In this document: positions 1-64,000 of the stretch, in pieces
Numbering within the stretch: position 1 is the stretch's first letter
How the letters are laid out: each line of letters starts with the position of its first letter
From: Litoreibacter janthinus
Lineage (GTDB): Bacteria > Pseudomonadota > Alphaproteobacteria > Rhodobacterales > Rhodobacteraceae
DNA: 64,000 nucleotides
Assembly (NCBI RefSeq): GCF_900111945.1
Contig: NZ_FOYO01000001.1
Span: 286,251 to 350,250 of the forward strand
Direction: 5' to 3'
Made by a program: the position numbers and the translations under genes
Notes under the pieces: model-generated
What the model was told of the DNA's origin: nothing
What the model saw: the letters and a program-made list of their open reading frames with translations, nothing else
The model's database searches: none

Positions 1-226
1 TGGATCCCCTATCTGGGTCAATCCGAAGGCCGCCAACCTCTCTGGGCCAAAGGCCCTCGTCTTTCGACTCGAAGGTATATGGGGCGGGGCGGCCTGCCGC
101 AATGGGTCAGAACGGCGCGACACGGCCCAAAACCGGCGCGACGCGCAGAAAGTGTGCATCTGCGCTAGGTGACGCACGCTGGGCCCGCATTTAAGTGTGT
201 CGCAGGAAAGCAGGAGGATTTTGGCT

Positions 227-1201
227 TTGGGACAGCTTGTTCACGGCATCTGGCACGACACGTGGTATGACACCAAATCGACTGGCGGCGCGTTCAAACG
301 CTCGACTGCGTCGTTCCGCAACTGGATTACCGCTGACGGCAGCACCGGCCCGTCTGGCGAAGGTGGCTTCAAGGCCGAGGCTGGCCGCTATCATCTCTAT
401 GTCGCTTACGCCTGCCCTTGGGCACACCGCACCTTGATCTTTCGCAAGCTGAAAGGCTTGGAAGACCTGATATCGGTTTCTGCCGTTCACCCCGACATGC
501 TGTCTGACGGCTGGACGTTTGAAACGGATGCACATGGCGCAACTGGTGACACGCTCTACGGGCTGGATTTTGCACGTGACCTTTACATCAAGGCGGACCC
601 GAACGTGTCTGGCCGCGTTACCGTGCCGATCCTCTGGGACAGGCAGCGCAAGACGATTGTCAGCAACGAAAGCTCGGAGATCATTCGTATGTTCAATTCG
701 GCCTTCGACGGGCTCACCGGCAACACCTCGGACTTCTGGCCCGCGATCCAGCGCGACGCCATCGAAGAGGTGAACGCGCGCATCTACAAGACGGTCAATA
801 ACGGGGTCTACAAGGCTGGATTCGCGACGACGCAGGAGGCGTATGACGCGGCCGTGCGCCCCCTTTTTGAAAGCCTCGACTGGCTGGAAAGCCGCCTTGG
901 CGCAAACCGCTACCTGATGGGCGACCACGTGACCGAGGCGGATTGGCGATTATTCACCACGTTGGCGCGTTTTGATCTGGTCTATCACCTGCACTTCAAG
1001 TGCAACCGCAAGCGGATCACCGATTACCCCAACCTCTGGGCCTACACGCGCGAACTATACCAGTGGGAAGGGGTCGCTGAGACTGTGAACTTCCAGCATA
1101 TCGTCCGCCATTACCACTACAGCCACGACACAATTAACCCCAGCCGCATCATTCCCATCAACCCGGTTTTGGATTGGCAGGAACCCCACGACCGGGGATA
1201 A
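227..1201 (+). CDS. yqjG: glutathionyl-hydroquinone reductase (Xi-class glutathione S-transferase)
   Basis: Cytosolic enzyme of the YqjG/ECM4 family, which reduces glutathionyl-hydroquinones with glutathione. The catalytic motif CPWAHR carries Cys63, followed by an all-alpha C-terminal GST domain with conserved Tyr residues (YHYSHD near residue 300). I chose the TTG at 227: a clean AGGAGG lies at 212-217 with 9 nt spacing, and the resulting start MGQLVHGIWHD matches how family members begin and places the active Cys at the family position 63. An in-frame GTG at 197 lies upstream of that Shine-Dalgarno and would add ten residues. The length of 324 aa is normal. Function is assigned from the motif and overall family likeness. 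Confidence 0.88.
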   Translation: MGQLVHGIWHDTWYDTKSTGGAFKRSTASFRNWITADGSTGPSGEGGFKAEAGRYHLYVAYACPWAHRTLIFRKLKGLEDLISVSAVHPDMLSDGWTFETDAHGATGDTLYGLDFARDLYIKADPNVSGRVTVPILWDRQRKTIVSNESSEIIRMFNSAFDGLTGNTSDFWPAIQRDAIEEVNARIYKTVNNGVYKAGFATTQEAYDAAVRPLFESLDWLESRLGANRYLMGDHVTEADWRLFTTLARFDLVYHLHFKCNRKRITDYPNLWAYTRELYQWEGVAETVNFQHIVRHYHYSHDTINPSRIIPINPVLDWQEPHDRG

Positions 1202-1204
1202 CGC

Positions 1205-1567
1205 TTATCGCGCGTGATACTCCACCAAAGCCGCAAGATCGGAGGGCAAGGTGTTGGACGGAACCATCGCGCATGCATTCGGCATGTAGCGAAAGATCGA
1301 CCCGTCTGAGAAAAAGCTGTTGCTGGTAACGAAAACCACTTTGGCCTCGGGCCGTCTGAAGTTCGCGTAATCCGCAATAGCCGACGCATCACCCGCGTGA
1401 GGGTGAAGGTTCAGATTGATAACAAGAACGTCGAAGGCATTCTCCCTCAGGAGTTCCTCCGCGTCCGACTGTGTATGCACAAGGGTGACATGGCATCCCA
1501 AACGGCCAACGTGGTCGGCCCAAATCTTACCAAGTCCACCCCCGTTTTCGACGATGAGTACTTCCAT
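1205..1567 (-). CDS. degenerate response-regulator receiver domain protein
   Basis: A 120-residue single-domain protein with the hydrophobic strand pattern of a CheY-like receiver (MEVLIVEN..., DVLVINLNL, KVVFVTSN). The key residues of a phospho-receiver are altered: the acidic pocket is Glu7-Asn8, the phospho-acceptor Asp is Asn51, and the conserved Lys after strand 5 is absent (VPSNT). Only Thr81 of the switch pair remains. It therefore probably works without phosphorylation or is decaying. It is convergent with the YqjG-like gene, 3 bp away. No kinase or output domain is adjacent. Function unknown. Confidence 0.7.
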   Translation of the reverse strand: MEVLIVENGGGLGKIWADHVGRLGCHVTLVHTQSDAEELLRENAFDVLVINLNLHPHAGDASAIADYANFRRPEAKVVFVTSNSFFSDGSIFRYMPNACAMVPSNTLPSDLAALVEYHAR

Positions 1568-1783
1568 ATATAACTCCGACCAAAGACGAGAACTGGCCGG
1601 TACGCTTCCCGCATAATCTTTTCTTCTTGGTCCCAGGCTAAAAGGACACCTCTTTGTGCACCCGAACTCCCTAACGAAAGATTAACAATTCGAGGACAAT
1701 TGCGTTTTGACGCAGCTTGCTTGCGTCTTGCGCGAAATTCCGCTTCATGGGCGGTTGAACAAAACTGCGACGTGAGACAGCCG

Positions 1784-2158
1784 ATGACCACATGGATCAC
1801 CATTTGCGACACCTGCAAACGCGACGACTGGGAAGCCCGCGCGCCGGGCGTGACCGACGGCGAGATTTTTGCCGAACTGGTGGAAGCCGCCGCCGAAGGG
1901 TCCGATGCGGTGCGCACCCGCCGCCACTCGTGCCTCATGGGCTGCGCGCGTGGCTGCAACATCGCCATACAGAGCGCAGGCAAGCTGAACTACACCGTCG
2001 GGGAATTCGAGCCATCGCAGGAAGCCGCCCAAGCAGTCGTTGGCTATGCCACGCTCCACGCACAAAGCGAGACGGGCCAAGTCCCCTACAAGCAATGGCC
2101 GCAAGCGATCAAAGGTCATTTCGTGACCCGCCACCCGCCTTTGCCAGACAATGAATAA
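1784..2158 (+). CDS. DUF1636 metal-binding protein linked to cobalamin synthesis
   Basis: A 124-aa soluble protein beginning MTTWITICDTCK. Cysteines occur as CDTC near the N-terminus and as C-x3-C-x3-C (SCLMGCARGCN) about 40 residues later, the pattern of the DUF1636 family of predicted metal-binding proteins found with cob genes. The ATG at 1784 was chosen because family members start just before the CDTC motif; an open frame extends further upstream to 1700. It overlaps cobC by 8 bp, so the two are probably translationally coupled. Its biochemical role is unknown; handling of cobalt or iron is an inference from the cysteines and context. Confidence 0.78.
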   Translation: MTTWITICDTCKRDDWEARAPGVTDGEIFAELVEAAAEGSDAVRTRRHSCLMGCARGCNIAIQSAGKLNYTVGEFEPSQEAAQAVVGYATLHAQSETGQVPYKQWPQAIKGHFVTRHPPLPDNE

Positions 2159-3095
2159 TCGCGACCACGGCGGCGGCTTGGATGCGGCGGTGTCTCAATA
2201 CGGCGGCACCCGCGACGGCTGGCTGGACCTGAGCACAGGGATCAACCCCGCGCCCTACCCCGTGAGTGAGATCAGTTCTGACGCTTGGGCTGCCCTACCC
2301 GATCGCACCGCGCTGCAACGGCTTGAGAATGCCGCACGCAAGTTCTGGCAGGTACCCGACGGAGCGGAAGTCGTGATCGCTTCGGGAGCATCTGCCCTGA
2401 TAGCCCGCATCCCCGCCCTGTTCGAAGAAGGGACAGTTTTCATCAACAACCCCACCTATAACGAGCACGAGGCGGCCTTCCGCAACCATGCGGGCTGGTC
2501 CGTGACCGAAGATGCGCAGGACGGAAACGCCGACATATTCGTGCACCCCAACAACCCGTCAGGACGCCTATTCGAAGCCGAGCTGATGGGCCGCAAGGAA
2601 TTCTGCGTCATTGACGAAAGTTTCTGCGACGTCACGCCTGATGCGAGCCATATCGACTTGGCGGACAATGCCGGCGTGGTGATCTTGAAGAGTTTCGGGA
2701 AGTTCTGGGGCTTGGCGGGCCTGCGGCTGGGCTTTGCCATCTGCGCCCCCAAATCGGCTGCACGCCTGCATGAGTTGCTGGGCCCGTGGCCCGTTTCCGG
2801 CCCCGCCCTAGAGATCGGTGCACGGGCGCTAGAGGATCTAACTTGGGCGCAGGAAACCCGCGCGCGACTGGCCGCAGATGCCGACCGGCTTGACGCGCTG
2901 ATGATAGACGCCGGGGCCACTGTGGTCGGCGGCACTACCCTGTTCCGCCTATACGATGTGGTCGATGCCGCTGCGTGGCAGGACAAGCTGGCGCAGGGCC
3001 ATGTCTGGTCGCGAATTTTCCCGTATTCCACCACATGGCTGCGCCTCGGCCTGCCTGCACCCGACCGCTGGGCGCAATTGGAAGCAGCCTTGTGA
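2151..3095 (+). CDS. cobC: threonine-phosphate decarboxylase (cobalamin biosynthesis)
   Basis: PLP-dependent fold-type I enzyme of 314 aa, the CobC of Pseudomonas nomenclature (CobD in Salmonella). It supplies the (R)-1-aminopropan-2-ol phosphate linker used by the next gene product. Visible family features are the substrate-side LSTGINP (27-33), the cofactor Asp in CVIDESFCD (152-160) and the PLP lysine in [12 protein letters not shown] (Lys184). The reading frame starts inside the DUF1636 gene and ends in a 4-bp GTGA overlap with cobD, so the three genes form one coupled unit. No riboswitch is seen in front of this unit. Confidence 0.9.
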
Positions 3096-3991
3096 CGATC
3101 GTTTTCGCAATGTTGCTGGACGCGCTTCTGGGCGAGCCGAAATGGCTTTGGAACCGCGTTCCTCACCCCGCTGTGCTGATGGGACGGCTCATCTCCGCGA
3201 TGGAAGAGCGCCTGAACACCGGCCCCGCCCGCCGCGCGAAAGGCGCGGTTTTGATCGCAGCCTTGGTGATCGGCGCATTGATCTTGGGGGGGGTGCTATC
3301 TGCCTTTGGCCCGCTGGTCGAAGTTCTGATCGGCGCAATCCTGATCGCGCAACGCTCTTTGGCGGATCACGTGTCAGATGTCGCGCGCGCCTTGCGCTTG
3401 AGTCTTGGCGACGGGCGCATGATGGTCGCCCGCATCGTCGGACGTGACGTGAATGTGCTGGATCGCTCTGGCGTTGCACGCGGCGCAATTGAAAGCGCAG
3501 CCGAGAACCTGAGCGACGGGGTCATTGCGCCGGTATTCTGGTTCACGCTTCTCGGCTTGCCGGGGCTGTTGGCTTACAAAATTATAAACACCGCGGACAG
3601 CATGATCGGCTACCGAAACGATCGCTATGCAGAATTCGGCTGGGCCGCTGCGCGGCTGGATGACGTAGTGAACTGGCCCGCGGCACGGCTCACCGCGCTA
3701 TTCATCGCGTTGGTGCATCTGCGGCCCGATGCAATCGGTGTCGCGTTGCGGGACGCTGGCTTGCACCGCTCCCCCAATGCCGGCTGGCCGGAGGCCGCAA
3801 TGGCGTCGGTTCTGAATGTCGCGCTGTCCGGCCCGCGCAGCTATGACGGCACACTGCGGGAAGAGCCATTCGTGAATCCGGAAGGTCGCCAAGATTTAGG
3901 CTCGGACGACATAGATGCGGCCGTCGCAGCGCTCTGGAAGACATGGGGCCTCACGCTTGTGTTCGTTGCCCTCTGGTGGGTGATTGCCTAG
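3092..3991 (+). CDS. cobD: adenosylcobinamide-phosphate synthase
   Basis: Integral membrane protein of 299 aa (CobD of Pseudomonas, CbiB of Salmonella), which attaches the aminopropanol phosphate linker to adenosylcobyric acid. It begins [20 protein letters not shown], with the family's N-terminal D-x-x-x-GEP signature, and contains NLSDGVIAP and a [16 protein letters not shown] stretch typical of CbiB. Several hydrophobic segments are present (about residues 50-75, 150-170 and the C-terminal end). The GTG start at 3092 overlaps the cobC stop as GTGA and is preferred over the in-frame start upstream at 2975, which would lie deep inside cobC. Confidence 0.9.
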
Positions 3992-4021
3992 GCTGCGCCG
4001 AACCTGTTTTCGGAGTTTTCC

Positions 4022-5185
4022 ATGCGCCCCTTGTGTCTTGCCCTTGCCCTTTCTTTGATCGCACCCGCCGCATTTGCGGAATGTGGAGGGAGTTGGAGCT
4101 CATTTGTTGCCGACCTGAAGTCTGAGGCCATCACCAAGGGACATTCCAAAGGCAGCGTCGACGGGTTCTTTTCTTCTGCCCGCCAAGACCCAAAAGTGCT
4201 GAAAGCTGATCGTGCGCAGGGCGTCTTCAAACGCGATTTCATCGATTTTTCGCGACGTGTTATTTCGCAATCCCGCCTGAACAAGGGAAACGCCAATGCG
4301 AAAAAATACGCCTCTGTGTTCCGGCGTGCAGAGCAAGAATACGGAGTCCCTGCTGGGGTGCTTTTGGCATTCTGGGCTTTAGAGACGGACTACGGCGCCG
4401 TGCAGGGAGAATTCAACACGCTGAATTCGCTGATGACCCTCAGTCACGATTGCCGCCGCCCCGAATTATTTCGCCCGCAAATATTCGCGGCCTTGGAATT
4501 GTTTGAGCGTGGCAACTTTGACCCCCGCACCACCAAGGGGGCGTGGGCTGGTGAAATCGGCATGGTTCAGATGCTGCCAGAAGATATTATTGCTAACGGT
4601 GTAGACGGTGATGGCGATGGAAAAGTCAGCCTGAAAACGTCTGCCCCGGATGCGCTTTTGTCAGGGGCAAAAATGCTCAATGCGTTGGGATGGCAGGCTG
4701 GGCAACCTTGGCTGCAAGAAGTGCAGGTGCCCGCAGAGATGGACTGGTCAAAAACTGGGCTCGATCACAATTTGAGCGTCAATGACTGGGCCGCAATGGG
4801 CGTCAAGCCAAGATCCGGAGGATTTCAAGGCGACGCTGGGGCGATTCTTTTGCCTATGGGCAGAAAAGGGCCTGCCTTCATCGCATACCCAAATTTTCGC
4901 GTCTATTTTGAATGGAACCAAAGTTTCGTTTACGTGACCACTGCGGCGTATTTCGCGACGCGGCTTTCGGGCGCGCCGGTCTATGATCCAGGAAACCCTG
5001 ATCCCAGTCTTTCAGATAGTGATATGAAATCGTTGCAAAAGAAATTGGCGGCGCGCGGTCACGACGTCGGCAAAATCGATGGCATACTCGGTTCTGGAAC
5101 ACGCGCAGCGGTTCAGGCCGAACAACAGCGCCTTGGATTTCCGGCGGATGCCTGGCCAACGAAAAGCCTTCTTCGAAAACTGTAA
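4022..5185 (+). CDS. lytic murein transglycosylase, MltB type, with peptidoglycan-binding domain
   Basis: A 387-aa secreted protein. Residues 1-19 are a signal peptide ending AAFAE. An SLT_2/MltB-type catalytic domain follows, with WALETDYGAVQGEF carrying the catalytic Glu, then the family's GEIGMVQMLPEDI segment and a Ca-binding-like DGDGDGK. A C-terminal PG_binding_1 domain (about 325-385) contains LQKKLAARGHDVGKIDG. It cleaves glycan strands in the periplasm, forming anhydromuropeptides. It follows cobD by 30 bp but is functionally unrelated to it. Which of the several mlt paralogues it corresponds to cannot be decided here. Confidence 0.88.
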   Translation: MRPLCLALALSLIAPAAFAECGGSWSSFVADLKSEAITKGHSKGSVDGFFSSARQDPKVLKADRAQGVFKRDFIDFSRRVISQSRLNKGNANAKKYASVFRRAEQEYGVPAGVLLAFWALETDYGAVQGEFNTLNSLMTLSHDCRRPELFRPQIFAALELFERGNFDPRTTKGAWAGEIGMVQMLPEDIIANGVDGDGDGKVSLKTSAPDALLSGAKMLNALGWQAGQPWLQEVQVPAEMDWSKTGLDHNLSVNDWAAMGVKPRSGGFQGDAGAILLPMGRKGPAFIAYPNFRVYFEWNQSFVYVTTAAYFATRLSGAPVYDPGNPDPSLSDSDMKSLQKKLAARGHDVGKIDGILGSGTRAAVQAEQQRLGFPADAWPTKSLLRKL

Positions 5186-5262
5186 CGCATGAAAGTCTTG
5201 GTTTCAGGTTATTTATGTATTACTCCCTGCCTACTCGCAAAGCTGGGGAGCTAAAGAGAAAA

Positions 5263-5589
5263 ATGGCTAAAATTGATCTAAAACCACTATCACTAACAGA
5301 ACTAAAAGCGCTGCAAGCCCGTGTCGAAAAGGCTATCGCGCGTCACGACAAGAAGCAAAAAGTCAAAGCATTGGCGCTTGTGAAAGCAAAGGCCAAAGAG
5401 CTTGGGTTTTCGCTGGACGAACTGACCGGCTCGAAGGCTACTTCGAAAGCTGCACCGAAAAAAGCGGCAAAGGCAGCATATCGTCACCCTGACGATGCGA
5501 CCAAAACATGGGCAGGCCGTGGCGCCCGTCCACTTTGGTTGAAAGATGCGCTGAACGCCGGCAAGTCTTTGGACGATTTCAAAGTCTGA
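5263..5589 (+). CDS. H-NS family nucleoid-associated protein
   Basis: A small basic protein of 108 aa. The N-terminal half is a coiled-coil-like, Lys-rich dimerisation region (LKPLSLTELKALQARVEK). An Ala/Lys linker follows, and then the C-terminal H-NS DNA-binding motif TWAGRGARPLWLKDAL, where the GRGARP loop corresponds to the minor-groove contact. ATG 5263 is preferred to an in-frame ATG at 5215 because the family begins shortly before the helical segment. A hairpin at 5605-5633 follows the stop. It likely silences or structures AT-rich DNA; its targets are unknown. Confidence 0.82.
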   Translation: MAKIDLKPLSLTELKALQARVEKAIARHDKKQKVKALALVKAKAKELGFSLDELTGSKATSKAAPKKAAKAAYRHPDDATKTWAGRGARPLWLKDALNAGKSLDDFKV

Positions 5590-5604
5590 TCGTCAATCAA
5601 AACA

Positions 5605-5633
5605 GGGGCGCGGAATTCACTCTTTCGCGCCTC
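5605..5633. terminator. stem-loop between convergent hns-like gene and smc
   Basis: An 8-bp stem, GGGGCGCG with CGCGCCTC (one G-T wobble), and a 13-nt loop. It lies 15 bp after the H-NS-like stop and 57 bp before the smc stop. No T-run follows on either strand, so a bidirectional terminator is plausible but not proved. Confidence 0.4.
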
Positions 5634-5689
5634 TGGCCAAAAGCAATACCAGAGCAAAGATAACGGATCGACCTGTGCGTCGAACTAAA

Positions 5690-8600
5690 TCAGGCGACCA
5701 TCTGTTCGGCTTTTTTCAGATCAACTGAAACAAGCTGCGACACACCGAGTTCCGCCATCGTGACACCAAACAATCGGTCCATCCGCGCCATTGTTACCGC
5801 GTGATGCGTAATGATCAAAAAGCGCGTGTTGGTGCGACGTGTCATTTCATCTAACAAATCACAAAATCGCGTTACGTTTGCGTCGTCCAGCGGCGCGTCC
5901 ACCTCGTCCAGCACACAGATCGGCGCGGGGTTCGCCAAGAATACCGCGAAGATCAGCGCCAATGCGGTCAGGGTCTGCTCGCCCCCCGACAGCAGCGACA
6001 GGGTCGACAGTTTTTTGCCCGGCGGTTGGCACATGATTTCCAGACCGGCTTCCAGCGGGTCATCACTTTCGACCATGACCAGCTTGGCTTCGCCACCACC
6101 GAACAGATGCTTAAACAGCGTTGCAAAGCTGGAATTGACCTCTTCAAAGGCGGTGAGGAGGCGTTCGCGGCCTTCTTTGTTCAGCGACGCGATCCCTGTA
6201 CGCAGAGCGGAAATCGCAGCTTCAAGATCGGTTTTCTCCCCGAGCAGGTTGTCATGCTCTTCCGACACCTCTTTTGCGTCTTCCTCGGCGCGCAGGTTCA
6301 CGGCACCCAAGGCATCGCGCTGGCGTTTCAGGCGGTTCACGTCGGCCTCGATACGCTCGGCAGGCGGCATCTCGTCGGGGTTCGTGTCGAGGGTCTCCAG
6401 CAATGCGTCCGGCGTAGTTTCCATCTCTTCGCGAATGCGTTCGACTGCGTAGGCTACGGTTTCCTTAGCAGCTTCTGCACGCGCGTCGGAGCGGGCACGG
6501 GCTTCACGGGCCTCGGACGCTTCACGCTCTGCGTCGCGCTCGGTCTGGATGCCTTCGCGCAAGGCGGTTTCGGCCTCTGCCAGATTGTCCGATGCAGTGC
6601 GGCGGCGGGCTTCCGCCTCGTCAATCGCAGAGCTCAACTCATCGCGTTTCGCGGCCAGTTCTGCTGGCGCCGCGGAGGCATCTTTAAGTTCCGCTTCGGA
6701 GTTTGCCTTGCGCTCTTCTAGCTCACCAATCCGTTTGCCGGCGGTTTCCAGACGGTGTTTCCAACCACTTACTTCGGTCGTGATTTCTTGGCTTCGTTTG
6801 GTGCGGGCTTCGCCCTCGCGGCGCAACTCATCGTGCGAAGAGCGTTTGGCCATCATCGTCATACGCGCGGCTTCAACGGTCATTTTCACATCTTCGACTT
6901 CGGCGCGGGCGGCGTCGAGATCACCCAGATCGGCCACACCCTTGTCGGCCTCGCGTAGACGCTCGCGGGCGGCCATCGCCTCTTCTTCGTAGCGGGTCAC
7001 GGCCAACTCTAGGCTTTCGACACGCCCGGCAGCGATCGACTTCTCACCCTCCGCCCGTGATACAGCACGGGACGCATCAGCCATCGCGCGGTCCGCATCC
7101 TTGCGGGCTTCGCGGGCATCGCGGTCAGCTTGGGCCGCCAACGCCAACTCTTTGGTCAGCATTTCATGCGCTTGGCGCGCGCCATCGGCACGGGCAGTCG
7201 CGCCTTCCAGTGCTTGCTTCAACTCTTCCAAACGGTTCAGCTGCTGCAAACGCATGGCCGCAGCAGACGGTGCATCATCCGCACCTGTGCGGAAACCGTC
7301 CCAACGCCAAACGTCACCTTCGAGAGATACTAGGCGTTGCCCAGGCAGTAGGGATTCCTGAAGCCGGTTGCCGTCTGCAACGTCCACCAGTCCGACCTGA
7401 GACATGCGGCGCGCCAGCACGTCGGGGATCGTGACATAGGAAGTCAGGGCCGCAACGCCCGCAGGCAAAGGCTGTGGCTGCGGATACCCAGGCAAACGCG
7501 TCCAGCCGGTTGATTCGTCATCGTCGATCTGCGGCGCGCGCAGATCATCCGCCAGCGCCGCGCCAAGGGCCTTCTCGTAGCCCGGCTTCACTTGAACCAC
7601 GTCTAACAGCTGGCCCTGTTCGGACGTGTCACGGTCCACAAGGCGCGACAAGGCGGTTGCTTCGGCACGTAAAGCGTTCGCTTCGCCTTCCGCCTCGGAC
7701 CGTTGGGAGCGCGCGTCGCTTTCTCTGTTCTGCGCTTCGGATCGCGCGGTTTCCGCGGCAGTCAAAGCAGTGTCGGATTTTTCGGCCTGAACGGAGGCTT
7801 GTGACAGAGCGGTCTGTGCGGCGATCAAAGCTGTGTCGGCATTTGTCGCCGTTGCTTGCGCGTGATCTACCGAGGCACGGGCTTTTGTCGCCTCATCTTC
7901 GTAGCGCTGCAATGTCTTCGCGGCATCGTCACGCAAGCGGTGCGCCGATTGGTGGCGCGCGGCGAGACGAGCGACATCTTCAGTATGTTCGGCCAACTGT
8001 GTTTCGCGGTCTTGCAGCACTGTCGCAGCTTCGCGGGCTTCGGTAGCGGCGGCGTCCAGCTTGCCCACATGGCCCTCTGACGCTTTGGCAATCTCGCGGG
8101 CTTCCCATTCCAGCCGTTCGATGGTTTCGCCTGCGTCGCGGTTCAGCGCGGTCTCGCGTTCGATGTCACGAGCCAGCTGATCAATGCGTGCACTCAACGT
8201 TTCGATCGTCTGTTGGGCTTGGCGTTCTTGGTCGGTCAGCGTGTCGCGCTGCACCTGTAAGCGTTGCAGGACGGCAGCGGCAATCGCCTCTTCCTCGCGC
8301 AGCGGAGGTAGTGCGTCTTCCATTCCCTGCCGCAGTTTTGCAACCTCGCGCACCTGCGCCTCGGCCTGAGCAGCGACGCGCGTCCGCTCTGTCAAAGTTT
8401 GACTGGCAGCAAGGTTGGCTTCTTCCGCCTCTTTCCAACGACGATAGAGCAACATGCCTTCGGACTTGCGCAACTCCTCCCCGATTTCGCGATACCGCGC
8501 CGCTTGACGGGCTTGGCGGGCGAGTTGTGCAAGTTGTGAGGCAAGCTGTTCGATCACGTCGTCAACACGCGCCAGATTGGTCTCAGCGCCGTTCAGCTTC

Positions 8601-9181
8601 AGCTCTGCCTCGTGGCGGCGTTGATACAGCCCCGAGATGCCGGCGGCCTCTTCGAGGATGCGACGACGGGCCTTGGGCCGCGCGTTGATCAGCTCGGAGA
8701 TTTGCCCCTGACGCACCAGCGCGGGCGAATGCGCACCGGTTGAGGCATCCGCAAACAGCATCTGCACGTCACGCGCCCGAACGTCCTTGCCGTTGGTCTT
8801 GTAGGCGCTGCCTGCGTCTCGGGTGATCCGGCGAATGATCTCAAGCGTGTCGAGATCGTTAAAACCCGCAGGGGCCAACCGCTCCGAATTGTCGATCTGC
8901 AATGACACTTCTGCGAAATTCCGCGCGGGCCGTGAAGACGCCCCCGCAAAGATCACATCTTCCATGCCGCCGCCGCGCATCGCCTTGGCGCGGTTCTCGC
9001 CCATCACCCAACGCAGGGCCTCCAGCAGATTGGATTTGCCGCAGCCATTTGGCCCGACCACACCCGTCAAACCATCGGCAATAATAAGCTCCGTGGGGTC
9101 CACGAAGCTTTTGAAGCCGTTCAGTCTGAGTTTAGAGAAGCGCAATGCGGGCCTCGCGGGAATCGGGGTTTGGTGGGCCAT
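5690..9181 (-). CDS. smc: chromosome segregation protein SMC
   Basis: A 1163-aa condensin ATPase. The N-terminal head has Walker A GPNGCGKS (43-50). Long, Ala/Glu/Arg-rich coiled coils flank a hinge around residues 510-660 (LLDVVQVKPGYEKALGAAL). The C-terminal head has the ABC signature LSLLSGGEQTLTALAL and Walker B PICVLDEVDAPLDDANV. The start at 9181 gives MAHQTPIPARPALRFSKLRL, directly before the conserved KLRLNGFKSF strand. The frame stays open for another 199 codons upstream, but that stretch covers the antisense of the cobalamin riboswitch and cbtB and is not coding. ScpA and ScpB are not in this window. Confidence 0.93.
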   Translation of the reverse strand: MAHQTPIPARPALRFSKLRLNGFKSFVDPTELIIADGLTGVVGPNGCGKSNLLEALRWVMGENRAKAMRGGGMEDVIFAGASSRPARNFAEVSLQIDNSERLAPAGFNDLDTLEIIRRITRDAGSAYKTNGKDVRARDVQMLFADASTGAHSPALVRQGQISELINARPKARRRILEEAAGISGLYQRRHEAELKLNGAETNLARVDDVIEQLASQLAQLARQARQAARYREIGEELRKSEGMLLYRRWKEAEEANLAASQTLTERTRVAAQAEAQVREVAKLRQGMEDALPPLREEEAIAAAVLQRLQVQRDTLTDQERQAQQTIETLSARIDQLARDIERETALNRDAGETIERLEWEAREIAKASEGHVGKLDAAATEAREAATVLQDRETQLAEHTEDVARLAARHQSAHRLRDDAAKTLQRYEDEATKARASVDHAQATATNADTALIAAQTALSQASVQAEKSDTALTAAETARSEAQNRESDARSQRSEAEGEANALRAEATALSRLVDRDTSEQGQLLDVVQVKPGYEKALGAALADDLRAPQIDDDESTGWTRLPGYPQPQPLPAGVAALTSYVTIPDVLARRMSQVGLVDVADGNRLQESLLPGQRLVSLEGDVWRWDGFRTGADDAPSAAAMRLQQLNRLEELKQALEGATARADGARQAHEMLTKELALAAQADRDAREARKDADRAMADASRAVSRAEGEKSIAAGRVESLELAVTRYEEEAMAARERLREADKGVADLGDLDAARAEVEDVKMTVEAARMTMMAKRSSHDELRREGEARTKRSQEITTEVSGWKHRLETAGKRIGELEERKANSEAELKDASAAPAELAAKRDELSSAIDEAEARRRTASDNLAEAETALREGIQTERDAEREASEAREARARSDARAEAAKETVAYAVERIREEMETTPDALLETLDTNPDEMPPAERIEADVNRLKRQRDALGAVNLRAEEDAKEVSEEHDNLLGEKTDLEAAISALRTGIASLNKEGRERLLTAFEEVNSSFATLFKHLFGGGEAKLVMVESDDPLEAGLEIMCQPPGKKLSTLSLLSGGEQTLTALALIFAVFLANPAPICVLDEVDAPLDDANVTRFCDLLDEMTRRTNTRFLIITHHAVTMARMDRLFGVTMAELGVSQLVSVDLKKAEQMVA

Positions 9182-9242
9182 TGTTTGAACCCAACCCCGT
9201 CGAGTCAACGCCAAACCACTGTATATGGCCAAATCGGCAGGG

Positions 9243-9251
9243 TTATCCCCA
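9243..9251 (+). promoter_or_regulatory. near-consensus DnaA-box-like site upstream of smc
   Basis: TTATCCCCA differs by one base from the DnaA box TTATCCACA. It sits 62 bp upstream of the smc start, in the divergent gap between smc and the riboswitch. The 20 bp around it match 17 of 20 bases of the DnaA-box region at 30628-30647. It may be chance; a regulatory site for smc is an inference. Confidence 0.25.
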
Positions 9252-9344
9252 AGATGTTGCGAATTTCGGCCCGATTGTGCATGCCGCGAAATAGATACCG
9301 GCTGTCGGAATCGACCTTGACCGTCCGAGGCGCCTCGGCGCATT

Positions 9345-9545
9345 GTGTGCGGGCATGGTTCCCCGCGACGTGCAAAGCACAGCGGGGAAAAATGGGAATT
9401 CGGTAGGCGTGACCCAATTAGGGGCGCAAATCCGGAGCCGCCCCCGCGACTGTATGCGGAGAGCACCCTGCCAACGAGCCACTGGAGCAATCTGGGAAGG
9501 CGGCAGGATGCATCGACCCGCGAGCCAGGAGACCAGCCATGCGCA
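9345..9545 (+). ncRNA. cobalamin (AdoCbl) riboswitch
   Basis: This is a class-I B12 element leading the cbtB-cobN run. Seen directly are the GGGAAT...GGT core (about 9394-9404), the AATCCGGAGCCGCCCCCGCG-type segment (9429-9448), GCCACTG (9478-9484), GGGAAGGCGG (9494-9503) and the B12 box AGCCAGGAGACC (9523-9534). A closing P1 helix can form between GCATGG (9353-9358) and CCATGC (9537-9542). A second hairpin, CCCGTC/GACGGG (9557-9574), stands just before the cbtB Shine-Dalgarno GGAG (9579-9582), so control at translation initiation is plausible. Established knowledge: B12 binding represses downstream genes. Confidence 0.95.
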
Positions 9546-9589
9546 ATGAAACCCCTCCCGTCGGGTGTGACGGGGCATGGAGATTGAAG

Positions 9590-9781
9590 ATGAAAAACGA
9601 AGCTAAAGTAGCAACGCTGAACGCAACCGCCGCACAGACCACCGACATGAGCCTTGTTGGCATTCTTGGCGCTGCCGCTCTGGGTATGGCCCTGCTGTTC
9701 GCGGCTGGGTTCGCCCAAGCGTCTGTGATGCATGACACCGCGCATGACCAACGTCATGCGATGGCGTTCCCCTGCCACTAA
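9590..9781 (+). CDS. cbtB: CbtB, cobalt transporter small subunit
   Basis: A 63-aa protein with one transmembrane helix (about 21-43, LVGILGAAALGMALLFAAGF) and the diagnostic C-terminal histidine motif ending RHAMAFPCH, expected to bind cobalt. The CbtAB pair is a predicted B12-regulated cobalt transporter, and its position directly behind the riboswitch agrees. ATG 9590 has GGAG 7 nt upstream; an in-frame ATG at 9539 lies inside the riboswitch P1 and is rejected. It is followed by cbtA after 15 bp. Confidence 0.9.
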   Translation: MKNEAKVATLNATAAQTTDMSLVGILGAAALGMALLFAAGFAQASVMHDTAHDQRHAMAFPCH

Positions 9782-9796
9782 CCACCACCAAGCAAC

Positions 9797-10480
9797 ATGT
9801 TTAAAACTTTGCTGACCAGCGCGATATTCGCTGGCGTGGCCGTCGGTTTAATTGCCGCCGTGCTTCAGCTTTGGTTGGTCACCCCATCGCTGCTTGAGGC
9901 GGAGCTATACGAGTCTGGCTCCCGTATTCACTTCGCGGTTGACGGCTCCACCCAAAGCGATGCTGGCGCACCTTCGCCATTGGACGATCCTGCACGTCAT
10001 CTGATGACCATGGCGTTCAATATCATCGTGTTCTGCGCCTTCGCGTTGTTTATCGTTGTGGGCTACGCGTTGACAGAGCGCGCAGGCCACGACGTCTCGC
10101 CACGCAGCGGTTTGATTTGGGGGCTTGCTGGATTTATCGCCGTGCAACTTGCCCCTGCGATCGGCATGCCGCCTGAACTGCCCGGAACTGTTGCTGCCGA
10201 AGTCGAGCTGCGGCAGCTTTGGTGGATATCCACGGTGATCGCGACGGCATTGGGACTGGGCTTAATTGCCTTTGGCCCGTGGATGGCGGGCGTTGCGGGT
10301 GCGGCCCTGATCGCCGTGCCCCACATTGTTGGCGCACCTCATCTGGACACCTATTTCGGCGTCGCGCCACCTGAATTGTCGGCGCATTTCGTCACCGCCT
10401 CTCTCGGCACCTCGGCTGTGCTATGGTCCCTTCTAGGCCTGTTCACCGCCATCTTCTGGACCAAATTCAAGGACGCCTGA
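9797..10480 (+). CDS. cbtA: CbtA, cobalt transporter membrane subunit
   Basis: A 227-aa membrane protein with about five to six hydrophobic segments, starting MFKTLLTSAIFAGVAVGLIA, the usual CbtA N-terminus. Further segments occur near residues 75-95, 108-125, 148-185 and 205-222. The conserved PELPGTVAAEV and WWISTVIATALGL stretches are also present. It works with CbtB, presumably in cobalt import under control of the B12 riboswitch. Two bases separate it from cobW. Confidence 0.9.
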   Translation: MFKTLLTSAIFAGVAVGLIAAVLQLWLVTPSLLEAELYESGSRIHFAVDGSTQSDAGAPSPLDDPARHLMTMAFNIIVFCAFALFIVVGYALTERAGHDVSPRSGLIWGLAGFIAVQLAPAIGMPPELPGTVAAEVELRQLWWISTVIATALGLGLIAFGPWMAGVAGAALIAVPHIVGAPHLDTYFGVAPPELSAHFVTASLGTSAVLWSLLGLFTAIFWTKFKDA

Positions 10481-10481
10481 C

Positions 10482-11546
10482 ATGCAAGCTAAGATCCCTG
10501 CCACCGTCGTCACCGGCTTCCTCGGCGCGGGCAAAACCACGCTGATCCGCCACATGCTGGAGAACGCCAACGGCAAGCGCATCGCTCTGATCATCAACGA
10601 GTTTGGTGACCTTGGCGTGGACGGCGACATCCTCAAAGGTTGCGGCGACGAAACCTGCTCCGAAGACGACATCATGGAACTGTCGAATGGTTGCATCTGC
10701 TGCACCGTGGCGGACGACTTTGTGCCGACCATGGAAAAGCTACTGGCTCGCGAGAACCGCCCTGACCACATCGTCATCGAGACATCCGGCCTCGCGCTGC
10801 CGCAACCGCTGATCCGCGCGTTCAACTGGCCCGATATTTCCACGAAGGTGACTGTCGATGGCGTCGTGACCGTGGTCGACGGCAAAGCCGTCAGCGAGGG
10901 TCGTTTCGCTCACAACGTCGCCGCCGTGGATGCCCAACGCAAGCTGGACGAGAACCTTGACCACGAGACGCCACTGTCGGAGCTGTTCGAGGACCAGATC
11001 GCTTGCGCAGACATGATCGTGGTCAATAAATCCGACCTTTTGGCGGAAGGCGAGGCTGACGCTTTGGTTGCCACCTTGAAAGCTGACAGCCGCGACGGCG
11101 TTCAGGTTGTGCGGACGTCAATGGGCAAAGTTCCTGTCGATGTTTTGCTGGGTCAAGGCATCGGCGCGGAACGCGATCTGGACGCCCGTCATGAAGTGCA
11201 TCACCACCACCATGATCATGACGATGACGACCATCATGATGATCACCACCACGAACATGGACACGACGAGTTCGAAAGCTTCGTCGTCACCCGCGCTGAA
11301 ATCACAGACCCAAAAGCCTTCGCGGAACGCGTGGCAGACATCATCCGCAGCCACGACATTTTGCGTCTCAAAGGATTCGCCGCTGTAGCGGGCAAACCGA
11401 TGCGACTGACGCTGCAAGCGGTCGGCCCGCGCGTTGACACGTATTTCGACCGCCCCTTCGGCACCGACCCGCGCGAGACGCGGCTGGTCGTGATCGGAGA
11501 GGCCGGTTTGGATCGCGCTGCGATCGAGGCCGCGCTGCAGGCATGA
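10482..11546 (+). CDS. cobW: CobW-family metallochaperone GTPase
   Basis: A 354-aa G3E P-loop GTPase. Walker A is GFLGAGKT (12-19), the metal motif is CICC (71-74), and the guanine motif is NKSD (about 183-186). Next come a His/Asp-rich metal-binding stretch (DNA 11195-11266; roughly 14 His and 10 Asp in 26 residues) and a CobW C-terminal domain (about 270-350). Context behind a B12 riboswitch and next to cobN points to delivery of cobalt for cobalamin rather than to the zinc role of COG0523 relatives. It ends in an ATGA overlap with the GNAT gene. Confidence 0.92.
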   Translation: MQAKIPATVVTGFLGAGKTTLIRHMLENANGKRIALIINEFGDLGVDGDILKGCGDETCSEDDIMELSNGCICCTVADDFVPTMEKLLARENRPDHIVIETSGLALPQPLIRAFNWPDISTKVTVDGVVTVVDGKAVSEGRFAHNVAAVDAQRKLDENLDHETPLSELFEDQIACADMIVVNKSDLLAEGEADALVATLKADSRDGVQVVRTSMGKVPVDVLLGQGIGAERDLDARHEVHHHHHDHDDDDHHDDHHHEHGHDEFESFVVTRAEITDPKAFAERVADIIRSHDILRLKGFAAVAGKPMRLTLQAVGPRVDTYFDRPFGTDPRETRLVVIGEAGLDRAAIEAALQA

Positions 11547-11989
11547 TCGTCGAACGGGCAGACCCGCGCGATCCACGGGCGACAGCGTTGCTGCAAGCCA
11601 GCCACGCGCTGATGGAAAGCCTGTTTCCGCCCGAAGACAATCACTACCTGTCGATCGACGCCCTGTGCGTGCCCGAGGTCCATTTCTTCGTTGCACGTGA
11701 GGGTGACGCCACCCTCGGCTGCGGTGCGCTCAAAGTTCAGGGCGAATATGGCGAACTGAAGTCCATGTTCACCTCCGAAGCTGCGCGCGGCAAGGGCGCG
11801 GCCTCGGCCATTCTGACACATATCGAGACGCGGGCGCGCGACTTGGGCCTGACCAATCTCAAGCTGGAAACCGGCGACCTTCTACACGCGGCTCATAAGC
11901 TATACGCCAAGCACGGGTTTACGCCTTGTGGTCCGTTCGGTAGCTACGAAGCCAACAAAAGCAGCCTGTTCATGGAAAAACCGCTTTAG
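11543..11989 (+). CDS. GNAT-family N-acetyltransferase in the cobalamin operon
   Basis: A 148-aa single-domain acetyltransferase. The acetyl-CoA site (motif A) is visible as LKSMFTSEAARGKGAASAIL (about 72-91), followed by LKLETGD and YAKHGF of motif B. It resembles the amino-acid-acetylating YpeA/PhnO-like group more than ribosomal protein acetylases. It starts inside the cobW stop (ATGA), so it belongs to the operon. The substrate is unknown; a corrinoid-related role is not demonstrated. Confidence 0.8.
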   Translation: MIVERADPRDPRATALLQASHALMESLFPPEDNHYLSIDALCVPEVHFFVAREGDATLGCGALKVQGEYGELKSMFTSEAARGKGAASAILTHIETRARDLGLTNLKLETGDLLHAAHKLYAKHGFTPCGPFGSYEANKSSLFMEKPL

Positions 11990-12015
11990 GTTTCGCTTGG
12001 CATAACCATTCCCGC

Positions 12016-12030
12016 CGGAGGCATCCTCCG
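12016..12030 (+). other. small hairpin before cobN
   Basis: CGGAGG (12016-12021), loop CAT and CCTCCG (12025-12030) form a perfect 6-bp stem 20 bp upstream of the cobN ATG. The GGAGG inside it is too far from the start to be the Shine-Dalgarno. There is no T-run. Possible roles are RNA processing or partial attenuation. Confidence 0.3.
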
Positions 12031-12049
12031 CCAGCAATAAGGCGCTGAC

Positions 12050-15000
12050 ATGCACCTACTCGCCGCCACCCCCGGAAGCATCGACAATGGTCAAGAGCCT
12101 GTTGATCTGGGACAGACTCCTGCCGATCTGGTGTTTATCTCTGCCGCAGATACCGAGCTGGCCGCCCTGTCTGCCGCGCGTGGGGAGATGGACGCTCCAC
12201 CAACGCTGCGACTGGCCTCCATGATGCATTTGATGCACCCGATGTCGGTCGATCTGCACATCGAGGCCTGCGCCACCAAATCTAAGCTTGTGATCGCCCG
12301 CGTCCTTGGCGGGACCGGCTACTGGAAATACGGCGCTGAACAATACGCAGCCCACCTGCATGACGCGGGCATCCCTTTGGTCCTGCTGCCAGGAGATGAC
12401 AAACCCGACGCGGAGCTGCGCGGGCTTTCAACCGTTTCGGACGAAGAGTACGACGCGCTTTGGGCGTATCTGGTTGAAGGCGGCCCAGCCAATACCGAAA
12501 ATTTCTTGCGCTACGCCCAGTCCATGATCACGCAAGATGAACGCCCCATGCCAGCCGCGCCGTTGTTGCGCGCGGGCGTCTACTGGCCTGGCGCGGGCAT
12601 CTCCGATTTGGCGGCGGCGCAAGAGGCGTGGACCCACGACGCTCCCGTAGTCCCGCTGATTTTCTACCGCGCATTGGTGCAAGGCGCGGGGCTGAACCCC
12701 GTCAATCGTTTGGTCAAATCGCTGCTGCGTGCGGGCCTGAACCCATTGCCGGTCTTTGTCGCATCGTTGAAAGACCCGATCAGCCTCGCCACGCTGGAGA
12801 ACCTGTTCACGCAAGCCCCGCCAGACGTGATCCTGAATGCGACGTCATTCGCTACCGGATCGCCGCATCAAGGCGACACCGAAGCATTCAATCCGTTGGC
12901 AGCGCCATTCGCCAACAAGGCACCGATTTTTCAGGTCATCTTTTCCGGCTCGACGGAAGCGGCATGGGCGGATGGCCTCACGGGTCTGTCCGGTCGCGAC
13001 ATTGCGATGAACGTGGCCCTGCCCGAAGTTGATGGCCGCATCCTGTCCCGCGCTGTCAGCTTTAAGGACGAAGCCTATTTCGACGAGGCGACCGAGTGCC
13101 CCATTGCCACGTACCGCGCACGCGGGGATCGCATCCAGTTCGTGGCCGATCTTGCGACGAACTGGGCGAAACTGCGCCACGCCAAAACCGCGGAGCGAAA
13201 GGTAGCCCTGATCCTCGCCAACTATCCCAACAAGGACGGGCGGTTGGCCAACGGGGTCGGGCTGGACACCCCCGCAGCAACATCTCATGTGTTGGATTTG
13301 CTGGCTGGCCAAGGCTACCACGTGGCGAACGCGCCTGCAGATAGTGACGCCTTGATGAAAGCCATGATGGCGGGGCCGACAAATTGGCTGACCGACCGCC
13401 ATGTGCGCACCGGCGGCGTCGATCTATCGCTTGCTGCATATCACCGCGACTATGGGCAGCTACCCTACGCCCTACGACAAGAGATCGAAGACCGCTGGGG
13501 CGGCCCCGAGGCCGACCCCTTCTTCACCGCAGGAGAAGTTGATTGCGGGCACTTTGCTTTGTCGATCTTGCAATACGGCAACGTGGTCGTGGGCCTGCAG
13601 CCCGCGCGGGGCTATAACATCGACCCGACCGAAACCTACCATTCGCCGGACCTGGTGCCGCCGCACAATTACCTCGCCTTCTACTTCTGGCTGCGCCACG
13701 AATTTGGCGCGCATGCTATTGTCCACATGGGCAAGCACGGCAACCTCGAATGGTTGCCCGGAAAAGCGCTGGCCCTGTCCGAAGAATGCTGGCCCGAAGC
13801 GGTACTTGGCCCCATGCCCCACATTTACCCGTTCATTGTGAACGACCCGGGCGAAGGCACTCAGGCCAAACGCCGTGCGCAAGCCGTCATCATCGACCAC
13901 CTTACACCGCCGATGACACGGGCGGAAACCTACGGGCCGCTCAAAGACCTAGAGGCGCTGGTCGACGAATACTACGAAGCTGCGGGCGTTGACCCGCGCC
14001 GCATCGAACACCTGCGCCGCGAAATCCTGTCGATGACCTCGGCGACGGGGTTGTCGGACGACGTGGGGTTTTCGGGGGATGAAGAGGGGGATCTTGCCAA
14101 GCTCGACGCATATTTGTGCGAACTGAAAGAGGCTCAGATCCGCGACGGCCTGCATGTCTTCGGGATTTCGCCCGAGGGGGTGCAAGCCCGCGACCTGACC
14201 ATAGCATTGACCCGCGTGGCCCGCGGAGACGGCGCAGGACCGGACGCATCGCTGATCCGCGCATTGGCCGACGATCTTGGACTGGGGTTCGACCCGCTCT
14301 CCGCAGATCTGGCCGAGCCTTGGGCCGGACCGCGCCCCGAGGTTTTAACAGGTGACAAGTGGCGCAGCACTGGCGACACCGTGGAGCGACTGGAGGAGTT
14401 GGCGATCCGCCTGATGGAAGGTGACACGCCGCCCGGCCCCGCCAGCGCTGACGTCATCAATCACATCCGCAACCATGTGCAGCCGACTGTGGCGGCGTGT
14501 GGCCCCATGGAAGGGGCGGGCCTTCTCAGCGCCCTCAGGGGGCACTTCGTCGCCCCGGCGCCCTCCGGCGCACCAACCCGCGGGCGTATGGATGTGCTGC
14601 CGACCGGGCGGAATTTCTTCTCCGTCGACAGCCGTGCGGTCCCTACGCCGACGGCGTGGGCCTTGGGGTGGAAATCCGCCAACATGCTCATCGAGAAACA
14701 CCTGCAAATCCATGGCGACTGGCCCCGCGCGTTGCTTCTGAACGCTTGGGGAACCGCCAATATGCGAACTGGAGGGGACGACATCGCGCAAGCCTTGGCC
14801 CTGATGGGCTGCAAGCCGAAATGGGACGCCGCCAACCGCCGCGTCACGGGTTTTGAGATCCTCCCGATGGGAGTATTGGGCCGCCCGCGCGTGGACGTGA
14901 CCTTGCGCGTGTCGGGATTCTTCCGCGACGCCTTCCCGCAACTGATAGCACTCGTCGACAGCGCGGCGCGCGCGGTGATGGAGCTTGACGAGACGGACGC

Positions 15001-15721
15001 CGACAACCCTGCCCGCGCGAACGGTGGCGCACACCGCGTCTTCGGCTCGAAGCCCGGGGCGTATGGCGCGGGGCTGCAGGCCATGATCGACGAACGCCTC
15101 TGGTCGGACAAATCCGACCTTGCCGAGGCCTATCTGGAATGGGGCAGCTACGCTTACGGAAAGGGCGCAGAAGGCACCCGCGACCGAACAGGGTTTGAGG
15201 CACGATTGGGACAAGCTGAAGCGGTGGTTCAAAACCAAGACAACCGCGAGCATGACCTGCTGGACAGCGACGACTACTACCAGTTCGAGGGGGGTGCTGC
15301 GGCGGCAATCGAGACGCTTCAAGGCCGCGCGCGTCCGGTCTATCACAACGACCATTCCCGCCCTGACCGCCCGGTCATTCGTACATTGGAAGACGAGATC
15401 GGCCGCGTTGTGCGATCCCGTGTGGTGAACCCCAAGTGGATCGAAGGCGTCAAGCGCCACGGCTACAAAGGTGCCTTCGAGATGGCCGCGACCTTGGACT
15501 ACCTATTTGCTTTCGCCGCCACCACAGGCGCCGCCAAATCACACCATTTCGATTTGGTGCATCAAGCATATCTTGAGGACGACAACACGCGCGACTTCAT
15601 CGAGGAACATAACCCCGCAGCGCTGCGTGAAATGGCTGAGCGGCTGCAGGAGGCGATGGATCGTGGCCTGTGGACACCCAAGTCCAATTCCGCCCGCGCG
15701 TTGATCGAACGCCTGCTGTGA
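12050..15721 (+). CDS. cobN: cobaltochelatase subunit CobN
   Basis: A 1223-aa large subunit of the ATP-dependent aerobic cobaltochelatase, which inserts cobalt into hydrogenobyrinic acid a,c-diamide together with CobS and CobT (not in this window). Family hallmarks are KLVIARVLGGTGYWKYG near residue 80, HMGKHGNLEWLPGKALALSE (about 560-580), and the C-terminal DSDDYYQFEGGAAAAI and AYGKGAEGTRDR segments. The length is standard. It lies 60 bp behind the GNAT gene and ends in a GTGA overlap with a second GNAT gene, so it is read as part of the riboswitch-controlled operon. Confidence 0.95.
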   Translation: MHLLAATPGSIDNGQEPVDLGQTPADLVFISAADTELAALSAARGEMDAPPTLRLASMMHLMHPMSVDLHIEACATKSKLVIARVLGGTGYWKYGAEQYAAHLHDAGIPLVLLPGDDKPDAELRGLSTVSDEEYDALWAYLVEGGPANTENFLRYAQSMITQDERPMPAAPLLRAGVYWPGAGISDLAAAQEAWTHDAPVVPLIFYRALVQGAGLNPVNRLVKSLLRAGLNPLPVFVASLKDPISLATLENLFTQAPPDVILNATSFATGSPHQGDTEAFNPLAAPFANKAPIFQVIFSGSTEAAWADGLTGLSGRDIAMNVALPEVDGRILSRAVSFKDEAYFDEATECPIATYRARGDRIQFVADLATNWAKLRHAKTAERKVALILANYPNKDGRLANGVGLDTPAATSHVLDLLAGQGYHVANAPADSDALMKAMMAGPTNWLTDRHVRTGGVDLSLAAYHRDYGQLPYALRQEIEDRWGGPEADPFFTAGEVDCGHFALSILQYGNVVVGLQPARGYNIDPTETYHSPDLVPPHNYLAFYFWLRHEFGAHAIVHMGKHGNLEWLPGKALALSEECWPEAVLGPMPHIYPFIVNDPGEGTQAKRRAQAVIIDHLTPPMTRAETYGPLKDLEALVDEYYEAAGVDPRRIEHLRREILSMTSATGLSDDVGFSGDEEGDLAKLDAYLCELKEAQIRDGLHVFGISPEGVQARDLTIALTRVARGDGAGPDASLIRALADDLGLGFDPLSADLAEPWAGPRPEVLTGDKWRSTGDTVERLEELAIRLMEGDTPPGPASADVINHIRNHVQPTVAACGPMEGAGLLSALRGHFVAPAPSGAPTRGRMDVLPTGRNFFSVDSRAVPTPTAWALGWKSANMLIEKHLQIHGDWPRALLLNAWGTANMRTGGDDIAQALALMGCKPKWDAANRRVTGFEILPMGVLGRPRVDVTLRVSGFFRDAFPQLIALVDSAARAVMELDETDADNPARANGGAHRVFGSKPGAYGAGLQAMIDERLWSDKSDLAEAYLEWGSYAYGKGAEGTRDRTGFEARLGQAEAVVQNQDNREHDLLDSDDYYQFEGGAAAAIETLQGRARPVYHNDHSRPDRPVIRTLEDEIGRVVRSRVVNPKWIEGVKRHGYKGAFEMAATLDYLFAFAATTGAAKSHHFDLVHQAYLEDDNTRDFIEEHNPAALREMAERLQEAMDRGLWTPKSNSARALIERLL

Positions 15722-16185
15722 GTGCTGTGTTCAAAGCCGCGCCGGACTACGATCCATCCGCTCTGCTGACGCTCATCAGATTGGCTTTTGAGGAGCAAAA
15801 AGGTCGGATCGACCCACCGTCCTCTATGAACAAATTGCGACCGCCTGACATAGCGGCGCATTTGGCGCAGGAAATGGTTTTCGTGGTTGAGCAAGAAGGC
15901 GCGCCGGTGGCCTGCCTGTTTGGAACCCGCAAACCAGGTGCGCTCTATGTCAGCAAACTGTCAGTGCGACCAGACCATCGGGGCGGGGGTCTGGCCCGTG
16001 CCCTGCTAAACGCGGCAGAGGGAGAGGCCCGTGTCCAAGGGTTGCAACATCTGGAACTTATCTCGCGCCGCGAATTGACGGACAATCACGCACTGTTCCG
16101 CCATCTGGGATTCGAGAAATTCGCGGAAGGCAGCCACCCGGGCTATGACACAGTGACCGAATTCCATTTCCGCAAGATGCTTTAA
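15718..16185 (+). CDS. GNAT-family N-acetyltransferase downstream of cobN
   Basis: A 155-aa acetyltransferase with the motif-A segment VRPDHRGGGLARALLNAAE (about 83-101) and the motif-B end FRHLGFEKF. The GTG start at 15718 overlaps the cobN stop (GTGA), indicating translational coupling. A start further upstream inside cobN is possible in frame but unlikely. It is not a close copy of the GNAT protein at 11543. The substrate is unknown. Confidence 0.78.
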   Translation: MSAVFKAAPDYDPSALLTLIRLAFEEQKGRIDPPSSMNKLRPPDIAAHLAQEMVFVVEQEGAPVACLFGTRKPGALYVSKLSVRPDHRGGGLARALLNAAEGEARVQGLQHLELISRRELTDNHALFRHLGFEKFAEGSHPGYDTVTEFHFRKML

Positions 16186-16192
16186 CCTTCGC

Positions 16193-16483
16193 TCAGCACA
16201 AAATGTCAGCCTGCACCAACGCCACATCGCCGGTGACAGAGCTTCGCACGACGCTACAGCCTGTTACCTGTTCAATCGCAGTGGCGCCCGCAGCGAAGAC
16301 ATTTCTCGCATCAGGGCGGCGCATGATGTTGGTCCGGTACGCTTCTGCACGTGTGTCATTGTAATTCACTCTAAACGCGTAGACCCCGACCTGCGAAGTT
16401 CCATTGCGCCCGCCCTTGAGGCCCACACTTGGCGCGCCACATGCGGTTAGGGTCGTCAGACAAAACAGAAGCACAGCGCGCAT
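16193..16483 (-). CDS. small putative lipoprotein
   Basis: A 96-aa protein starting MRAVLLFCLTTLTACGAPS, which is a type II signal with lipobox LTAC and a lipidation site at Cys15. The mature part has no family I recognise. It contains FRVNYNDTRAEAYRTNIMRR and ends VALVQADILC, with a possible disulphide between that Cys and the one in TGCSVV. The start at 16483 is chosen because the signal peptide begins there, although the frame extends to 16564. It is convergent with the GNAT gene (7 bp). Confidence 0.65.
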   Translation of the reverse strand: MRAVLLFCLTTLTACGAPSVGLKGGRNGTSQVGVYAFRVNYNDTRAEAYRTNIMRRPDARNVFAAGATAIEQVTGCSVVRSSVTGDVALVQADILC

Positions 16484-16614
16484 GGTTTTTTTCCTAGTTA
16501 AGACGTTCAGTTCCCAAGTTTGCGACGACTTACCTAACAAACCCTTACCCTTTGGGGCTTGCATCGCAGCCCTGCGTCCAACAGGTTACGCGCGACCCAT
16601 TAGCGGAGCGCCCG

Positions 16615-17235
16615 ATGACCCAAGAAACCCCAGACGACCTGACCCGCCACGCCACCAAAATGGCCAAGAAGAAAGCCGCGCGCGACAAGATCATGGCGAC
16701 CAAGACCGACAAGCGCGGGCTGATCATCGTGCATACCGGCAAAGGCAAAGGCAAAAGCTCTGCCGCGTTCGGGATGATCTTCCGCTGCATCGCGCATGAC
16801 ATGAAATGCGCTGTCGTTCAGTTCATCAAAGGCGGGATGAGCACAGGAGAGCGCGACCTGATCCTTGGCAAGTTCTCAGACATCTGCGAGTTCCACACGA
16901 TGGGCGAAGGTTTCACCTGGGAAACCCAAGACAAATCCCGCGACATCGAGATGGCACAGGCCGCATGGGCCAAGGCCAAAGAGTTGATCCGCGACCCGTC
17001 CAACCACATGGTGCTGCTGGACGAGATCAACATCGCGCTGCGCTATGACTACATCGACATCAATGAGGTCGTGACCTTCCTAGCCGAAGAAAAGCCCGAC
17101 ATGACCCATGTGGTTCTGACCGGCCGCAATGCGAAGGACGAGCTGATCGAAATCGCTGACCTCGTGACCGAGATGGAGCTTATCAAACACCCCTTCCGGT
17201 CGGGCATCAAAGCGCAAATCGGGGTGGAGTTTTAA
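16615..17235 (+). CDS. cobO: cob(I)yrinic acid a,c-diamide adenosyltransferase
   Basis: A 206-aa CobO/BtuR-type ATP:corrinoid adenosyltransferase, which adds the upper adenosyl ligand to reduced corrinoids. The P-loop is GKGKGKSS (42-49). The following helices carry AVVQFIKGGMSTGER and LDEINIALRYDYID, both typical of the family. The C-terminus KHPFRSGIKAQIGVEF is the usual end. GGAG lies 7 nt before ATG 16615; an in-frame ATG at 16552 is judged too early. It has its own promoter region after the divergent lipoprotein gene and is convergent with the ThDP enzyme gene. Confidence 0.93.
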   Translation: MTQETPDDLTRHATKMAKKKAARDKIMATKTDKRGLIIVHTGKGKGKSSAAFGMIFRCIAHDMKCAVVQFIKGGMSTGERDLILGKFSDICEFHTMGEGFTWETQDKSRDIEMAQAAWAKAKELIRDPSNHMVLLDEINIALRYDYIDINEVVTFLAEEKPDMTHVVLTGRNAKDELIEIADLVTEMELIKHPFRSGIKAQIGVEF

Positions 17236-17236
17236 C

Positions 17237-18904
17237 TCATCCCGATTTCGACGTCTGCCCCAGCGCACGGGTCTCCGACAGCGTCATTCCAGTCGACAAG
17301 ACCTCGTCATCGAGCTGCAGTTCGATCACGGACAGGACCCCTGATTTTTGTGCGACGTCGAATGCGGCGGCGAAGTCTTCGGTGCGGGTGACGGTCTGCC
17401 CTGTCCCGCCATAGGCGCGGGCCAAAGCGGCAAAGTCTGGGTTGGTGATCATCGTTCCAGACACGCGACCGGGATAAGTCTTTTCCTGATGCATGCGGAT
17501 GGTGCCGTATTTGCCGTTATTGACCACAATCACAATCACCGCGGCACCATGCTGGATTGCCGTCGACATCTCGTTACAGGTCATCTGGAAACAGCCGTCA
17601 CCCGCAAAGCAGATCACAGTGCGATCGGGATGTTCCAACTTGGCAGCAATGGACGCCGGAAACCCGTAACCCATGGAGCCCGAGGTCGGGGCCACTTGGG
17701 TCTTGTAACCCCTGAAGCGGTGATAGCGATGCACAAATGCCGCGTAGTTGCCCGCCCCATTTGTCAGGATCGCATCATGCGGGAGGGTGTCGGACAACCA
17801 AGACACCACCTGTTCCATCTTAACAGGCCCGGGCGTCGCTTTTAGCTGCTGCCACACGTCATACTCGGCCCGAGCCTGCGCGCGCCATTCCGCCCAATCG
17901 CCTGCTGTCGCATCTGCTTCGGCGAGCGCTGCGATCAGGGCAGAACTGTCGCAAGCCAGCGCGAAATCAGGCGCATAGACATGGCCCGGCTCATCCGGGC
18001 TTGGGTGGGTGTGGATCAGCGTTTTGCCCAGATCGGACGGGTCCAAAAGCTCGTAACCATTTGTCAGGATGTCACCGACCCGCGCCCCGATAACCAGCAA
18101 CACATCAGCATCTCGAAGGCGCTTGGCCAGTGCGGGATTCATGCCGACGCCCAGATCACCTGCGTAGTACGGGCTGTCGTTGTTCAGGTAGTCCTGCCGC
18201 CGAAAAGGGACTGCCACAGGAAGATCCATACGTTCCGCAAAACGTTCCAAGTCAGAGGCTGCTTGCGCAGACCACCCCGGACCACCGGCAATCAGCAACG
18301 GGCGCTTCGCCTGTGCCAACATGGACAAGATGCGCGACACGTCATCAGGAGCAGGCATCGCGCGGGCGACCTGCGCTGCAGGACGGTCAGCGACCTCTGC
18401 TATCGAAGACAACATATCCTCAGGCAAGGCCAGAACCACTGGGCCGGGACGCCCCGACATCGCAATCTGAAACGCGCGGGCAATGTATTCGGGTAATCGT
18501 TCTGACTGATCGACTTCGGCCACCCATTTGACAAGGCCGCCAAAGAACTGCCTGTAATCGACCTCTTGAAAGGCCTCGCGGTCACGATGGTCACGCGCGA
18601 TTTGACCCACGAACAAGACCATCGGCGTGCTGTCTTGCATTGCGACATGTAGTCCCGACGACGCGTTTGTTGCCCCCGGCCCGCGGGTCACAAAGGCAAT
18701 GCCGGGGCGACCCGTCAGCTTGCCATGTGCCTCTGCCATCATGGAGGCACCGCCCTCTTGCCGGCAAACGACGTTCTGGATACCGCTTTCATAAAGCCCG
18801 TCCAAAGCCGCCAAGAAGCTCTCTCCAGGCACCGAGAACACCCGCGTCACGCCTTGGATCTTCAGCTGCTCCGCCAGAATTGCGCCACCGTGTCTGATTG
18901 CCAT
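17237..18904 (-). CDS. thiamine-diphosphate-binding enzyme, acetolactate-synthase-like
   Basis: A 555-aa protein with the three-domain ThDP architecture. The Pyr domain has the catalytic Glu in VPGESF (residue 28) and RGPGATNASSGL. The central domain has IAGGPGWSAQA. The PP domain has the ThDP motif GDGCFQMTCNEMST...VVNN. It resembles large-subunit ALS relatives (the IlvB/IlvG superfamily, including oxalyl-CoA decarboxylase and benzaldehyde-lyase-like groups). No ilvN small subunit is adjacent, so an anabolic acetolactate synthase is unlikely and the substrate is unknown. It transcribes towards cobO. Confidence 0.85.
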   Translation of the reverse strand: MAIRHGGAILAEQLKIQGVTRVFSVPGESFLAALDGLYESGIQNVVCRQEGGASMMAEAHGKLTGRPGIAFVTRGPGATNASSGLHVAMQDSTPMVLFVGQIARDHRDREAFQEVDYRQFFGGLVKWVAEVDQSERLPEYIARAFQIAMSGRPGPVVLALPEDMLSSIAEVADRPAAQVARAMPAPDDVSRILSMLAQAKRPLLIAGGPGWSAQAASDLERFAERMDLPVAVPFRRQDYLNNDSPYYAGDLGVGMNPALAKRLRDADVLLVIGARVGDILTNGYELLDPSDLGKTLIHTHPSPDEPGHVYAPDFALACDSSALIAALAEADATAGDWAEWRAQARAEYDVWQQLKATPGPVKMEQVVSWLSDTLPHDAILTNGAGNYAAFVHRYHRFRGYKTQVAPTSGSMGYGFPASIAAKLEHPDRTVICFAGDGCFQMTCNEMSTAIQHGAAVIVIVVNNGKYGTIRMHQEKTYPGRVSGTMITNPDFAALARAYGGTGQTVTRTEDFAAAFDVAQKSGVLSVIELQLDDEVLSTGMTLSETRALGQTSKSG

Positions 18905-18988
18905 TGGAACCTCCGTTTCTGTCCGGCCCAGTCTTTGGGCAGCCTCGCACGGTTTGCAACGCCAATTGCGAACTGAATCGCGCGGACG

Positions 18989-19399
18989 CTATGCGTTCCG
19001 CGCCATAGACACAGAAATCTCAATGAGATTACCGTCAGGATCACGGATATAGAGCGACCGGATCGGCCCTGTAGCGCCGCTTCGCATTACCGGGCCTTCC
19101 TCAATACCCACGCCTTGCAGGTCCAGATGCAAAGCCCACTCATCCAATGGCGCTTCCGTCAAAAAGCACAGATCAGCGCTACCCGGCGTTGGTGCACGGC
19201 CATGTGGCCGAAACTCTGCCCCTGCTTGGTGAAGGTTGATCTTCTGGCGACCAAAACTCAATGCCGTACGGGCTGAGCCATCGGCAGGTTGAAACTGCTG
19301 CACATCCATTCCAAGCACATCTTGGTAGAAAGCCGCACTTGTGGGGATGTCCGCGACAGTCAGTACCAAATGGTCGAGCCCGCTTAATTTTGGGGTCAT
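18989..19399 (-). CDS. VOC-family (glyoxalase/dioxygenase fold) protein
   Basis: A 136-aa single-domain vicinal-oxygen-chelate protein. Two beta-alpha-beta-beta-beta units carry the usual metal ligands: His in LDHLVLTV, His in INLHQAG and Glu in GNLIEISV. The sequence DPDGNLIEI is the family end motif. Start 19399 (MTPKLSGLDHL) has AAGG upstream; a longer frame to 19444 would overlap the neighbouring divergent gene. The reaction is unknown; glyoxalase-like or ring-opening dioxygenase-like chemistry are the alternatives. Confidence 0.82.
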   Translation of the reverse strand: MTPKLSGLDHLVLTVADIPTSAAFYQDVLGMDVQQFQPADGSARTALSFGRQKINLHQAGAEFRPHGRAPTPGSADLCFLTEAPLDEWALHLDLQGVGIEEGPVMRSGATGPIRSLYIRDPDGNLIEISVSMARNA

Positions 19400-19442
19400 T
19401 ACGCGCTTGCCTTTCAAGGGGTGATCAAAGGATGATCTGCCC

Positions 19443-20243
19443 ATGACCCAAGATCAAGCCCCCACCATCCGCGACGACATTCTGGACCCGTCCCGTATCA
19501 AGGCACTTGCCGCAACGCTTGAGCTTGAGGACACGACACCGCGCCCCTTCTGGCACCAGATCTTTTTTTGGGACGCTCAGCCTCCGTCAGCGCTTGGGGC
19601 AGATGGCCACCCCAGGATTGGCGCACTTATACCCGATATGGGCCTCCCACGCCGCATGTGGGCCGGTGGCCGATTGCAGTTCCATAGCGCTCCCGTCATG
19701 GGGCAAACCGCGCGCAAAACGACGACATTGCTGAAGGCCGACCGGAAGCAGGGCCGAACAGGCGCGCTTGGCCTCGTGACCCTGCGCCACGAAATCAGCC
19801 AAGGCAGCACTCTTCTGGTGACAGAGGACCAAGACTTGATCTACCGCGCGGCCGACGCGCCTGCGGGCACGCCGCCGCAAGCTGGGACGGATGAATCCGC
19901 GTCCCGCACACACAGTTTTACCACGACCGAGCTCTTCCGTTACTCCGCCCTCACCTTCAACGGCCACCGCATTCACTACGATCGCGATTATGCCAAAGAC
20001 ATCGAAGGGTATGAGGGCCTCGTCGTGCATGGTCCGTTGTTGGCGCAGTATCTGATGCTGATGGCGGAAGACTTGCTCGGTGGGCTTGCAAGGTTCGAGT
20101 TTCGCGCGACGGCGCCACTCATGGACCACCAAGAGGCTACCTTCTGCGCCAAGCCGTCGGATGGCGGACTGACACTATGGGTCAGGGCGGCAGACGGACG
20201 ACAATGCATGACCGCCAACGCTTACAAGCACCTTTCGGCCTGA
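19443..20243 (+). CDS. MaoC-like / HTD2-type hydroxyacyl dehydratase
   Basis: A 266-aa double-hotdog protein. The N-terminal half (FWHQIFFWD..., GLPRRMWAGGRLQF) matches the FAS1-like dehydratase domain of mesaconyl-C4-CoA hydratase and mitochondrial HTD2 relatives. The C-terminal half carries a hydratase-2-like motif, YSALTFNGHRIHYDRDYA, with the catalytic Asn/His pair. It is expected to hydrate or dehydrate an acyl thioester in the cytosol. It is divergent from the VOC gene (43 bp) and overlaps the next gene's 3' end by 22 bp in convergent fashion. The substrate is unknown. Confidence 0.8.
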   Translation: MTQDQAPTIRDDILDPSRIKALAATLELEDTTPRPFWHQIFFWDAQPPSALGADGHPRIGALIPDMGLPRRMWAGGRLQFHSAPVMGQTARKTTTLLKADRKQGRTGALGLVTLRHEISQGSTLLVTEDQDLIYRAADAPAGTPPQAGTDESASRTHSFTTTELFRYSALTFNGHRIHYDRDYAKDIEGYEGLVVHGPLLAQYLMLMAEDLLGGLARFEFRATAPLMDHQEATFCAKPSDGGLTLWVRAADGRQCMTANAYKHLSA

Positions 20244-21256
20244 AACTCCGGCGGAATACGGTTGATGCCGTCGAGCACCAAATCAGCCATCACCTCCGCG
20301 ACCTTGGGAGCCACACCGAAGCCGATTTTGAACCCGCCATTCGCGACGAAGGCCCCTTCCTCAAACGGGTGGACCCCAAGCATCGGGGCGCGGGACCGTG
20401 CACGAGGGCGCACGCCAGCCCAACGCGCGACAATCTTCGCCCTGCCAAGAAGAGGGACGCCCGCAACCGCCCGCGCGAGAACGTCATCAAGTTGTTCATC
20501 AGTAGACGCGGGCGCCTCGAAATATCGTTCCGACGTTGACCCAATTGCCACCGTCCCGTCCGCATGGGGAACGACATGTAGCCCATCGAAATAGAGTTGC
20601 GGCAGATCACGGGCGTCATGCTCCAACAGCACCGCCTGCCCTTTCACGCCATTGCCGACCTGTCGGGTGTGCTGCGCCGTCATTTCTTCCAGCCCTTCAT
20701 ATCCCGTCGCATGCACAACTGCACCTCGGGCCGCCCCCACACGCAGAACCTCGCCGCCCCGCGCTTCGATTGCAGCGGCCAAGGCAAGGCAGGCTTGGCG
20801 TGGGTGCAGGCGCGCGGACAGCGTGTCAAAGATCACCTTGCCTGTCGGACTGGTCGGGCACCACTCGCCCGAAGCCTGCTCTACACGCCATTCCGCCGCG
20901 TTTCCCCAAAGCTCGTGCGCAGACAACGCGCGACGTTCGGCCAGGGCCAACCCCGCCGCGTCCAGAACAGGCTGAATACGACCGAGGCGGCCATACCCAG
21001 CCTCAAGGCCAGAAGCAGTTTCGACCTCGCTCCAGAATCTGCCCGCCATCAGGAGGCTTTCAAGTTGGAATTGCTTTTTGTCGTTCCACTGCTCCGGCGT
21101 GTGCGGAGCCAAGGCCCCAACAATGCCTCCAGAGGCTCCCGCCGCGACACCCTTCGGGTCTATGACCCGAACCCGTGCACCGCGCTTGGCGCATTCCCAG
21201 GCCACGGACAGGCCAAATGCACCTGCGCCCAGCACCGTTACTTCTGCTCTGGACAA
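20222..21256 (-). CDS. FAD-dependent oxidoreductase (DAO family), probable partner of MnmD
   Basis: A 344-aa flavoprotein with N-terminal dinucleotide motif GAGAFGLSVAWECA (10-23), a GASGGIVGALAP segment that resembles the FAD-binding part of the MnmC oxidase domain, and the DAO C-terminal motif GGFKIGFGVAPKVAE. It is divergently paired with mnmD (51 bp apart). In E. coli the two activities are fused as MnmC, which removes carboxymethyl from cmnm5U34 and then methylates. That this protein supplies the oxidase half is an inference from gene pairing; it may instead be a glycine-oxidase-like amino acid oxidase. Confidence 0.78.
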   Translation of the reverse strand: MSRAEVTVLGAGAFGLSVAWECAKRGARVRVIDPKGVAAGASGGIVGALAPHTPEQWNDKKQFQLESLLMAGRFWSEVETASGLEAGYGRLGRIQPVLDAAGLALAERRALSAHELWGNAAEWRVEQASGEWCPTSPTGKVIFDTLSARLHPRQACLALAAAIEARGGEVLRVGAARGAVVHATGYEGLEEMTAQHTRQVGNGVKGQAVLLEHDARDLPQLYFDGLHVVPHADGTVAIGSTSERYFEAPASTDEQLDDVLARAVAGVPLLGRAKIVARWAGVRPRARSRAPMLGVHPFEEGAFVANGGFKIGFGVAPKVAEVMADLVLDGINRIPPEFQAERCL

Positions 21257-21307
21257 GGTTGCCCCCTTTGCTCAGTGTCGCTCGGTGGGAACCTAGGGCA
21301 AAGCGGC

Positions 21308-21958
21308 ATGAGCGACCAGACAGCACAACTTGAATGGCGCGATGGAACGATCCCCGTTTCGATAAAATTCGACGACCCCTATTTCTCGCTGGCAGGCGGA
21401 TTGGAAGAAACCCGGCATGTTTTCCTTAGCGGGAACGATCTCCCCGCGCGCTATTGCGACGGATTCAAGATCGCCGAACTTGGCTTCGGCACAGGACTGT
21501 CCATGCTGACCGCGCTTCAGGCCTTCACCGGCGACGGTACGTTGCATTTCACCAGTTTCGAAGCCTACCCGATGACCCGCGCGGACATGGAAGCGGCATT
21601 GAAGGCGTTCCCAAATCTCGATCCGTCGCCGTTATTGGATCACTGGCCGAACACAATAATTCGGACGGACCGGCTTCATGCCGACATCATCATCGGGGAT
21701 GCCCGTGAAATGTTGCCGAAATGGACGGGCAAGGCGAATGCGTGGTTTCTGGACGGGTTCTCCCCGGCCAAAAACCCAGAACTGTGGGCCCCTGATCTGA
21801 TGGCGGAGGTCGGCGCACATACAGCCCCAAATGGCACCTTTGCGACCTATACCGCAGCCGGCCACGTGCGCCGCAGCCTGACTGAAGCCGGATTTGAGGT
21901 CGAGCGCATCAAGGGTTTCGGCCGCAAACGTCACATGAGCATCGGGCGCAAGACATGA
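21308..21958 (+). CDS. mnmD: tRNA 5-(aminomethyl)-2-thiouridine methyltransferase MnmD
   Basis: A 216-aa SAM-dependent methyltransferase of the DUF752/MnmC-N family. The SAM motif is ELGFGTGLS (57-65). The family signature FLDGFSPAKNPELW follows near residue 150, and the C-terminal TYTAAGHVRRSL precedes GFGRKRHM. It methylates nm5s2U34 in wobble positions of certain tRNAs. The frame is open far upstream, but ATG 21308 begins MSDQTAQLEWRDG, as expected. It overlaps the following transporter gene by ATGA. Confidence 0.88.
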   Translation: MSDQTAQLEWRDGTIPVSIKFDDPYFSLAGGLEETRHVFLSGNDLPARYCDGFKIAELGFGTGLSMLTALQAFTGDGTLHFTSFEAYPMTRADMEAALKAFPNLDPSPLLDHWPNTIIRTDRLHADIIIGDAREMLPKWTGKANAWFLDGFSPAKNPELWAPDLMAEVGAHTAPNGTFATYTAAGHVRRSLTEAGFEVERIKGFGRKRHMSIGRKT

Positions 21959-22824
21959 GTGGCAACGACACCAAGCGCGGCATCCTGTTAATGTCGCTGA
22001 CCATGCTGATCTTTGCATCTCAGGATGGTATCTCCCGCTATCTGGCGGGGGAGTATAACGTGCTGATGGTGGTCATGATCCGCTACTGGTTTTTTGCCGC
22101 ATTTGTGCTGACCGTCTCGGCCAAGCGAGCAGGATCGATAGCCAATGCTGCAAAGACGGAACAGCCGGTTCTGCAAATTTTTCGCGGGGTGCTTTTGGCG
22201 CTCGAGGTCTGCGTCATGGTCGCGGCCTTCACCCTTTTGGGGCTGATCGAAAGCATGGCAATTTTCATTTCCTATCCGCTGATTGTTGCAGCCCTGTCTG
22301 GCCCCATATTGGGTGAGAACGTCGGCCTCTACCGCTGGACGGCCATCGGCATCGGCTTTGTTGGCGTGATGGTGATCTTGAAGCCCGGCGGTGGTGTGTT
22401 CAGCCCCTATGCGCTTGTCGCCGTGACCTCTGCCATGATGTTCGCGCTTTATACGCTGCTGACACGCTACGCGGCCCGCAAAGACACCGCGGCGACGAGC
22501 TTCTTTTGGACCGGCGTTGCCGGCGCTGTGGCCATGACAACTATCGGCGTCTGGTTCTGGGAGCCTATGGCCCCGCGTGACTGGCTATGGATGCTGGCGC
22601 TTTGCATATCGGGGGCCACCGGCCACTACCTGCTAATTAAAACCTATGAGGTCGCCGAGGCCTCAGCGGTGCAACCCTTCGCCTACTTGCAGTTGGTGTT
22701 TGTGTCGGTGATCGGGCTGCTTGTCTTCCACGAGGACTTGCGCACCAACGTGGTCATCGGCGCGGGATTGGTTATCGCGGCGGGCATCTTCACCTTATGG
22801 CGGGCAAGACGCGCTACTGCTTAA
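21955..22824 (+). CDS. EamA-family DMT transporter
   Basis: A 289-aa inner-membrane protein with about ten hydrophobic helices in two EamA halves, e.g. LMSLTMLIFASQDGISRYLA at the start and AVQPFAYLQLVFVSVIGLL near 240. It is a drug/metabolite exporter-type permease. It starts inside the mnmD stop codon (ATGA) and its last 11 bp overlap the convergent slt gene. The substrate cannot be read from sequence. Confidence 0.85.
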   Translation: MSGNDTKRGILLMSLTMLIFASQDGISRYLAGEYNVLMVVMIRYWFFAAFVLTVSAKRAGSIANAAKTEQPVLQIFRGVLLALEVCVMVAAFTLLGLIESMAIFISYPLIVAALSGPILGENVGLYRWTAIGIGFVGVMVILKPGGGVFSPYALVAVTSAMMFALYTLLTRYAARKDTAATSFFWTGVAGAVAMTTIGVWFWEPMAPRDWLWMLALCISGATGHYLLIKTYEVAEASAVQPFAYLQLVFVSVIGLLVFHEDLRTNVVIGAGLVIAAGIFTLWRARRATA

Positions 22825-24754
22825 GCTGGTCGCTGAGCTTTATATCGTCCACGCGGCCCGTCAGGCGGGCCCGATACGGCGCGAAGCTTTCGGTCACGCG
22901 CATCACGTAATTTCGGGTCTCGCGGAACGGGATGCCCTCGATCCAGTCCACGACATCCACGTCCGAGCCACGTGGATCGCCAAACAAGGCTGGCCAACGC
23001 TCTGCTCGGCTCGGGCCGGCGTTGTAGCCAATAGACATCAGCACAGGGTTCGCCCCGAAGCGGTCCGACAATTTGCGCAAATAGGCGGTGCCTAGACGCG
23101 CGTTATATTGGGGATCTTCTGTCAAGCGCGCCCGCTCGTAGTTCTCACCGATCTCACCGGCGACCTGTTGGGCCGTGCCAGGCATCAATTGCATCAATCC
23201 ACGCGCGCCCGCACCGCTAACGACAGCAGGATCAAATTCGCTTTCGCGCCGAGCGATCGACAGCGCAAATTCTTCGGGAATATCCATCTCGATGCCCTTG
23301 GGCACCCAGATCGGGAAGTAACCGCGGTAAATCTCGAACCCCTGACGCGCCGCCTGCTTGGCAAGCATCAGGGCAAGGTGCGGCTCCTCCCATTCGAGCG
23401 CCATGTCGATCATCTGGCCAATGCCTTCGCGCGACTGGGATTCGGCCAGGTGCACAAGGAACCGCTCCGACAGACTTAGTAGCCCCGCCAAATGAAGGCT
23501 GACCGCTGCGTCATAGACTGTCGATTTCGTAAAATCGGCGGCACGCCAGTCTGGGAATTCCTCGGTGCCAGCCATCAACGGATCGCGCTGGACGCCGCCG
23601 CGCTCAGCGGCGAGTTGACCATAGAAGGACGATTGATACAGCGCGCCGAACTCATAGGCCGCTTTTGCGATCTCGGTTTCACCTTTGGCCTCATACGCGC
23701 GACCCAGCCAATACCCGGCGCGGCCAAGCGAAATCGGAGTTTCAACAGCGGATTGGAACCGCTCGAAATGGGTCAAGGCCTGCTCTGGCGCGTTCAGCTT
23801 TCGCAAGGCGATGAAGCCAGACAGCCACTCAAGATCCGCATAGGCCGAGCCTGCTGTCAGAAAATGCTGCGAAGCAACGGCGTAGGCTTCCGCGTGCTTT
23901 CCATCGCGCATGAGCTCTCGCGCTAGAGAACGGCGTCGGTCGGCCCATTCGATTGGCTGGCCAAGGTCAGGCACGGACAGGGACCGTTCCAGCAATACTT
24001 CCACGGCGTCCTCGGTGCGGCCTTTGCGGGCGCGCCACAAAAAGCGTTCAAAGGCGAGGCCCGCATCTTCCGCAAGATTTGAAGGCACCGCTTCAATCAT
24101 GGCGTCCACGCCAGCCTCGTTCCCCCGAAGGCCCATGCGGGCAATCGCAAGCTTCGCCCATGCTTCGGGCACAAGGTTGAACATCCGCTGTGCCGCGCGG
24201 TCTTCTCCGCGCCATAACAGGGTATCCAGCCGCGCTGTGTGAAGGTCTTTCAAAATATCGCCGTGCCGTTCGACAAAGGCGTCGTGTTCGACCTGTGCGA
24301 GGTTGAATACCTGCCAAGCGCGCCGCGCTTCCGAGCGGGCCTCCTCGTTACGGCTGGCTTTTTGCAAAGCCTCGATCAGGCGAAGGGAACCGGTCCCTGT
24401 TTGCGGGATGGTGTCGGCAAAGAAGGCCAGAACCACCTCTGGCGAGGCCCCATCGCGCGGGATTGAGTATTCGCAGCGCAAACGCAGCAGCGGCAATCCG
24501 GGCCAGTCGTCATGGCGCGCCAAAAAATCCGTGCATTCATCGAAGCTGCCTTGCCGCCCGCGGAGCCGCATCCAGTCAATAACATCGCGGGCAACGGCGT
24601 CGGATATCCCTGCCTGCAAACTTGTTGCGCGGTCCCATTCGCGGGCCTCGGAGGCGGCCACGGCTTGGGCAAGTGGGGGCGATTCTTGCGCCACCACGCC
24701 GCCCGCACAGCCCATAAAGACCGCGACAACAGCACCGCCGAACCTTGTGAACAC
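22814..24754 (-). CDS. slt: soluble-type lytic murein transglycosylase (Slt)
   Basis: A 646-aa periplasmic enzyme. A signal peptide covers about residues 1-22 (ending GGVVAQ). A long alpha-helical superhelix follows (about 60-470), then a C-terminal SLT domain with the catalytic Glu in ALSIARRESEFDPAVV, GLMQLMPGTAQ and AYNAGP-like GYNAGPSRAE. The GTG at 24754 is chosen as start because GGAGGG lies immediately upstream and the hydrophobic signal begins there; the frame extends to 24811. It cleaves peptidoglycan glycan strands exolytically. Confidence 0.88.
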   Translation of the reverse strand: MFTRFGGAVVAVFMGCAGGVVAQESPPLAQAVAASEAREWDRATSLQAGISDAVARDVIDWMRLRGRQGSFDECTDFLARHDDWPGLPLLRLRCEYSIPRDGASPEVVLAFFADTIPQTGTGSLRLIEALQKASRNEEARSEARRAWQVFNLAQVEHDAFVERHGDILKDLHTARLDTLLWRGEDRAAQRMFNLVPEAWAKLAIARMGLRGNEAGVDAMIEAVPSNLAEDAGLAFERFLWRARKGRTEDAVEVLLERSLSVPDLGQPIEWADRRRSLARELMRDGKHAEAYAVASQHFLTAGSAYADLEWLSGFIALRKLNAPEQALTHFERFQSAVETPISLGRAGYWLGRAYEAKGETEIAKAAYEFGALYQSSFYGQLAAERGGVQRDPLMAGTEEFPDWRAADFTKSTVYDAAVSLHLAGLLSLSERFLVHLAESQSREGIGQMIDMALEWEEPHLALMLAKQAARQGFEIYRGYFPIWVPKGIEMDIPEEFALSIARRESEFDPAVVSGAGARGLMQLMPGTAQQVAGEIGENYERARLTEDPQYNARLGTAYLRKLSDRFGANPVLMSIGYNAGPSRAERWPALFGDPRGSDVDVVDWIEGIPFRETRNYVMRVTESFAPYRARLTGRVDDIKLSDQLKQ

Positions 24755-24898
24755 AGCAACTCCCTCCAATTCGTCCTGAACAATAGGTAGGTGAGTGACG
24801 GCCCCATGCAACTCACATCGGTGAGATCAACCCCCTTGCAGCGGCGTTCCGCCAACGGTATCGGAGCATTGAGACAACCAAACCAAAGGAGACGTGTC

Positions 24899-25771
24899 AT
24901 GTTTAAAGGCTCAATGCCCGCGCTGGTCACGCCGTTCAATAACGGCGCCGTGGATTTTGACGCGCTCAAACACTTGGTTGAATGGCACATCGAACAAGGC
25001 TCCCACGGTCTGGTCCCCATGGGCACAACTGGGGAAAGCCCAACTGTTAGCCATGACGAACATGACGCCGTGGTCGAAACAGTTGTGAAAGCAGTCGCTG
25101 GCCGCGTGCCGGTCATTGCGGGCGCTGGCTCCAACAACACCGCCGAAACCGTGCGCCTTGTTCAGCACGCCAAAGAGGTCGGCGCGGATGCCGCACTTGT
25201 GGTCACGCCTTATTACAACAAACCCACCCAGCGCGGCCTAATGGCCCATTTCACCGCTGCGGCGGATTGTGGTCTGCCGATCTTCATCTACAACATCCCA
25301 CCCCGTTCGGTGATCGACATGACGCCGGCGACTATGGGCGAGTTGGCCAAACACCCGATGATTGTTGGTGTGAAAGACTCGACCGCCGACATCTCGCGTG
25401 TGTCCCAACAGCGTATCACCTGTGGCACCGAGTTCTTGCAGTTCTCTGCCGAAGATGCGACCGCCCTTGGCGCACATGTGCACGGGTCAATCGGGTGCAT
25501 CTCGGTCACGGCCAACGTTGCCCCGAAGCTGTGCGCTGAGTTCCAGAACGCGATGGCAGCTGGCGACTACAAAACGGCCCTGACCTATCAGGACCGCTTG
25601 ATGCCGCTGCACAACGCCATCTTCACGGAGCCCGGTCTTGTGGGTGCCAAGTACGGACTGTCTTTGCTGGGCAAATGCTCTGAAGAGGTCCGCTCCCCGC
25701 TGACCGCTCTGGAAGACAGCACCAAGGCCGCGATCAAGGACGCAATGGTCTACGCGGGTCTCATCAATTAA
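24899..25771 (+). CDS. dapA: 4-hydroxy-tetrahydrodipicolinate synthase
   Basis: A 290-aa class-I aldolase of lysine and diaminopimelate synthesis, condensing pyruvate with aspartate semialdehyde. The TTGE loop (43-46), [12 protein letters not shown] (99-110), the Tyr of IYNIPPR (131) and the Schiff-base Lys159 in GVKDST are all present. AAAGGAG precedes ATG 24899; an upstream ATG at 24791 has no such site. It lies divergent from slt and is followed by glsA after 45 bp. Confidence 0.95.
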
Positions 25772-25816
25772 CTGTTTCGCTGCTCTCACTTCTCCGAAAT
25801 CCAAGAAGGATCGAAG

Positions 25817-26731
25817 ATGCTCGAAGAGACGCTAAATCGCATTAACACCGAACTGCGCGAGGCCCCCGATAAGGGCCTTGTCGCGGACTATATCCCCGAG
25901 CTTGCCAAGATCGATCCAAACCAGTTCGCCATGTCCGTTTGTCTGGCTGACGGGCAGCAGGTCAGTTGCGGCGATTTCACCACCAATTTTTCCATGCAGA
26001 GCGTGTCCAAGGCGTTCACCCTTGCGATGGCGCTTGGCCGCTATGGCGACGGCCTGTGGAAGCGCGTCGGGCGCGAACCGACCAGCAATGCGTTCAACTC
26101 GGTCGTTGATCTGGAATTGGGCGGCGGCAAACCCCGCAACCCTTTCGTCAATGCAGGGGCTATCGTTGTGACTGACGCGCTGCTTTCGGGACGGACGCCC
26201 AAGGATACGCTAGCCGAAATCGTGCAATTTGTGCGGGCCGCGGTGGGCGATGGCGACATCTACATCAACCACGACATGGCCCGCTCAGAGAACATCACCG
26301 GCCATCGCAATTGGTCCCTGGCCCATTTCCTGAAATCCACGGACAATCTGGAGCACGAGTGCGAGCTGACGCTTGGCACCTATTTCCACCAATGCTCGAT
26401 TGAGCTGAATTGCCAGCAACTGGCGCGTGCAGGCCGCTTTCTCGCTGGCCTCAGTGGCGGCCATGACATGATCGCGAACCGTCATGTGCGCAGCATCAAC
26501 GCATTAATGATGACCTGCGGGCATTACGACGGATCAGGCGAATTCGCATATCGTGTCGGATTCCCCGGAAAGAGTGGCGTCAGCGGAGGTATTCTTGCGA
26601 TCGTTCCGGGCGTTGCGTCAGTTGCGGTGTGGGCCCCGGGTCTGAACAGCTTTGGTAACTCCCAACTTGGCACACTGGCGTTGGAACGCCTGTCGCTTGC
26701 GATGAGCTGGTCAGTCTTTGATACCAAGTGA
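25817..26731 (+). CDS. glsA: glutaminase
   Basis: A 304-aa serine-dependent beta-lactamase-fold glutaminase, hydrolysing glutamine to glutamate and ammonia. The S-x-x-K motif is in SMQSVSKAF (Ser62, Lys65). PFVNAGAIV, the Tyr-containing FAYRVGFPGKSGVSGGI and the C-terminal GNSQLGTLALERLS are family hallmarks. AAGAAGGA precedes the ATG. A short hairpin, CTTGGG/CCCAAG at 26743-26760, follows the stop. Confidence 0.94.
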   Translation: MLEETLNRINTELREAPDKGLVADYIPELAKIDPNQFAMSVCLADGQQVSCGDFTTNFSMQSVSKAFTLAMALGRYGDGLWKRVGREPTSNAFNSVVDLELGGGKPRNPFVNAGAIVVTDALLSGRTPKDTLAEIVQFVRAAVGDGDIYINHDMARSENITGHRNWSLAHFLKSTDNLEHECELTLGTYFHQCSIELNCQQLARAGRFLAGLSGGHDMIANRHVRSINALMMTCGHYDGSGEFAYRVGFPGKSGVSGGILAIVPGVASVAVWAPGLNSFGNSQLGTLALERLSLAMSWSVFDTK

Positions 26732-26787
26732 GCGAGTAGCCTCTTGGGATTGACCCCAAGACGTGGCCTCCCTACCTAGAGAAGATC

Positions 26788-27273
26788 ATGGCTAACAAAC
26801 CCAAATCCGCAGAAGAGCGAAATTACAAAGTGGTGTCGGAGAACCGGCGCGCTCGCTTTGACTATGCCATAGAGGATGACCTCGAATGTGGCATCATGCT
26901 AGAAGGGTCTGAGGTAAAATCCCTGCGGACGGGGCAAGCCCAGATCGCCGAAAGCTACGCCGCCGTCGAGGATGGTGAATTGTGGCTGGTGAACAGCTAC
27001 TTCCCACCCTACGAGCAGGCCAAAACCTTCTCCCATGAAGAACGTCGCCGCCGCAAACTGCTGGTGAAGCAAAAAGAACTGGCGAAGCTTTGGTCCGCAA
27101 CCCAGCGCGAAGGCATGACCCTCGTGCCGATGGTCTTGTACTTCAACCACAAGGGCCGCGCGAAGATCAAAATCGGCATCGCCAAGGGCAAGAAGCTGCA
27201 CGATAAGCGGGAAACCTCCGCCAAGCGCGATTGGCAGCGTTCCAAGGCGCGCTTGATGAAGGATCACGGCTAA
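26788..27273 (+). CDS. smpB: SsrA-binding protein SmpB
   Basis: A 161-aa RNA-binding protein that brings tmRNA to stalled ribosomes. An OB-fold with [13 protein letters not shown] and [12 protein letters not shown] is followed by the basic C-terminal tail [19 protein letters not shown], which enters the empty mRNA channel. Length and motifs are standard. No tmRNA gene is seen in this window. Together with ArfB at 33.3 kb the cell has two rescue routes. Confidence 0.96.
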
Positions 27274-27341
27274 CGCCCCTTGCCTCACGGGCCGCCCGCC
27301 GCTACCTCTGGGCCAACCCGCCCTGATCCGGAGCGCACGCG

Positions 27342-28190
27342 ATGTCAGACGACCCCAAAACTCTCGTATCCACCCAATGGCTGGAAGATCACCTCAACAC
27401 CCCCGACCTGCGGGTTCTGGACGCGTCATGGTATCTGCCAGATATGAATCGAGATGCCCGCGCCGAATATGACCGCGGCCATATCCCCGGCGCACGGTTC
27501 TTTGACATTGACGAGATCAGCGACACCCGCTCCTCCCTGCCGCACATGGCTCCACCGGTCGAAAAATTCATGTCCCGGTCGCGCGCGCTCGGGGTCGGGG
27601 ATGGTCATCAGATCGTGGTCTATGACGGCGCGGGTCTGTTTTCCGCAGCCCGTGTCTGGTGGCTCTATCGCCTGATGGGCAAAACCGACGTTGCCGTATT
27701 GGACGGGGGCTATCCCAAATGGCTGGCAGAAGGCCGCCCGACGGAAGACCTGCCACCCGTTCTCAAGGAACGGCACATCACGATCCACCGGCAAGCCCAA
27801 CTCGTGCGCGATGTCACGCAAGTCGCTGCCGCGTCCAAGCTGTCGGATCATACGATCCTGGACGCGCGCGGCGCGCCGCGGTTCAAAGGCGAGGAGCCGG
27901 AGCCACGCGCTGGCCTGCGATCCGGTCATATCCCCAATTCCAGAAACGTGCCTTACACCTCCGTGCTCAATGCCAACGGGACAATGAAATCCCATGCCGA
28001 CCTGCGCGAAGTTTTCCACGACGCGAAGGCGGACCTGACCAAGCCGATCATCACGACCTGCGGCTCTGGTGTCACCGCCGCTGTACTGAGCCTCGCGCTG
28101 GAGCGCATCGGGAACCGCAATCATTCGCTCTATGACGGCTCTTGGGCCGAATGGGGCCAGTTCGACCAACTCGCCGTGGAGACCGGATAA
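27342..28190 (+). CDS. sseA: 3-mercaptopyruvate sulfurtransferase (tandem rhodanese)
   Basis: A 282-aa protein with two rhodanese domains. The N-terminal one (about 8-135) is inactive and carries the motif RVLDASWYLP. The C-terminal one holds the catalytic loop TCGSGVTA with Cys240; the CGSGVTA sequence is typical of mercaptopyruvate rather than thiosulfate sulfurtransferases. Its stop overlaps the ATG of the aminotransferase gene (TAATG), so the two are coupled. This suggests that the transaminase may supply a keto acid such as mercaptopyruvate, which is an inference. Confidence 0.92.
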   Translation: MSDDPKTLVSTQWLEDHLNTPDLRVLDASWYLPDMNRDARAEYDRGHIPGARFFDIDEISDTRSSLPHMAPPVEKFMSRSRALGVGDGHQIVVYDGAGLFSAARVWWLYRLMGKTDVAVLDGGYPKWLAEGRPTEDLPPVLKERHITIHRQAQLVRDVTQVAAASKLSDHTILDARGAPRFKGEEPEPRAGLRSGHIPNSRNVPYTSVLNANGTMKSHADLREVFHDAKADLTKPIITTCGSGVTAAVLSLALERIGNRNHSLYDGSWAEWGQFDQLAVETG

Positions 28191-29374
28191 TGTTCGAGAC
28201 GCTAAAAGCTCAGCCCGCTGACAAAATTCTGTCACTTATGGCGGCATTTCGCGAAGACCCGCGTGAGGGCAAAATTGACCTCGGCGTGGGCGTTTACAAG
28301 AACGCCGAGGGGCAAACACCCATAATGCGCTCCGTGAAGACCGCCGAACAAAAGCTTTGGCAGATCGAAGACACCAAAAGCTATACTGGCCTTGCTGGCG
28401 ATGCTGGCTTCCATGACGCACTCAGAATGCTGATCCTCGGCGACGCGGCAACCAAAGACCAAGTCGCAGCCGCAGCCACGCCGGGGGGCACAGGCGCGAT
28501 CCGGCAAGGGCTGGAGCTGATCCGCATGGCATCGCCAAAGGCGACGGTCTGGCTTTCGGCCCCAACTTGGCCAAACCATCCCTCAATCATCAAATATCTC
28601 GGCATGCCGATGGCCGAGTACCGCTACTTTGATGCGGAAACACGCGGGGTGGATTTCGGCGGAATGCTCACCGATCTGGACCAAGCCAAACCGGGCGATG
28701 TGGTTCTGTTGCACGGCTGCTGCCACAACCCGACCGGCGCGAACCTGACTGCGAGCCAATGGCAGGAAGTCGCAGACTTCCTGAAATCCAAGCAACTGAT
28801 CCCCTTTGTCGACATTGCTTACCAAGGGTTCGGAGACGGTCTGGACGCAGACGCGTTCGGCCCGCGCCATCTGGCCAAAACCCAGCCGGAAATGCTGATT
28901 GCCGCAAGCTGCTCAAAGAACTTCGGCGTCTACCGAGAGCGTGTGGGCCTGTTGATGGCCGTGTCCCAAGACCCGTCCAAAACTCCGCTGAACCAAGGCA
29001 CCGTCGCCTTTCTGAACCGCCAGAACTATTCGTTTCCGCCGGATCATGGCGCGCGGCTGGTCACGATGGTGCTGACTGATGATGCTCTGCGCAGCGATTG
29101 GCTGAACGAGTTGGAAGGCATCCGCACCGGAATGCTTTCGCTGCGACAATCTCTGGCAGACGCCTTGCGCAAGCGCACCAATTCCGACCGCTTTGACTTC
29201 ATTGCGCAGCATCGCGGGATGTTCTCCCGCCTTGGCGCGACAGAGGCGCAGGTCGAGCAAATGCGCCAGAGCCATGGGATTTATATGGTGTCTGACAGCC
29301 GCTTGAACATCGCTGGCCTGAACGCCCAATCGGTTCCAATACTTGCAGACGCAATCGTAGCCGCAGGCGTTTAG
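28190..29374 (+). CDS. aromatic amino acid / aspartate aminotransferase
   Basis: A 394-aa class-I PLP aminotransferase of the TyrB/AspC type. The N-terminus MFETLKAQPADKILSLM, the region LGVGVYKNAEGQTPIM, the HGCCHNPTGANL segment and the PLP-lysine motif SCSKNFGVYRERVG all match. The C-terminal SRLNIAGL holds the carboxylate-binding Arg. It overlaps sseA by one base. TyrB versus AspC preference cannot be decided from sequence, so no symbol is given. Confidence 0.9.
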   Translation: MFETLKAQPADKILSLMAAFREDPREGKIDLGVGVYKNAEGQTPIMRSVKTAEQKLWQIEDTKSYTGLAGDAGFHDALRMLILGDAATKDQVAAAATPGGTGAIRQGLELIRMASPKATVWLSAPTWPNHPSIIKYLGMPMAEYRYFDAETRGVDFGGMLTDLDQAKPGDVVLLHGCCHNPTGANLTASQWQEVADFLKSKQLIPFVDIAYQGFGDGLDADAFGPRHLAKTQPEMLIAASCSKNFGVYRERVGLLMAVSQDPSKTPLNQGTVAFLNRQNYSFPPDHGARLVTMVLTDDALRSDWLNELEGIRTGMLSLRQSLADALRKRTNSDRFDFIAQHRGMFSRLGATEAQVEQMRQSHGIYMVSDSRLNIAGLNAQSVPILADAIVAAGV

Positions 29375-29440
29375 CAACAACCCGCCTATGACAGAACACC
29401 GCGCTTGGCAGACGTCACGGGCGCGGCTATCCCGTTCGCC

Positions 29441-29908
29441 ATGATACGCGCGTTTCTCATCCTGATGCTGCTGGCATTGCCTGCCTGCTCAAACTCTGCG
29501 CCCAAAGAGGTCGCGGAGCAGCGCCAAGCGATACCGCTGCATCCGAACGAGACGCCAGAGCTTCGCCTGCTCATCAACAAATACGCCGACCTCTACGAAG
29601 TGCCGCGCGCTTTGGTGCATCGTCAAATCATCCGCGAAAGCACCCACCGCCCCGAGGCGCGCAACGGCCCGTATTATGGCCTTATGCAAATCCTGCCTGC
29701 CACGGCCCGCACCATGGGCCATCGCGGCCCGCCGAATAGTTTGCTGGATGCCGAGACCAACCTGAAATACGCCGTCAAATACCTGCGCGGCGCGTGGCTG
29801 CTGTCCGATGGTAGCCATGACGAGGCGGTAAAGTGGTATTCGCGCGGCTACTATTACGAAGCCAAGCGGCGCGGGATGCTTGTTGAGACGGGGCTTCGTT
29901 CCGGTTAA
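29441..29908 (+). CDS. small SLT-domain lipoprotein (lytic transglycosylase)
   Basis: A 155-aa protein with a lipoprotein signal ending LPAC (lipidation at Cys16) and one compact SLT domain: catalytic Glu in IIRESTHRPEARNG, then YYGLMQILPATARTMG and the TNLKYAVKYLRGAW segment. The final WYSRGYYYEAKRRG corresponds to the usual YN-x-G region, here altered to YSRGYY. It is much shorter than Slt70 and lacks helper domains. It probably acts at the outer membrane on localised peptidoglycan opening. Confidence 0.82.
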   Translation: MIRAFLILMLLALPACSNSAPKEVAEQRQAIPLHPNETPELRLLINKYADLYEVPRALVHRQIIRESTHRPEARNGPYYGLMQILPATARTMGHRGPPNSLLDAETNLKYAVKYLRGAWLLSDGSHDEAVKWYSRGYYYEAKRRGMLVETGLRSG

Positions 29909-29990
29909 GCCTTGCTTAAGACTGGGCGCTCCACTAAACGCGCGCTCTGAACCACAAGTCTCCGCCACCTTGTCAAAACGGAATTACAGT

Positions 29991-30617
29991 ATGACACGTC
30001 TTCTTCCTGGCATCCTTGCCATGGCCGCCACTGTCGTGGCCTCGAATATTCTCGTCCAGTTCTTGCTGGGCAGTTGGCTCACTTGGGGGGCCTTCACCTA
30101 CCCCATCGCATTCCTTGTCACAGATGTGATGAACCGCATCTATGGGCCTTCCGCCGCACGCCGCGTTGTATTCGCAGGGTTTCTAGTTGGAATCATTTGC
30201 TCACTCATCGGATCGCAGATCATGTTGGAGTACGGGCCCGCGGTGCCACTTCGAATTGCCGTCGCATCCGCCATCGCGTTCCTGTCTGCACAACTTTTAG
30301 ACGTGTCGATTTTTGACCGTCTGCGCGAGGGAACGTGGTGGAAGGCCCCGCTGGCATCGACGCTTGTCGGGTCCGTTGTAGACACAGCGCTGTTCTTCAC
30401 CATAGCATTCTCGGCCTCAATCACCCTATTCGGAGCGGGAAATGATGAAGCGATTTCATGGGCTTGGGAGGGCGTTCCGCTTTTGGGTCAGGGCGCAATT
30501 CTTCCGCTTTGGGTTTCCCTCGCGATTGCGGATTGGGGCGTGAAACTTGCTATCGCCCTGCTCGCGCTGATCCCGTTCCGTATCATTGTTGGAAAAGTTT
30601 CACACAAATTCGCGTAG
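29991..30617 (+). CDS. yhhQ: queuosine precursor transporter, YhhQ/VUT family
   Basis: A 208-aa inner-membrane protein with about six helices. It carries the family region WGAFTYPIAFLVTDVMNRIYG and the conserved helix LRIAVASAIAFLSAQLLDVSIFDRLR. YhhQ proteins import 7-cyano-7-deazaguanine/preQ1-type precursors for queuosine in tRNA. ATG 29991 begins the first hydrophobic segment; the frame extends upstream to 29880 over the previous gene's end. No preQ1 riboswitch is visible in front. Confidence 0.85.
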   Translation: MTRLLPGILAMAATVVASNILVQFLLGSWLTWGAFTYPIAFLVTDVMNRIYGPSAARRVVFAGFLVGIICSLIGSQIMLEYGPAVPLRIAVASAIAFLSAQLLDVSIFDRLREGTWWKAPLASTLVGSVVDTALFFTIAFSASITLFGAGNDEAISWAWEGVPLLGQGAILPLWVSLAIADWGVKLAIALLALIPFRIIVGKVSHKFA

Positions 30618-30629
30618 AAACTTCTTGAG

Positions 30630-30638
30630 TTATCCACA
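30630..30638 (+). promoter_or_regulatory. perfect DnaA-box sequence within an inverted repeat
   Basis: TTATCCACA equals the DnaA box consensus exactly. It overlaps an inverted repeat CCACA-AGA-TGTGG (30633-30645) just before the structured RNA at 30649. A single box in an intergenic region could be a DnaA-regulated promoter site; it does not by itself define an origin. Confidence 0.4.
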
Positions 30639-30686
30639 AGATGTGGCACCTTTCTCTTTAACAGCAACCAGAGAAAGGAGGTGTCC

Positions 30687-30743
30687 ATGTCTAGAGTGAT
30701 ATTGGAGCAAGGTGTCAGGCAAGGTACGGAGGTGCGTGTCTAG
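30687..30743 (+). CDS. 18-codon leader ORF with a maximal Shine-Dalgarno
   Basis: ATG 30687 to TAG 30741-30743 encodes MSRVILEQGVRQGTEVRV. It stands 3 nt after AGAAAGGAGGTG, an unusually long Shine-Dalgarno, and its stop codon lies inside the TAGGGG/CCCCTA hairpin. The peptide has no recognisable family. It may be a regulatory leader peptide, a ribosome-loading device or a real small protein; the base-pairing around it suggests regulation. Confidence 0.45.
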   Translation: MSRVILEQGVRQGTEVRV

Positions 30744-30812
30744 GGGCAGTCCCCTAACCCACACCGAGGTATCGGTCACGGATCAACCTGACCCACCTCC
30801 ATCAGATCTCGG

Positions 30813-30846
30813 AAAGGGCGCCCCGTGCTGTGGGCGCCCTTTCTTC
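30813..30846 (+). terminator. rho-independent terminator of the small RNA
   Basis: AAGGGCGCCC (30814-30823), an 8-nt loop, and GGGCGCCCTT (30832-30841) form a 10-bp G+C-rich stem followed by TTCTTCT. This is the strongest intrinsic terminator in the window after rpsT. It ends the transcript about 245 bp before the helicase start, implying either a free small RNA or attenuation. Confidence 0.85.
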
Positions 30847-31091
30847 TGTCAACGCCCTAGACATGTCGCCTGGATGAGGGTCGCAAGCTGCATTTGCGAT
30901 GATTTCCAGCAGCTCTGGCGACGCGCGCGCGCGAAGTTCGCTGTGCCGTTTGAACGCACCCCCTATACAAGCGCCCCCAAGCAGCGTATTGCCGCCCACT
31001 TGCGGTGCGCGCTCAGGGCACGGGCCGCTTTTGGTGGCCAAATAGGGGTGGCTGCCGTTTCCTTTTTGCCCTGACCAGAAAAGAGTGACCC
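30847..31091 (+). promoter_or_regulatory. helicase upstream region without a clear gene
   Basis: Open frames on both strands here are G+C-driven and show no family resemblance or good start site. The segment ends with AAAAGAGTGACCC in front of the GTG start of the helicase. The promoter and 5' UTR of the helicase are expected here; I cannot mark a convincing -35/-10 pair. Confidence 0.3.
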
Positions 31092-33284
31092 GTGATACAA
31101 ACGATTCAAGACGCGCTGACAGAGCGCGGCTACACCGACCTGACTCCCGTTCAAACCGCAGTAACAGATGCCGAATATGGTGACGCAGACCTTCTGGTCT
31201 CGGCGCAGACCGGCTCCGGCAAAACTGTTGCCTTTGGCCTCGCCATCGCGCCGACATTGCTGGGCGAGGATCAAACATTCGGCCGCGCTGCGGCGCCGCT
31301 GGCGCTGGTGATTGCACCTACGCGCGAATTGGCCCTTCAGGTCAAACGCGAGCTGTCCTGGCTCTATGCAAAAGCAGGTGCCGTTGTGGCGTCTTGCGTG
31401 GGCGGCATGGATATGCGCGACGAGCGTCGTGCCTTGGACCGTGGTGCGCATATCGTCGTGGCCACACCGGGTCGTTTGCGCGACCATATCCAGCGAAGCT
31501 CCATCGACCTGAGCGAAGCCCGTGCCGTGGTGCTGGACGAAGCTGACGAGATGCTGGACCTAGGCTTCCGTGAAGATCTGGAATTCATCCTGTCCGAAGC
31601 GCCTGAAACCCGCCGCACCTTGATGTTCTCGGCCACCGTTCCGGCCTCCATTGCAAAGCTGGCGAAGAGCTACCAGAAGGACGCCATTCGCGTGTCCACA
31701 AAAGCCGAGCATTCACAACACACAGATATCGAATATCGCGCAATGGCTGTCGCCCCGCGTGACGCTGAGAATAGCCTTATCAACGTGCTGCGCTACTACG
31801 AGGCCCCGACGGCCATCGTTTTCTGTAACACCCGCGCCATGGTGAACCGCCTGACCACCCGTTTCTCGAACCGGGGCTTCTCGGTCGTGGCGCTGTCAGG
31901 TGAGCTGAGCCAGAACGAACGCACCCACGCGCTGCAATCCATGCGTGATGGCCGTGCGCGCGTTTGCGTGGCCACTGATGTTGCTGCGCGCGGAATCGAC
32001 CTGCCCAATCTTGAACTGGTGATCCACGCCGAATTGCCAAACAACCACGAAACTCTGCTGCACCGTTCTGGCCGGACAGGCCGTGCAGGCCGCAAAGGCG
32101 TCAGCGCGATGATCGTGCCTGCGAAGATGCGCCGCAAAGCCGAACGCCTGCTGCAAGGTGCGAAGGTGAAAGCCGAATGGGCGGAAGCCCCGTCCGCCGA
32201 CGACGTAAACGCGCGCGATGAAGAACGACTGTTCAATAACCCCGTCTGGACCGACACAGCGACCGATAGCGAAGCAGGCTTGGTCACAAAGCTGATCGAG
32301 CGCTTCTCGCCCGAACAGATCGCAACAGCCTATACACGACTGTTCCGTGAACGGCAGTCGGCCCCAGAAGATCTGGCTCCATCCGGCTCTGATGCGCCGA
32401 AAGAGCGCCCAGCCTTTGGCGAAAGCGTTTGGTTCTCGGTCTCTATCGGTCGCAAAGACAACGCAGAACCACGCTGGTTGCTGCCTGCATTGTGCCGCGC
32501 TGGCGATCTGACCAAGGACGACATTGGCGCCATCCGCATCCAGCAGAACGCAAGCTTTGTTGAAATCCTGAAAGCCAGTGAAGACCGGTTTCTGAAATCT
32601 CTCGGCGATGGGATGAAACTTGAAGACGGTGCAATTGTCACCCGCCTCGACAAAGCGCCTGACTTCACGTCCATGCCACGTCCGCAAGGTGGCAAAAAAC
32701 CTTTCGACAAGAAGCCTTACGACAAAAAACCATACGAGAAGAAACCTTATCGCGACGACTACGATACGCCACCACGCCCTGCCGCGACAGAGCAGCCTAA
32801 ATCAGGGAAAAGCATCAGCGATGCGCGCCCAGAAGGTGCCGTGACGAGCCATAAGCCGCGCCCAGCCGGTGACAAAAAACCGTATGAGAAAAAACCCTAC
32901 GAAAAGAAGGGCGACAAGAAGCCTTACGAGAAGAAACCGCATGGGGACAAAGCCCCCTATGAGAAACGTGGCGAAAAGCCTGCTTTTGACAAGAAGCCTG
33001 GTGGCAAAAAGCCGTTCCGCAAGGCCGATGGAGAAAAGCCTTTCCGCAAGGCCGATGGCGAAAAACCGTTCCGCAAGGCCGACGGGGACAAGCCACGTTT
33101 CGACAAGAAACCGGGCGGCAAGAAGCCCTTCAACAAGGCTGATGGCGGCAAACCCGCGGGCAAGCGCCCATCTGCAAGCGCGAATGACACGTCCAAGCGC
33201 TTCACCCCTCCGGGTGGCAAGGTAAAGCCACGCGTCAGCAAGGGCGCAGGTGCCACACCAAAACGGGGCAAGGGAAAACCTTAA
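31092..33284 (+). CDS. DEAD-box RNA helicase with Lys/Pro-rich repeat tail
   Basis: A 730-aa helicase. The core carries the Q motif (LTPVQ), Walker A AQTGSGKT (38-45), PTRELA, VATPGRLRDH, VLDEADEMLDLGF (about 150-162), FSAT, and domain 2 with ATDVAARGIDLP and HRSGRTGRAG. A DbpA/CsdA-type RNA-binding domain lies around 440-525. From about residue 528 the protein is a disordered basic tail of KKPYEKKPY and KADGEKPFR repeats. It acts on structured RNA in ribosome assembly, decay or cold adaptation. GTG 31092 is preceded by a GAG-type site; the RNA element upstream may regulate it. Confidence 0.9.
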   Translation: MIQTIQDALTERGYTDLTPVQTAVTDAEYGDADLLVSAQTGSGKTVAFGLAIAPTLLGEDQTFGRAAAPLALVIAPTRELALQVKRELSWLYAKAGAVVASCVGGMDMRDERRALDRGAHIVVATPGRLRDHIQRSSIDLSEARAVVLDEADEMLDLGFREDLEFILSEAPETRRTLMFSATVPASIAKLAKSYQKDAIRVSTKAEHSQHTDIEYRAMAVAPRDAENSLINVLRYYEAPTAIVFCNTRAMVNRLTTRFSNRGFSVVALSGELSQNERTHALQSMRDGRARVCVATDVAARGIDLPNLELVIHAELPNNHETLLHRSGRTGRAGRKGVSAMIVPAKMRRKAERLLQGAKVKAEWAEAPSADDVNARDEERLFNNPVWTDTATDSEAGLVTKLIERFSPEQIATAYTRLFRERQSAPEDLAPSGSDAPKERPAFGESVWFSVSIGRKDNAEPRWLLPALCRAGDLTKDDIGAIRIQQNASFVEILKASEDRFLKSLGDGMKLEDGAIVTRLDKAPDFTSMPRPQGGKKPFDKKPYDKKPYEKKPYRDDYDTPPRPAATEQPKSGKSISDARPEGAVTSHKPRPAGDKKPYEKKPYEKKGDKKPYEKKPHGDKAPYEKRGEKPAFDKKPGGKKPFRKADGEKPFRKADGEKPFRKADGDKPRFDKKPGGKKPFNKADGGKPAGKRPSASANDTSKRFTPPGGKVKPRVSKGAGATPKRGKGKP
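32691..33160 (+). repeat. coding low-complexity repeats in the helicase tail
   Basis: The DNA encodes repeated Lys-Pro-Tyr/Phe units. The clearest is a 27-bp repeat, three copies at 33012-33092, each encoding a variant of PFRKADGEK. Copies differ mainly at third codon positions, which indicates protein-level selection or old duplication rather than a recent slip. Confidence 0.8.
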
Positions 33285-33326
33285 TCCGGCATATTCACCG
33301 AAAGGATCATGGGGTATCAAAGCCCC

Positions 33327-33749
33327 ATGATCCGCGTGAATGACACCATCACCATTGAAGACTGGGAACTGACGGAAAGCTTCACCCGCGCCCAAGGGCC
33401 AGGCGGGCAAAACGTCAACAAAGTCTCCACCGCTGTTGAACTGCGGTTCGAAGCGGCGCGGTCCCCAAACCTGACCGCCCCGGTAAAAGCCCGTCTAAAA
33501 CGCCTTGCAGGACGGCGCTGGACAACCGAAGGCGCGCTGATCGTTTTTGTGCAAGACACGCGTTCGCAAGCGCGCAATCGTGAGATCGCGGAGGTTCGTT
33601 TACGTGAATTGATCCTCAAAGCGCTAGAAACCCCAAAGCGCCGGATCAAGACGCGCCCGACCCTTGGATCGCAGCGGCGCAGGATCGCCACCAAGAAGCA
33701 GCGTGGCGAGGTTAAATCGCTGCGTGGAAAGGTCACTGATGATGACTGA
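33327..33749 (+). CDS. arfB: ribosome rescue hydrolase ArfB (YaeJ/ICT1 type)
   Basis: A 140-aa protein with the GGQ peptidyl-hydrolase motif in GPGGQNVNK (GGQ at 26-28) and a Lys/Arg-rich C-terminal tail (RRIKTRPTLGSQRRRIATKK) that inserts in the mRNA channel. It releases peptides on non-stop ribosomes without tmRNA. It lacks the long N-terminal domains of RF1 and RF2. ATG 33327 is preferred; an in-frame ATG at 33309 adds six residues. The 3' end overlaps the next gene by 11 bp. Confidence 0.92.
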   Translation: MIRVNDTITIEDWELTESFTRAQGPGGQNVNKVSTAVELRFEAARSPNLTAPVKARLKRLAGRRWTTEGALIVFVQDTRSQARNREIAEVRLRELILKALETPKRRIKTRPTLGSQRRRIATKKQRGEVKSLRGKVTDDD

Positions 33750-35013
33750 TCTCATGGCTCGGCGCGAGCGACTTTTGGGTCCCAACGTCCCTACCTTTTA
33801 CGAGCAACCCGTCCATTTGTTGCGTGGCGAGGGCGTTTGGCTGTGGGACGCGGACGGACGCAAATATCTTGATTGTTATAATAACGTCCCGCATGTCGGG
33901 CATTGCCATCCGCATGTGGTGGAGGCGATTGCGAGACAGGCGTCAACGCTCAATACACATACGCGGTATCTCCACGAAAGCATCCTGGATTACACCGAAC
34001 GGCTGACGGCAACGCTCTCTCACGATCTGAGCCAGATGATTATGGTTTGCACCGGTTCTGAGGCAAACGACATCGCGCTGCGTATGGCGCAGGCGGTCAC
34101 AGGCAAAACCGGCATCATCGCGACGGACAACACCTACCACGGCAACACGCTTGCCACCTCGCAACTCTCGACACGACGCCCGCCAATTGGAGGCTACCCG
34201 CGAAATGTGCGTCTGGTGCCCGCGCCTGATACTGTGCGCCCCGTTGGGGGATCGCTGGAAGGGCAGCCGCAAGCCTTCGCCGACTATGTTGCAACCGCGA
34301 TTGCAGAGCTGGAGGCTGAGGGCTGCGGGTTCTCTGGCATGATGTTGTGCCCTGTCTTTGCCAATGAAGGCATTCCCGCTATCACACCGGGCTTTCTTGA
34401 TCCGACGATAGAGGTAGTGCACCGTGCGGGCGGCTTGTTGCTATGTGACGAGGTCCAACCTGGGTTTGGCCGGATCGGGGAAACGTTTTGGGGGCATGAC
34501 TGGCTGGGCTTTGCGCCGGACGTCGTCACGATCGGCAAGCCAATGGCCAATGGTCACCCCGCTGCAGCGGTGATCGCACGCCCTGACATTATGTCGGCCT
34601 TCCGAACGGCCTTCGGCTATTTCAACACATTCGGGGGCAACCCAGTGAGTTGCGCTGCTGCTATGGCAACGCTGGACGTCATCGAGACCGACAAATTACA
34701 GGAAAACGCTCGCGTTGTTGGAACCTATGCACTTAAACGCCTGAAGCAGATCGAACACCCTTGGAAGGCAGAGGCGCGAGGCTCGGGCCTGTTTTTCGGA
34801 ATTGAGTTTGTTCAACCCAACGGACAGCCTGCAACTGCGTTTGCCGCACAGGTCGTCGAGTATATGCGCGAAGGCGGCGTGCTGATGAACAGGATCGGGC
34901 GAGACATGAACACCCTTAAGATGCGCCCACCAATGCCGTTTGGGAGAGATCACGCAGATATCGCGATGGACCTTCTTGAACAAGCGTTGCGAGAGGTGCC
35001 TTGTGACGCCTGA
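33739..35013 (+). CDS. class-III PLP enzyme, probable amino-alcohol phosphate phospho-lyase
   Basis: A 424-aa fold-type I PLP enzyme. Residues 10-80 (RERLLGPNVPTFYEQPVHLL..., YLDCYNNVPHVGHCHP, NTHTRYLHE) strongly recall the animal ETNPPL/PHYKPL phospho-lyases and their bacterial relatives rather than ordinary acetylornithine-type transaminases. The cofactor residues are CTGSEAND (104-111), DEVQPGFGR (237-245) and Lys267 in TIGKPMANGHP. ATG 33739 or 33742 lies in the arfB end. The neighbouring kinase (11-bp overlap) fits: it phosphorylates an amino alcohol, and this enzyme eliminates phosphate to give an aldehyde and ammonia. The substrate is unknown; a simple transaminase remains possible. 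Confidence 0.82.
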   Translation: MMTDLMARRERLLGPNVPTFYEQPVHLLRGEGVWLWDADGRKYLDCYNNVPHVGHCHPHVVEAIARQASTLNTHTRYLHESILDYTERLTATLSHDLSQMIMVCTGSEANDIALRMAQAVTGKTGIIATDNTYHGNTLATSQLSTRRPPIGGYPRNVRLVPAPDTVRPVGGSLEGQPQAFADYVATAIAELEAEGCGFSGMMLCPVFANEGIPAITPGFLDPTIEVVHRAGGLLLCDEVQPGFGRIGETFWGHDWLGFAPDVVTIGKPMANGHPAAAVIARPDIMSAFRTAFGYFNTFGGNPVSCAAAMATLDVIETDKLQENARVVGTYALKRLKQIEHPWKAEARGSGLFFGIEFVQPNGQPATAFAAQVVEYMREGGVLMNRIGRDMNTLKMRPPMPFGRDHADIAMDLLEQALREVPCDA

Positions 35014-35953
35014 GACCGCGACTGCCAAAGCGCTGATCGCCGCCGCTGCTTGGGGCGGCACGGATGGGACACCGCGCCTCATCAATAACCGCGAAAACGC
35101 AGTGTTTGAGGTCCGGTTTTCCAACGGGATGTGCGCTGCCCTGCGGCTACACAGAATGGGCTACCAATCCACCGCGTCGATTAAGTCAGAGCTTCTTTGG
35201 ACGGAAAAACTGCACGAGGCCGGGTTCGCCTGCCCAAACCCAATCCGAACCTCAGAGGACGCGCTCACATACGAGCTGTATGATGGCCAGATTGCTTCTG
35301 CCGTCAGCTGGATTGAGGCCACGCCTATTGGAGAGAGCGATGTCCTCTTCGACGGTAGCGCACCAGATCACTGCGCGCTTTACCGCAATGTTGGCCGCCT
35401 GATCGGACAATTGCACCAAGCAACCGATGCCATTGATACGGCTCCATTGCAGCGCCCGCTTTGGGACAGTGAAGCCCTGCTCGGGGACGACCCACATTGG
35501 GGGCGCTTTTGGGAGAACCCTTCTCTAGCCCCAGATGAGGCCACGCTTTTGCAAACGGCCCGTGACAAAGCTAGGGCGCACCTTCTGGCCCTGGATATGT
35601 CGATAGTTCTGATTCATGCCGATTTGCTGCAAGAAAACATTCTGCACAACAACGATGGGCTTTGGCTTATCGATTTCGACGATGGTGGGTTTGGATATCG
35701 TGGCTATGACTTAGGGACGGCCCTAATCCAGCATGCAGAACTTCCCTATATGGACGACCTTTCAAAGGCGTTGATGTCCGGTTACCAAAGCGTCTGTGGC
35801 CCGCAGCCCGAGATCGAAACCGCGATACCGTTATTTGTGATGCTTCGCAGCATGGCGTCCTGTGGATGGATCATCTCCCGAACCGAACCGGGTGATCCGC
35901 GCCAGAGGGTCTACGCTGAACGCGCGCTCCATTGTACGCGCAGCTACCTCTAG
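35003..35953 (+). CDS. APH-fold kinase, hydroxylysine-kinase-like
   Basis: A 316-aa protein of the aminoglycoside phosphotransferase / homoserine kinase II / choline kinase fold. The catalytic loop is IHADLLQENIL and the metal motif is LIDFDDGGFGYRGYDLG. The N-lobe has RLINNRENAVFEV and LRLHRMGYQS. The GTG at 35003 lies inside the end of the phospho-lyase gene. Human hydroxylysine kinase (HYKK) belongs to this fold and works with the lyase PHYKPL, which the neighbour resembles. A small amino alcohol is therefore the likely substrate; antibiotic resistance is unlikely. The end overlaps convergent pncB by 4 bp. Confidence 0.82.
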   Translation: MTPETATAKALIAAAAWGGTDGTPRLINNRENAVFEVRFSNGMCAALRLHRMGYQSTASIKSELLWTEKLHEAGFACPNPIRTSEDALTYELYDGQIASAVSWIEATPIGESDVLFDGSAPDHCALYRNVGRLIGQLHQATDAIDTAPLQRPLWDSEALLGDDPHWGRFWENPSLAPDEATLLQTARDKARAHLLALDMSIVLIHADLLQENILHNNDGLWLIDFDDGGFGYRGYDLGTALIQHAELPYMDDLSKALMSGYQSVCGPQPEIETAIPLFVMLRSMASCGWIISRTEPGDPRQRVYAERALHCTRSYL

Positions 35954-37242
35954 ACCACGACCGCGATGTCTTCTTGATCTCCGACCCCGAAGACACGCTT
36001 GTAGCGTTCGATCTCGTCGGCTGGCCCCATCGCTTTGCGCGGGTTGTCTGACAATTTGACTGTCGGGCGTCCATTCGCCGACACAGCCTTGCAGACCAGT
36101 GAAAACGGCGCCAAGCCATCGCCCGGCACAAGTCCGCGAAAATCGTTGGTCAGCAATGTGCCCCACCCGAAAGAGACACGAACGCGGCCACGGAATTGTG
36201 CCTGAAGCTCGACGATCTTGCCGACATCCAAACCGTCAGAGAAAATGACAAGCTTCTGTGTGGGGTCCTCGCCCCGCGAGGTCCACCAGCGAATTGCGCG
36301 CTCTGCGCCTTCAGCCGGATCGCCGCTGTCGATACGAATACCCGTCCAGCCCGCAAGCCAATCAGGCGCACCCTCTAAAAATCCATCTGTGCCGTAAGTG
36401 TCGGGCAAAATGATCCTCAGATTGCCTTCATGCTCTTCATGCCAGTCGGCCAGAACGTCGTACGGGGCTTGCCGCAGCGCGTCATCCGTTTCTGCCAAGG
36501 CCGAGTAGACCATTGGCAACTCATGGGCATTCGTGCCGATCGCCTCAACCTCGCGGCGCATGGCGATGAGGCAATTGGACGTGCCCACGAACTTTCCGCC
36601 CAGTCCTTCCTGCATTGCCTGAACACACCAGTCTTGCCACATAAAACTATGCCGGCGACGTGTCCCAAAATCCGCAAGTCGCAGGTCCTCAACGCCCTGA
36701 AGAATTTCGACTTTCTCCCACAGACGGGTCATCGCACGCGCGTACAATACTTGAAGCTCAAACCGGCCCATGCTTTTCAGCACGGCGCGTGACCGCAGTT
36801 CCATCAACACCGCAAGGGCGGGGATCTCCCAGAGCATTACTTCGGGCCACTTGCCCTCGAATGTCAGCTCGTATTGACCGTCGCGTTTTTCCAGATGGTA
36901 GGGGGGCAGGGAGACGTTCTCGAACCACTCCATGAAATCCGGACGAAACATTTGGCGTTTGCCGTAGAACGTATTGCCGCGAAGGAAGGTGCTTTCGCCG
37001 CGCGACAGCGACAGCGAGCGAATGTGGTCCAATTGCTCGCGCAGCTCGCCCTCGTCCACCAGTTCTGCCAGCCGGATATCCTTGGAGCGGTTGATAAGCG
37101 AGAACGTAACATTCGTATCCCGCTTGTTGCGGAAGACCGATTGGCACATCAGAAGCTTGTAGAAATCCGTGTCGATCAACGACCGCACTATCGGGTCGAT
37201 CTTCCACTTATGGTTGTAAACCCGCGTCGCTATATCAACCAT
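35950..37242 (-). CDS. pncB: nicotinate phosphoribosyltransferase
   Basis: A 430-aa enzyme of NAD salvage, making nicotinate mononucleotide from nicotinate and PRPP. Recognisable segments are SLIDTDFYKLLM near the start, FGTRRRHSFMWQDW, GTSNCLIAMR and LVIFSDGLDVGKIVEL, then VSFGWGTLLTND. It overlaps the end of pncA by 8 bp, forming a two-gene salvage operon that converts nicotinamide through nicotinic acid. Confidence 0.94.
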   Translation of the reverse strand: MVDIATRVYNHKWKIDPIVRSLIDTDFYKLLMCQSVFRNKRDTNVTFSLINRSKDIRLAELVDEGELREQLDHIRSLSLSRGESTFLRGNTFYGKRQMFRPDFMEWFENVSLPPYHLEKRDGQYELTFEGKWPEVMLWEIPALAVLMELRSRAVLKSMGRFELQVLYARAMTRLWEKVEILQGVEDLRLADFGTRRRHSFMWQDWCVQAMQEGLGGKFVGTSNCLIAMRREVEAIGTNAHELPMVYSALAETDDALRQAPYDVLADWHEEHEGNLRIILPDTYGTDGFLEGAPDWLAGWTGIRIDSGDPAEGAERAIRWWTSRGEDPTQKLVIFSDGLDVGKIVELQAQFRGRVRVSFGWGTLLTNDFRGLVPGDGLAPFSLVCKAVSANGRPTVKLSDNPRKAMGPADEIERYKRVFGVGDQEDIAVVV

Positions 37243-37843
37243 TGAGATGCACTCCAGCTTCGATCATGCCCGCGCGCGCCGCCGCCAGAGAACCATCCAG
37301 ATCAATTGCGCGGCACAGAGACGTTTCAACAGAGACGTCAAAACCCAGCCGCGCGCCGTCGACCGCGGAAAAGTTCACGCAAAAATCCAGCGCCAATCCA
37401 ACGATTGTCAGCTTGTTGATACCGCGCGCGCGCAAATAGCCCTCAAGCCCGGTTGGCGTCGTGTGGTCATTCTCGAAAAATGCCGAATAGCTGTCCACTG
37501 AAGGGTTGAAGCCCTTGCGCACGATCACCTGAGCCGGATCCGTGTGCAGACCACTATGGAACGCCGCGCCTTTGCTACCCTGAATGCAGTGGTCCGGCCA
37601 TAAAACCTGCGGGCCGTACGGCATCTCAGTCACCGAAAATGGCGCAAGGCCATCATGGGAAGATGCAAAGGACGAATGCCCAGCCGGATGCCAGTCTTGC
37701 GTCAGCACAACAGCGGAGAACTGCGCCATCAACTCGTTGATCGGGCTGACAATCTCGTCACCGCCTTCAACCGCTAGCGCCCCGCCCGGGCAAAAGTCGT
37801 TCTGTAGGTCGATGACGATCAAGGCCTCATCAGCTGTGCGCAT
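37235..37843 (-). CDS. pncA: nicotinamidase
   Basis: A 202-aa cysteine hydrolase converting nicotinamide to nicotinic acid. The catalytic triad is Asp12 (VIDLQNDFCPGGALAV), Lys110 (IVRKGFNPSVDSYS) and Cys155 (LALDFCVNFSA). The metal ligands Asp50, His52 and His56 sit in TQDWHPAGH. Its product is the substrate of PncB, encoded directly downstream. The pair is divergent from trhO. Confidence 0.94.
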   Translation of the reverse strand: MRTADEALIVIDLQNDFCPGGALAVEGGDEIVSPINELMAQFSAVVLTQDWHPAGHSSFASSHDGLAPFSVTEMPYGPQVLWPDHCIQGSKGAAFHSGLHTDPAQVIVRKGFNPSVDSYSAFFENDHTTPTGLEGYLRARGINKLTIVGLALDFCVNFSAVDGARLGFDVSVETSLCRAIDLDGSLAAARAGMIEAGVHLNG

Positions 37844-37946
37844 GTGTCGTTCTCCGAGAAATTCACCTGCAATTGCTAGGGGTAAGCCCGCGTTGCGTCA
37901 ACAGCCCGCACTTGATCCTTTCGGGGCGCAGTCGTAAAGCGTGGCC

Positions 37947-38846
37947 ATGTTTACAGTTGCCGCACTCTATCACTTCACCCGCTTTTCCGACCCTGATGGG
38001 TTGCGCCCCCCGCTTGTCGACTTGTGCGAGCGCGAAGGGATCCGTGGCACCTTGCTGGTCGCCAAGGAAGGCATCAACGGGACCGTCGCCGGCAGCCGCG
38101 CCGGTATTGATGCTTTGTTGGCACATCTGAGGAGTCTCCCCGGCTGCGCAGATCTCGAACACAAGGAATCTACAGCGACGGAAATGCCATTCAACCGCAT
38201 GAAAGTGCGGCTTAAGCGCGAGATCGTCACGATGGGGCAACCCGATGTTGATCCGCTTGCAGGCACCGGGCACTATGTTAAGCCCGCCGACTGGAACGCG
38301 CTTATTCAAGCTGGAGATGTCGCAGTGATCGACACCCGCAACGACTACGAAGTGGCCATCGGCACCTTCGAGGGGGCGATTGACCCGAAAACCAAGAGCT
38401 TTGGAGAATTTCCGGCTTGGTGGCAGGAAAACAAGCACCGCTTTCACAATAAGCGGGTTGCGATGTTTTGTACGGGCGGCATTCGATGCGAAAAATCTAC
38501 CAACTACTTGCTGGGGCAAGGTGTTGAAGAGGTCTACCACCTTCAAGGTGGTATCCTGAAGTATTTGGAAGAAGTGCCGGAAGAGGACAGCACTTGGAAC
38601 GGCGAATGCTTTGTCTTTGACGGTCGCGTTTCAGTTGGACATGCACTCAAAGAGGGCGATCTAAAGCTATGCTATGCTTGCCGCCGTCCCTTGCAGCCCG
38701 AAGACCTACGCCGCGACGAATACGAGCTTGGTGTGAGCTGTCATCAATGCCTACACGAGACTAGCGCTGGCGATCGGGAGCGATTTCGCGAACGCCAAAA
38801 GCAGATCAAGCTGGCCACAAAGCGCGGCGAAAAGCATATCGGCTAA
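37947..38846 (+). CDS. trhO: tRNA uridine(34) hydroxylase TrhO (rhodanese-like, UPF0176)
   Basis: A 299-aa protein. The N-terminal acylphosphatase-like domain contains GTLLVAKEGINGTVAG. A rhodanese domain (about 115-215) carries Cys175 and Cys181 in FCTGGIRCEKST. The C-terminal zinc-like CYAC...CHQC region ends the protein. TrhO makes 5-hydroxyuridine at the tRNA wobble position. ATG 37947 is preferred to GTG 37941. The stop overlaps the convergent flavoprotein gene by 4 bp. Confidence 0.92.
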   Translation: MFTVAALYHFTRFSDPDGLRPPLVDLCEREGIRGTLLVAKEGINGTVAGSRAGIDALLAHLRSLPGCADLEHKESTATEMPFNRMKVRLKREIVTMGQPDVDPLAGTGHYVKPADWNALIQAGDVAVIDTRNDYEVAIGTFEGAIDPKTKSFGEFPAWWQENKHRFHNKRVAMFCTGGIRCEKSTNYLLGQGVEEVYHLQGGILKYLEEVPEEDSTWNGECFVFDGRVSVGHALKEGDLKLCYACRRPLQPEDLRRDEYELGVSCHQCLHETSAGDRERFRERQKQIKLATKRGEKHIG

Positions 38847-40021
38847 GCGCCACCCAGAGCCTTGCGCAGCCGACGACCAACCGCTTGTGCGCCTCGGTGG
38901 GCAATCATTTTTGCCGTAAAATCGTTCCTGAAGAAGCGGAGCAAATCTTCAGATGGAAGAGTGCGCATTCGCGCAATGGATCGATCCCAGTCGTCCGGGC
39001 CATAGGCCGCAGCGCGTCGGTTCGCTTCGAAGCCGATCCGGTATTGCAGGGCCAGCTTACGTCGCACGGCTCGTTCCCATTGCGACAATGCCGGTGCCGA
39101 CCGTTGCCCCAAAGCCAAACCCAAGGCTCGACCCTGTTCAATGCAAATTCGAATGCCTTCGCCCAAGGTTGGCGTCGCCATATTTGCGCTGTCTCCGACC
39201 CGAACGACGTTGCCGTAGACCAACTGCGTATCGTACGGCACAGATGGCAGGATACCCGCGTTCACGTGAAAATTCTCTGGATGGGGCAACCCCATTCGCT
39301 CAAGTGCATTTCCGTCCAACAGGTCTTGCACAAGCACTTTGGGAGACTGGTTTGACACAGGCTCGATCACACCGACGCCCAGCCTCAGACTGCCCGAGGT
39401 AGTCGGGAAGGCCCAACCGTAGCCTGTCTTAACACAAGCGCCGAAGAACAGCACCGCGCGGTCGGGATCGTGGGTCGGAGCAGAAAACTCGTATTCAATT
39501 CCGATTCCCCTTCGCGTCGGAGGCACGGCTAGGCCCAAGGCGTTGAGCACTGCGCAATGCCAGCCTGACGCATCCACGATGGTCCGCGATATCACCTCAT
39601 ATTCCTGCCCAGAGGCCCTCAACCGCGACACGATCCGATCACCCTCGCGCCGCGACCCAAGATATTTTGTAGCACAGCGGATCTCGGCCTTGGACTGCGA
39701 TGCCAGCCAACGATAAAGACTGGTTACGTCCAGAACACCGACCGGTTCCGACGACATATCCAGACTGAGATGCTCATGGTCGGAATAGATGTCAGCGTGA
39801 TTTACGGGGTGAGCTAGCTCGGTTGGGATACCCAATCGGGCAACGTCACTCATCCAACAGCCGCCAGAGGTTCGAACTGGCACACCGATTTCCCGATCCT
39901 GATGGACCAACAGCGCTGACACGCCGTCCGGCAAGGATGACGCCACCGAAAGCCCCGCAGGGCCACCGCCAACAATTAAGATTTCGGTTTCGACACGGTC
40001 CGGCATACGCGCTTTTCGCAT
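38843..40021 (-). CDS. FAD-dependent geranylgeranyl-reductase-family oxidoreductase
   Basis: A 392-aa flavoprotein. The N-terminal Rossmann motif is ILIVGGGPAGLSVA (15-28). The middle has VDASGWHCAVLNALG and the C-terminal FAD motif RVGDSANMATPTLGEGIRI, which matches the GGR family (DG...A--P--GEGI). Members reduce prenyl chains of chlorophyll or lipids, or act as halogenase/hydroxylase-like enzymes. No bacteriochlorophyll gene is nearby, so the substrate is open. ATG 40021 and ATG 40006 are both possible starts. Confidence 0.8.
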   Translation of the reverse strand: MRKARMPDRVETEILIVGGGPAGLSVASSLPDGVSALLVHQDREIGVPVRTSGGCWMSDVARLGIPTELAHPVNHADIYSDHEHLSLDMSSEPVGVLDVTSLYRWLASQSKAEIRCATKYLGSRREGDRIVSRLRASGQEYEVISRTIVDASGWHCAVLNALGLAVPPTRRGIGIEYEFSAPTHDPDRAVLFFGACVKTGYGWAFPTTSGSLRLGVGVIEPVSNQSPKVLVQDLLDGNALERMGLPHPENFHVNAGILPSVPYDTQLVYGNVVRVGDSANMATPTLGEGIRICIEQGRALGLALGQRSAPALSQWERAVRRKLALQYRIGFEANRRAAAYGPDDWDRSIARMRTLPSEDLLRFFRNDFTAKMIAHRGAQAVGRRLRKALGGA

Positions 40022-40052
40022 GCCTTAGCGGGCATGCGCCACGGAAAAAAGA

Positions 40053-40541
40053 CTAAGCGCGTCCCGATTTTCTAAGCTCCGAAAGATAGGCCGCCACTTG
40101 TCGTGCTGCTGGGCCACGCAGTTTGCGCAGCGCGGTCAGTTGTTCTGCCGCCGGCAACGCAAGAAGGTGCTTCGCAATCAGCGCCGGATGCTGTCTCATG
40201 ATTTCCGCCTCTCTTCGCTGGAATGACAGACTCGGCTCTGGTGTCGGTGTCCTATCGTCGCTTGCATCTGTGCGGCTCTCAGCGCGGCGCGGCAACTTGG
40301 GGTCTGCCAAACGACGCACAAGATTGGCGAGCGCCTTGCTCATATCAGGCGGCGGCACGTTCTTCTCCAGCGGACGAACGGCAGTCCGTGCCAGGTCTTT
40401 GAAGAACGGATGTCTGGAGGTTTTCGCAAAGTCGGCGCCAAGCATTGATACAAGCATGCGGGCCTTCTTGACCTGTGCTTGTGTCGGCTCCGACGCCTCT
40501 GATTGCTGTGTCGAGCCCTTGGGTTCAGCAGGTTGATGCAT
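40053..40541 (-). CDS. hypothetical protein at the fliP 3' end
   Basis: A 162-aa hydrophilic protein. Low-complexity Pro/Ser/Glu stretches occur at both ends of the first half, and the C-terminal helical segment reads HPALIAKHLLALPAAEQLTALRKL. I recognise no family. The C-terminal part vaguely recalls the FliG/MgtE-N type helical repeat, which is speculation. Its ATG abuts the stop codon of the fliP remnant, so it was probably a member of the original flagellar operon. Confidence 0.6.
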   Translation of the reverse strand: MHQPAEPKGSTQQSEASEPTQAQVKKARMLVSMLGADFAKTSRHPFFKDLARTAVRPLEKNVPPPDMSKALANLVRRLADPKLPRRAESRTDASDDRTPTPEPSLSFQRREAEIMRQHPALIAKHLLALPAAEQLTALRKLRGPAARQVAAYLSELRKSGRA

Positions 40542-40720
40542 TTACATGTAGCTCCTTACAAGTGCGCTTGAGATCAGGCTCCAGCCGTCAGCCACGACAA
40601 AGAACGCCAACTTGAATGGCAGCGACACAATGGCCGGTGGCACCATCATCATCCCCATGGACATCAAAACCGCTGACACGACCAAGTCGATGATCAAGAA
40701 GGGAAGGAAAACAAGAATAT
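40542..40720 (-). pseudogene. fliP: fliP fragment (C-terminal about 60 residues only)
   Basis: Reading leftward, codons from 40718 to the TAA at 40544-40542 encode [20 protein letters not shown], then [16 protein letters not shown] and a C-terminal ADGWSLI. This is the unmistakable last third of the flagellar export protein FliP. Upstream of 40720 the frame continues briefly (CRKQEND) but homology stops abruptly, and no signal peptide or first two thirds exists here. The next upstream DNA is AT-richer and unrelated. This is a truncation, not a frameshift. The fragment has no start codon of its own in the right place. Confidence 0.85.
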
Positions 40721-40918
40721 CATTTTCCTGTTTTCGACAACTTCAGAGTCGAGTTTCAACCACACAAAATGGTTCTGGAGCCATTATGACATTTACTCGC
40801 AGGGCTTCCCCGAACGCGTGCCATCCTGCCATTAGGATGCAGTCCGTTTCTGCAAGGAACTCGCTAAGGCTTTGCTAATCCAGCTCCTAATGATGTGAAC
40901 CATTTTATAAAGAACCGA
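40721..40918. other. junction segment without a recognisable gene
   Basis: About 200 bp of lower G+C between the fliP fragment and flgN. On the minus strand 40743-40874 stays open and encodes a peptide containing CILMAGWHAFGEALRV, which looks protein-like but which I cannot place. It may be a remnant of a further lost gene. No inverted repeat or target duplication marks an insertion element. Confidence 0.35.
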
Positions 40919-41266
40919 TCATATTTTCCTTATAATGGAAGTGCGCGATCCTTGCCCAAGCTTGCCGTTCAAGTCGTAGGTTAGCATTTTATCGTCTTGC
41001 ACTTGTAGCGACTGAATACGCTGATGAGCAGCGCTTAGACCCAATCGAATAGCGCCGTATAAATTATCTATATCTCTGCAAACATTGAATATTTCGTTCA
41101 CTTCGCGAGGGGGCATTCTTTTACATTCAACTCTGACATCTTCCAGGGCGCTCTCTTTCTGTGGAAGAATTTTTTCAAGCCGATCATAAGCGCCGGCCTT
41201 GAGCGCATTTCGCTCTTGCACAACTAATCTCAAAAGCTTTTTTCCTGCGGACTCGCCAAACTTCAT
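40919..41266 (-). CDS. FlgN-like flagellar chaperone (tentative)
   Basis: A 115-aa helical protein, Lys/Arg/Leu-rich, with a long amphipathic pattern (LLRLVVQERNALKAGAYDRL, KILPQKESALEDV) as in FlgN-type secretion chaperones. It lies 4 bp behind flgJ in the same direction. FlgN chaperones the hook-filament junction proteins. Assignment rests on size, helical pattern and position, so it is tentative. Codon use is more AT-rich than in the flanking housekeeping genes. Confidence 0.6.
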   Translation of the reverse strand: MKFGESAGKKLLRLVVQERNALKAGAYDRLEKILPQKESALEDVRVECKRMPPREVNEIFNVCRDIDNLYGAIRLGLSAAHQRIQSLQVQDDKMLTYDLNGKLGQGSRTSIIRKI

Positions 41267-41270
41267 CGAG

Positions 41271-41543
41271 CTATCTTTCCTCTATACTTTCAGCAAAATG
41301 CTCTGCTAAACTTAACCCTCCGCTTTCAACAATAGCCTTTGCATAGTTTTCCCTTAAGAAGGAGTGAAATTGAGCTTCGCCAATTCCTCCGTCAAAACCG
41401 CCGCCCTTACCCTCCAACCCAATGAAGGAAAGGATTTCGGTTAAGAACGCCATCTCCAACCCCTTCGCGACACTCGAGATGTCATCTGGCGTCGCTTTAA
41501 TGCTCTTTTGATCGTGAGAGACTGGTGGATTTGATATTTCCAT
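41271..41543 (-). CDS. flgJ: flagellar rod-binding protein FlgJ (rod domain only)
   Basis: A 90-aa protein with the Rod-binding signature: AKGLEMAFLTEIL, then GGGFDGGIGEAQFHSFLREN and AKAIVESGGLSLAEHF. It lacks the muramidase domain found in enteric FlgJ, which is normal for alphaproteobacteria. It caps or organises assembly of the periplasmic rod. Start codons of flgJ and fliK are divergent, 107 bp apart, so a shared regulatory region lies between them. Confidence 0.85.
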   Translation of the reverse strand: MEISNPPVSHDQKSIKATPDDISSVAKGLEMAFLTEILSFIGLEGKGGGFDGGIGEAQFHSFLRENYAKAIVESGGLSLAEHFAESIEER

Positions 41544-41650
41544 ATTCGAGTGCTCTTTGTTTGAATTTGAAAATTGTTACTCTACAGTCGTAAAGAATAA
41601 GTAACCTGTTCCTGCAATTCCTTTTTCAGCGCGGGAACGAAAGACAAGAG

Positions 41651-43357
41651 ATGCAATTCGATTCGGTTAACAATTTGATCTCCCTCCTGATGGGTAAGGT
41701 GACTGAACCGATTTCGGCGCAATCAGAATTGATAGCCCCCCTCGAAAAGCTTGATTTCGCCTCTGAACTTACCGGAACAGAACTTCACCGCAGCCTTCAG
41801 TCCAACTCCGTGCCTGCCTCTACCAATAACGCCTCCTCGCTTATCGCGCAGTGCGGTATTCCAAATCCGTCTTCGGAAATTGCAGAAGTTGATATTCAAT
41901 TACCTGAGCTGCATTTGGAAGAAATCCAATTTCCTCCAAATGCAGAATCTCTGGGAGCTTCAGTCTCAAATGAAGTTACAGAACCTAGCTTGCAAAAGCA
42001 TGCGCCGATGGACGCGCATTTTCCGCTGAGCTCACCCCAAAACGCCCAGACCTCGCCAGCAGCTGCCGAATTCACCAAGAAAGGTCAGGCTTACACTCTA
42101 TCGCCTCCATCTCCCCAGATCAGCGAAGCCGAACCCCCGCAGCTTCTTGAGGAACCTGAAATAGAGGAAGAGACCAACGCCGTCCTTGTTAAAAATGCAC
42201 CAAACTCGTTTTCAGTTGTGCCTGCTAAGTCCAGTCCTAAATTATACGAAGAACCAAGCATCGGCGACCGCCCTAGTTCTCGCCTCGACGCAAGCGTAGA
42301 GCTTCAGCTCTGCGAGGACGCGGGCAATGGAATAGATCCAATGAAGCAGTCGGTTGCTATTGCGGCACCAATCGAGAGTAGCATGACTATTGAGAGCGAT
42401 CTCGAAGCGCTTAAGAATAGCGTACCAGCTGTCAATCCCTCTCTAACCCAAGAGGCACTGCTCCCTATTTCGCGGCCCTCAGACCGATCGAATCAAGCGC
42501 TCGCGAAAGGCCCCGAAATCGTTCCTCAGCGCGAAGCACATGAGAATGTCGATGCAAAGGCGTCAGAGCCAGTTTCAACAACGACAATTTCTAGCCCCAC
42601 CGTTCGAATACAGCCAAATCCGAGGCACGTTGTGACCTCCGATGTGGGAAATGGGCCACCTTACCAAGTGCCCCAAAGGGTCGACAGTGCGCCCTTCAGC
42701 GTCGAGAAAAGCCCCCAACTATCCTTTGGCATTGGAAAGGGTTCGGGGGAAACCAGCTTGCTCTATCGTATGGAGTTCGCGGCCTTAGGGCAAAACAGTT
42801 TGGCCACTTGGCCGATACAGCCTCAATTCCCCTCCCCCATCATCGAACTCTCAGAAGTCAGAAACTCGTCAGAAGTCGCCGCCCCGACCGTCATTGATAC
42901 GTTCTCAACACCTCCGGCTCGCAACGCTCAGGTGTCTCAGCCAGCTGGACATCACCCCGTCGAACAAAGCTCGCTTCCTGAGCACGTTAATGCCCAAATC
43001 CGAACCGCTTTGGCGACAGAGAGGGGGCACGATATTGAGGTCCGACTATCCCCAGACGATTTGGGACGCATTCGAATCGTTTTGTCTCCCAAAGACGGCG
43101 GAATCAACGTGTCCGTGTTCTCGGAACGAAACGAAACCTTAGATCTCATACGACGTAACTCAAATCTATTGGAAAACAGCTTTTCTGAGGCCGGGTATGA
43201 GGGAGCGACCTTTACATTTGAACAAGACCGATCAGGTCGTGAAGTGACTTATGACAACGTTTCTTCGCCATCCGAAATTGAACCAATCGGCGACGATCAG
43301 GTCCCACCCTATCTCGAAACTTATCGCACAGACGACTCATTGGATCTGAGACTATAA
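41651..43357 (+). CDS. fliK: flagellar hook-length control protein FliK
   Basis: A 568-aa protein. The long N-terminal region is disordered and rich in Ser, Pro, Glu and Gln, as in molecular-ruler proteins. The C-terminal domain (about 440-520), EHVNAQIRTALATERGHDIE followed by VRLSPDDLGRIRIVL, is the Flg_hook/FliK-C fold that switches export specificity. It is followed by flgD after 12 bp. Composition is markedly more AT-rich than in the genes before 40 kb. Confidence 0.88.
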   Translation: MQFDSVNNLISLLMGKVTEPISAQSELIAPLEKLDFASELTGTELHRSLQSNSVPASTNNASSLIAQCGIPNPSSEIAEVDIQLPELHLEEIQFPPNAESLGASVSNEVTEPSLQKHAPMDAHFPLSSPQNAQTSPAAAEFTKKGQAYTLSPPSPQISEAEPPQLLEEPEIEEETNAVLVKNAPNSFSVVPAKSSPKLYEEPSIGDRPSSRLDASVELQLCEDAGNGIDPMKQSVAIAAPIESSMTIESDLEALKNSVPAVNPSLTQEALLPISRPSDRSNQALAKGPEIVPQREAHENVDAKASEPVSTTTISSPTVRIQPNPRHVVTSDVGNGPPYQVPQRVDSAPFSVEKSPQLSFGIGKGSGETSLLYRMEFAALGQNSLATWPIQPQFPSPIIELSEVRNSSEVAAPTVIDTFSTPPARNAQVSQPAGHHPVEQSSLPEHVNAQIRTALATERGHDIEVRLSPDDLGRIRIVLSPKDGGINVSVFSERNETLDLIRRNSNLLENSFSEAGYEGATFTFEQDRSGREVTYDNVSSPSEIEPIGDDQVPPYLETYRTDDSLDLRL

Positions 43358-43369
43358 GGACCCTTCCCC

Positions 43370-44020
43370 ATGGAACCGATATCTTCTGCCACGTCCCAGA
43401 CACAAACCGCACAGACCAGCATCCCCGTAACGAGTGCTCTGAGTTCGGATTTTGAAACATTCATAGTGATGTTAACTGCACAGATGGAAAACCAAGACCC
43501 ACTAAACCCTCTGGATTCTCAAGATTTTGCAACTCAGCTGGCTACATTTTCCGGGGTGGAACAACAAGTAAAAACCAACGACCTCCTAAGTGCTCTCAAT
43601 TCACAATTACTGACTTCAACCTTAGGCGACATGGCAAGTTGGGTCGGGATGGAGGCGCGGCTCGCTGCGCCCGCCCATTTCAACGGGGTGCCGATCGAAA
43701 TTGTCGCAAACCCACCAGTTTTTGCCCAGCGCGCGGAGCTGATCGTGAAGGACGAAAGCGGACAGGAAGTTCAACGCCTCGACATTCCAGTCTCAGATGG
43801 CCCAATAGACTGGGCGGGCGTAAGCAGCAACGGGCAGCCATTCGAGTATGGAACATACAGCTTTGAAATCGCCTCATACGCCAATGATGAACTCATCGAC
43901 ACTCAAGTGCCCGATGTTTTCACTCGGGTCACAGAAATCCGTACCGTAGACCGGCAAGCTGTTGTTGTGCTGGAAGGTGGGGCAATTTATCCAGCCCTAC
44001 TTGTCACCGGATTAAGATAA
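43370..44020 (+). CDS. flgD: flagellar hook assembly scaffold FlgD
   Basis: A 216-aa protein with the FlgD N-terminal signature FETFIVMLTAQMENQDPLNPLDSQDF, here seen as MLTAQMENQDPLNPLDSQDF around residues 35-54, then ATFSGVEQQVKTN. A C-terminal Tudor/FN3-like part contains GPIDWAGVSSNGQPFEYGTY. It scaffolds hook growth outside the cell and is exported by the flagellar type III system. It forms an operon with fliK. The last 9 bp overlap convergent ubiB. Confidence 0.92.
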   Translation: MEPISSATSQTQTAQTSIPVTSALSSDFETFIVMLTAQMENQDPLNPLDSQDFATQLATFSGVEQQVKTNDLLSALNSQLLTSTLGDMASWVGMEARLAAPAHFNGVPIEIVANPPVFAQRAELIVKDESGQEVQRLDIPVSDGPIDWAGVSSNGQPFEYGTYSFEIASYANDELIDTQVPDVFTRVTEIRTVDRQAVVVLEGGAIYPALLVTGLR

Positions 44021-45544
44021 CATAGTCCAAAGCACGAGTGCAGAGACCACAGTCGCAACTCCAGCCCCGAAGCTCAAAAAATAGCCAAGTCGCATTTTTG
44101 AGTGCGGTTCGCTAGTTTTTTGGCTGGTCCTCGCCAAAGTCGCCTCCATAAGCTGTGGCAGTTTTGGTCCAAATCGTCCCAGGACCTGTACTGTAGAAAC
44201 GAGATCCCGAATGAAGGCTTTCGGCCCGATATTCTGCTTGATGTAATCCTCCACAACAGGCTGGGCGACTTGCCAGATGTTGATCTGGGGGTGCATCGTC
44301 CGCGCAACACCTTCGACGACGACCATTGTCCTTTGTAGCAGGATCAGCTCGGTTCGCGTTTCCATTCCAAATCGCTCAGTCACTTCGAACAAATACGCGA
44401 GAAGGCGCCCCATTGAGATCTGCGTAGCGTTCATACCGAAGATCGGCTCTCCGACTGCGCGTAGTGCTTGGGCGAATTCGTCCACATCCCGATCAGGGGG
44501 AACATAGCCAGCTTCAAAGTGGACCTCCGCAACGCGCCGATAGTCTTTTCGAATAAAGCCAATAAGGATCTCCGCGTAAACGCGCCTCGTATACTCATCA
44601 ATCCGACCCATAATGCCGAAATCGTAAGCTATTATATCTCCATCCGAGCTAACCTTCAGGTTGCCCTGATGCATATCAGCGTGAAAGTATCCGTCGTTTA
44701 GAGCCTGCCGCAAAAATAGCTGCAGCACTCGCTCGCCAAGCGCTTTGCGATCATGGCCGGCAAGATCAATAGCAGCCACGTCGCCAAATGGGATGCCTTC
44801 AGCCCATTCCATTGTCATCACCCGCTTGGCCGATTGAAAGAAGTGAGTTCTAGGAACAACGAAGCCTGCGTCATCCGCAGTTTTCGCGGCATACTCACCC
44901 GCTGCCGCCGCCTCCAAGCGCAAATCCAACTCGCCTTGGACAACCCCGTCAAAGTGTTTGATCACGTCGTTTGGATGCAATCGGCGGGAGGCGGGAGAGA
45001 TTAGTTCAATGATAGACGCCGCGAAATAAAAGGCATCGATATCCTTTCGGAACGCGCGCTCAATCTTTGGCCGCAAAACCTTTACCGCTACCTCTTCCCC
45101 TGTTTCGCGCAGCCGCGCCTTGTGTACCTGAGCGATGGAGGCCGCGGCGACGGGTTCGGAGAACTCCGAAAACACATCACCCAATGGAACTCCCAACTCG
45201 TGCTCAACTGTCTCTTTGGCTTCCTGAGTGGAGAACGGTGGTAATTTGTCCTGCAGGACACGCAGTTGAAGTGCCAGTTCATCGCCAACAACATCCGGCC
45301 GCGTGGACAGCACTTGGCCAAATTTGATGTAAGCAGGCCCTAAAGCTGTCAGCGCTCGCGTTGCGGGCGGCATCGATGGGTCACCCTTGTGGCCGAGCCA
45401 AGCAAAGGGCCACGCCAGGACCCGAGCAACCATACGAAGCGACGGCGGCGCATCGAAAGCATCAAGAACCAGCCCCATTGCACCAGTTCGCTCTAAAGTC
45501 GCCCCTGTCCGGATGAGGCGCCAGATGTTGTGAGGACCGCGCAC
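44012..45544 (-). CDS. ubiB: ubiquinone biosynthesis kinase-like protein UbiB
   Basis: A 510-aa ADCK/ABC1-family protein required for ubiquinone synthesis. The KxGQ-type motif appears as IKFGQVLSTRPD (about 93-104), then AAASIAQVHKA (Ala-rich loop), VAVKVLRP, MEWAEGIPF, and YFHADMHQGNL plus AYDFGIMG for the atypical kinase site. The C-terminus is a hydrophobic anchor (about 488-508). The GTG start directly follows the ubiE stop, so the two are coupled. Confidence 0.94.
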   Translation of the reverse strand: MRGPHNIWRLIRTGATLERTGAMGLVLDAFDAPPSLRMVARVLAWPFAWLGHKGDPSMPPATRALTALGPAYIKFGQVLSTRPDVVGDELALQLRVLQDKLPPFSTQEAKETVEHELGVPLGDVFSEFSEPVAAASIAQVHKARLRETGEEVAVKVLRPKIERAFRKDIDAFYFAASIIELISPASRRLHPNDVIKHFDGVVQGELDLRLEAAAAGEYAAKTADDAGFVVPRTHFFQSAKRVMTMEWAEGIPFGDVAAIDLAGHDRKALGERVLQLFLRQALNDGYFHADMHQGNLKVSSDGDIIAYDFGIMGRIDEYTRRVYAEILIGFIRKDYRRVAEVHFEAGYVPPDRDVDEFAQALRAVGEPIFGMNATQISMGRLLAYLFEVTERFGMETRTELILLQRTMVVVEGVARTMHPQINIWQVAQPVVEDYIKQNIGPKAFIRDLVSTVQVLGRFGPKLPQLMEATLARTSQKTSEPHSKMRLGYFLSFGAGVATVVSALVLWTMLS

Positions 45545-46297
45545 TTAAATTTTCCAGCCTGAATGCAAAGCCGCCACACCGAATGTCATATTTCGGTAGC
45601 TGACATTCTCGAAACCGGCTGCCCGGATCATCGCGGCAAACGTATCCTGATCCGGAAACTTGCGAATGGACTCGACCAGATACTGATAGCTTTCGCTATC
45701 TCCGGCGATCGCTTTTCCCATTTTTGGAATCACATTGAACGAATAAAGGTCATAGGCCTTCTGCATCATAGGGTTGGGAAGTTGCGAAAACTCCAGCACC
45801 ATGAGGCGCCCACCAGGTTTGAGGACACGGTAAGCCTCGGACAGGGCATCCGCGATGCGCGTCACGTTCCGAATGCCGAAGCTGATCGTGTAAACATCGA
45901 AGCTGTTGTCGTCGAATGGCAAGGCCATTGCGTCCCCAACAACCCAATCCAGGCTACCTGACATCGCTGAGGCTTCTGCGCGTTTCCGCCCCTCAACCAA
46001 CATCGACTCAGTCATATCCAGCACGACGGCCTCTGCCCCCCCGGCCCGTTTCAGAAAGCGAAACGACACGTCCCCTGTGCCTCCCGCAACATCCAACAAG
46101 CGTTGACCTGGTCTTGGGGCCAGCCAATCCATCATCGCATCTTTCCAGATGCGATGAACCCCACCAGACATAACGTCGTTCATGATGTCATATTTGGAGG
46201 CAACATTGGTGAACACACCATGCACCATTCCCGCCTTCTGATCTTCGGGAACATCTACGAATCCAAAATGCGTGGTTTTTTGCGAATCTTCGGCCAT
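45545..46297 (-). CDS. ubiE: ubiquinone/menaquinone methyltransferase UbiE
   Basis: A 250-aa SAM-dependent C-methyltransferase. Hallmarks are [13 protein letters not shown], the SAM motif [16 protein letters not shown] (about 68-83), and [13 protein letters not shown] with [11 protein letters not shown]. The C-terminal [18 protein letters not shown] is the standard end. It methylates the quinone ring. It is divergent from mutM and is the first gene of the ubiE-ubiB unit. Confidence 0.95.
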
Positions 46298-46384
46298 ATG
46301 CTCTTGTAGTCCTTACAGTCTCACCCCTGTTATAGGCTCAGCTTGCTGGGTTACAATGCGACCCAAAGGAACCAAGGGAATCCC

Positions 46385-47233
46385 GTGCCAGAACTGCCAG
46401 AAGTTGAAACCGTGAAACGAGGCCTTCAACCCGTGATGGAAGGCGAAAAAATCGACTATGTTGAGGTCAATCGGCCAAACTTGCGCTGGCCGTTTCCCGA
46501 GAACATGGCAGAGCGCCTTGCTGGGCGTACGATTACGCTCCTACGTCGGAGGTCAAAGTACCTTTTAGCCGACCTCGACAGCGGTGAGACACTTATCATC
46601 CATTTAGGCATGTCAGGGCGCATGCTGATCGAACACGCAGACACCGCGCATTTTCATAACGGCGCGACGATCGCCCAGAAGCACGATCATGTCGTTTTTC
46701 ATATGGAGGACAGCACTCGGATCGCTTTCAACGATGCGCGCAGATTTGGCGCAATGGATCTCACATCTACCCAAAGCGTTGAGCAACATTGGCTAATCAG
46801 CAAACTCGGGCCAGAGCCGCTTGGGAACGAGTTCAGCGAGAGCTATCTGACAAATGCGCTGCAAAAGAAGAGCGCTCCTATAAAGACGGCGCTACTGGAC
46901 CAACACATCGTCGCGGGCTTGGGGAACATCTATGTCTGTGAAGTATTGTTCAGAACCGCGATCTCTCCCAAACGGAAAGCCTCAAATCTGAGCGCGAATC
47001 GCGCAGGATCGTTGGTCCCGGCAATTCGGGAGGTACTGTCTGAGGCCATCCATTCTGGTGGCTCCTCCTTGCGAGACCACCGCCAAACCAATGGAGACTT
47101 AGGCTACTTTCAGCACAACTTCGCCGTCTATGACCGGGAGGGAGAGCCGTGCAGGAACGATTGTGGAAGCAAGATCTTCAGGATCGTGCAATCCGGTCGT
47201 TCGAGCTTTTACTGCCCAAAATGTCAAAGATGA
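46385..47233 (+). CDS. mutM: formamidopyrimidine-DNA glycosylase
   Basis: A 282-aa DNA repair enzyme that removes 8-oxoguanine and FapyG and cuts by beta,delta-elimination. The N-terminal Pro2-Glu3 ([14 protein letters not shown]) is catalytic, which fixes the GTG start at 46385; the open frame to 46343 would block the N-terminal proline. [12 protein letters not shown] holds the helix-two-turn-helix. A C-terminal zinc finger has CRNDC and YCPKC. Confidence 0.95.
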
Positions 47234-47291
47234 ATTGATCCTGCGTGCGAACATGATACGTCTCATGTCCTGCTAGAAATGAGGTTCCGTC

Positions 47292-48068
47292 ATGGCATTC
47301 AAGACAATTATTGTTGAAATTGAAGAGCATATCGCTCTGATCAAGCTGAATCGCCCTGATGCCTTGAACGCGCTCAACGCGACTTTGCTGACGGAGCTTT
47401 CACAAGCACTGTCCGAAGCCAACAAGAACAACAAGGTTCGCTGTATTGTTTTGACCGGGTCTGAGAAGGCCTTCGCAGCGGGCGCGGACATCACGGAAAT
47501 GGCCGACAAGTCGTTCGTTGACGTCTTTGGCAACGACCTGTTCTCAGAATTTCCGAATATCTTTCTGCGCGTCCGCAAACCGATCATTGCAGCAGTTTCG
47601 GGCTACGCATTGGGGGGCGGGTGCGAACTGGCCATGATGTGCGATTTCATTATTGCTGCTGAAACTGCCAAGTTCGGTCAACCTGAAATCAACTTAGGCG
47701 TTATGGCGGGCCTCGGCGGTTCGCAACGGCTGACACGGTTCGTTGGGAAATCCAAAGCGATGGACATGAACCTGACTGGCCGGTTCATGGATGCAGACGA
47801 AGCAGAGCGTTCAGGCTTGGTCAGCCGTGTCGTTCCGGCAAAACGCTTGATTGCTGAGGCAATGTCAGCAGCCGCCAAAATTGCAGAAAAATCTTCTCTT
47901 GCCACGATGGCTGTGAAGGAATCTGTAAACAGGAGCTATGAGACCACTCTCAACGAGGGCCTGCTGTTCGAGCGTCGCGTTTTTCACTCTCTTTTCGCGA
48001 CTGAGGATCAAGTGGAAGGCATGGCTGCGTTCGTCGAAAAGCGCGAACCTCAGTTCCGCGACAAGTAA
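47292..48068 (+). CDS. enoyl-CoA hydratase
   Basis: A 258-aa crotonase-fold enzyme hydrating trans-2-enoyl-CoA in beta-oxidation. The oxyanion hole is formed by [11 protein letters not shown] and [15 protein letters not shown], with catalytic Glu residues in GGGCELAM and [15 protein letters not shown]. It matches the short-chain hydratase (FadB-like/Ech) group. It lies between mutM and rpsT on the same strand. Confidence 0.92.
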
Positions 48069-48082
48069 GGCGATTTAAGGCG

Positions 48083-48111
48083 TTGACTTGCCCGTGAGTC
48101 GGCCCTAGAAG
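48083..48111 (+). promoter_or_regulatory. rpsT promoter
   Basis: TTGACT (48083-48088) and TAGAAG (48106-48111) are separated by 17 bp, 44 bp before the rpsT ATG. The -35 is close to consensus and the -10 partial, as is usual for housekeeping sigma factors in alphaproteobacteria. Confidence 0.6.
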
Positions 48112-48154
48112 CGCAATCTCAGATTTACACACCGAACCATCGGGGTCCTTAAGT

Positions 48155-48418
48155 ATGGCTAATTCGCCTCAAGCAAAAAAGCGCGCGCGTCAAACCGAAC
48201 GCCGCACCGAAGTGAACAAAGCGCGTCGGTCGCGCATCCGCACTTTCCTGCGCAAAGTGGAAGAAGCCATTACGTCTGGTGATTCTTCCGCTGCCAAGGA
48301 TGCACTCAAGTCCGCTCAGCCAGAGCTGATGCGCGGCGTGTCCAAAGGCGTGATGCACAAAAACACCGCATCGCGCAAAATGTCCCGCCTTTCCTCGCGG
48401 GTCAAAGCACTCGGCTAA
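48155..48418 (+). CDS. rpsT: 30S ribosomal protein S20
   Basis: An 87-aa, strongly basic helical protein starting [17 protein letters not shown], the universal S20 N-terminus, and containing [18 protein letters not shown] at the end. It binds 16S rRNA in the body of the small subunit. It has its own promoter and a strong terminator. Its position upstream of dnaA is common in this order. Confidence 0.97.
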
Positions 48419-48451
48419 TACCGCCTTCGTCGGTATGGAAGCATCTTAGGA

Positions 48452-48477
48452 ACGCGCCTCTCAGGCGCGTTTTTTTT
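48452..48477 (+). terminator. rho-independent terminator of rpsT
   Basis: ACGCGCCT, a CTC loop and AGGCGCGT form an 8-bp perfect stem followed by eight T residues. It separates rpsT from the rhodanese-dnaA transcription unit. Confidence 0.92.
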
Positions 48478-48627
48478 ATGTTCTAAAGGGTTACCAACCT
48501 TGAAACTGAGCCGTTCTAGATTCGGGATCACACTAAGTATGAGTCAAGCGCGAAGATAAGTTGCGAGAGCCCCCTCCCAGTCGCTATCCATGACGAGCGA
48601 TTCACTTAGTCTCGGGGGGACAATGGA

Positions 48628-49077
48628 ATGAGCACGGACACCGGTCCGGCTGTGCAAGAGTTGCTGCCAACTCAAGCATGGGGCCTATTGGAAAGTAACC
48701 CAAACGCTGTGCTCATCGACGTCAGGACAAAGGCCGAATGGTCCTTTGTAGGGAAGCCTGATCTGTCGACTCTAAATCGTTCGGTCCTTGAGATCGAGTG
48801 GTCTAGATATCCTGATATGTCCGTTAATCCGCGGTTCGTTGAAGAAATGATTGAAGCCTTTGAGGACAGCACGCCGACTCAGGTTTTATTCATTTGCAGG
48901 TCTGGTGCGCGCTCGATGAGCGCTGCCAGAGCGGTGCAGGAGTCTCTGGCTGGAGAGATGCATCGTTTTGACCTGTTCAACGTGGCCGAGGGCTTCGAAG
49001 GCGATTTGGATTCAAAGAAACATCGGGGGGGCCTGAACGGTTGGAAGGCCCACGGATTGCCATGGAGGCAATCCTGA
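48628..49077 (+). CDS. rhodanese-like protein upstream of dnaA
   Basis: A 149-aa single rhodanese domain with IDVRTKAEWSF and the active loop FICRSGARS (Cys90). It lacks a signal peptide, so it is cytosolic. It lies 19 bp before dnaA in the same direction and probably shares a transcript with it. Sulfur transfer is likely; no partner is evident, and any link to replication is only positional. Confidence 0.85.
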   Translation: MSTDTGPAVQELLPTQAWGLLESNPNAVLIDVRTKAEWSFVGKPDLSTLNRSVLEIEWSRYPDMSVNPRFVEEMIEAFEDSTPTQVLFICRSGARSMSAARAVQESLAGEMHRFDLFNVAEGFEGDLDSKKHRGGLNGWKAHGLPWRQS

Positions 49078-49096
49078 TCTGCGGAACGGGTAAAAG

Positions 49097-50464
49097 ATGA
49101 CTAACGAGACTTGGGGCCAAGCGCGTGAAACACTGCAAACAACAATCGGGAAGAACAATTATCAAACTTGGATTGAACCACTGACATTTGTTTCCTGCGA
49201 GGGTGGCGTTGCTGAGTTCGGTGTTCAAACCAGTTTCCAAGGCGATTGGGTTTCGCGAAACTTTGGAGATGAGATTCTTCGCCAGTTTGACAAGTTGGGC
49301 GCGCCAGTCGACCGTTTAAAGTTCTCAGTCCAAGCCAAACGTCCTGCTGCAGCGCAACCTGATCAAGCACCCGAGCGTTTTACTGCGAAGCCAAGCCGTT
49401 CATACCAAATCACCGACGATTCAGTCCTCGGCGCGCCACTCGACAAGCGCTTCACTTTTGATAGCTTCGTGGTGGGTAAACCCAACGAGCTGGCGCATGC
49501 CGCTGCTCGACGTGTCGCTGAGGGTGGACCTGTCAGCTTTAACCCATTGTTTTTGTATGGTGGCGTCGGCCTCGGCAAAACACACTTGATGCACGCAATT
49601 GCGTGGGAGCTGCAAAAACGCTCCCCAGAGCTCAAGGTTGTGTATCTGTCTGCCGAGCAGTTCATGTATCGCTTCATTCAGGCGCTACGCGACAAGCAGA
49701 TGATGGATTTCAAGAGCCTCTTCCGCTCTGTCGACGTCTTGATGGTCGACGATGTGCAATTCATTGCTGGCAAAGACAGCACTCAGGACGAATTCTTTCA
49801 CACATTTAACGCGCTCATCGACCAGCAGAAACAAATCATCATCTCTGCCGATCGCGCGCCGGGTGAAATCGACGGTCTTGAAGAGCGCATCCGCTCCCGC
49901 CTGCAATGGGGCTTGGTCGTTGACCTGCACCCAACCGATTACGAGTTACGCCTCGGGATTCTACAGCAGAAAGTCGAGCAGTATCGCAGCCAGTATCAAG
50001 AGCTGAAGATCACGGACGGTGTGCTTGAGTTCCTTGCTCACCGCATCTCCAACAATGTCCGCGTGCTTGAAGGAGCTTTGACGCGACTTTTCGCTCTAGC
50101 CTCGTTGGTTGGCCGTGAAATCACGCTGGAAATGACGCAGGAAAGCCTTGCTGACATTCTGCGGCAGTCGGATCGTAAGGTTACGATGGACGAAATCATG
50201 CGTAAGACATGCGATTACTACAACGTACGCATGTCCGACCTGCTTTCGCCAAAGCGCTCTCGCAACATTGCGCGCCCGCGTCAAATGGCGATGTGGCTGG
50301 CAAAACAACTCACACAGCGCTCTTATCCCGAGATCGGAAAGCGCTTTGGCAACCGTGATCACACGACGGTTATCCATGCGGTGCGCAAGATTGACGAGCT
50401 TAAAGCGCAGGACGCTCAGGTCGCGGAAGATGCAGAACTGCTTCGCCGCATGTTGGAAGCCTAA
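49097..50464 (+). CDS. dnaA: chromosomal replication initiator protein DnaA
   Basis: A 455-aa AAA+ initiator. Domain I starts MTNETWGQARETLQ. Walker A is GGVGLGKT (155-162) and Walker B is VDVLMVDDVQFIAGK. Domain IV carries the DNA-binding signature GNRDHTTVIHAVRKI. It binds DnaA boxes at oriC and unwinds DNA. I see no cluster of DnaA boxes beside it, so oriC is probably elsewhere, as is common in alphaproteobacteria. Confidence 0.97.
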   Translation: MTNETWGQARETLQTTIGKNNYQTWIEPLTFVSCEGGVAEFGVQTSFQGDWVSRNFGDEILRQFDKLGAPVDRLKFSVQAKRPAAAQPDQAPERFTAKPSRSYQITDDSVLGAPLDKRFTFDSFVVGKPNELAHAAARRVAEGGPVSFNPLFLYGGVGLGKTHLMHAIAWELQKRSPELKVVYLSAEQFMYRFIQALRDKQMMDFKSLFRSVDVLMVDDVQFIAGKDSTQDEFFHTFNALIDQQKQIIISADRAPGEIDGLEERIRSRLQWGLVVDLHPTDYELRLGILQQKVEQYRSQYQELKITDGVLEFLAHRISNNVRVLEGALTRLFALASLVGREITLEMTQESLADILRQSDRKVTMDEIMRKTCDYYNVRMSDLLSPKRSRNIARPRQMAMWLAKQLTQRSYPEIGKRFGNRDHTTVIHAVRKIDELKAQDAQVAEDAELLRRMLEA

Positions 50465-50520
50465 TTGGCTTGACGCCCCCGCGATAAAAGCGGACTTTTC
50501 AACAAATTGTTTGCATAAGC

Positions 50521-50546
50521 GGGCGGAGAGGATACCTTCTCCGCCC
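50521..50546 (+). other. perfect 9-bp hairpin between dnaA and dnaN
   Basis: GGGCGGAGA (50521-50529) pairs with TCTCCGCCC (50538-50546) around an 8-nt loop. No T-run follows, so it is not a classic terminator; it may attenuate read-through or stabilise mRNA between dnaA and dnaN. Confidence 0.55.
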
Positions 50547-50572
50547 CAACTATCTTCGAAAGAGGGACGGAT

Positions 50573-51691
50573 ATGAAAATCAGTGTCGAGCGTAGCGCCC
50601 TGCTCAAGGCTGTGAGCCAGGCCCAGTCTGTGGTTGAGCGCCGCAACACGATTCCAATTCTGGCGAACGTGCTGATCGAAGCGGAAGGGAATGATGTCTC
50701 ATTCCGCGCGACAGATCTCGACATTGAAGTCGTGGACAAAGCCCCGGCGCAAGTTGAGCGCCCTGGGGCCACGACCGTCTCAGCGACGACGTTGCACGAG
50801 ATCGTGCGTAAATTGCCTGACGGCGCGTTGGTATCGCTGACCGACGACGGCACCTCTGGTCGCCTTGCCGTGGAAGCAGGCCGGTCCAACTTCTCGCTTG
50901 CAACGCTTCCCAAAGAAGACTTTCCGGTCATGGCGTCGTCTGAGTATCAATCGAACTTCTCCGCCCCTGCCGCAGTCTTGCGCCGACTGTTCGACAAGTC
51001 GAAATTTGCCATCTCAACTGAAGAAACAAGATACTATTTGAATGGTGTCTATATGCACGTTGCGGATTCAGACGGTGGAAAAGTGCTGCGCTGTGTCGCG
51101 ACTGACGGACACCGGTTGGCGCGCATCGACGCGGACCTGCCGAACGGCGCAGCAGACATGCCCGGGGTTATCGTCCCACGCAAAACTGTTGCAGAACTGC
51201 GTAAGCTACTGGACGACGATGAGATGCAGATCGCTGTATCAGTGTCCGAAACGAAAGTACGCTTTGCGACACCCGACATCACTCTGACCTCCAAGGTGAT
51301 TGACGGCACCTTCCCAGACTACACGCGCGTGATTCCACAAGGGAACACGCGCAAGCTCGAAGTCGATGCTGGCGAGTTCGCCAAAGCGGTAGACCGCGTT
51401 GCAACAGTGTCTTCGGAACGTTCACGTGCCGTTAAGCTCTCGCTGCATGAGGATCGACTGATCCTCTCCGTCAATGCCCCTGACAGCGGTGCTGCCGAAG
51501 AAGAGCTTGCCGTTGCCTACGGCGACGAGCCTCTCGAAATCGGCTTCAACGCAAAGTATCTGCTTGAAATCGCAGGGCAGGTTGACCGCGAGAATGCTGT
51601 TTTCATGTTCAATTCCGCGGGTGATCCAACCCTGATGCGTGAGGGCAATGACCATTCGGCCGTCTACGTCGTGATGCCTATGCGCGTTTAA
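50573..51691 (+). CDS. dnaN: DNA polymerase III beta sliding clamp
   Basis: A 372-aa protein of three repeated clamp domains. It begins MKISVERSALLKAVSQAQSV and ends VYVVMPMRV, the standard clamp C-terminus. IDGTFPDYTRVIP in domain 3 is characteristic. It forms the ring tethering polymerase to DNA. It follows dnaA and is followed by recF after 9 bp. Confidence 0.97.
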   Translation: MKISVERSALLKAVSQAQSVVERRNTIPILANVLIEAEGNDVSFRATDLDIEVVDKAPAQVERPGATTVSATTLHEIVRKLPDGALVSLTDDGTSGRLAVEAGRSNFSLATLPKEDFPVMASSEYQSNFSAPAAVLRRLFDKSKFAISTEETRYYLNGVYMHVADSDGGKVLRCVATDGHRLARIDADLPNGAADMPGVIVPRKTVAELRKLLDDDEMQIAVSVSETKVRFATPDITLTSKVIDGTFPDYTRVIPQGNTRKLEVDAGEFAKAVDRVATVSSERSRAVKLSLHEDRLILSVNAPDSGAAEEELAVAYGDEPLEIGFNAKYLLEIAGQVDRENAVFMFNSAGDPTLMREGNDHSAVYVVMPMRV

Positions 51692-51700
51692 CGCGCAATC

Positions 51701-52807
51701 ATGGCGGGGCTGTATCTCTCTGCGTTAACTCTGTCCCATTTCAGGTCCCACCGTCGTGTGGAGCTAGAACTCGACAACCGTCCAATCGCGATTTTCGGCT
51801 CCAATGGGGCAGGGAAAACCAACATTCTCGAAGCAATTTCGCTGCTGTCGCCTGGCCGTGGCCTTCGGCGCGCCAAAGCCGATGAAATCGCCCGCGCACC
51901 CGAAGCCCTAGGCTGGAAAGTTTCGTCGGTTTTGCACAGTCTCGGTCAGATTCACGAGATTGACACCAGCGCCGAGAGTGGCAGTAACCGCACGGTCAAG
52001 ATCGATGGCAAGACGGCTCCTCAGGTCGCTTTAGGGAAGGTTGCCCGTATAGTTTGGTTGGTTCCTGCTATGGACAGGCTTTGGCTCGAAGGGGCCGAAG
52101 GAAGGCGTAGGTTCCTTGACAGGATCACCCTAAGTTTCGAACCTAAACATGCGGAACTCTCAGTTTCATATGAGAAGGCGATGCGAGAACGGAACAGGCT
52201 GCTGAAAGACATGGTGCGCGACTCAATGTGGTATGGTGCGCTTGAAGCACAGATGGCAAAGGCAGGCGCACAGATCATAGCGAACCGCACCGCAGCGCTG
52301 AACCGCCTCAAGACAGCAATGGAAAGCGCCCATACTTCTTTCCCGACCGCTGAGCTATCGATCGAGAACCCTGATGATAGCGATTTCATCGATGGTCCCG
52401 ATGCTTTGCTTGCCGCCTTTCAGGCCTCCCGAACAATGGACCTGCGGGCTGGCCGCACATTGGTTGGACCGCACCGTGCCGACATGCAAGCGATCTACGA
52501 GGCAAAGAACATAGAAGCGAAGCAATGCTCCACTGGCGAACAGAAAGCGTTGCTCCTGTCTTTGATCCTGGCAAATGCTCGCGCGCTATCCGAAGATTTT
52601 GGCGCTGCGCCCATTATCCTGCTGGATGAGGTTGCGGCACATCTTGATTCAGGGCGACGTGCGGCCCTGTATGACGAAATATGCGCCCTAGGCGCGCAGG
52701 CTTGGATGACTGGAACAGGGGCCGAACTGTTCGAAGAACTCGGTGATCGCGCACAGCAATTTGAAGTTTCGGATGACGGTGGCACGTCACTGGTTGAACT
52801 TAGATGA
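51701..52807 (+). CDS. recF: DNA replication and repair protein RecF
   Basis: A 368-aa ABC-type ATPase of gap repair. Walker A is GSNGAGKT (33-40). The signature appears as CSTGEQKALLLSLILANA and Walker B as PIILLDEVAAHLD. It helps load RecA at gaps. It is in the classic dnaA-dnaN-recF order; a LysE gene separates it from gyrB. Confidence 0.95.
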   Translation: MAGLYLSALTLSHFRSHRRVELELDNRPIAIFGSNGAGKTNILEAISLLSPGRGLRRAKADEIARAPEALGWKVSSVLHSLGQIHEIDTSAESGSNRTVKIDGKTAPQVALGKVARIVWLVPAMDRLWLEGAEGRRRFLDRITLSFEPKHAELSVSYEKAMRERNRLLKDMVRDSMWYGALEAQMAKAGAQIIANRTAALNRLKTAMESAHTSFPTAELSIENPDDSDFIDGPDALLAAFQASRTMDLRAGRTLVGPHRADMQAIYEAKNIEAKQCSTGEQKALLLSLILANARALSEDFGAAPIILLDEVAAHLDSGRRAALYDEICALGAQAWMTGTGAELFEELGDRAQQFEVSDDGGTSLVELR

Positions 52808-52856
52808 GGCTGATTGTAGCGAAGTCAGCACGCGATCCATTCTTTTGTTGCTACAA

Positions 52857-53477
52857 ATGACAATCACACCGATCGAGTTCCTGTTTTACGCGGGCGGACT
52901 CTTCGTCCTTTTCCTTACCCCCGGCCCTGTTTGGGTCGCCCTGTTGGCGCGTGCAATGTCAGGCGGATTTAGGTCAGCTTGGCCGTTGGCCTTTGGCGTC
53001 GTCGTAGGAGATGTAATCTGGCCGCTGATAGCAGTTTTGGGCGTGTCATGGATTGTCGATCAGGCGAGCTGGTTCATGGACGCCCTCAAGTGGGTCGCAG
53101 CCGCGATGTTCATTGCTATGGGCGCCCTACTGATCAGGCACGCGGATAAGGAGTTGTCCGAAAACTCCAGCCTGACACGTCCTGGCATGTGGGCAGGCTT
53201 TATTGCAGGCGTTGTCGTGATCATGTCCAATCCCAAGGCAGTCCTGTTCTACATGGGGGTGCTACCGGGCTTCTTCGACCTGACCCAAGTCACTCGCTGG
53301 GATATTGCGGCAATCTGCGTCCTCAGCTTTCTCGTTCCCTTGTTGGGCAATCTTGTGCTCGCCGCATCGGTCGATAGAGTCAGGGGCCTGCTAAAAGCAC
53401 CAGGCGCCGTAAGGAGGATAAACGTTGTTGCAGGATGGCTTCTGATCGGCGTGGGCGCTGTAATCGTCATGACGTAA
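52857..53477 (+). CDS. LysE-family translocator
   Basis: A 206-aa membrane protein with five to six helices and the family N-terminus LFVLFLTPGPVWVALLARAM followed by GFRSAWPLAFGVVVGD. It is an amino acid exporter-type permease. ATG 52857 precedes the first helix; the longer frame to 52743 overlaps recF and is not used. It interrupts the recF-gyrB order. The substrate is unknown. Confidence 0.88.
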   Translation: MTITPIEFLFYAGGLFVLFLTPGPVWVALLARAMSGGFRSAWPLAFGVVVGDVIWPLIAVLGVSWIVDQASWFMDALKWVAAAMFIAMGALLIRHADKELSENSSLTRPGMWAGFIAGVVVIMSNPKAVLFYMGVLPGFFDLTQVTRWDIAAICVLSFLVPLLGNLVLAASVDRVRGLLKAPGAVRRINVVAGWLLIGVGAVIVMT

Positions 53478-53584
53478 TAGCACCGCTGGCAGCCGTCTTG
53501 CGTGCGTATGTAAGACTAATTTTACCGTTGGCTCTGTCGCCAAAATTCGTCGCGTCGCCAGACACAATATCTTGCGTCAATTGC

Positions 53585-53613
53585 GTGACATCCCTCCGCA
53601 AAAAGCCTATATT
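53585..53613 (+). promoter_or_regulatory. gyrB promoter
   Basis: GTGACA (53585-53590), 17 bp and TATATT (53608-53613) form a near-consensus sigma-70-type promoter 27 bp before the gyrB start. Confidence 0.6.
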
Positions 53614-53625
53614 TCGCGCAACTAA

Positions 53626-56055
<2,430 letters not shown>

Positions 56056-56312
56056 GCTCGGCAACAGTCGCTAAAGATTCGTGATTGCGAAGCGAAGTTG
56101 CGCAGTCTTGGACCGCACCAATGTAGGGGCCGAAATTCTTTTGGTCTCTACATATCACTGTCGCGGAACAAAAATCCTCGATTATTCAATCACTACGAGC
56201 AGGAACCGGCCGGATCCGCGCCCTTTCGAAACTGAAAACAAGCGCGGCTCCCTTGCTTTAAAGGCCATTTCTCGCGAAGCTGGGGTATTATCCAAATGTG
56301 TGAGTTTGACCA

Positions 56313-57836
56313 ATGCCCTTCGTACCCGCCCCAAATCCCGATCAGCGCTATGTCTTTTTTGGCGATAGTTTGTCCGACGACGGCAACCTTTACGCAGCAT
56401 CCGACGGACTTTTACCCGACCCAATTCGGGACACACTGGGCGGCTTCGGCGGGCGCGCCAGCAACGGACCGACCTATGCGGAATATATTGCAGCCCTATC
56501 AGGGCTAGGGCCTTCGCTGAATTATGCGATTGCAGGCGGCGAAGCCGCAGGCACTCAGCCAATTGCTGACTTCATCGTCGAAAATGGCTTGGCCGGTGAA
56601 GTGATCGTCGGAAATGATGATCCAAGACTTACGTTCGATATGAATCTTGGGGCTCAAGTGGATAGGTTTTCTGCTGACGTCGGCAGTCAGGACCTGAGCG
56701 ACGTGTCGGCGTTCGTCCTCGTCGGAGCGAATGACTACTTCGCGATCGAGGGCGACAACATCATCTCTGCTGGCCTTGCGCTTCTTGGAACGCTCGATGC
56801 CGCTGTAGACGCGACGATAGATTCAGCTTTGGAGTTATCCAACCTCGGCGTGGGGCAAGTCGTAATCTCTTCATTGCCGTCAGCAGGTTTCATTCCCGGC
56901 ATCACGGGTTTGGGGAGTCTAGCAGTCGACGTTGTCGACTTCCTGATCGACGCCCATAACTCAGGCCTCCAGAATGGCGTGAATAGCCTCGTGGCTCAGG
57001 GCATTGACGCCGTTTATCTGGATATGGAAGCGATGACGGCCGCTATTGCGGATGATCCGACGTCGTTTGGCATTTTCGCCCCCCTCTCTTTGACACTTAC
57101 AAGCGGTGATGTTGCGGCGTTATCCGCATACGACACGGACCAGATCGGTTTTTGGGACAGCATCCACCCGTCAGCTGCAACCCATGGCGTTCTTGGCGCC
57201 TACACATCCTTCGCGCTGCAACAGGCGGCGGTTGTTCTGTCTGGTGGAGATAACGCGGAAACACTCGGTGGCGGTAATGACCTGGTTCTGGCGTATGCCG
57301 GCGATGACCAGGTGCTTGCCGGCGGCGGTGATGACATTGTCTTCTTGGGCAGCGGAAATGACGCCGCAATGGGCGAAGCCGGCGCTGATCTAATATCTGG
57401 CGGCGTTGGGAACGACCTGATTATGGGCGGCGCTGGAAATGATATTCTCTCCGGCGGCCAAGGGAATGATGTCGTCGAAGGCGGCGACGGGAATGACATT
57501 CTGATCGATGGCCTGGGAAGTGACACATTGACCGGCGGGGAGGGCGACGATGTCTTCTTCTTCTTTGAGGATGGCCTAATCGCCGGATCCGATGATGGCT
57601 TGGTTGATAGCTTCGATGGCGGCAACGGGCAGGACGCTTTGCTTTTGGTCTTGTCACAAGCCACAGTTGATACGCTCGTAGCCAATGGCACCACGTCTGA
57701 ACCCGATGTCTTCGCGAGCCTCGGCCTCGTTGTTCAGAACATCGAGCAGATCGAGCTGGTGATAGGGTTGGAAGCGTTGGATGGCCTGCAAAACGAAGAT
57801 TGGTACGTTGAAGCCGATATTTGGGGGCTGCTCTAA
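56313..57836 (+). CDS. secreted SGNH/GDSL esterase with RTX calcium-binding repeats
   Basis: A 507-aa protein. The N-terminal half is an SGNH hydrolase: VFFGDSLSDDGN carries the nucleophile Ser19, VGANDYF gives block III, and FWDSIHPSA gives the Asp/His pair. Residues about 325-415 are nonapeptide RTX repeats (GGAGNDILSGGQGNDVVEGG), expected to form a calcium beta-roll. There is no N-terminal signal peptide, so export by a type I system using a C-terminal signal is inferred; no ABC exporter is adjacent. ATG 56313 has a weak ribosome site. It may be a lipase, phospholipase or polysaccharide esterase. Confidence 0.88.
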   Translation: MPFVPAPNPDQRYVFFGDSLSDDGNLYAASDGLLPDPIRDTLGGFGGRASNGPTYAEYIAALSGLGPSLNYAIAGGEAAGTQPIADFIVENGLAGEVIVGNDDPRLTFDMNLGAQVDRFSADVGSQDLSDVSAFVLVGANDYFAIEGDNIISAGLALLGTLDAAVDATIDSALELSNLGVGQVVISSLPSAGFIPGITGLGSLAVDVVDFLIDAHNSGLQNGVNSLVAQGIDAVYLDMEAMTAAIADDPTSFGIFAPLSLTLTSGDVAALSAYDTDQIGFWDSIHPSAATHGVLGAYTSFALQQAAVVLSGGDNAETLGGGNDLVLAYAGDDQVLAGGGDDIVFLGSGNDAAMGEAGADLISGGVGNDLIMGGAGNDILSGGQGNDVVEGGDGNDILIDGLGSDTLTGGEGDDVFFFFEDGLIAGSDDGLVDSFDGGNGQDALLLVLSQATVDTLVANGTTSEPDVFASLGLVVQNIEQIELVIGLEALDGLQNEDWYVEADIWGLL

Positions 57837-57840
57837 GCGG

Positions 57841-57976
57841 AAAAGCGCTTTTGAAACAGTGCCTAACGCCCAGAATCGCGGGGCGAATTTCGCCAAATCC
57901 TCTCTAGAGTCCGAGTACCAAGGGCGGCAAAAAAGCGCGATTTTCGGTTAAAACTGGCCATTTTTCATGAAAAAGG
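57841..57976. other. two palindromes in the gap after the esterase gene
   Basis: AAAAGCGCTTTT (57841-57852) starts 5 bp after the esterase stop and may act as a weak terminator. TTTTTCATGAAAAA (57961-57974), flanked by CC and GG, is a 14-bp perfect palindrome 117 bp before the next start and could be an operator of the polysaccharide cluster. Otherwise 57837-58092 holds no gene I can support. Confidence 0.4.
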
Positions 57977-58092
57977 CTAACTTGCGCCGCATATCTGCAC
58001 CATCAGTGCTGGCTATACCTGAGGACATAACTTGACCGCTTAAAGTGCACATAAGGTGCCCTATTCTGAGCCCGAAACGAGAAGGTAATGCC

Positions 58093-58872
58093 GTGAAACG
58101 TTTCTTTTACACCCTGTTTTCCGCACTCATGTTGAGTGCACCCGCCAATGTAAATGCCGCTGACCTCATGAACTACAACGTTGCAAGTGCAACGGAGTTG
58201 TCGCAGTTGTTCCCCAAGTCGGGGCGTGGCTTCACCAATATCAAATCAACTTATGACGACAATAAGATCCAAATGGCTGGTGGCTCGGTTGCAATGCGCG
58301 CCGTTAAACGCCCAAGCGGATCATCGAAAGTGTCTAAAGCAAGTCTCGTCCACGAAGGATTTGAAGCACGCCAAGGTGACATCCTTAAGATTTCGCTGCG
58401 GATAAAGATCAATCCTGGCAACGCTGATGGCCTATATTTCATGGATCTGGAATGTACGACCTGCTGGCCACCAATCGCGCCTGTTTCCAACCAAAGCCCC
58501 GGTATCCGGATGTACATTGACCGCTCAAACGGTCGTCTCGGAATCGACCGTGGTAAGATCGGTTTCCGGTCCCAGCCGATGCGCTCGCCCGGCCCACGTT
58601 TTCCAATCGGGGAATGGGTAGACGTCGTTTGGAAGATTGGTCTGTCCGAAAGCTCCAATGGTTGGGTTGAAGTCAAAACAAACGGCCGCCTCTTGCTGCA
58701 AGCGAAAGGTGCTACCCTTCCAAGCCGCTCGACTTTTTTGAAGTATGGCATCCTGCTTTCCGCACTCAAATATGACTATGTCGAAGTTGGTGCGACCGCG
58801 AACGAGACTGGCCGGGATCAAACCGTCCAGATTGCAAGCCTGCGGATTCAAAAGGCAGCTGGAGGTTTCTAG
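58093..58872 (+). CDS. secreted heparin-lyase-I-like jelly-roll protein
   Basis: A 259-aa exported protein. Signal peptide residues are about 1-22, ending NVNA. The mature part is beta-rich with EGFEARQGDILKISLRIKIN, LYFMDLECTTCW, GEWVDVVWKIGLS and a C-terminal YVEVGATA, resembling the heparin lyase I / polysaccharide-lyase jelly-roll group seen beside exopolysaccharide genes. GTG 58093 starts the signal peptide; ATG 58045 is rejected. It may cut or bind the polymer made by the cluster. Catalytic residues cannot be assigned with confidence. Confidence 0.65.
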   Translation: MKRFFYTLFSALMLSAPANVNAADLMNYNVASATELSQLFPKSGRGFTNIKSTYDDNKIQMAGGSVAMRAVKRPSGSSKVSKASLVHEGFEARQGDILKISLRIKINPGNADGLYFMDLECTTCWPPIAPVSNQSPGIRMYIDRSNGRLGIDRGKIGFRSQPMRSPGPRFPIGEWVDVVWKIGLSESSNGWVEVKTNGRLLLQAKGATLPSRSTFLKYGILLSALKYDYVEVGATANETGRDQTVQIASLRIQKAAGGF

Positions 58873-58967
58873 CTCGACGTCTAAGCAAGCCGCGAATTAA
58901 GTGTGAAAACAAGTCAGTTCTCTCGAAGAAGTAATGACTTAGATGATATTTAGACTAACGTAGAGAC

Positions 58968-60146
58968 ATGTGCCCTCAACCAGTTTTACATGTCATTTAC
59001 TCGATGGATCGCGGCGGCGCGGAAACGTTGCTGTTAGAAAGCGTAAGAAGTAACCCGGCGTCCCATGCGGACGGCGGGTTTCCCGCCAAGATCATTTGTT
59101 GGCATCACGAAGGTGAGCTGGCAGACCAAATTCGCGCCACCGGCATCAGCGTCGAAGTTCTAGGACGCAAATCAAGACCGCTTTGGCAAATCCCACTTAT
59201 TCTGAATGATCTTCGCCTTCTCATTCGAGCAGTTGCAGAAAGCGCTGAAAGCCATGGCGCTCAGATCATCCACGGGCATTTGGTTGATGGTGCCTTCATC
59301 GCAGTTCTGGCGGCGTCATCCGCTCGCGCGAAAGCGGTGGCCACGATTTATTCGAACCACGTCATCCCAATGTCTCTCAGGCCGGGCACGCTCAAGCGCT
59401 GGATTTGGGAACGCGTTACGCGGTATTCGTTTCGAAGGCTCGACAGGGTCATTTCGATCTCTGACGACGTCACCGAAACGCTGGTAAAAGAATTTGCAGC
59501 TCCACCTGACCGCATTGCAGTCATCCCCGTAAGTGTTGCGGAGATGCGCCCCGTAATCGACCGCGATACAGCACGCGGGATGTTCAATATCCCACAAGAC
59601 TGCTTTTGCATGGTTACCGTTGGGCGCTTAGCACCGAACAAGCAGCACAAGGCGTTAATATCGGCAGTTGGCCTATTGCGCGACGCGGGTCGCGACGTCC
59701 ACCTTTTGATCGCCGGCCGCGGCCCGGAGCAAGATGCCCTCAGCCAGCAAATCAGCGAACTGGGTCTGGATGGTCACGTCACCCTGCTTGGCCCATACCC
59801 CGACCTGAGCGAGCCGACCGTCGCCGCAGATCTATTTGTAACGGCCTCGCTGTCTGAAGGCGTTTCACTTGCTTTGCTCGAAGCGATGTCAGCGCACCGA
59901 CCTATTCTTTCGACAGCATGTGAAGGCAACCGTGACCTGCTGGCAGATGGCCGTGGCCACTTGGTTTCGGAAGGTGACGTTCAAGCGATCGCAGATGGCA
60001 TCGCGACACTCATAGACAACCCTGAATTGCGCGAAAAATATGCTCTGACAGCCTTCCCCTATTACCGTGACAATTATTCCCAAGAGGCAAGCTTCGCGGC
60101 ACAAGCCGCGACCTATGCTGCCGTTCTCGAAGATACCTCAACATGA
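58968..60146 (+). CDS. family-4 glycosyltransferase
   Basis: A 392-aa GT-B-fold retaining glycosyltransferase. The N-terminal glycine-rich acceptor motif is SMDRGGAETLLLES (12-25). The C-terminal nucleotide-sugar site has VGRLAPNKQHKALI and the E-x7-E motif in SLSEGVSLALLEAMSAHRPI. It transfers a sugar during surface polysaccharide assembly in the cytosol. It overlaps the next gene by ATGA. Confidence 0.9.
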   Translation: MCPQPVLHVIYSMDRGGAETLLLESVRSNPASHADGGFPAKIICWHHEGELADQIRATGISVEVLGRKSRPLWQIPLILNDLRLLIRAVAESAESHGAQIIHGHLVDGAFIAVLAASSARAKAVATIYSNHVIPMSLRPGTLKRWIWERVTRYSFRRLDRVISISDDVTETLVKEFAAPPDRIAVIPVSVAEMRPVIDRDTARGMFNIPQDCFCMVTVGRLAPNKQHKALISAVGLLRDAGRDVHLLIAGRGPEQDALSQQISELGLDGHVTLLGPYPDLSEPTVAADLFVTASLSEGVSLALLEAMSAHRPILSTACEGNRDLLADGRGHLVSEGDVQAIADGIATLIDNPELREKYALTAFPYYRDNYSQEASFAAQAATYAAVLEDTST

Positions 60147-61003
60147 AAGTCATTGTTGCAGGCGTAAATGGCTTCATCGGGCGCGCCATGGCTCGCTACC
60201 TGCAAGAGGTCGAGAATGCCGAAGTACTGGGACTCGTCAGAGACCTGAATGAGGCACCAGCCACGGACGGAATACGCCTGGTGTCGAAGCTGGAAGCAGC
60301 TGACTGCATGATTAATCTTGCAGGAAGCGGAGGAATCCCGGAATCTTTCACCGACCCTGTCGCGGCCTTTCAATCGACCTGCACTTTGACCGCCGCCCTT
60401 CTAGGGCAAGCCATCGACCTGAACATCCCAAAGTTCGTTCTGGCGTCCACTTGCGCTGTTTACCCGACGGGCCCTAATCCCAGTAGTGAGGACGGGCCAT
60501 TTGATTTGAACTCGCCATATGCGCAAGCGAAGTTTGCGGCAGAAACCTATCTGCGGTCGGCCTTCGAAATTACTGGGATCGACGCAAAATCCGTGAGGCT
60601 CGCCAATGTATATGGGCCATTCCAAACGCGGCAAATGATACAGGAACTAGCCGAGCGGGCACAGTCAGGGGACGGCCCAGTCAGTATCCGCAGTAGCGGT
60701 GCAGAACGTCGAGACTTCCTTCATGTGGACGACTGCGCCGCTGGCCTGTGGACGCTGTGTCAGAACGGTGATGCCGGCGGAATTTACAATCTAGGATCCG
60801 GAGAACCCCGTCGCATTTACGACGTGGCCCAGCAGATATGCTCTCATTTCGGGAAATCCCTTGAAGCAAAAGAACCTGACGTTCAGTATGAAGGCCAGCA
60901 CGATGCCTTTCCTGACGTCACAAAAGCCCGGCACCTCGGTGTTTACCCTCGGGTCTCATTCGACGCCGGATTGAAAGCAACTCTAGAGAGATTGGTGAAG
61001 TAA
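60143..61003 (+). CDS. NAD-dependent epimerase/dehydratase (SDR)
   Basis: A 286-aa extended SDR. The NAD motif is GVNGFIGRAM (8-17), the catalytic region is STCAVYPTG and YAQAKFAAE (Tyr-x3-Lys), and the C-terminal substrate part includes RRDFLHVDDCAAGL. It modifies a nucleotide sugar. It is coupled to the glycosyltransferase by an ATGA overlap and sits 2 bp before the next SDR gene. Confidence 0.87.
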   Translation: MKVIVAGVNGFIGRAMARYLQEVENAEVLGLVRDLNEAPATDGIRLVSKLEAADCMINLAGSGGIPESFTDPVAAFQSTCTLTAALLGQAIDLNIPKFVLASTCAVYPTGPNPSSEDGPFDLNSPYAQAKFAAETYLRSAFEITGIDAKSVRLANVYGPFQTRQMIQELAERAQSGDGPVSIRSSGAERRDFLHVDDCAAGLWTLCQNGDAGGIYNLGSGEPRRIYDVAQQICSHFGKSLEAKEPDVQYEGQHDAFPDVTKARHLGVYPRVSFDAGLKATLERLVK

Positions 61004-61005
61004 TT

Positions 61006-61995
61006 GTGAGTATGAATGGTAAAAAAGTCCTGATTACAGGCGCAGGCGGGTTCATTGGCTCGCACCTGACGGAGCAGTTGGTTCGCGAAGGTGCTGATGT
61101 CCGTGCCTTTGTCCGCTACACATCCAACGGCAAACCCGGACTGTTGGGCCTGTTACCTGACGACATACGCAGCCAGATCGATATCCATATGGGCGATCTT
61201 GGTGACGCAGAAGCACTGCGCCGCGCCATGCTGGACCGTGATATCGTTTTCCATCTCGGGGCGCTCATTGCTATTCCCTACTCCTACATCAATCCGACCG
61301 ATGTATTCCGTGTGAACGTCAACGCGACACAGAACATTCTCAACATCGCGCGCGATCTGGGGACTGACCGCGTCGTCCACACCTCCACCTCCGAGGTTTA
61401 CGGCACCGCGATCTACGCACCGATTGACGAGCAACACCCAATTCAGGCGCAATCACCGTACTCCGCATCCAAGATCGCGGCGGACGCGATGGTGAAGTCC
61501 TACCACCTTTCCTTCGATTTGCCCGTCGCAACGTTGCGCCCGTTCAACACCTTCGGCCCACGCCAGTCCGGGCGCGCAGTCATTCCAACTATCATTGGTC
61601 AGGCTCTGTTCTCGGACAAGATCGAGCTTGGGAGCCTGACGCCGAAACGCGACTTGACCTATGTCGCTGATACCGTCGCCGGTTTCATTTCAGTCGCGAC
61701 ACATAAAGAAGCGATCGGGCGTGTCACCAATGTGGGCACGGGTCGCGAGATTTCGATCGGAGAGCTCGCCGAAATGGTGAATAAAATCGTTGGTCGTGAC
61801 CTCCCTATCGTCAGCAAAGAAGAACGTGTCCGCCCCGAAAAGAGCGAGGTTTTCCGACTGCTCTGCAATGCCGATTGGGCGCGCGAAAACTTGGGGTGGA
61901 ACGACGCGACGACACTAGAGCAAGGGTTGACCCATGTGATCGACTTCATCCGTGAGCATCCGAACTGGACCGATATTTCCCGATACGAAGTCTAA
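61006..61995 (+). CDS. NAD-dependent 4,6-dehydratase, LegB-like
   Basis: A 329-aa extended SDR. The NAD motif is GAGGFIGSHL. The segments STSEVYGTAIYAPI and SPYSASKIAADAM carry the Ser/Tyr/Lys triad, and RPFNTFGPRQSGRAVIPTII is highly typical of LegB, the UDP-GlcNAc-type 4,6-dehydratase of the legionaminic acid route and related glycan pathways. The start is GTG 61006 or ATG 61012. The other leg genes are not seen in the window, so a different deoxy-amino sugar is possible. Confidence 0.85.
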   Translation: MSMNGKKVLITGAGGFIGSHLTEQLVREGADVRAFVRYTSNGKPGLLGLLPDDIRSQIDIHMGDLGDAEALRRAMLDRDIVFHLGALIAIPYSYINPTDVFRVNVNATQNILNIARDLGTDRVVHTSTSEVYGTAIYAPIDEQHPIQAQSPYSASKIAADAMVKSYHLSFDLPVATLRPFNTFGPRQSGRAVIPTIIGQALFSDKIELGSLTPKRDLTYVADTVAGFISVATHKEAIGRVTNVGTGREISIGELAEMVNKIVGRDLPIVSKEERVRPEKSEVFRLLCNADWARENLGWNDATTLEQGLTHVIDFIREHPNWTDISRYEV

Positions 61996-62016
61996 TTCTT
62001 TGAAAGGTATTCGATT

Positions 62017-62715
62017 ATGAGAGCCATTGTTCTAGCCGGCGGGGAAGGCAAGCGCCTGCGCCCCTACACCCACGTTCTGCCCAAGCCGTTGATGCCCGTC
62101 GGTGGCAGACCAATTCTAGAAATTATCGTCGGTCAGCTCAAAGCAGCAGGCTTTGACGACCTCACATTCGCAGTGGGGTATCTTGCCTCGATCATCCAAA
62201 CCTATTTCCATGACGGTAGCCGATTTGGCGTCAAAATCGGATACTCCATGGAGGAAAAAAAGCTCGGCACCGCCGGGCCTTTGGGGCTAATCAAAGATCG
62301 GCCTACCGATCCTTTCCTTGTCATGAATGGCGATATCCTGACCAACATTGACTACGCCGCATTCATGGAAGCCCACAAAGCTTCGGGCGCCTTGGCAACG
62401 CTCGCTGTTTTCCCAAAAGCTGTTCCTATTTCCTTGGGCGTGCTTGAACTCGACGATGCTGACAACATCACTGGCTACATAGAAAAGCCGACCCTGCACT
62501 ATCCGGTCTCGACGGGCATGTATTGCTTCAACCCTCGAATTTTCGACTTCATTCCAGAGAACGAATATCTGGACCTGCCCGATCTAGTGCTGAAGCTGAT
62601 CGCTGCGGGCGAAACAGTTCGCGGATTCAACTTCGACGACCAGTGGCTCGATATTGGGCGCCCAAGCGACTACGAAGCGGCTGAAGAGCTTTTCGCCAAA
62701 GTTAAGACCGACTAA
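62017..62715 (+). CDS. sugar-1-phosphate nucleotidyltransferase
   Basis: A 232-aa enzyme with the nucleotidyl-transfer signature LAGGEGKRLRPYTHVLPKPL (6-25), LVMNGDILTN (metal Asp) and QWLDIGRPSDYEAA. It belongs to the HddC/RmlA-like superfamily, making NDP-sugars for surface glycan. Which nucleotide and sugar it uses is open; in LegB-type clusters the CTP or GTP transferase sits in this place. Its last 14 bp overlap the convergent gene. Confidence 0.88.
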   Translation: MRAIVLAGGEGKRLRPYTHVLPKPLMPVGGRPILEIIVGQLKAAGFDDLTFAVGYLASIIQTYFHDGSRFGVKIGYSMEEKKLGTAGPLGLIKDRPTDPFLVMNGDILTNIDYAAFMEAHKASGALATLAVFPKAVPISLGVLELDDADNITGYIEKPTLHYPVSTGMYCFNPRIFDFIPENEYLDLPDLVLKLIAAGETVRGFNFDDQWLDIGRPSDYEAAEELFAKVKTD

Positions 62716-63751
62716 AGCGGCTACGCAGCTTTTGAGCCAGTGGCTTGGCACGAGTTTCCAAGAAGTGAAGCAAGCGGCCTCGAATTGTTGGACGATACAG
62801 CGTGAGCCGATAGTGAGGGCGGATGTCGGAGGGCCAATCGGCCAGAATGTGCGGTCTGATCATACTTCCGCGGGAGGCGTCGACAGCTTCCAACCCTTCA
62901 ACTTGCGATGTCTTTACAATCTCATCCAGCAAAATTCGCCCGGGTGATAGCGCACTGAACGCCTCCCGATATGCCAGATTGTAATCCAAGAAACGGCCTT
63001 CATGGCGGAATCCGTAACGGTAGGATATCGCAGTTCCATCCAAGCTCATTATGTATATCTCTAGCTCGCCCTTTGCGGCCAGACCCTCAGAAATATCTCG
63101 CACGAAGTCCAGCCGATCATCTCTGAACAGGCCAGTGTCTTCGTCACCTTTCCAGCTGTCATCCTCGATGGACTTCAATGTGGCTAAGAGATCGTCCACC
63201 TCCTCAGGCGTTGGCAAATAATGGGCAACCTGCATATCTCCTGCTGCCGTCATCTTCTTTCGCCCGCGCTTCAGGCGATTTCGCAAGGTCGAAGAGTAGT
63301 CACTAAACTCAAGGGCCTTTCCGCCCTGATTCAGCACTACGACTGGCGCGTTCCCGCATTGCCGCCACAGCGCGGCAAAGCCAGCCTTTCCACATCCGCG
63401 ATCACTAGCGGTCTGATCTGGTGGCATTTCCTGAAGTTCGCTCAGCACTATCATGTCACACGTAGGCGCTCGGCTCAGGCCTTCCATCAGTTCCGACCAA
63501 GAAACGCCAGTGGCCTGAGTTACAAAAAACTGGTCCGCCATTGGGTCGCCAAGCACACGCAATACGCGTGTGGAAATTCCGCGAACACGGGTGTCGATCA
63601 GCTCAAACGGGATGCAAACGCCGTCCCCACTCAGGACATGGAGCTCGCCTTGCATGTGTTTGGCACAAGCTTTCAGCCAAGGTTGCTCCAGAAACAGACA
63701 CCCAGTGTTTCGGAAATCATCAGGCAGGCTTGTGCCCCAAGTTAGATTCAA
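62702..63751 (-). CDS. CelD/BcsL-like GNAT acyltransferase
   Basis: A 349-aa protein with the duplicated-GNAT (FemAB-like) layout of acetyltransferases in cellulose and exopolysaccharide clusters. Visible are YSSTLRNRLKRGRKKM, YIMSLDGTAISYRYGFRHEG and YNLAYREAFSALSPGRIL, all near the acyl-CoA site. The start is TTG 63751, which overlaps the upstream stop as TTGA. It probably decorates polymer or precursor with acyl groups. Confidence 0.8.
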   Translation of the reverse strand: MNLTWGTSLPDDFRNTGCLFLEQPWLKACAKHMQGELHVLSGDGVCIPFELIDTRVRGISTRVLRVLGDPMADQFFVTQATGVSWSELMEGLSRAPTCDMIVLSELQEMPPDQTASDRGCGKAGFAALWRQCGNAPVVVLNQGGKALEFSDYSSTLRNRLKRGRKKMTAAGDMQVAHYLPTPEEVDDLLATLKSIEDDSWKGDEDTGLFRDDRLDFVRDISEGLAAKGELEIYIMSLDGTAISYRYGFRHEGRFLDYNLAYREAFSALSPGRILLDEIVKTSQVEGLEAVDASRGSMIRPHILADWPSDIRPHYRLTLYRPTIRGRLLHFLETRAKPLAQKLRSRFSRS

Positions 63752-64000
63752 TTTCCTAGGTCCGCTTTGATTTCCTGCTTTTTATCACTCTTGAGTTGCT
63801 CTACGCGCTCGCGCGCCTCTTTGTGTCGGCGGTCTTTCTGAGACAAATAAACCTTGGCAGCCAGCTTTGACCTCATAGACGAACGGACAAGTCTCGCTTC
63901 GACAAAGTTCCGCTCCGAGGTGGCCCATTTGGACAAATACGAAAAGCCACCGCCCAGGTCTACTCCGTCAGCCATACCTTCGAGGCATTTGATGATCTCG
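63748..64000 (-). CDS. C-terminal part of a gene cut by the window edge
   Basis: The minus-strand frame is open from the right edge to the TGA at 63748-63750 and shows 83 codons. An ATG at 63975 exists, but coding-like sequence (EIIKCLEG) continues past it, so the real start is outside. The visible end is basic and helical (RSSMRSKLAAKVYLSQKDRR). I do not recognise it. It is coupled to the acyltransferase by a TTGA overlap and so belongs to the polysaccharide cluster. Confidence 0.6.
   Translation of the reverse strand, partial: EIIKCLEGMADGVDLGGGFSYLSKWATSERNFVEARLVRSSMRSKLAAKVYLSQKDRRHKEARERVEQLKSDKKQEIKADLGN

Follow-up and report, generated by a model that had tools for sequence, protein, structure and literature searches.

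What is encoded in the stretch of Litoreibacter janthinus DNA between the gene of a queuosine precursor transporter (yhhQ/Vut_1, 29991..30617, plus strand; Pfam PF02592, NCBIfam TIGR00697) and that of a DEAD-box helicase with a DbpA RNA-binding domain (31092..33284, plus strand; Pfam DEAD, Helicase_C and DbpA), a small RNA in its own right or a leader of the gene behind it? All positions refer to the window, which is the whole stretch of 64,000 nucleotides that was analysed. A check of the window sequence found every string named in a first-pass annotation at its position. These are an extended Shine-Dalgarno (SD) sequence AGAAAGGAGGTG (30672-30683) with 12 nt of exact complement to the 16S tail, a perfect 9-bp inverted repeat (30649-30657/30670-30678), a second GGAGGTG (30728-30734), one CACCTCC (30794-30800) and the tetraloop hairpins GGGGCAGTCCCC (30743-30754) and CCGAGGTATCGG (30764-30775), all on the plus strand. 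The stretch folded better than 200 of 200 dinucleotide shuffles (z -4.05).

As judged from comparison with relatives, about 30660-30846 is a separate small RNA gene of the Rhodobacteraceae, lying between two other genes, whose parts appear to be a promoter block, an exceptionally strong SD, an 18-codon ORF, a hairpin at the stop codon and a terminator. Relatives keep the extended SD, the micro-ORF, the stop-codon hairpin, the terminator and the CACCTCC element, the last mostly as CATCTCC outside the genus of the window. Conservation and predicted fold both bear out the earlier description, in which a structured small RNA hides an SD complementary to 16S rRNA and also holds a micro-ORF and a terminator. 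That description had also called the RNA undescribed and had proposed a search against Rfam as a check. At the curated thresholds no Rfam match in the window fell on the element, the sole match being a cobalamin riboswitch at 9339-9555 (plus strand; 117.2 bits, far above its cut-off). The word undescribed is correct in so far as the element stays below the Rfam threshold, but its 5′ block is that of CC2171 (RF01867).

Distribution of the element

BLASTN with positions 30640-30860 gave matches in 28 of 61 genomes, among them all 21 genomes of the genus (the window's own genome is included in both counts). A covariance model, R1, was made from 24 of the 27 loci of the first search, with the weak matches L002, L003, L029, L031 and L032 omitted from the first alignment and L033 being the window again. 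It matched 355 of 394 family genomes and 354 of 393 genera, with 39 of the 394 genomes giving no match; "family" in this and all other counts is taken as Rhodobacteraceae in the wide sense, from the genus names matched. In a pattern scan of named genomes at least 119 stretches were found, and the matches listed include 80 named loci and the genera Paracoccus, Gemmobacter, Tabrizicola, Rhodovulum, Rhodobacter and Cereibacter. Neither the plasmid nor the phage collection contained anything similar to 30660-30850 at E 1e-5.

The 212 family loci analysed below include some genomes twice (e.g. L034/L020, L040/L024 and L057/L027) and represent 196 distinct stretches. Mutual information was computed for 204 of the 212 loci and then for 188 distinct ones, ensemble folding and 16S-pairing energies for 203 of the 212. 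The structure alignment holds 63 representatives of the 188, of which 62 were used for the folding of nascent fragments.

Promoter block and start of the transcript

A putative -35 element TTGAGT (30625..30630, plus strand; family consensus TTGACA) occurs as TTGA with a following C, G or T in 181 of the 211 family loci whose upstream DNA reaches far enough. These loci were picked by the TTGA motif, so that only the remaining positions count as evidence, and in them the next positions are C in 92% and A in 79%. The putative -10 element CACCTT (30647..30652, plus strand), recognised by family conservation, follows the consensus TGN-CANNNT of an extended -10 with a 16-nt spacer, and the T, G, C, A and T of TGNCANNNT are each found in 98% of the 181 loci. 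The whole block, TTGACA-N16-CANNNT with the second element preceded by TGN, stands 46-50 nt upstream of the SD in 176 of 181 loci. A scan for E. coli-type promoters found none at this block. The transcript would start at about 30659-30661.

This placement bears on the 9-bp hairpin, which the first-pass annotation had taken as the mask of the SD. Among the 21 congeners nine of nine pairs are present in one and at least seven in six, and the 5′ arm overlaps the conserved -10 element, so that the arm probably precedes the first base of the transcript. A masking role of this unconserved hairpin inside the promoter block was therefore rejected.

A conserved micro-ORF behind an extended Shine-Dalgarno sequence

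The SD is followed by a micro-ORF of 18 codons, MSRVILEQGVRQGTEVRV, with the stop TAG (30687..30743, plus strand). A length of 18 codons is found in 212 of 218 family loci, and three of the other six have 17, 20 and 22 codons. The stops of the 212 ORFs are TGA (94), TAG (70) and TAA (48). When the frames are read regardless of their length, 208 of 212 readable loci have a stop at codon 19 and none has TGG there, compared with about 31 TGG expected from the column frequencies if the columns were independent, counts that are inflated by the kinship of the sequences. Since codon 19 varies among the stops and is never TGG, it bears the mark of a stop codon and not of a nucleotide motif, and judging by this pattern the micro-ORF is evidently translated.

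The 16S tail used for pairing, GGCTGGATCACCTCCTTTCT, was taken from two Rhodobacterales records and not from the window's genome. The longest exact complement to it measures 17-18 nt in 92 and 11-13 nt in 120 of the 212 family loci, about 10 bases of which were fixed by the way in which the loci were picked. GAAAGGAGGTG is present in a single copy in the 3.75-Mb genome. The predicted SD/16S duplex of the window has -23.7 kcal/mol versus -20.2 for the best and -11.1 for the median of 54 window ORFs of at least 200 residues, a comparison set that includes spurious ORFs. Pairing with the 16S tail is predicted to outweigh the opening of the SD in 203 of 203 family loci (-23.7 versus +9.2 kcal/mol in the window), as calculated from energies that exclude kinetics and other ribosomal contacts.

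Predicted fold and closure of the Shine-Dalgarno sequence

Across the 63 representatives 94.4% of the cells of the whole proposed structure are paired, and 19 pairs show changes on both sides compared with 9.8 in shuffles and 10-15 in slid controls. The start codon lies in a hairpin UCCA-UGUC / GAUA-U-UGGA (30684..30706, plus strand) with 98.2% of cells paired and changes on both sides in one of eight pairs. Two helices have their 5′ arms inside the ORF. Helix H3 joins GUCAG (30714..30718, plus strand) to CUGAC (30788..30792, plus strand), with 92.7% of cells paired and two of five pairs changed on both sides; helix H2 joins GGUAC (30723..30727, plus strand) to 30769-30773 in the minimum-energy fold of the window sequence, and the family helix at this place has six of seven pairs changed on both sides, with 82.3% of cells paired and 18% broken. 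The stop codon opens a hairpin UAGGGG-CAGU-CCCCUA (30741..30756, plus strand), for which 97.4% of cells are paired in the three pairs counted and two of these three are changed on both sides, the outer pair ranking third of all column pairs by corrected mutual information.

The terminator claimed earlier is present (30813..30842, plus strand; 97.5% of cells paired, changes on both sides in eight of 11 pairs), but its stem has 11 bp (30813-30823/30832-30842) instead of 10, and the tail, which runs to about 30847, is T-rich but interrupted by C. A pattern scan for terminators gives just a 5-bp register at 30825-30837. Covariation thus appears to support the terminator, the stop hairpin, the ORF helix H2 and, weakly, H3. 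Compensatory changes, whose absence in relatives had been named earlier as a refutation, are present in the terminator, the stop hairpin and the ORF helix; the 9-bp hairpin is not conserved.

The SD is masked in the predicted fold, with CACCUCC (30794-30800, plus strand) as the partner in place of the upstream arm. This element mimics the 3′ tail of 16S rRNA and is predicted to pair with GGAGGUG at 30677-30683; the helix has 97.7% of cells paired in the 63 representatives. As the SD is invariant, double changes are impossible and this lock lies beyond the reach of covariation. In ensemble folding the GGAGG of the SD pairs with the stretch of 25 nt that precedes CTCG and includes CACCUCC; this pairing has a mean probability of 0.966 (n = 203) and a probability above 0.5 in 199 loci. 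Of 62 full-length relatives, 58 have the SD paired with P > 0.9, as against 16.3% of 496 shuffles. The mean P of the shuffles is 0.71, and this frequent masking of such an SD by chance counts against the lock. Fragments ending 12 nt past the stop reach P > 0.9 in none of 62 (mean P 0.44, below 0.5 in 33), those ending 40 nt past it in one of 62 (below 0.5 in 40). From the comparison of fragments and full-length RNAs the SD is predicted to be partly or mostly open until the polymerase passes about 30800, and then shut. That the nascent SD is predicted to be not fully free counts against the opening. The second GGAGGTG, earlier proposed as an alternative partner, does exist in the window, but it is a feature of the genus (17 of 21 congeners, one of 191 other family loci) and was set aside as a pairing arm.

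Relationship to CC2171

Against the CC2171 model the window scores 20.2 bits at a gathering cut-off of 75, and 20 of 20 family loci match the model end to end with 26.4-45.8 bits, all below this cut-off. In the alignment of L042 the 5′ block is near-identical and the terminator matches, while most of the model's middle is unaligned and its internal helices are not matched. Since the match is carried by the 5′ block and the terminator, the element appears to be related to CC2171 and is not filed as a member at the Rfam threshold. Both share the block CAACAAUYGAAAGGAGGUGAUCCAGUGUC, a 3′ terminator and a similar length, and in the Rfam consensus the block likewise starts a short frame, GUG UCU CAU. 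The CC2171 form of the block, with GAAAGGAGGUGAUCC and GUGUC, is present in the family (L042 alignment), and the window has the shorter form GAAAGGAGGTGTCCATGTC. The family element differs in that it has the 18-codon ORF with its stop hairpin and a 3′ SD lock instead, and in its place mostly beside yhhQ and often arfB. CC2171 was reportedly first described as a Caulobacter sRNA, by Landt in 2008. Other candidates for a known relative were set aside: Rfam STnc320 gave a weak match that covers the terminator only, on both strands; RcsR1/rnTrpL of S. meliloti was dropped, RcsR1 sharing its start with trpL; and the accessible text on GspR gave no link to CC2171.

In the wider class, R1 gave weak matches in other alphaproteobacterial families, with 37 of 289 genomes matched at E ≤ 0.1, four of these from the window's family. 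The same opening (A-rich start, AAAGGAGGTG or near, Met/Val/Leu-Ser) is found in 23 of 26 class-level loci, and the short ORFs behind it differ in length, with 22-26 codons being common. A pattern of this opening with one mismatch allowed occurs in 90 of 385 class genomes, its reversed control in one. Of 20 class-level loci with the opening, 18 score 27-76 bits against CC2171, one of these above the cut-off, and L225 and L243 give no match. At E ≤ 0.01 the CC2171 model itself matched 68 of 289 class genomes (nine above cut-off) and two of 14 controls (Caulobacter vibrioides and Deinobacterium chartae, one of the two above cut-off), and gave no match in the window's own genome. Folding of class-level relatives (50 of 56 loci parsed, 44 distinct) paired the SD with P > 0.5 in 35 of 44, with changing partners, so that the lock is not class-wide. 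The class-level relatives L225-L280 group by their ORF start (MSHCH, MSSE/MSSD or VSTHQ), the lengths being alike inside each group; several of them have a GGAGCARCCUCC-like hairpin that is read in different frames.

A small RNA that might report ribosome supply

The reading that we prefer, at even odds (probability about 0.5), is that of a CC2171 relative whose fate depends on ribosome loading before the RNA locks. According to the predicted folding, the SD would be at least partly open during synthesis of the RNA, and once CACCUCC is transcribed the RNA would fold back, the 16S-tail mimic would pair with the SD and the RNA would be shut. A 30S subunit bound early would keep SD and CACCUCC apart, the ORF would be translated and H2, H3 and the stop hairpin would be melted; with no 30S bound the RNA would lock. 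As an early 30S would keep the RNA open and its absence would let it lock, the RNA would report ribosome supply, ribosome occupancy would set its fate, and the cell might respond via arfB where this gene stands behind the terminator, or via targets in trans. Ribosome availability, one of the inputs suggested in the first-pass annotation, gains support as a possibility. The ORF, helices, promoter block and terminator in this reading are drawn from comparison, the lock and its opening from predicted folding. Independence from the neighbours is suggested by the flanks of the 26 class-level loci, which gave no match to arfB, yhhQ or the helicase; arfB close behind the terminator in many genomes suggests a role in cis and counts against a stand-alone RNA. 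The reading is weakened further by the negative scan for E. coli-type promoters, by the broken cells of H2 and by the changing partners of the SD at class level.

A wider version of this reading is a good deal more tentative. It takes the element as part of an alphaproteobacterial class of small mRNAs, with CC2171 as one named branch, in which an antisense copy of the single-stranded 16S tail would act as a very strong ribosome trap before a short ORF. The RNA of the Rhodobacteraceae would also hold a 16S-tail mimic in competition with the 30S for the SD, so that free 30S subunits would be sensed co-transcriptionally, often beside arfB.

Neighbouring genes and a possible control of arfB

The upstream neighbour yhhQ is found in 197 of 212 family loci and is absent in 11 with enough DNA. 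Downstream, the window carries arfB for a ribosome-rescue peptidyl-tRNA hydrolase (33309..33749, plus strand; NCBIfam PRK09256 ArfB, 175.4 bits at a cut-off of 100), with the helicase gene standing between the element and arfB. The helicase, which stands between the RNA and arfB in only part of the genus, is of the DbpA type and has a long repetitive C-terminal tail with KKPYEKK and GEKPFRKAD repeats. In the family arfB lies downstream in 136 of 212 loci, at most 400 nt from the ORF start in 128; 69 loci show no arfB in the 0.9-7.9 kb surveyed downstream, and seven are too short to tell. The window is counted among the 69 because its arfB lies beyond the stretch surveyed, and 20 of the 69 are rows of its genus, in which arfB is mostly 2-4 kb off behind other genes. 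The genus has arfB in 20 of 21 genomes; by our own reading it lies downstream on the same contig and strand in 16 of 21, directly behind the terminator in two of these and 1.8-17 kb away in 14. In the congeners L014 and L015 arfB starts about 30 nt behind the terminator, and most other congeners have different genes between; this variety makes the gap look like a recurrent insertion site in the genus. The order yhhQ-RNA-arfB would be ancestral in the family, with arfB as the probable ancestral downstream neighbour, and the RNA seems to persist where arfB is not adjacent. A minus-strand ORF (30802-31317) faces the terminator, with partial similarity in six genus loci counting the window and no Pfam match; it is perhaps the remnant of a convergent gene.

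This neighbourhood raises the possibility, the main rival of the preferred reading and about half as probable, that the element is a ribosome-controlled transcription attenuator of arfB, in which translation of the leader ORF would decide on read-through and ArfB would be made when translation fails. Besides the frequent position of arfB behind the element, this is favoured by a possible arfB start at most 60 nt from the terminator in 99 of 130 loci measured, which leaves little room for a separate promoter, and by the 3′ arm of the stop hairpin (CCCC or CCCCUU), which by eye could pair with the terminator foot (AAGGG) in many loci. The translated upstream ORF of an attenuator is indicated here by comparison only, in its fixed frame, its length and a stop kept as a codon. 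Against this stand the loci without arfB in the family and in the class-level flanks, an association that is therefore not constant, and a locked fold that does not overlap the terminator. An antiterminator is not demonstrated: among the 70 strongest pairs no canonical run of covarying pairs joins an upstream arm to the terminator, a search that conserved arms would escape, and several of these pairs involve a mostly gapped column at the terminator foot, which we read as a lineage signal.

Known systems offer partial likenesses. Ribosome-mediated attenuator leaders such as uORFC-8-2 before cysS in Rhodobacterales (PMC8632094) share the short ORF, the internal helices, the intrinsic terminator and a gene often directly behind; they differ in that here neither a run of codons for a single amino acid was noticed nor a signal of an antiterminator, and in that genomes with arfB elsewhere still keep the RNA. 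The control of ArfA/BrfA by trans-translation likewise associates a ribosome-rescue gene with a hairpin or terminator, but there this lies inside the gene and gives a truncated mRNA (PMC8012679), whereas here a separate RNA with a complete ORF precedes arfB. The dual-function sRNA rnTrpL of Sinorhizobium is also a small terminated RNA with a translated leader ORF, but it is leaderless and starts with AUG (PMC7143759, PMC10117765), whereas an extended SD precedes the ORF here. Among the open-access papers listed by the literature searches there was neither a study of CC2171 function nor a report of an arfB leader, although the supplement of PMC8632094 may already list the element.

Action in trans, the peptide and the helicase

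The CACCUCC element might also act away from its own RNA. A trans-acting sRNA in which the CCACCUCC element blocks the SDs of other mRNAs, and in which a ribosome on its own SD frees the element, seems improbable to us. The element is conserved in sequence, Rfam classes CC2171 as an sRNA, and AACAAC or similar stands upstream of the SD in many class-level relatives, a type of stretch that would suit Hfq binding; but the element is fully explained by pairing with its own SD, and it would fit very many SDs without specificity.

A little less probable still is a small mRNA whose product is the 18-residue peptide, with folding only tuning the dose. Its length and frame are fixed, and serine is encoded at codon 2 by 211 of 212 loci, which between them use each of the four TCN codons. 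Codons 3, 6 and 7 are, by contrast, held at the nucleotide level (AGA in 208, TTG in 204 and GAG in 211 of 212 loci), as would be expected from the start-codon hairpin and its loop, to which the frozen early codons are due in part, and the C-terminal half of the peptide is much more variable. Codon 5 is ATA in 158 of 212 loci; AGA and ATA are rare in seven window ORFs (1.8 per 1000 each, 2280 codons).

The attenuator of the DEAD-box helicase gene proposed in the first-pass annotation is hardly credible, since the helicase, although it is in the window the next long same-strand ORF with a family match, stands downstream in seven of the 27 loci that the first search gave, with about 1.5 kb examined on either side; all seven are within the window's genus and one is recognised by its first 22 residues only. 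In the same orientation it follows in none of the 80 named family loci among the matches listed, within the flanking DNA examined, and the element is far more widespread than the arrangement.

Significance

The analysis gives relatives of CC2171 an anatomy that can be tested: the ORF is conserved, the SD is complementary to 16S rRNA, and in one family the RNA would make its own lock. The wide presence of the RNA in Rhodobacteraceae and its frequent place before arfB suggest that it may have a role in translation stress. Should the RNA indeed respond to free 30S subunits, the cell would have in it a direct RNA gauge of its supply of ribosomes.
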